From positions 1 through 7,241 of the forward strand of contig JAQGOW010000612.1 in NCBI GenBank assembly GCA_028293405.1: a stretch of 7,241 bases of DNA. The letters are read 5' to 3'. The notes beneath the pieces are model-generated. The model searched no databases and had not been told where the DNA came from. It saw only the letters and a list, made by a program, of their open reading frames with translations. Positions 1 through 7,241 of this stretch are shown here, in pieces; the first letter of the stretch is position 1, and each line of letters begins with the position of its first letter. The translations under genes were made by a program, and so were the position numbers. Source of the DNA: Verrucomicrobiales bacterium. GTDB taxonomy: Bacteria > Verrucomicrobiota > Verrucomicrobiia > Limisphaerales > Palsa-1400.

Positions 1-2
1 TA

Positions 3-695
3 ATTCGCCAATTCAATGTATTGAGAGATCGCGTCGATGTGTTTGCAGAAATTTTTCGCAAAAACGTAGCATATTTAACTGCGTTTAATGCAAAACCAGG
101 AGTTTCCGTTCAAAAGCTTGACGGTACAGAAGAAGCTGCGGAGAGGTTCGCGCAGAAAGATGCAACCCCAAACGAGGACGGCCGCGTCCGACAATTCCTT
201 GATACCTGCTTTGTCATGATGCCCTTCGGGCATTGGTTCGACCGGTATTACCAAGAAATTTACGTCCCCGCCATTAAAGAAGCAGGTTTGGAACCCGTCC
301 GAGCCGATGAATTGTTTACTACTGGCAGCGTCGTCGAGCAAATTTGGGAGCAGATCAGTAAATCCAAAGTCCTATTAGCAGACCTGACTGATCGTAATGC
401 CAATGTCTTTTACGAACTGGGTCTCGCACATGCCGCCAAAAAGCCCGTAATATTTACGGCCGCAAAAACCGATGACGTCCCCTTCGACCTGCGGCACCTG
501 CGAGTAATCATATATGACGTGCGCGAACCAAATTGGGCGGCAAAGCTAATGCGGCACATTGCCGATTATCTGAAAAACGCAAAGAGCGATCCCGATAAGT
601 CTATTCCTCAGCCGTTCAGAAACCACTATTCAGCAGGTAATGGCGATGCGCTCCTACAAGCAACGCGGCAGTTCCAAGTCGCCGGCAAGCAGTAG
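3..695 (+). CDS. Nucleoside 2-deoxyribosyltransferase/TIR-like domain protein, 5'-partial
   Basis: The reading frame is open from the window edge to the TAG at 693-695, so the true start probably lies upstream; an in-frame TTG at 21 is only a fallback. Numbering from that TTG, the domain spans about residues 62-187: a first strand FVMMPFG (64-70), then RAD (94-96), then LLADLTDRNANVFYELGLAH (118-137) followed by KKPVIF. This layout (strand, Asp-Leu, N-N-V-x-Y-E-L-G, Lys-Pro-Val) is that of the nucleoside 2-deoxyribosyltransferase-like/TIR-like Rossmannoid group. Glu132 sits where that group has its catalytic Glu, so cleavage of a nucleoside or NAD-type glycosidic bond is possible but not shown. 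Residues 1-60 have no domain I recognise. There is no membrane segment, so the protein is probably cytosolic. Many relatives belong to defence or nucleotide-signalling loci; whether this one does is inference. Its 3' end lies 14 bp from the stop of the opposing gene. Confidence 0.85.
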   Translation: MRQFNVLRDRVDVFAEIFRKNVAYLTAFNAKPGVSVQKLDGTEEAAERFAQKDATPNEDGRVRQFLDTCFVMMPFGHWFDRYYQEIYVPAIKEAGLEPVRADELFTTGSVVEQIWEQISKSKVLLADLTDRNANVFYELGLAHAAKKPVIFTAAKTDDVPFDLRHLRVIIYDVREPNWAAKLMRHIADYLKNAKSDPDKSIPQPFRNHYSAGNGDALLQATRQFQVAGKQ

Positions 696-709
696 GCGTT
701 TCATGATCG

Positions 710-1291
710 CTATTTGTCCGGATTGGACGGCTGAATTTCGCGCAAACCTGTCTGTAGCCTTTCCTTAAGTCTATCCGTAAGGCCATCCACCTTGCGCAAT
801 TTCCAATGCCCAGGACTTGTCTCTTGCAACAAAACCATGTCGCCGGGTTCGACACGAGCGTCCGTATAAAACCTTCTGATCTCACCCCGCTCCCGCAATT
901 TGTTCCCATTCGCCATTACGTCCGTCTTGAATTTTCGCCCGCTTGGCAATGATTCGATTGTCATCGCCTCCCCAGCACTGACGATTCCTTTATTCATGGC
1001 ATCAGTCAGCGTTACCAAATTTTGATTGATCATCCCTTGAGTAACCTCGACTCGAATTTCCCTGCCGTATGGCGTTTTCGAATCCATATAAAGTCCCGGC
1101 ACGTGTTCATTTGCGATAAACCCTTGCAACCTCTGCTGAATCGCCAGCACCTGTTCCTTCATTTGCTTCAGTTCCGACGCTCGACGAGTTAGCGCTTCGA
1201 GAGCAATCAGGTCCTGATTCTTCGCAGCATCACCAACCTTCCCCATCGTTTTCGTCATCAACTCCTCAATCTGGCGGCTGATATTATTCAT
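710..1291 (-). CDS. Coiled-coil protein of unknown function, possible DNA-binding barrel at C-terminus
   Basis: This 193-residue protein is not in a family I can name. Residues 1-60 are charged and heptad-like (M-N-N-I-S-R-Q-I-E-E-L, later ELKQMKEQVLAIQQRLQ), consistent with a coiled coil that oligomerises. Residues 72-170 look like a compact beta-rich domain: GREIRVEVTQGMINQN, SGRKFKTDVMANGNKLRERG, then VEPGDMVLLQE followed by PGHWKLRK. A 'V-x-x-G-D-x-V-x-L ... W-x-L' ending occurs in several small DNA-binding barrels and restriction-associated domains, so DNA binding is a guess. The ATG at 1291 directly abuts a 14-bp palindrome and leaves no room for a ribosome binding site. A second in-frame ATG at 1258 has GAGGAG only 3 nt upstream, so an 11-residue shorter form is possible. 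There is no signal peptide or membrane segment. It is convergent with the TIR-like gene and divergent from the 99-codon gene. Confidence 0.75.
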   Translation of the reverse strand: MNNISRQIEELMTKTMGKVGDAAKNQDLIALEALTRRASELKQMKEQVLAIQQRLQGFIANEHVPGLYMDSKTPYGREIRVEVTQGMINQNLVTLTDAMNKGIVSAGEAMTIESLPSGRKFKTDVMANGNKLRERGEIRRFYTDARVEPGDMVLLQETSPGHWKLRKVDGLTDRLKERLQTGLREIQPSNPDK

Positions 1292-1305
1292 GTATACATG
1301 TATAC
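1292..1305. promoter_or_regulatory. 14-bp perfect palindrome, probable operator
   Basis: GTATACATGTATAC is its own reverse complement. It covers the proposed -10 element and touches the start codon, so a bound dimer would block RNA polymerase. An overlapping 12-bp palindrome, CATGTATACATG (1289-1300), includes the ATG. Autoregulation by the coiled-coil protein is the simplest idea but is inference. Confidence 0.5.
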
Positions 1306-1326
1306 TTTTACTAATTTATTTGTCAA
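1299..1326 (-). promoter_or_regulatory. Promoter of the coiled-coil gene (TTGACA / TATACA)
   Basis: On the minus strand a perfect TTGACA (1326-1321) is followed by 16 nt and TATACA (1304-1299), four of six matches to the -10 consensus. A start about 7 nt below the -10 would fall at or next to the ATG at 1291, predicting a leaderless or nearly leaderless message. This agrees with the missing Shine-Dalgarno. Confidence 0.5.
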
Positions 1327-1386
1327 CGATTTTGCGACATCTGTATAACTGACTTTCGATTAATGTCTTACAAATATACCTGCGCG

Positions 1387-1408
1387 CCATACCTAACCAT
1401 ACCTAACC
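1387..1408. repeat. Tandem 10-bp repeat, 2.2 copies
   Basis: CCATACCTAA occurs twice in direct tandem (1387-1396 and 1397-1406), followed by CC. It lies in the divergent intergenic region about 85 bp before the 99-codon gene. One-turn spacing makes a regulator site possible. Confidence 0.4.
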
Positions 1409-1434
1409 CGAATCTCCGGCCGCGCGCAATGGGC

Positions 1435-1446
1435 GCTTATATAAGC
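1435..1446 (+). promoter_or_regulatory. 12-bp palindrome with -10-like TATAAG
   Basis: GCTTATATAAGC is a perfect palindrome containing TATAAG (1440-1445, five of six to the -10 consensus). It lies 46 bp before the ATG at 1492. I see no good -35 element at the right distance, so promoter activity is only possible. Confidence 0.3.
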
Positions 1447-1491
1447 AGCCCGCAGCGTGTTTGATCCGGCACTGAAGGGCATTCGAATCAT

Positions 1492-1791
1492 ATGAAAAAT
1501 AAATTCCATAAATCATCAACCATTCCCGAAATCCCAATATCTGCTCTCGAAGCAGCAATCGTAGACCTTGGCCACAAGCCGTCGGCGTATTCCCCTGAAC
1601 AAGGCATCGCCATCACAAAAGCCTGCATCGCCGAAATCGAAGCCGAACTCCAAACCTTCTTCGAACGGTTCGGCAATTTAAATGATGATGCCGATTTGGC
1701 CGAGGAACATCATTCCCTCCCCATCCGCGAATTGCGCTCCTTACGCTTAAGGCTAGCATCCTACCAGTTGCAAAAGGAGGCGCGAAACTAA
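1492..1791 (+). CDS. Hypothetical protein, 99 aa
   Basis: I do not recognise this protein. It is 99 residues, largely helical by composition, with a charged middle segment (NDDADLAEEHH, about 63-73) and a basic C-terminus (RELRSLRLRLASYQLQKEARN pattern). There is no signal peptide, membrane segment or metal motif. The ATG at 1492 has AAGGG at 1475-1479, spaced 12 nt, which is longer than ideal. It is transcribed away from the coiled-coil gene and faces the SymE-like gene. The minus strand of this stretch also has open frames, but none looks like a protein. I favour this frame because it has an ATG, an upstream purine-rich site and ordinary amino-acid composition. Confidence 0.6.
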   Translation: MKNKFHKSSTIPEIPISALEAAIVDLGHKPSAYSPEQGIAITKACIAEIEAELQTFFERFGNLNDDADLAEEHHSLPIRELRSLRLRLASYQLQKEARN

Positions 1792-1872
1792 CTGAGTGTA
1801 TCTTGTTAGCGCGGCTAAACACATTGCTCAGACAGATGCAATGGAGCAGCCTAGCGCGCGCATGAAGCGGTC

Positions 1873-1902
1873 GGTCTTAGTAAATGTGGCTTTACTGTGA
1901 CC
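1873..1902. terminator. Hairpin between convergent genes (possible bidirectional terminator)
   Basis: AGTAAA (1879-1884) pairs with TTTACT (1891-1896) across a 6-nt loop. An outer GGTC (1873-1876) pairs with GACC (1899-1902) beyond a 2x2 internal loop. The SymE-like stop codon (1892-1894, minus strand) lies inside the stem. No U-tract follows on either strand, so intrinsic termination would be weak. Confidence 0.35.
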
Positions 1903-2161
1903 GGAGTTCAATCACTCCCGGAGCAATGGACTTCACCAAAACATGAGAACCAGGCTTGAAACCAGCACGTTCAAGCCAATGCCCAGTCAGACGAATCTTC
2001 GGTTTGACCTGCTTTTTCCAGAAATCACCAGTTTGTTCGACTTTTAGTTTTCGTACAGCAGGATTTATTCTTGTTTCGGTGTTTATGTGACAACACAGGC
2101 TGACATTCTGGAATGTAGCGTGCACACCGAATGTTTTTTCTCGACACTCACAGTAGCGCAA
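1892..2161 (-). CDS. SymE-like protein (type I toxin-family, AbrB-like fold)
   Basis: The C-terminal half is a clear SymE-family domain: RKLKV (37-41), then KPKIRLTGHWLERAGFKPG (53-71) and HVLVKSIAPGVIELR (73-87). In Escherichia coli SymE is an SOS-induced protein controlled by the antisense RNA SymR and related in fold to AbrB antitoxins. Later work describes such proteins as binding nucleic acid. The start is unclear: the longest frame begins with TTG at 2161, an in-frame GTG lies at residue 13, and no convincing ribosome binding site is seen. The cysteine-rich first 35 residues (YCECREK, SLCCH) do not resemble the family and may be untranslated. A SymR-like antisense RNA over the 5' end would fit the family, but I see no convincing plus-strand promoter there. 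No LexA box of the CTGT-N8-ACAG type is present upstream. Confidence 0.75.
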   Translation of the reverse strand: MRYCECREKTFGVHATFQNVSLCCHINTETRINPAVRKLKVEQTGDFWKKQVKPKIRLTGHWLERAGFKPGSHVLVKSIAPGVIELRSQ

Positions 2162-2264
2162 CAGTTGGCAATCGGCTGTTTCATTGACTATTTACAGTCT
2201 AAATCGTGCGAAATCATGGGCGACTCTGTTCTTATTTTTGGTTCAGCTGCCTACACTTAAACCT

Positions 2265-2293
2265 TTGACAGTCAACAATCGCCAGCGTACACG
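2265..2293 (+). promoter_or_regulatory. Candidate promoter of the redB-like/kinase operon with overlapping inverted repeat
   Basis: A perfect TTGACA at 2265-2270 is followed by 17 nt and TACACG (2288-2293), a weak -10 with three of six matches. The -35 is embedded in TTGACAGTCAA (2265-2275), a 5+1+5 inverted repeat that could bind a regulator. The implied leader before the ATG at 2341 is about 40 nt. Confidence 0.35.
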
Positions 2294-2340
2294 CATTCGG
2301 CATAGCGCTTGCTCCAAGAACTACTGTGCCAAGACACGTG

Positions 2341-2937
2341 ATGCGCATCGCTATTTCGACAGTATGGTTGCTCGCAGTATTAGCCTGCGGGTTGTTTTTG
2401 ATTTCTTTGGACAATAGCGCAGGGCCTCAGGCAATGGCCGGAATGGAGTTTCCAAAAGTCCAAGAGGTTCAACTGGATTCCCACCGCTGCACACTGCTGT
2501 TGTTTGCTCATCCCAAATGCCCCTGCACTCGCGCTACCATCGGCGAGTTAAACCGCCTCCTGACGCGTTGTACAACCAATGTGGCTGTTCATGTTTTCTT
2601 TCTGCGCCCGAGTACCGAGACTGAGGATTGGTCGCAAACAGATTTGTGGCGAAGCGCCGGGAGCATTCCCGGCGTGCAGGTGCACCTCGATACTGATGGC
2701 GCCATTGCTGCAACATTTGGCGCGAGCACGTCGGGCGACGCCGTTCTCTACAGTTCGCATGGGAAATTGCTTTTTCATGGCGGGATCACCGCTGGACGCG
2801 GTCACGAGGGAGATAACCCGGGCGCCAGCGCCATCGTCGCGTTCGCCACTGGCACGACGGCCACTTTCAATCAAACGCCGGCCTATGGATGCCAACTTCA
2901 AAAGCAATGCAACGTAGCCCAGGAGACAACGCAATGA
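2341..2937 (+). CDS. RedB-like membrane-anchored thioredoxin-fold protein (CPC motif)
   Basis: The 198-residue product from ATG 2341 has an N-terminal hydrophobic helix (about 7-23, WLLAVLACGLFLISL) with little charge before it, indicating a signal anchor or uncleaved export signal and an extracytoplasmic C-terminal domain. The core starts with TLLLFAHPKCPC (51-62). C60-P61-C62 replaces the usual CxxC at the helix start, as in RedB-type proteins. The family pattern continues with TDLWRSAGSIPGV (100-112), FGASTSGDAVLY (126-137), GGITAGRGHEGDN (147-159) and TPAYGC (179-184). This order matches RedB proteins of Planctomycetes and Verrucomicrobia as I remember them. The biochemical role is not established; thiol redox chemistry or metal handling is likely from the two Cys. 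Earlier in-frame GTG codons at 2326 and 2338 are possible, but the ATG gives the most natural signal. Its stop overlaps the kinase start (ATGA), so the two are co-translated. Confidence 0.82.
   Translation: MRIAISTVWLLAVLACGLFLISLDNSAGPQAMAGMEFPKVQEVQLDSHRCTLLLFAHPKCPCTRATIGELNRLLTRCTTNVAVHVFFLRPSTETEDWSQTDLWRSAGSIPGVQVHLDTDGAIAATFGASTSGDAVLYSSHGKLLFHGGITAGRGHEGDNPGASAIVAFATGTTATFNQTPAYGCQLQKQCNVAQETTQ
2921..2937 (+). promoter_or_regulatory. Strong ribosome binding site and ATGA overlap fixing the kinase start
   Basis: AGGAG (2921-2925) lies 8 nt before the ATG at 2934, whose last two bases plus the next A form the TGA of the upstream gene. This decides the kinase start over the in-frame ATG at 2889, which would add 15 residues encoded inside the upstream gene. 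Confidence 0.85.
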
Positions 2938-5228
2938 CCCATACAACAACACCAACAACAGACGTTAGCCTACGCGCACACGAACTGTTCAAAGAACAGC
3001 AACTCAACATCACGAAACACACCGACATTGTGTTTGCACGGTTGATGATCTTTCAGTGGCTGGCCGGCATCGCCGCGGCTTTGATGATATCGCCACACAC
3101 CTGGACCGGCACCGAAAGTCACGTCCACATCCATGTCTGGGCAGCGGTGTTGCTGGGCGGTTTGATCACGAGCGTGCCCGTGGCGATGGCGTTTCTGTAC
3201 CCCGGCAGAGTGATCACACGGCATACGATCGCGATCGGCCAGATGTTGACCTCCGCGTTGTTGATTCATTTGACCGGCGGCCGCATCGAAACGCACTTTC
3301 ACGTCTTCGGCTCACTCGCCATCCTGGCATTTTACCGCGATTGGCGCGTACTGGTTTCGGCCTCGGCCATTGTTTTCGTCGACCATTTGGCTCGTGGATT
3401 TTTATGGCCCCAATCCGTTTACGGTGTCATGAGCGCGCCGATTTGGCGTTCGTTCGAGCACGCGGGCTGGGTTGTGTTTGAAGTGGTTTTTCTCATCATT
3501 TCCATCCGCAAAAGTTTAGTTGAAATGTTAAACGTCGCGGAGCGGCAGGCGCGGTTGGAAGCGTTGAACGAGACGATCGAAAAAACGGTGGCCGAGCGCA
3601 CCGCTGAGTTGCGACGAGAAATTGCCGAACGTCGTGAAGCTGAAGAGCAATTGAAAAAGAGCCAGTCGCAATTGGCACAGGCGCAACAAATCGCGCACAT
3701 CGGCAGTTGGGAATGGGACATTTGCGCGGACAAAGTTTGTTGGTCGGACGAAACGGCGCGCCTGTATGGATTCGCTCCGGAAGATGCCGGCATGAACATG
3801 GAAGCATGTCTGAAACGCCTCCATCCCGATGACATTCTAAAAGTGCGTGAAGCTTTGCAGCAAGCCGCCCAGACCGGCAAGCCTTACGAATGCGATCATC
3901 GGGTCATGTTGCCGGACACAACCGAGCGAGTTATGCAGGGCCGTGGCGAGGTGACAGTGGATAGCAACGGCATAGCGACGAAAATTCTCGGGACCGCTCA
4001 GGACATTACGGTGACGCGCCGCAATGAATTGGCATTGCGCCGCAGCGAAGAGCAATTGAGGCAATCACAAAAAATGGAAGCAGTCGGAAGATTGGCCGGT
4101 GGCGTCGCCCACGACTTTAACAATTTGCTGACCGTCATCACCGGGTATTGCGCGTTGTTGATGCGCCGTCTGCCGCATGTCGATCCTATTCGCCCGCACG
4201 CCGAACAAATCCAGCGCGCCGCGGAACGTGCCGCTTCGTTGACACGCCAACTGCTGGCCTTCAGCCGCAAACAAGTGTTGCAACCGCGCACGTTGGACCT
4301 TGCTGAGATCGTGCATGGCATGGAAAAAATGCTCCACCGTCTCATCGGTGAGGACATCGAGTTGCGCACTATTAGCGATCCGGGCGCCGCCAAAGTTCAG
4401 GCCGACCCTGGCCAGATTGAACAGGTGATTTTGAATATGGCGGTGAATGCGCGCGACGCCATGCCACAGGGAGGCAAACTGACGATCCGCATTTCGAACG
4501 TGATTTTTGATCAAAAAACCGTCATCCGAAATCGTGGCCTCGACGCTGGTGCGTACGTGATGATGGCTATCAGCGACAGTGGAGTGGGTATGACTCCGGA
4601 AGTGCGAGCGCACTTGTTCGAACCGTTCTTCACCACCAAAGGGGTTGGCAAAGGCACCGGTCTTGGGCTCGCCACCTGCTACGGAATCATTAGCCAAAGC
4701 GGCGGCGACGTCCGCGTCTACAGCGAGCCGGGCTCTGGCACGACCTTCAAGATTTATTTGCCTGCCATTCAAAGCAACGTCTTGCCCGCACCGATGATCG
4801 ACGAAACCGACGCTCTTCCGGGCGGCACTGAAACCATTTTGATTGTCGAAGATGACGAAGCCGTACGAACGCTCGCGTCCGCTGTGCTTGGCGAGTGCGG
4901 TTACAGCATTGAACTCGCGCGCGATGGCGCAGAAGCCCTTGCTGTCATTGAAAGTGGCCGGCGCTTCGACATGATTCTCACCGACGTCATCATGCCGAAA
5001 GTCAGTGGTCGTCAGCTTTACGATCGCGCGAAGGAAAAGCTGCAGACCACCAAAGTTCTGTTCATGTCCGGTTACACCGATGATGCACTCGCCAATCGCG
5101 GCGTTCTCGAACAAGGATTCAACTTCCTGGAAAAGCCCTTTTCGCCAACGGGTTTGGCCAACAAGGTGCGCAAGGTTCTGGACGGAATTGAGTCTGACAC
5201 CTCCAAAGACATCGCCTTGACTGCGTAG
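2934..5228 (+). CDS. Membrane hybrid sensor histidine kinase / response regulator
   Basis: The 764-residue protein senses a signal at the membrane and phosphorylates itself and its own receiver. An N-terminal region of about five membrane helices (roughly 33-53, 68-88, 96-114, 124-155 and 178-192) contains ESHVHIHVW and GGRIETHFHVFGSLA (115-129). These membrane-proximal histidines could bind a metal or haem (inference); a similar GG-x-IE-x-HF block occurs in some chemotaxis receptors. A charged coiled coil (200-250) leads to a PAS domain (about 252-362, with GSWEWD and GTAQDIT). HisKA follows with phosphoacceptor His393 in GGVAHDFNN. The HATPase has N-box N501/N505, G1 DSGVGM (548-553), F-box FEPFF (562-566) and G2 GKGTGLGLA (572-580). 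The receiver (about 634-750) has acidic D640/D641, phosphoacceptor D684 in TDVIMP, S712 and K734 in LEKPF. All key residues are present, so it should be active. There is no DNA-binding output domain, so the partner acts elsewhere or the receiver only modulates. Coupling to the RedB-like gene suggests redox or metal sensing. Confidence 0.95.
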   Translation: MTHTTTPTTDVSLRAHELFKEQQLNITKHTDIVFARLMIFQWLAGIAAALMISPHTWTGTESHVHIHVWAAVLLGGLITSVPVAMAFLYPGRVITRHTIAIGQMLTSALLIHLTGGRIETHFHVFGSLAILAFYRDWRVLVSASAIVFVDHLARGFLWPQSVYGVMSAPIWRSFEHAGWVVFEVVFLIISIRKSLVEMLNVAERQARLEALNETIEKTVAERTAELRREIAERREAEEQLKKSQSQLAQAQQIAHIGSWEWDICADKVCWSDETARLYGFAPEDAGMNMEACLKRLHPDDILKVREALQQAAQTGKPYECDHRVMLPDTTERVMQGRGEVTVDSNGIATKILGTAQDITVTRRNELALRRSEEQLRQSQKMEAVGRLAGGVAHDFNNLLTVITGYCALLMRRLPHVDPIRPHAEQIQRAAERAASLTRQLLAFSRKQVLQPRTLDLAEIVHGMEKMLHRLIGEDIELRTISDPGAAKVQADPGQIEQVILNMAVNARDAMPQGGKLTIRISNVIFDQKTVIRNRGLDAGAYVMMAISDSGVGMTPEVRAHLFEPFFTTKGVGKGTGLGLATCYGIISQSGGDVRVYSEPGSGTTFKIYLPAIQSNVLPAPMIDETDALPGGTETILIVEDDEAVRTLASAVLGECGYSIELARDGAEALAVIESGRRFDMILTDVIMPKVSGRQLYDRAKEKLQTTKVLFMSGYTDDALANRGVLEQGFNFLEKPFSPTGLANKVRKVLDGIESDTSKDIALTA

Positions 5229-5491
5229 TCGCAGACTTTCGGGCCGGTCAGCGAAGAAGAAGGGCTGGTCAAAGGCGGGTCCGTGTCACAGCACGATTGA
5301 TCACGACTTCAAGGTTCTGAGCTGGATAGAGTTTTGAAAAGCGCGAGCCCATCCATTTCAGCAATGACGAGTTTTCGTGATGCTAAGTTGGTCTGTTTTG
5401 ATGCTGGCGTCGAGCCGCTTTACTGATTGGATGGTGCGCTGATCGGACGTGTAGATCGGGACAGAAACTCCATCCTCATCTCAACGGCTCG

Positions 5492-5658
5492 GTCAGCCTG
5501 ACGGGTGCCTGGCTTCAGGCGGTTCGCGGCAGCGAACATCAAAACAATTTGTTCTAAATCTCACGGGTTCCCGCCAACCTGACGGGTGCCTGCCGTCAGC
5601 CTGACGGGTAAACTCAGTCGCAAACGATTGACGATCAACATTCTTGACGGCCTGACGG
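5492..5658. repeat. CTGACGG-family dispersed repeats with inverted copies
   Basis: GTCAGCCTGACGGGT occurs at 5492-5506 and 5595-5609, identical over 15 bp. CCTGACGGGTGCCTG occurs at 5497-5511 and 5578-5592. CCTGACGG recurs at 5651-5658. Within this, CTGACGG (5579-5585), CCGTCAG (5593-5599) and CTGACGG (5601-5607) can form two mutually exclusive 7-bp stems. Confidence 0.65.
5522..5537. repeat. Small perfect hairpin GTTCGC-GGCA-GCGAAC
   Basis: A 6-bp perfect stem with a 4-nt loop lies between two copies of the CTGACGG repeat. No U-tract follows directly, so I do not call it a terminator. Confidence 0.4.
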
Positions 5659-5663
5659 CTCTA

Positions 5664-5680
5664 ACCCCCCGGTGGGGGGT
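5664..5680. repeat. G/C-only inverted repeat ACCCCCC-GGT-GGGGGGT
   Basis: A 7-bp perfect stem with a 3-nt loop, followed by GGGG (5681-5684). It is purely C6/G6 and very stable if extruded or transcribed. Confidence 0.45.
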
Positions 5681-5735
5681 GGGGTCGTTCCGGTCCGCAG
5701 TTATTTTCTTCAGTCCACTGCTTGGGACGGCACCG

Positions 5736-5755
5736 ACCCGTCCCATGGGACGGGT
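5736..5755. repeat. 20-bp perfect palindrome
   Basis: ACCCGTCCCATGGGACGGGT is its own reverse complement. Its GGGACGG arm also occurs at 5724-5730 and 5790-5796, so the surroundings carry further half-sites. This suits a dimeric regulator site or a cruciform; function unknown. Confidence 0.6.
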
Positions 5756-5789
5756 GAAAACGCTAAAACCACCAATGTTTACGGGCCTT

Positions 5790-5832
5790 GGGACGGGGTG
5801 ACGGGTCCAGAGGAGGGTACGGGGGTGGGGGG
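5790..5832 (+). other. Potential G-quadruplex run
   Basis: Six G-runs of at least three lie within 43 nt: 5790-5792, 5795-5798, 5803-5805, 5815-5817, 5821-5825 and 5827-5832, with spacers of 2, 4, 9, 3 and 1 nt. Any four consecutive runs could form a quadruplex on the plus strand, the one with the 9-nt loop being least favoured. Confidence 0.45.
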
Positions 5833-5888
5833 TGCGGCGACTTGCCTGCACAATTCAAAATAGATGGACCGCTCAAAAAGTTGCAGCC

Positions 5889-5913
5889 CCTTTGCGCCTT
5901 CGCGCCCTTCGCG
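5889..5913. repeat. CCTTTGCG / CCTTCGCG short tandem repeat
   Basis: CCTTTGCG, CCTTCGCG and CCCTTCGCG follow one another directly. Runs of this word type are common intergenic repeats in many bacterial genomes and often produce false open frames. No local function is evident. Confidence 0.5.
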
Positions 5914-6037
5914 AGACATGTGATTGAAGAATTTTTCAATTATTTTGGGGACTACCCCCGTAACTGTCCTACCCCCCTTGATAAAGTAGCGCCTATGAAT
6001 GTTACGAACAGTCTGGCCGCCCACACGTCCACCGCCA

Positions 6038-6066
6038 TTCCCAATGAAAACGAAGGGTTGTATAAC
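6038..6066 (+). promoter_or_regulatory. Candidate promoter upstream of array A
   Basis: TTCCCA (6038-6043, four of six to the -35) is followed by 17 nt and TATAAC (6061-6066, five of six to the -10). It overlaps an inverted repeat, GTTGTA (6057-6062) with TACAAC (6072-6077), that could be an operator. The predicted start is near 6073. Confidence 0.25.
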
Positions 6067-6103
6067 ATATGTACAACAAGGTCAGTTGGGCCGGATCGCT
6101 CGC

Positions 6104-6155
6104 GAAAAAATCGGAAAAAAGTACTCTTAAGTACTTTTAAGTACTCAGAAGTACT
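6104..6155 (+). repeat. Array A: AGTACT-N4, four units, exact 10-bp period
   Basis: After a GAAAAAATCGGAAAAA preamble, AGTACT occurs at 6120, 6130, 6140 and 6150, each 10 bp apart, with variable four-base spacers CTTA, TTTA and CAGA (the base run after the last is CTGG). The core is palindromic. Phasing at about one helical turn places all cores on one face of the DNA. Confidence 0.8.
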
Positions 6156-6163
6156 CTGGGACC

Positions 6164-6193
6164 GACTGAAATGCTGCTTTCGGCGGCTCAGTC
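6164..6193 (+). ncRNA. Bulged stem-loop directly after array A
   Basis: GACTGA (6164-6169) pairs with TCAGTC (6188-6193), and GCTGC (6173-6177) with GCGGC (6183-6187) through one G-U pair. A 3-nt bulge (AAT) separates the two helices and the loop is TTTCG. The eleven-pair stem is stronger than chance hairpins nearby. Whether it is transcribed is unknown. Confidence 0.35.
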
Positions 6194-6338
6194 TGTCTTT
6201 CATTACGGTTCACTTTCCAAAAAAACTTCGTTTTCGGTTCCTTTTGTTGACGCTGCCCTCATGAAAACTGCACCATTTCTGCCTTGTCCCGTGCCCAGTG
6301 CCAACTGTGCATCGTCGCGTGGCCCAAGGCCAATCGTT

Positions 6339-6368
6339 CCGCGAATTCCGCGTGCTCCGCGGTTTTTT
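6339..6368 (+). terminator. Candidate intrinsic terminator made from a CCGCG repeat
   Basis: CCGCG occurs at 6339, 6348 and 6357 (9-bp steps). CCGCG (6348-6352) pairs with CGCGG (6358-6362) across 5 nt and is followed at once by TTTTTT (6363-6368). The five-pair GC stem is short, so efficiency is uncertain. No protein gene lies immediately upstream, so it would end an untranslated RNA. Confidence 0.35.
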
Positions 6369-6384
6369 AAAAAAAAGGCAAAAA

Positions 6385-6425
6385 CATGACCAGGAATGAC
6401 CGGAAATGACCCAAAATGACTTTTG
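6385..6425 (+). repeat. Array B: ATGACC-N4, four units, exact 10-bp period
   Basis: ATGAC begins at 6386, 6396, 6406 and 6416; three copies are ATGACC and the last is ATGACT. Spacers vary (AGGA, GGAA, CAAA). It begins just after an A8 run and GGCAAAAAC. Confidence 0.8.
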
Positions 6426-6491
6426 CTCCATCAAATCGGCCCCGTTCGATCGCAAGACACCTAACCAAAGACACTGGAAAAAAATTATTTC

Positions 6492-6530
6492 AATGGCCTG
6501 GAGTGGCTTTTAGTGGCTTTCAATGGCTTT
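6492..6530 (+). repeat. Array C: ARTGGC-N4, four units, exact 10-bp period
   Basis: AATGGC, AGTGGC, AGTGGC and AATGGC start at 6492, 6502, 6512 and 6522. The spacers after the first three are CTGG, TTTT and TTTC. An A7 run (about 6478-6484) precedes the array, as in arrays A, B and E. Confidence 0.8.
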
Positions 6531-6596
6531 TGCCCGGTTTGGATATTTCCGAATCGCTCGATTGGAACATTGTTTCGGATTTCGGATTTGGGAAAC

Positions 6597-6673
6597 GGTC
6601 ACGTCTGGTCACGTCTGGTCACGTCTGGTCACGTCTGGTCACGTCTGGTCACGTTCGGTCATGTCTGGTCACA
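6597..6673 (+). repeat. Array D: GGTCACGTCT tandem repeat, 7.7 units
   Basis: Five identical GGTCACGTCT units (6597-6646) are followed by GGTCACGTTC, GGTCATGTCT and a partial GGTCACA. Read on the minus strand the core is GTGACC or ATGACC, the same RTGACC core as array B in the opposite orientation. Near-identity of the first five suggests recent expansion. Confidence 0.9.
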
Positions 6674-6694
6674 TAAATGAAAGGTGCTGCCGAT

Positions 6695-6735
6695 GAAAAA
6701 TCGAAAAAAAATACTTTTAAATACTCGGAAATACT
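6695..6735 (+). repeat. Array E: AATACT-N4, three units, exact 10-bp period
   Basis: A GAAAAATCG preamble and an A-run lead into AATACT at 6710, 6720 and 6730 with spacers TTTA and CGGA. Preamble, units and the following CTCCGGA align unit by unit with array A minus its first unit, so A and E are diverged copies of one element. Confidence 0.8.
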
Positions 6736-6835
6736 CCGGATCCCACCCAAACCCAAAAACGAGCCCCCCGGCGGGTATCGACAAACCGATTGGAGGAGGG
6801 CGAGTTTGTTTTGGACGCCGCGCTAACACGCAGGC

Positions 6836-7241
6836 ATGATAATAGAGAGGATGCCAACCAACGGCCAACCAGTGACGTTACCGGAGCAATTGCGCCTGCA
6901 ATTTGCGTCGGTGGAACGCAGGCTTTGGCGGGTCGAAACGGCGGTGGCGGTCTGTTCGGTCGTGGCGGCACTGGTGGTTTCGTGGTTGGCGTTGTTTGTT
7001 TCGGACCGGGTTTGGGCGACGCCGGTGTGGTTGCGTGCGACTCTTTTGGCCGCGGGTCTGGCAGCCAGTGCGATTGCGGTGCTGCGGTGGATGGATCGGT
7101 GGGTTTGGCATAAGCGCGACCAACGCGAGCTGGCAATGCTCGTTCAAAAGAAATACCGCAAACTCGGCGATCGGCTGTTGGGCATTGTCGAACTGGCCGG
7201 TGAACACGAGCACTCGGCTAATTTCTCCCCTGCCCTTTATC
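6836..7241 (+). CDS. Two-helix membrane protein of the DUF4175-like type, 3'-partial
   Basis: The frame is open from the ATG at 6836 to the window edge; a second in-frame ATG at 6851 (preceded by GAGAGG with no gap) is equally likely, and upstream the frame closes at TAA 6824-6826. Numbering from 6851, about 130 residues are visible: a short charged head (1-27), hydrophobic helix one (28-51, AVAVCSVVAALVVSWLALFV), helix two (60-80), then a basic patch (WHKRDQRE) and AMLVQKKYRKLGDRLLGIVE (95-114), with ANFSPALY at 123-130. The 'L-V-x-x-x-x-x-x-LGDRLL-x-x-VEL' block after two N-terminal helices is typical of large membrane proteins of Planctomycetes/Verrucomicrobia (DUF4175-like), often encoded beside MoxR ATPase and DUF58 genes. 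Function is unknown, and the neighbours that would support this lie outside the window. Array E ends 100 bp upstream of the first ATG. Confidence 0.8.
   Translation, partial: MIIERMPTNGQPVTLPEQLRLQFASVERRLWRVETAVAVCSVVAALVVSWLALFVSDRVWATPVWLRATLLAAGLAASAIAVLRWMDRWVWHKRDQRELAMLVQKKYRKLGDRLLGIVELAGEHEHSANFSPALY

Follow-up and report, generated by a model that had tools for sequence, protein, structure and literature searches.

What keeps five short repeat arrays on the same 10-bp step when their core words differ? The question is posed by a 633-bp region in the DNA of a Verrucomicrobiales bacterium. The window, meaning the whole 7,241-nt stretch that was analysed, is contig C105 of an assembly of 3.85 Mb in 684 contigs that is 67% complete (referred to as the own genome, G000). 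An apparently non-coding stretch of ~1.6 kb holds the arrays. It is bounded by the end, at 5228, of a gene for a hybrid sensor histidine kinase (PAS, HisKA, HATPase_c and receiver domains; 2889..5228, plus strand) and by an open frame that starts at 6836, has no Pfam match and runs off the window (6836..7240, plus strand). Both lie outside the arrays. A search for viral relatives of the kinase returned none. A small ORF elsewhere in the window (1892-2161, minus strand) matches the Pfam entry PF08845 (SymE-like, E 9.5e-8), a type I toxin-antitoxin family. The relatives used for comparison are mostly fragmentary assemblies, and ORF calls are mechanical throughout.

An earlier note on this DNA had listed five arrays with an exact 10-bp step and differing cores, and all five are present. 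The first (6119..6157) has four units of the palindromic core AGTACT, with spacers that differ between units, and can fold. It is followed on the plus strand by three full units of ATGACC plus one ATGACT (6386..6420), four units of ARTGGC, where R is A or G (6492..6531), 7.6 copies of the unit GGTCACGTCT (6597..6672) and three units of AATACT (6709..6736). The last of these resembles the AGTACT module with the identical core base altered in each unit, and its spacers are not kept. The reverse complement of the GGTCACGTCT array contains GTGACC, an array word also found on contigs C468 and C536. The left flanks agree with the claim that four of the five arrays start at or near an A-rich tract, the exception being the GGTCAC array. 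Two of the arrays, AGTACT and ATGACC, combine a nearly invariant core with near-random spacers. Of six window stretches that were folded, five are near their shuffles (z -2.1 to 1.9) and only the AGTACT array folds well (z -4.8 as single-strand DNA). Other short-period intergenic repeats occur in the window at 5888-5913 and 6573-6593 and at other loci, namely TTTGCG/CCTTCGCG (8-9 bp) and TTTCGGA (7 bp); the latter is matched in some relatives.

The shuffled-sequence comparison that had been proposed places the arrays far above chance, and the excess is specific for period 10. A 5-base core recurring at least three times at 10 bp is seen five times in region 6104-6736; 1000 dinucleotide-preserving shuffles average 0.003 and do not exceed 1. 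The other periods from 6 to 30 give none, except one each at 9, 20 and 30.

The longest ORF across the arrays (5788-6264, TTG start) is 158 aa long. In the paralogous copy on contig C590 this length is lost, the longest stop-to-stop frame across the array having 90 codons, and the stretch therefore looks non-coding. A 182-codon stop-to-stop frame spans the array on contig C523, which makes the coding test imperfect. Despite this long frame we reject a coding role, as the frames look mechanical and the 158-aa length is lost on C590.

The region is not alone. The 633-base stretch matches 16 places on 10 contigs of the own genome, at 69-92% identity besides the self match. The differing cores thus stand, and the uniqueness of the stretch as a whole does not, given the 15 further matches. 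Separate module searches, with the weakest counted match at E 0.02, place ARTACT on four contigs (C105, C590, C523 twice and C46), ATGACC on seven (C105, C590, C536, C468, C124, C46 and C123) and ARTGGC on nine (C105, C468, C523, C650, C70, C123, C536, C46 and C124). Contigs C105, C590 and C523 have largely one succession of words, with elements of the words CTGACGG and GGGACGG first. Core changes between copies tend to hit all units, as judged by eye. The core is AGTACT in C105, C590 and C46, and AATACT in all four units of the first C523 array, in which two of the four spacers are kept exactly and one base is lost (by eye). Similarly, in C590 and at the end of C523 a CTACC unit comes first, and RTGGC is then mostly replaced by RTGCC or RTACC. 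Several ARTGGC arrays close with an ATGCC unit; cores can therefore mix, which counts against the reading that we favour below.

Clusters of several cores recur, on C105, C523, C590, C46, C536, C32, C502 and C103. The C32 cluster has the words TTGTAGC, GGTAACC and GACCATTAG. At two loci, 10-bp arrays of TTGTAGC lie within an inverted repeat, TTGCTAC...GTAGCAA (L227 1372-1420 and L088 535-590). A conserved repeat of ~100 bp, GGGCTTCCCAAGGAGGTGTGCC...GCGATAGCAAGAGGTGT, is found beside array clusters on C468 (L009), C536 (L015) and C70 (L017); it resembles a structured RNA and has no Rfam match.

Period 10 is a habit of the own genome that is unevenly shared across the order. Forty contigs of G000 taken by number (235 kb unmasked, 14.2 kb non-coding) contain five period-10 arrays in their non-coding DNA, against 0.05 in shuffles. 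Their cores are TAAAGG, GGTAA, TTGCA and GACCATTAG, the last in two blocks. Other periods from 6 to 24 give at most two arrays each: two at 7, two at 8, none at 9 or 11-19, and a single one at 20, in overlap with a period-10 array. Slightly different cutting yields one array at period 6 as well. In the G004 sample there are four arrays at period 9 and two at 10, and periods 6 and 7 have one each; the G001 sample, from the same genus as the own genome, has one at 11 and one at 18. In 400 kb sampled from the single-contig genome G076, no arrays were found at periods 6-20.

Upstream of the five arrays, the window contains two elements with a fixed layout. The GTTTAC-type element (5719..5827, plus strand) has the backbone CCAATGTTTAC and carries the word TGGGACG(G) at 5723, 5746 and 5789 and GTGACGG at 5798. 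Its layout is 43 bp and then 8 bp, measured from ACG to ACG (43/8). A second 43/8 element on a different backbone (5579..5690, plus strand) carries CTGACGG/TTGACGG at 5579, 5601, 5644 and 5652. An extra CTGACGG lies at 5498, and this second element has copies on C590 and C523. A third 43/8 match in the window (TATACA, minus strand) looks like chance.

The GTTTAC-type element has about 25 copies in the own genome, 24 of them long matches and the other lying at a contig end. In 22 aligned copies the backbone is largely constant, and the word at all or most slots is TGGGACG, TGTAACG or TGTTACG. Twelve of the 22, those with the GGGACGG word, hold a palindrome, GACCCGTCCC/GGGACGGGTC, with CGTC inside the stem. 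The consensus fold over the 22 copies is weak (8 pairs, -3.8 kcal/mol), and Rfam at gathering score has no match in the window or in seven further loci, so that a known RNA family is rejected. Of the 22 copies, 13 have a 10-bp array called no more than 900 bp away, mostly downstream, and two of these share one array. The cores of these arrays include CCGCA, TTGCA, TCGCA, CGGCA, AACGG, TACAC, ATATCA, TCAAA, TGACG, TAAAGG and CTAATCAAGG, among others. In several of them the spacer CCTAA/GTTAA/GCTAA is common, the cores differ and the direction is that of the element (by eye).

A sequence-only model of the GTTTAC-type element has matches in 11 of 116 genomes, the own one included: 25 in G000, 11 in G001, 29 in G106, 17 in G002, 9 in G013 and 8 in G024, plus one to three weak matches in each of five further genomes. 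The relatives that an element scan of contigs returned are Verrucomicrobia MAGs (LS_FP_2_bin.140, Centralia_MAG_180, Pedosphaera sp. RYN_620 and Tobar12.5m-G45). The words in these genomes include TGTCACG, which fills every one of the five slots in a G106 copy, TTTACGG in G024 and GTTACGG in G005. In the eight G002 loci that were fetched, elements mix CTT, CTA and CTG before ACG, which counts against the favoured reading.

One layout is kept with different words. The 43/8 layout (42-44/8) is seen with TGGGACG, TGTAACG, CTGACGG, TGTCACG, TTTACGG, TGTGACG and GTTACG. A word-free scan, in which a 6-base word of any sequence has to come back at 36-49 bp and once more 7-12 bp on, returns 43/8 as the commonest layout in unselected G000 contigs (five, with any other layout at most two). 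The same scan finds 43/8 in fetched G001 and G013 loci and 42-43/8 in G106 and RYN_620, all loci besides the numbered contigs having been picked by the element. Samples of G076 and G004 contain no 43/8 layout. In G004, a related-looking AATGAC element has a 40/8 layout on three contigs (L102, L107 and L116).

Within an element, the slots agree. The same variable pair occupies all three anchored slots in 46 of 54 elements, against a mean of 25.9 and a maximum of 37 in 5000 permutations within genomes; 63 loci were given, nine were dropped as ACG or the anchor was missing, and the eight G002 loci were left out. The remaining eight elements have mixed words and count against the favoured reading. 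An exact-pattern contig scan with two slots left free gives agreement in 15 of 15 stretches from four MAGs (variable pair TA in 11, GG in three and TG in one). Between zero and six extra words precede the first anchored word, at steps of mostly 9-12 bp or of two to three turns. These upstream words keep helical phase, with R = 0.80 at 10.7 bp over 43 distances in 17 distinct position sets (four of 62 loci had no anchor); jittering the steps by up to 5 bp does not reach this value in any of 2000 controls. Both tests use related copies, which inflates them, and the GG and TA subfamilies make up most rows. Since the steps vary and the phase is constant, the data favour a reading along one face of the helix over duplication of one unit. 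The 8-bp distance of the last word pair is less than a full turn and speaks against it.

Our preferred explanation, held tentatively and a little short of an even call, is that the arrays and the 43/8 elements are homotypic strips of same-face binding sites for putative oligomerising DNA-binding proteins. Such a protein would assemble along one DNA face on the identical sites of a strip. Specificity would differ from one word class to the next, and as it shifted by co-evolution, the slots of an element would change in step. On this reading, shifts in protein specificity would account both for the agreement of words within a strip and for the change of word from strip to strip. The strips occur between convergent and divergent genes alike, and for that reason they may act on the DNA itself, in nucleoid organisation, segregation or anchoring, and not as promoter operators. 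What is inferred here is the binding itself, the difference in specificity between word classes and the action on DNA.

If the words are protein sites, they are natural experiments in which specificity was switched repeatedly on a fixed architecture, within a genome and across the order. The co-evolution of a DNA-binding protein with its repeated sites would be directly readable, and the strips would suggest that the lineage has a chromosome-organising or partitioning system not described before. In the open-licence literature, the titles and abstract openings among the matches listed describe no such elements in Verrucomicrobia. One extension, speculative and on balance unlikely, takes the strips as a genome-wide address system. 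One layout (words in phase, a gap of 43 bp and a final pair separated by 8 bp) would be conserved, lineages would insert different words, and each word would be read by its own member of a diversifying family of putative filament-forming DNA-binding proteins. With equally limited probability, many orthogonal centromere-like or nucleoid-loading specificities would then operate next to each other in one genome.

Neutral short-period minisatellites are an unlikely explanation. Slippage would start from any 10-bp seed, the units would drift, and segments would be copied around the genome. Some arrays look like this. The GTGACCAGTC array on C468 (L009 6416-6541, 12.6 copies) and the CTAATCAAGG array on C511 (L237 1616-1694, 7.9 copies) are near-perfect and likely to be recent expansions, and along C13 and C599 the words drift unit by unit, as expected from slippage. 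The cores are also mostly restricted to the own genome. Three RTGACC units at a 10-bp step occur in four of 245 genomes including the own one, which leaves three outside it against two of 245 for the reversed control. For ARTGGC, five of 245 genomes include the own one, leaving four against eight of 245 for the reversed control, which equals CGGTRA. Neither array is found in G001-G005. When the entire 633-bp region was searched as DNA against 97 genomes, with no more than six candidates scored in each, seven besides the own one gave short weak matches. Conservation of the window cores in relatives is not supported, being no better outside the own genome than the reversed control. The eight genomes with three CGGTRA units at a 10-bp step are G001, G010, G013, G072, G164, G190, G197 and G225, so that in this order CGGTRA, too, may be an array word.

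Other features are harder to obtain by slippage. The cores of the AGTACT and ATGACC arrays are invariant next to near-random spacers, the steps of 9-12 bp in GTTTAC-type elements hold helical phase, the 43/8 layout is constant across words, and the units of homologous arrays mostly change core alike (AGTACT to AATACT in four C523 units; by eye). In 37 indel-free arrays, the invariant run of columns is 4.35, against 3.33 in mismatch-shuffled arrays (none of 2000 reach the observed value), a test that mixes selected and unselected loci and whose value would also be raised by duplication of mutated units. The earlier interpretation is borne out in part: a period is shared by differing cores, and the phase kept in GTTTAC-type elements favours contacts on one DNA face over simple slippage. 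If the arrays are neutral, slippage must strongly prefer one helical turn, which would itself need explanation.

It is also conceivable, and rather unlikely, that the elements are non-autonomous mobile repeats, with words at which a trans-acting transposase or recombinase would work and with word classes that follow the specificity of the enzyme. The 25-29 dispersed copies in some genomes and the patchy distribution in 11 of 116 would fit, as would eight RYN_620 copies with fairly sharp ends and mostly unrelated flanks (by eye). In these eight copies, terminal inverted repeats and clear target duplications were not seen by eye. Among the G000 copies listed, identity with the window copy is 74-95%, and none is a fresh identical one. 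In G000 as in G001, two species of one genus, a copy stands before the same topoisomerase gene (protein identity 87%, 133 residues); from this orthologous position, it was probably inherited in place, which also counts in favour of the preferred reading. The words at this site differ by species, TGTAACG five times in one and a mix of TGTTACG and TGTAACG in the other, which counts against the same-face binding strips that we prefer.

Cis-regulatory operators of ordinary transcription factors, such as stacked response regulators or ECF-type control, are very unlikely. OmpR-type sites are usually built as direct repeats spaced 10-11 bp, which would fit, and a TATA-like run (TATATAT, TATAAT) follows soon after the last word in several copies of G002 (L314-L321) and G106 (L302-L313), as seen by eye. 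Other observations speak against operators. Among 22 copies no gene orientation is preferred: eight lie between tandem, six between convergent, six between divergent and two between opposite-tandem genes, a crude count in which two copies share one gap and the mechanical ORFs of at least 100 aa are surely wrong in some cases. Pfam was run on 30 of 68 flanking ORFs (19 of 21 loci): 25 match unrelated housekeeping, membrane and other families, and five match none. These 30 neighbours have no common function, and the proposed link to one gene family is not borne out; ParM and ParR are absent among them. A StbA_N search returned no match in eight genomes and likewise none in 14 control genomes. 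Sigma-70-like sites in window 5200-7241 occur at the shuffle rate. The words are unlikely to have one stacked response regulator each, because six OmpR/PhoB-type DNA-binding domains (Trans_reg_C) were found in the own genome (67% complete) for more than 15 words, an excess of words that also tells against the preferred reading.

Two further ideas were dismissed: arrays of stops in three frames (10 mod 3 = 1) fail as the AATGGCCTGG and GGGACGG words have no stop on either strand and, like Rho-type sites considered by reading, do not require word agreement, and deamination of methylated GTAC explains AGTACT to AATACT in all units and not the G-to-C or GG-to-TA switches.

How do the strips compare with known systems? 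Like OmpR/PhoB operators, they resemble direct half-sites at 10-11 bp. Unlike them, they show no particular placement at promoters, as judged by mechanical ORFs, and their words outnumber the six domains found.

REP elements, with GTAG repeats reported for the verrucomicrobium O. terrae (PMC3733652), are likewise short, intergenic and multi-copy, with many families. REPs, tagged with GTAG or CGTC, are short stem-loops with the tag at one end, whereas direct repeats dominate here. The palindromic exceptions are the AGTACT array and the GGGACGG-word copies with GACCCGTCCC/GGGACGGGTC; a palindrome of 20-40 bp with an unpaired GTAG/CGTC end tag is not found in our elements.

STRR repeats have been named for filamentous cyanobacteria (PMC2670836, PMC5088731). 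Here, too, short tandem repeats stand in intergenic DNA, at a period of 10. Cyanobacterial STRRs comprise several families and have a unit of 7 bp, in contrast to this period. We know of no STRR with a fixed 43/8 layout or with word switching.

The parC sites of ParMRC plasmids are described as repeats at about one helical turn whose sequence differs between families, and ParR proteins of C. perfringens as not binding non-cognate parC (PMC9426499). The likeness covers direct repeats at about one turn and a word that varies by family (11 bp in R1, 10 bp in pB171, and the C. perfringens families). Direct repeats of one word within a site, at about one turn, are a mark of parC and are also found here, with mixed words in 8 of 54 elements. 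The setting differs. parC usually lies upstream of parM, whereas our elements are dispersed between unrelated genes, with up to 25-29 in a genome, and several words stand side by side, unlike in parC. We do not claim membership in the parC class; as an analogy, plasmid parC would be the nearest working parallel.
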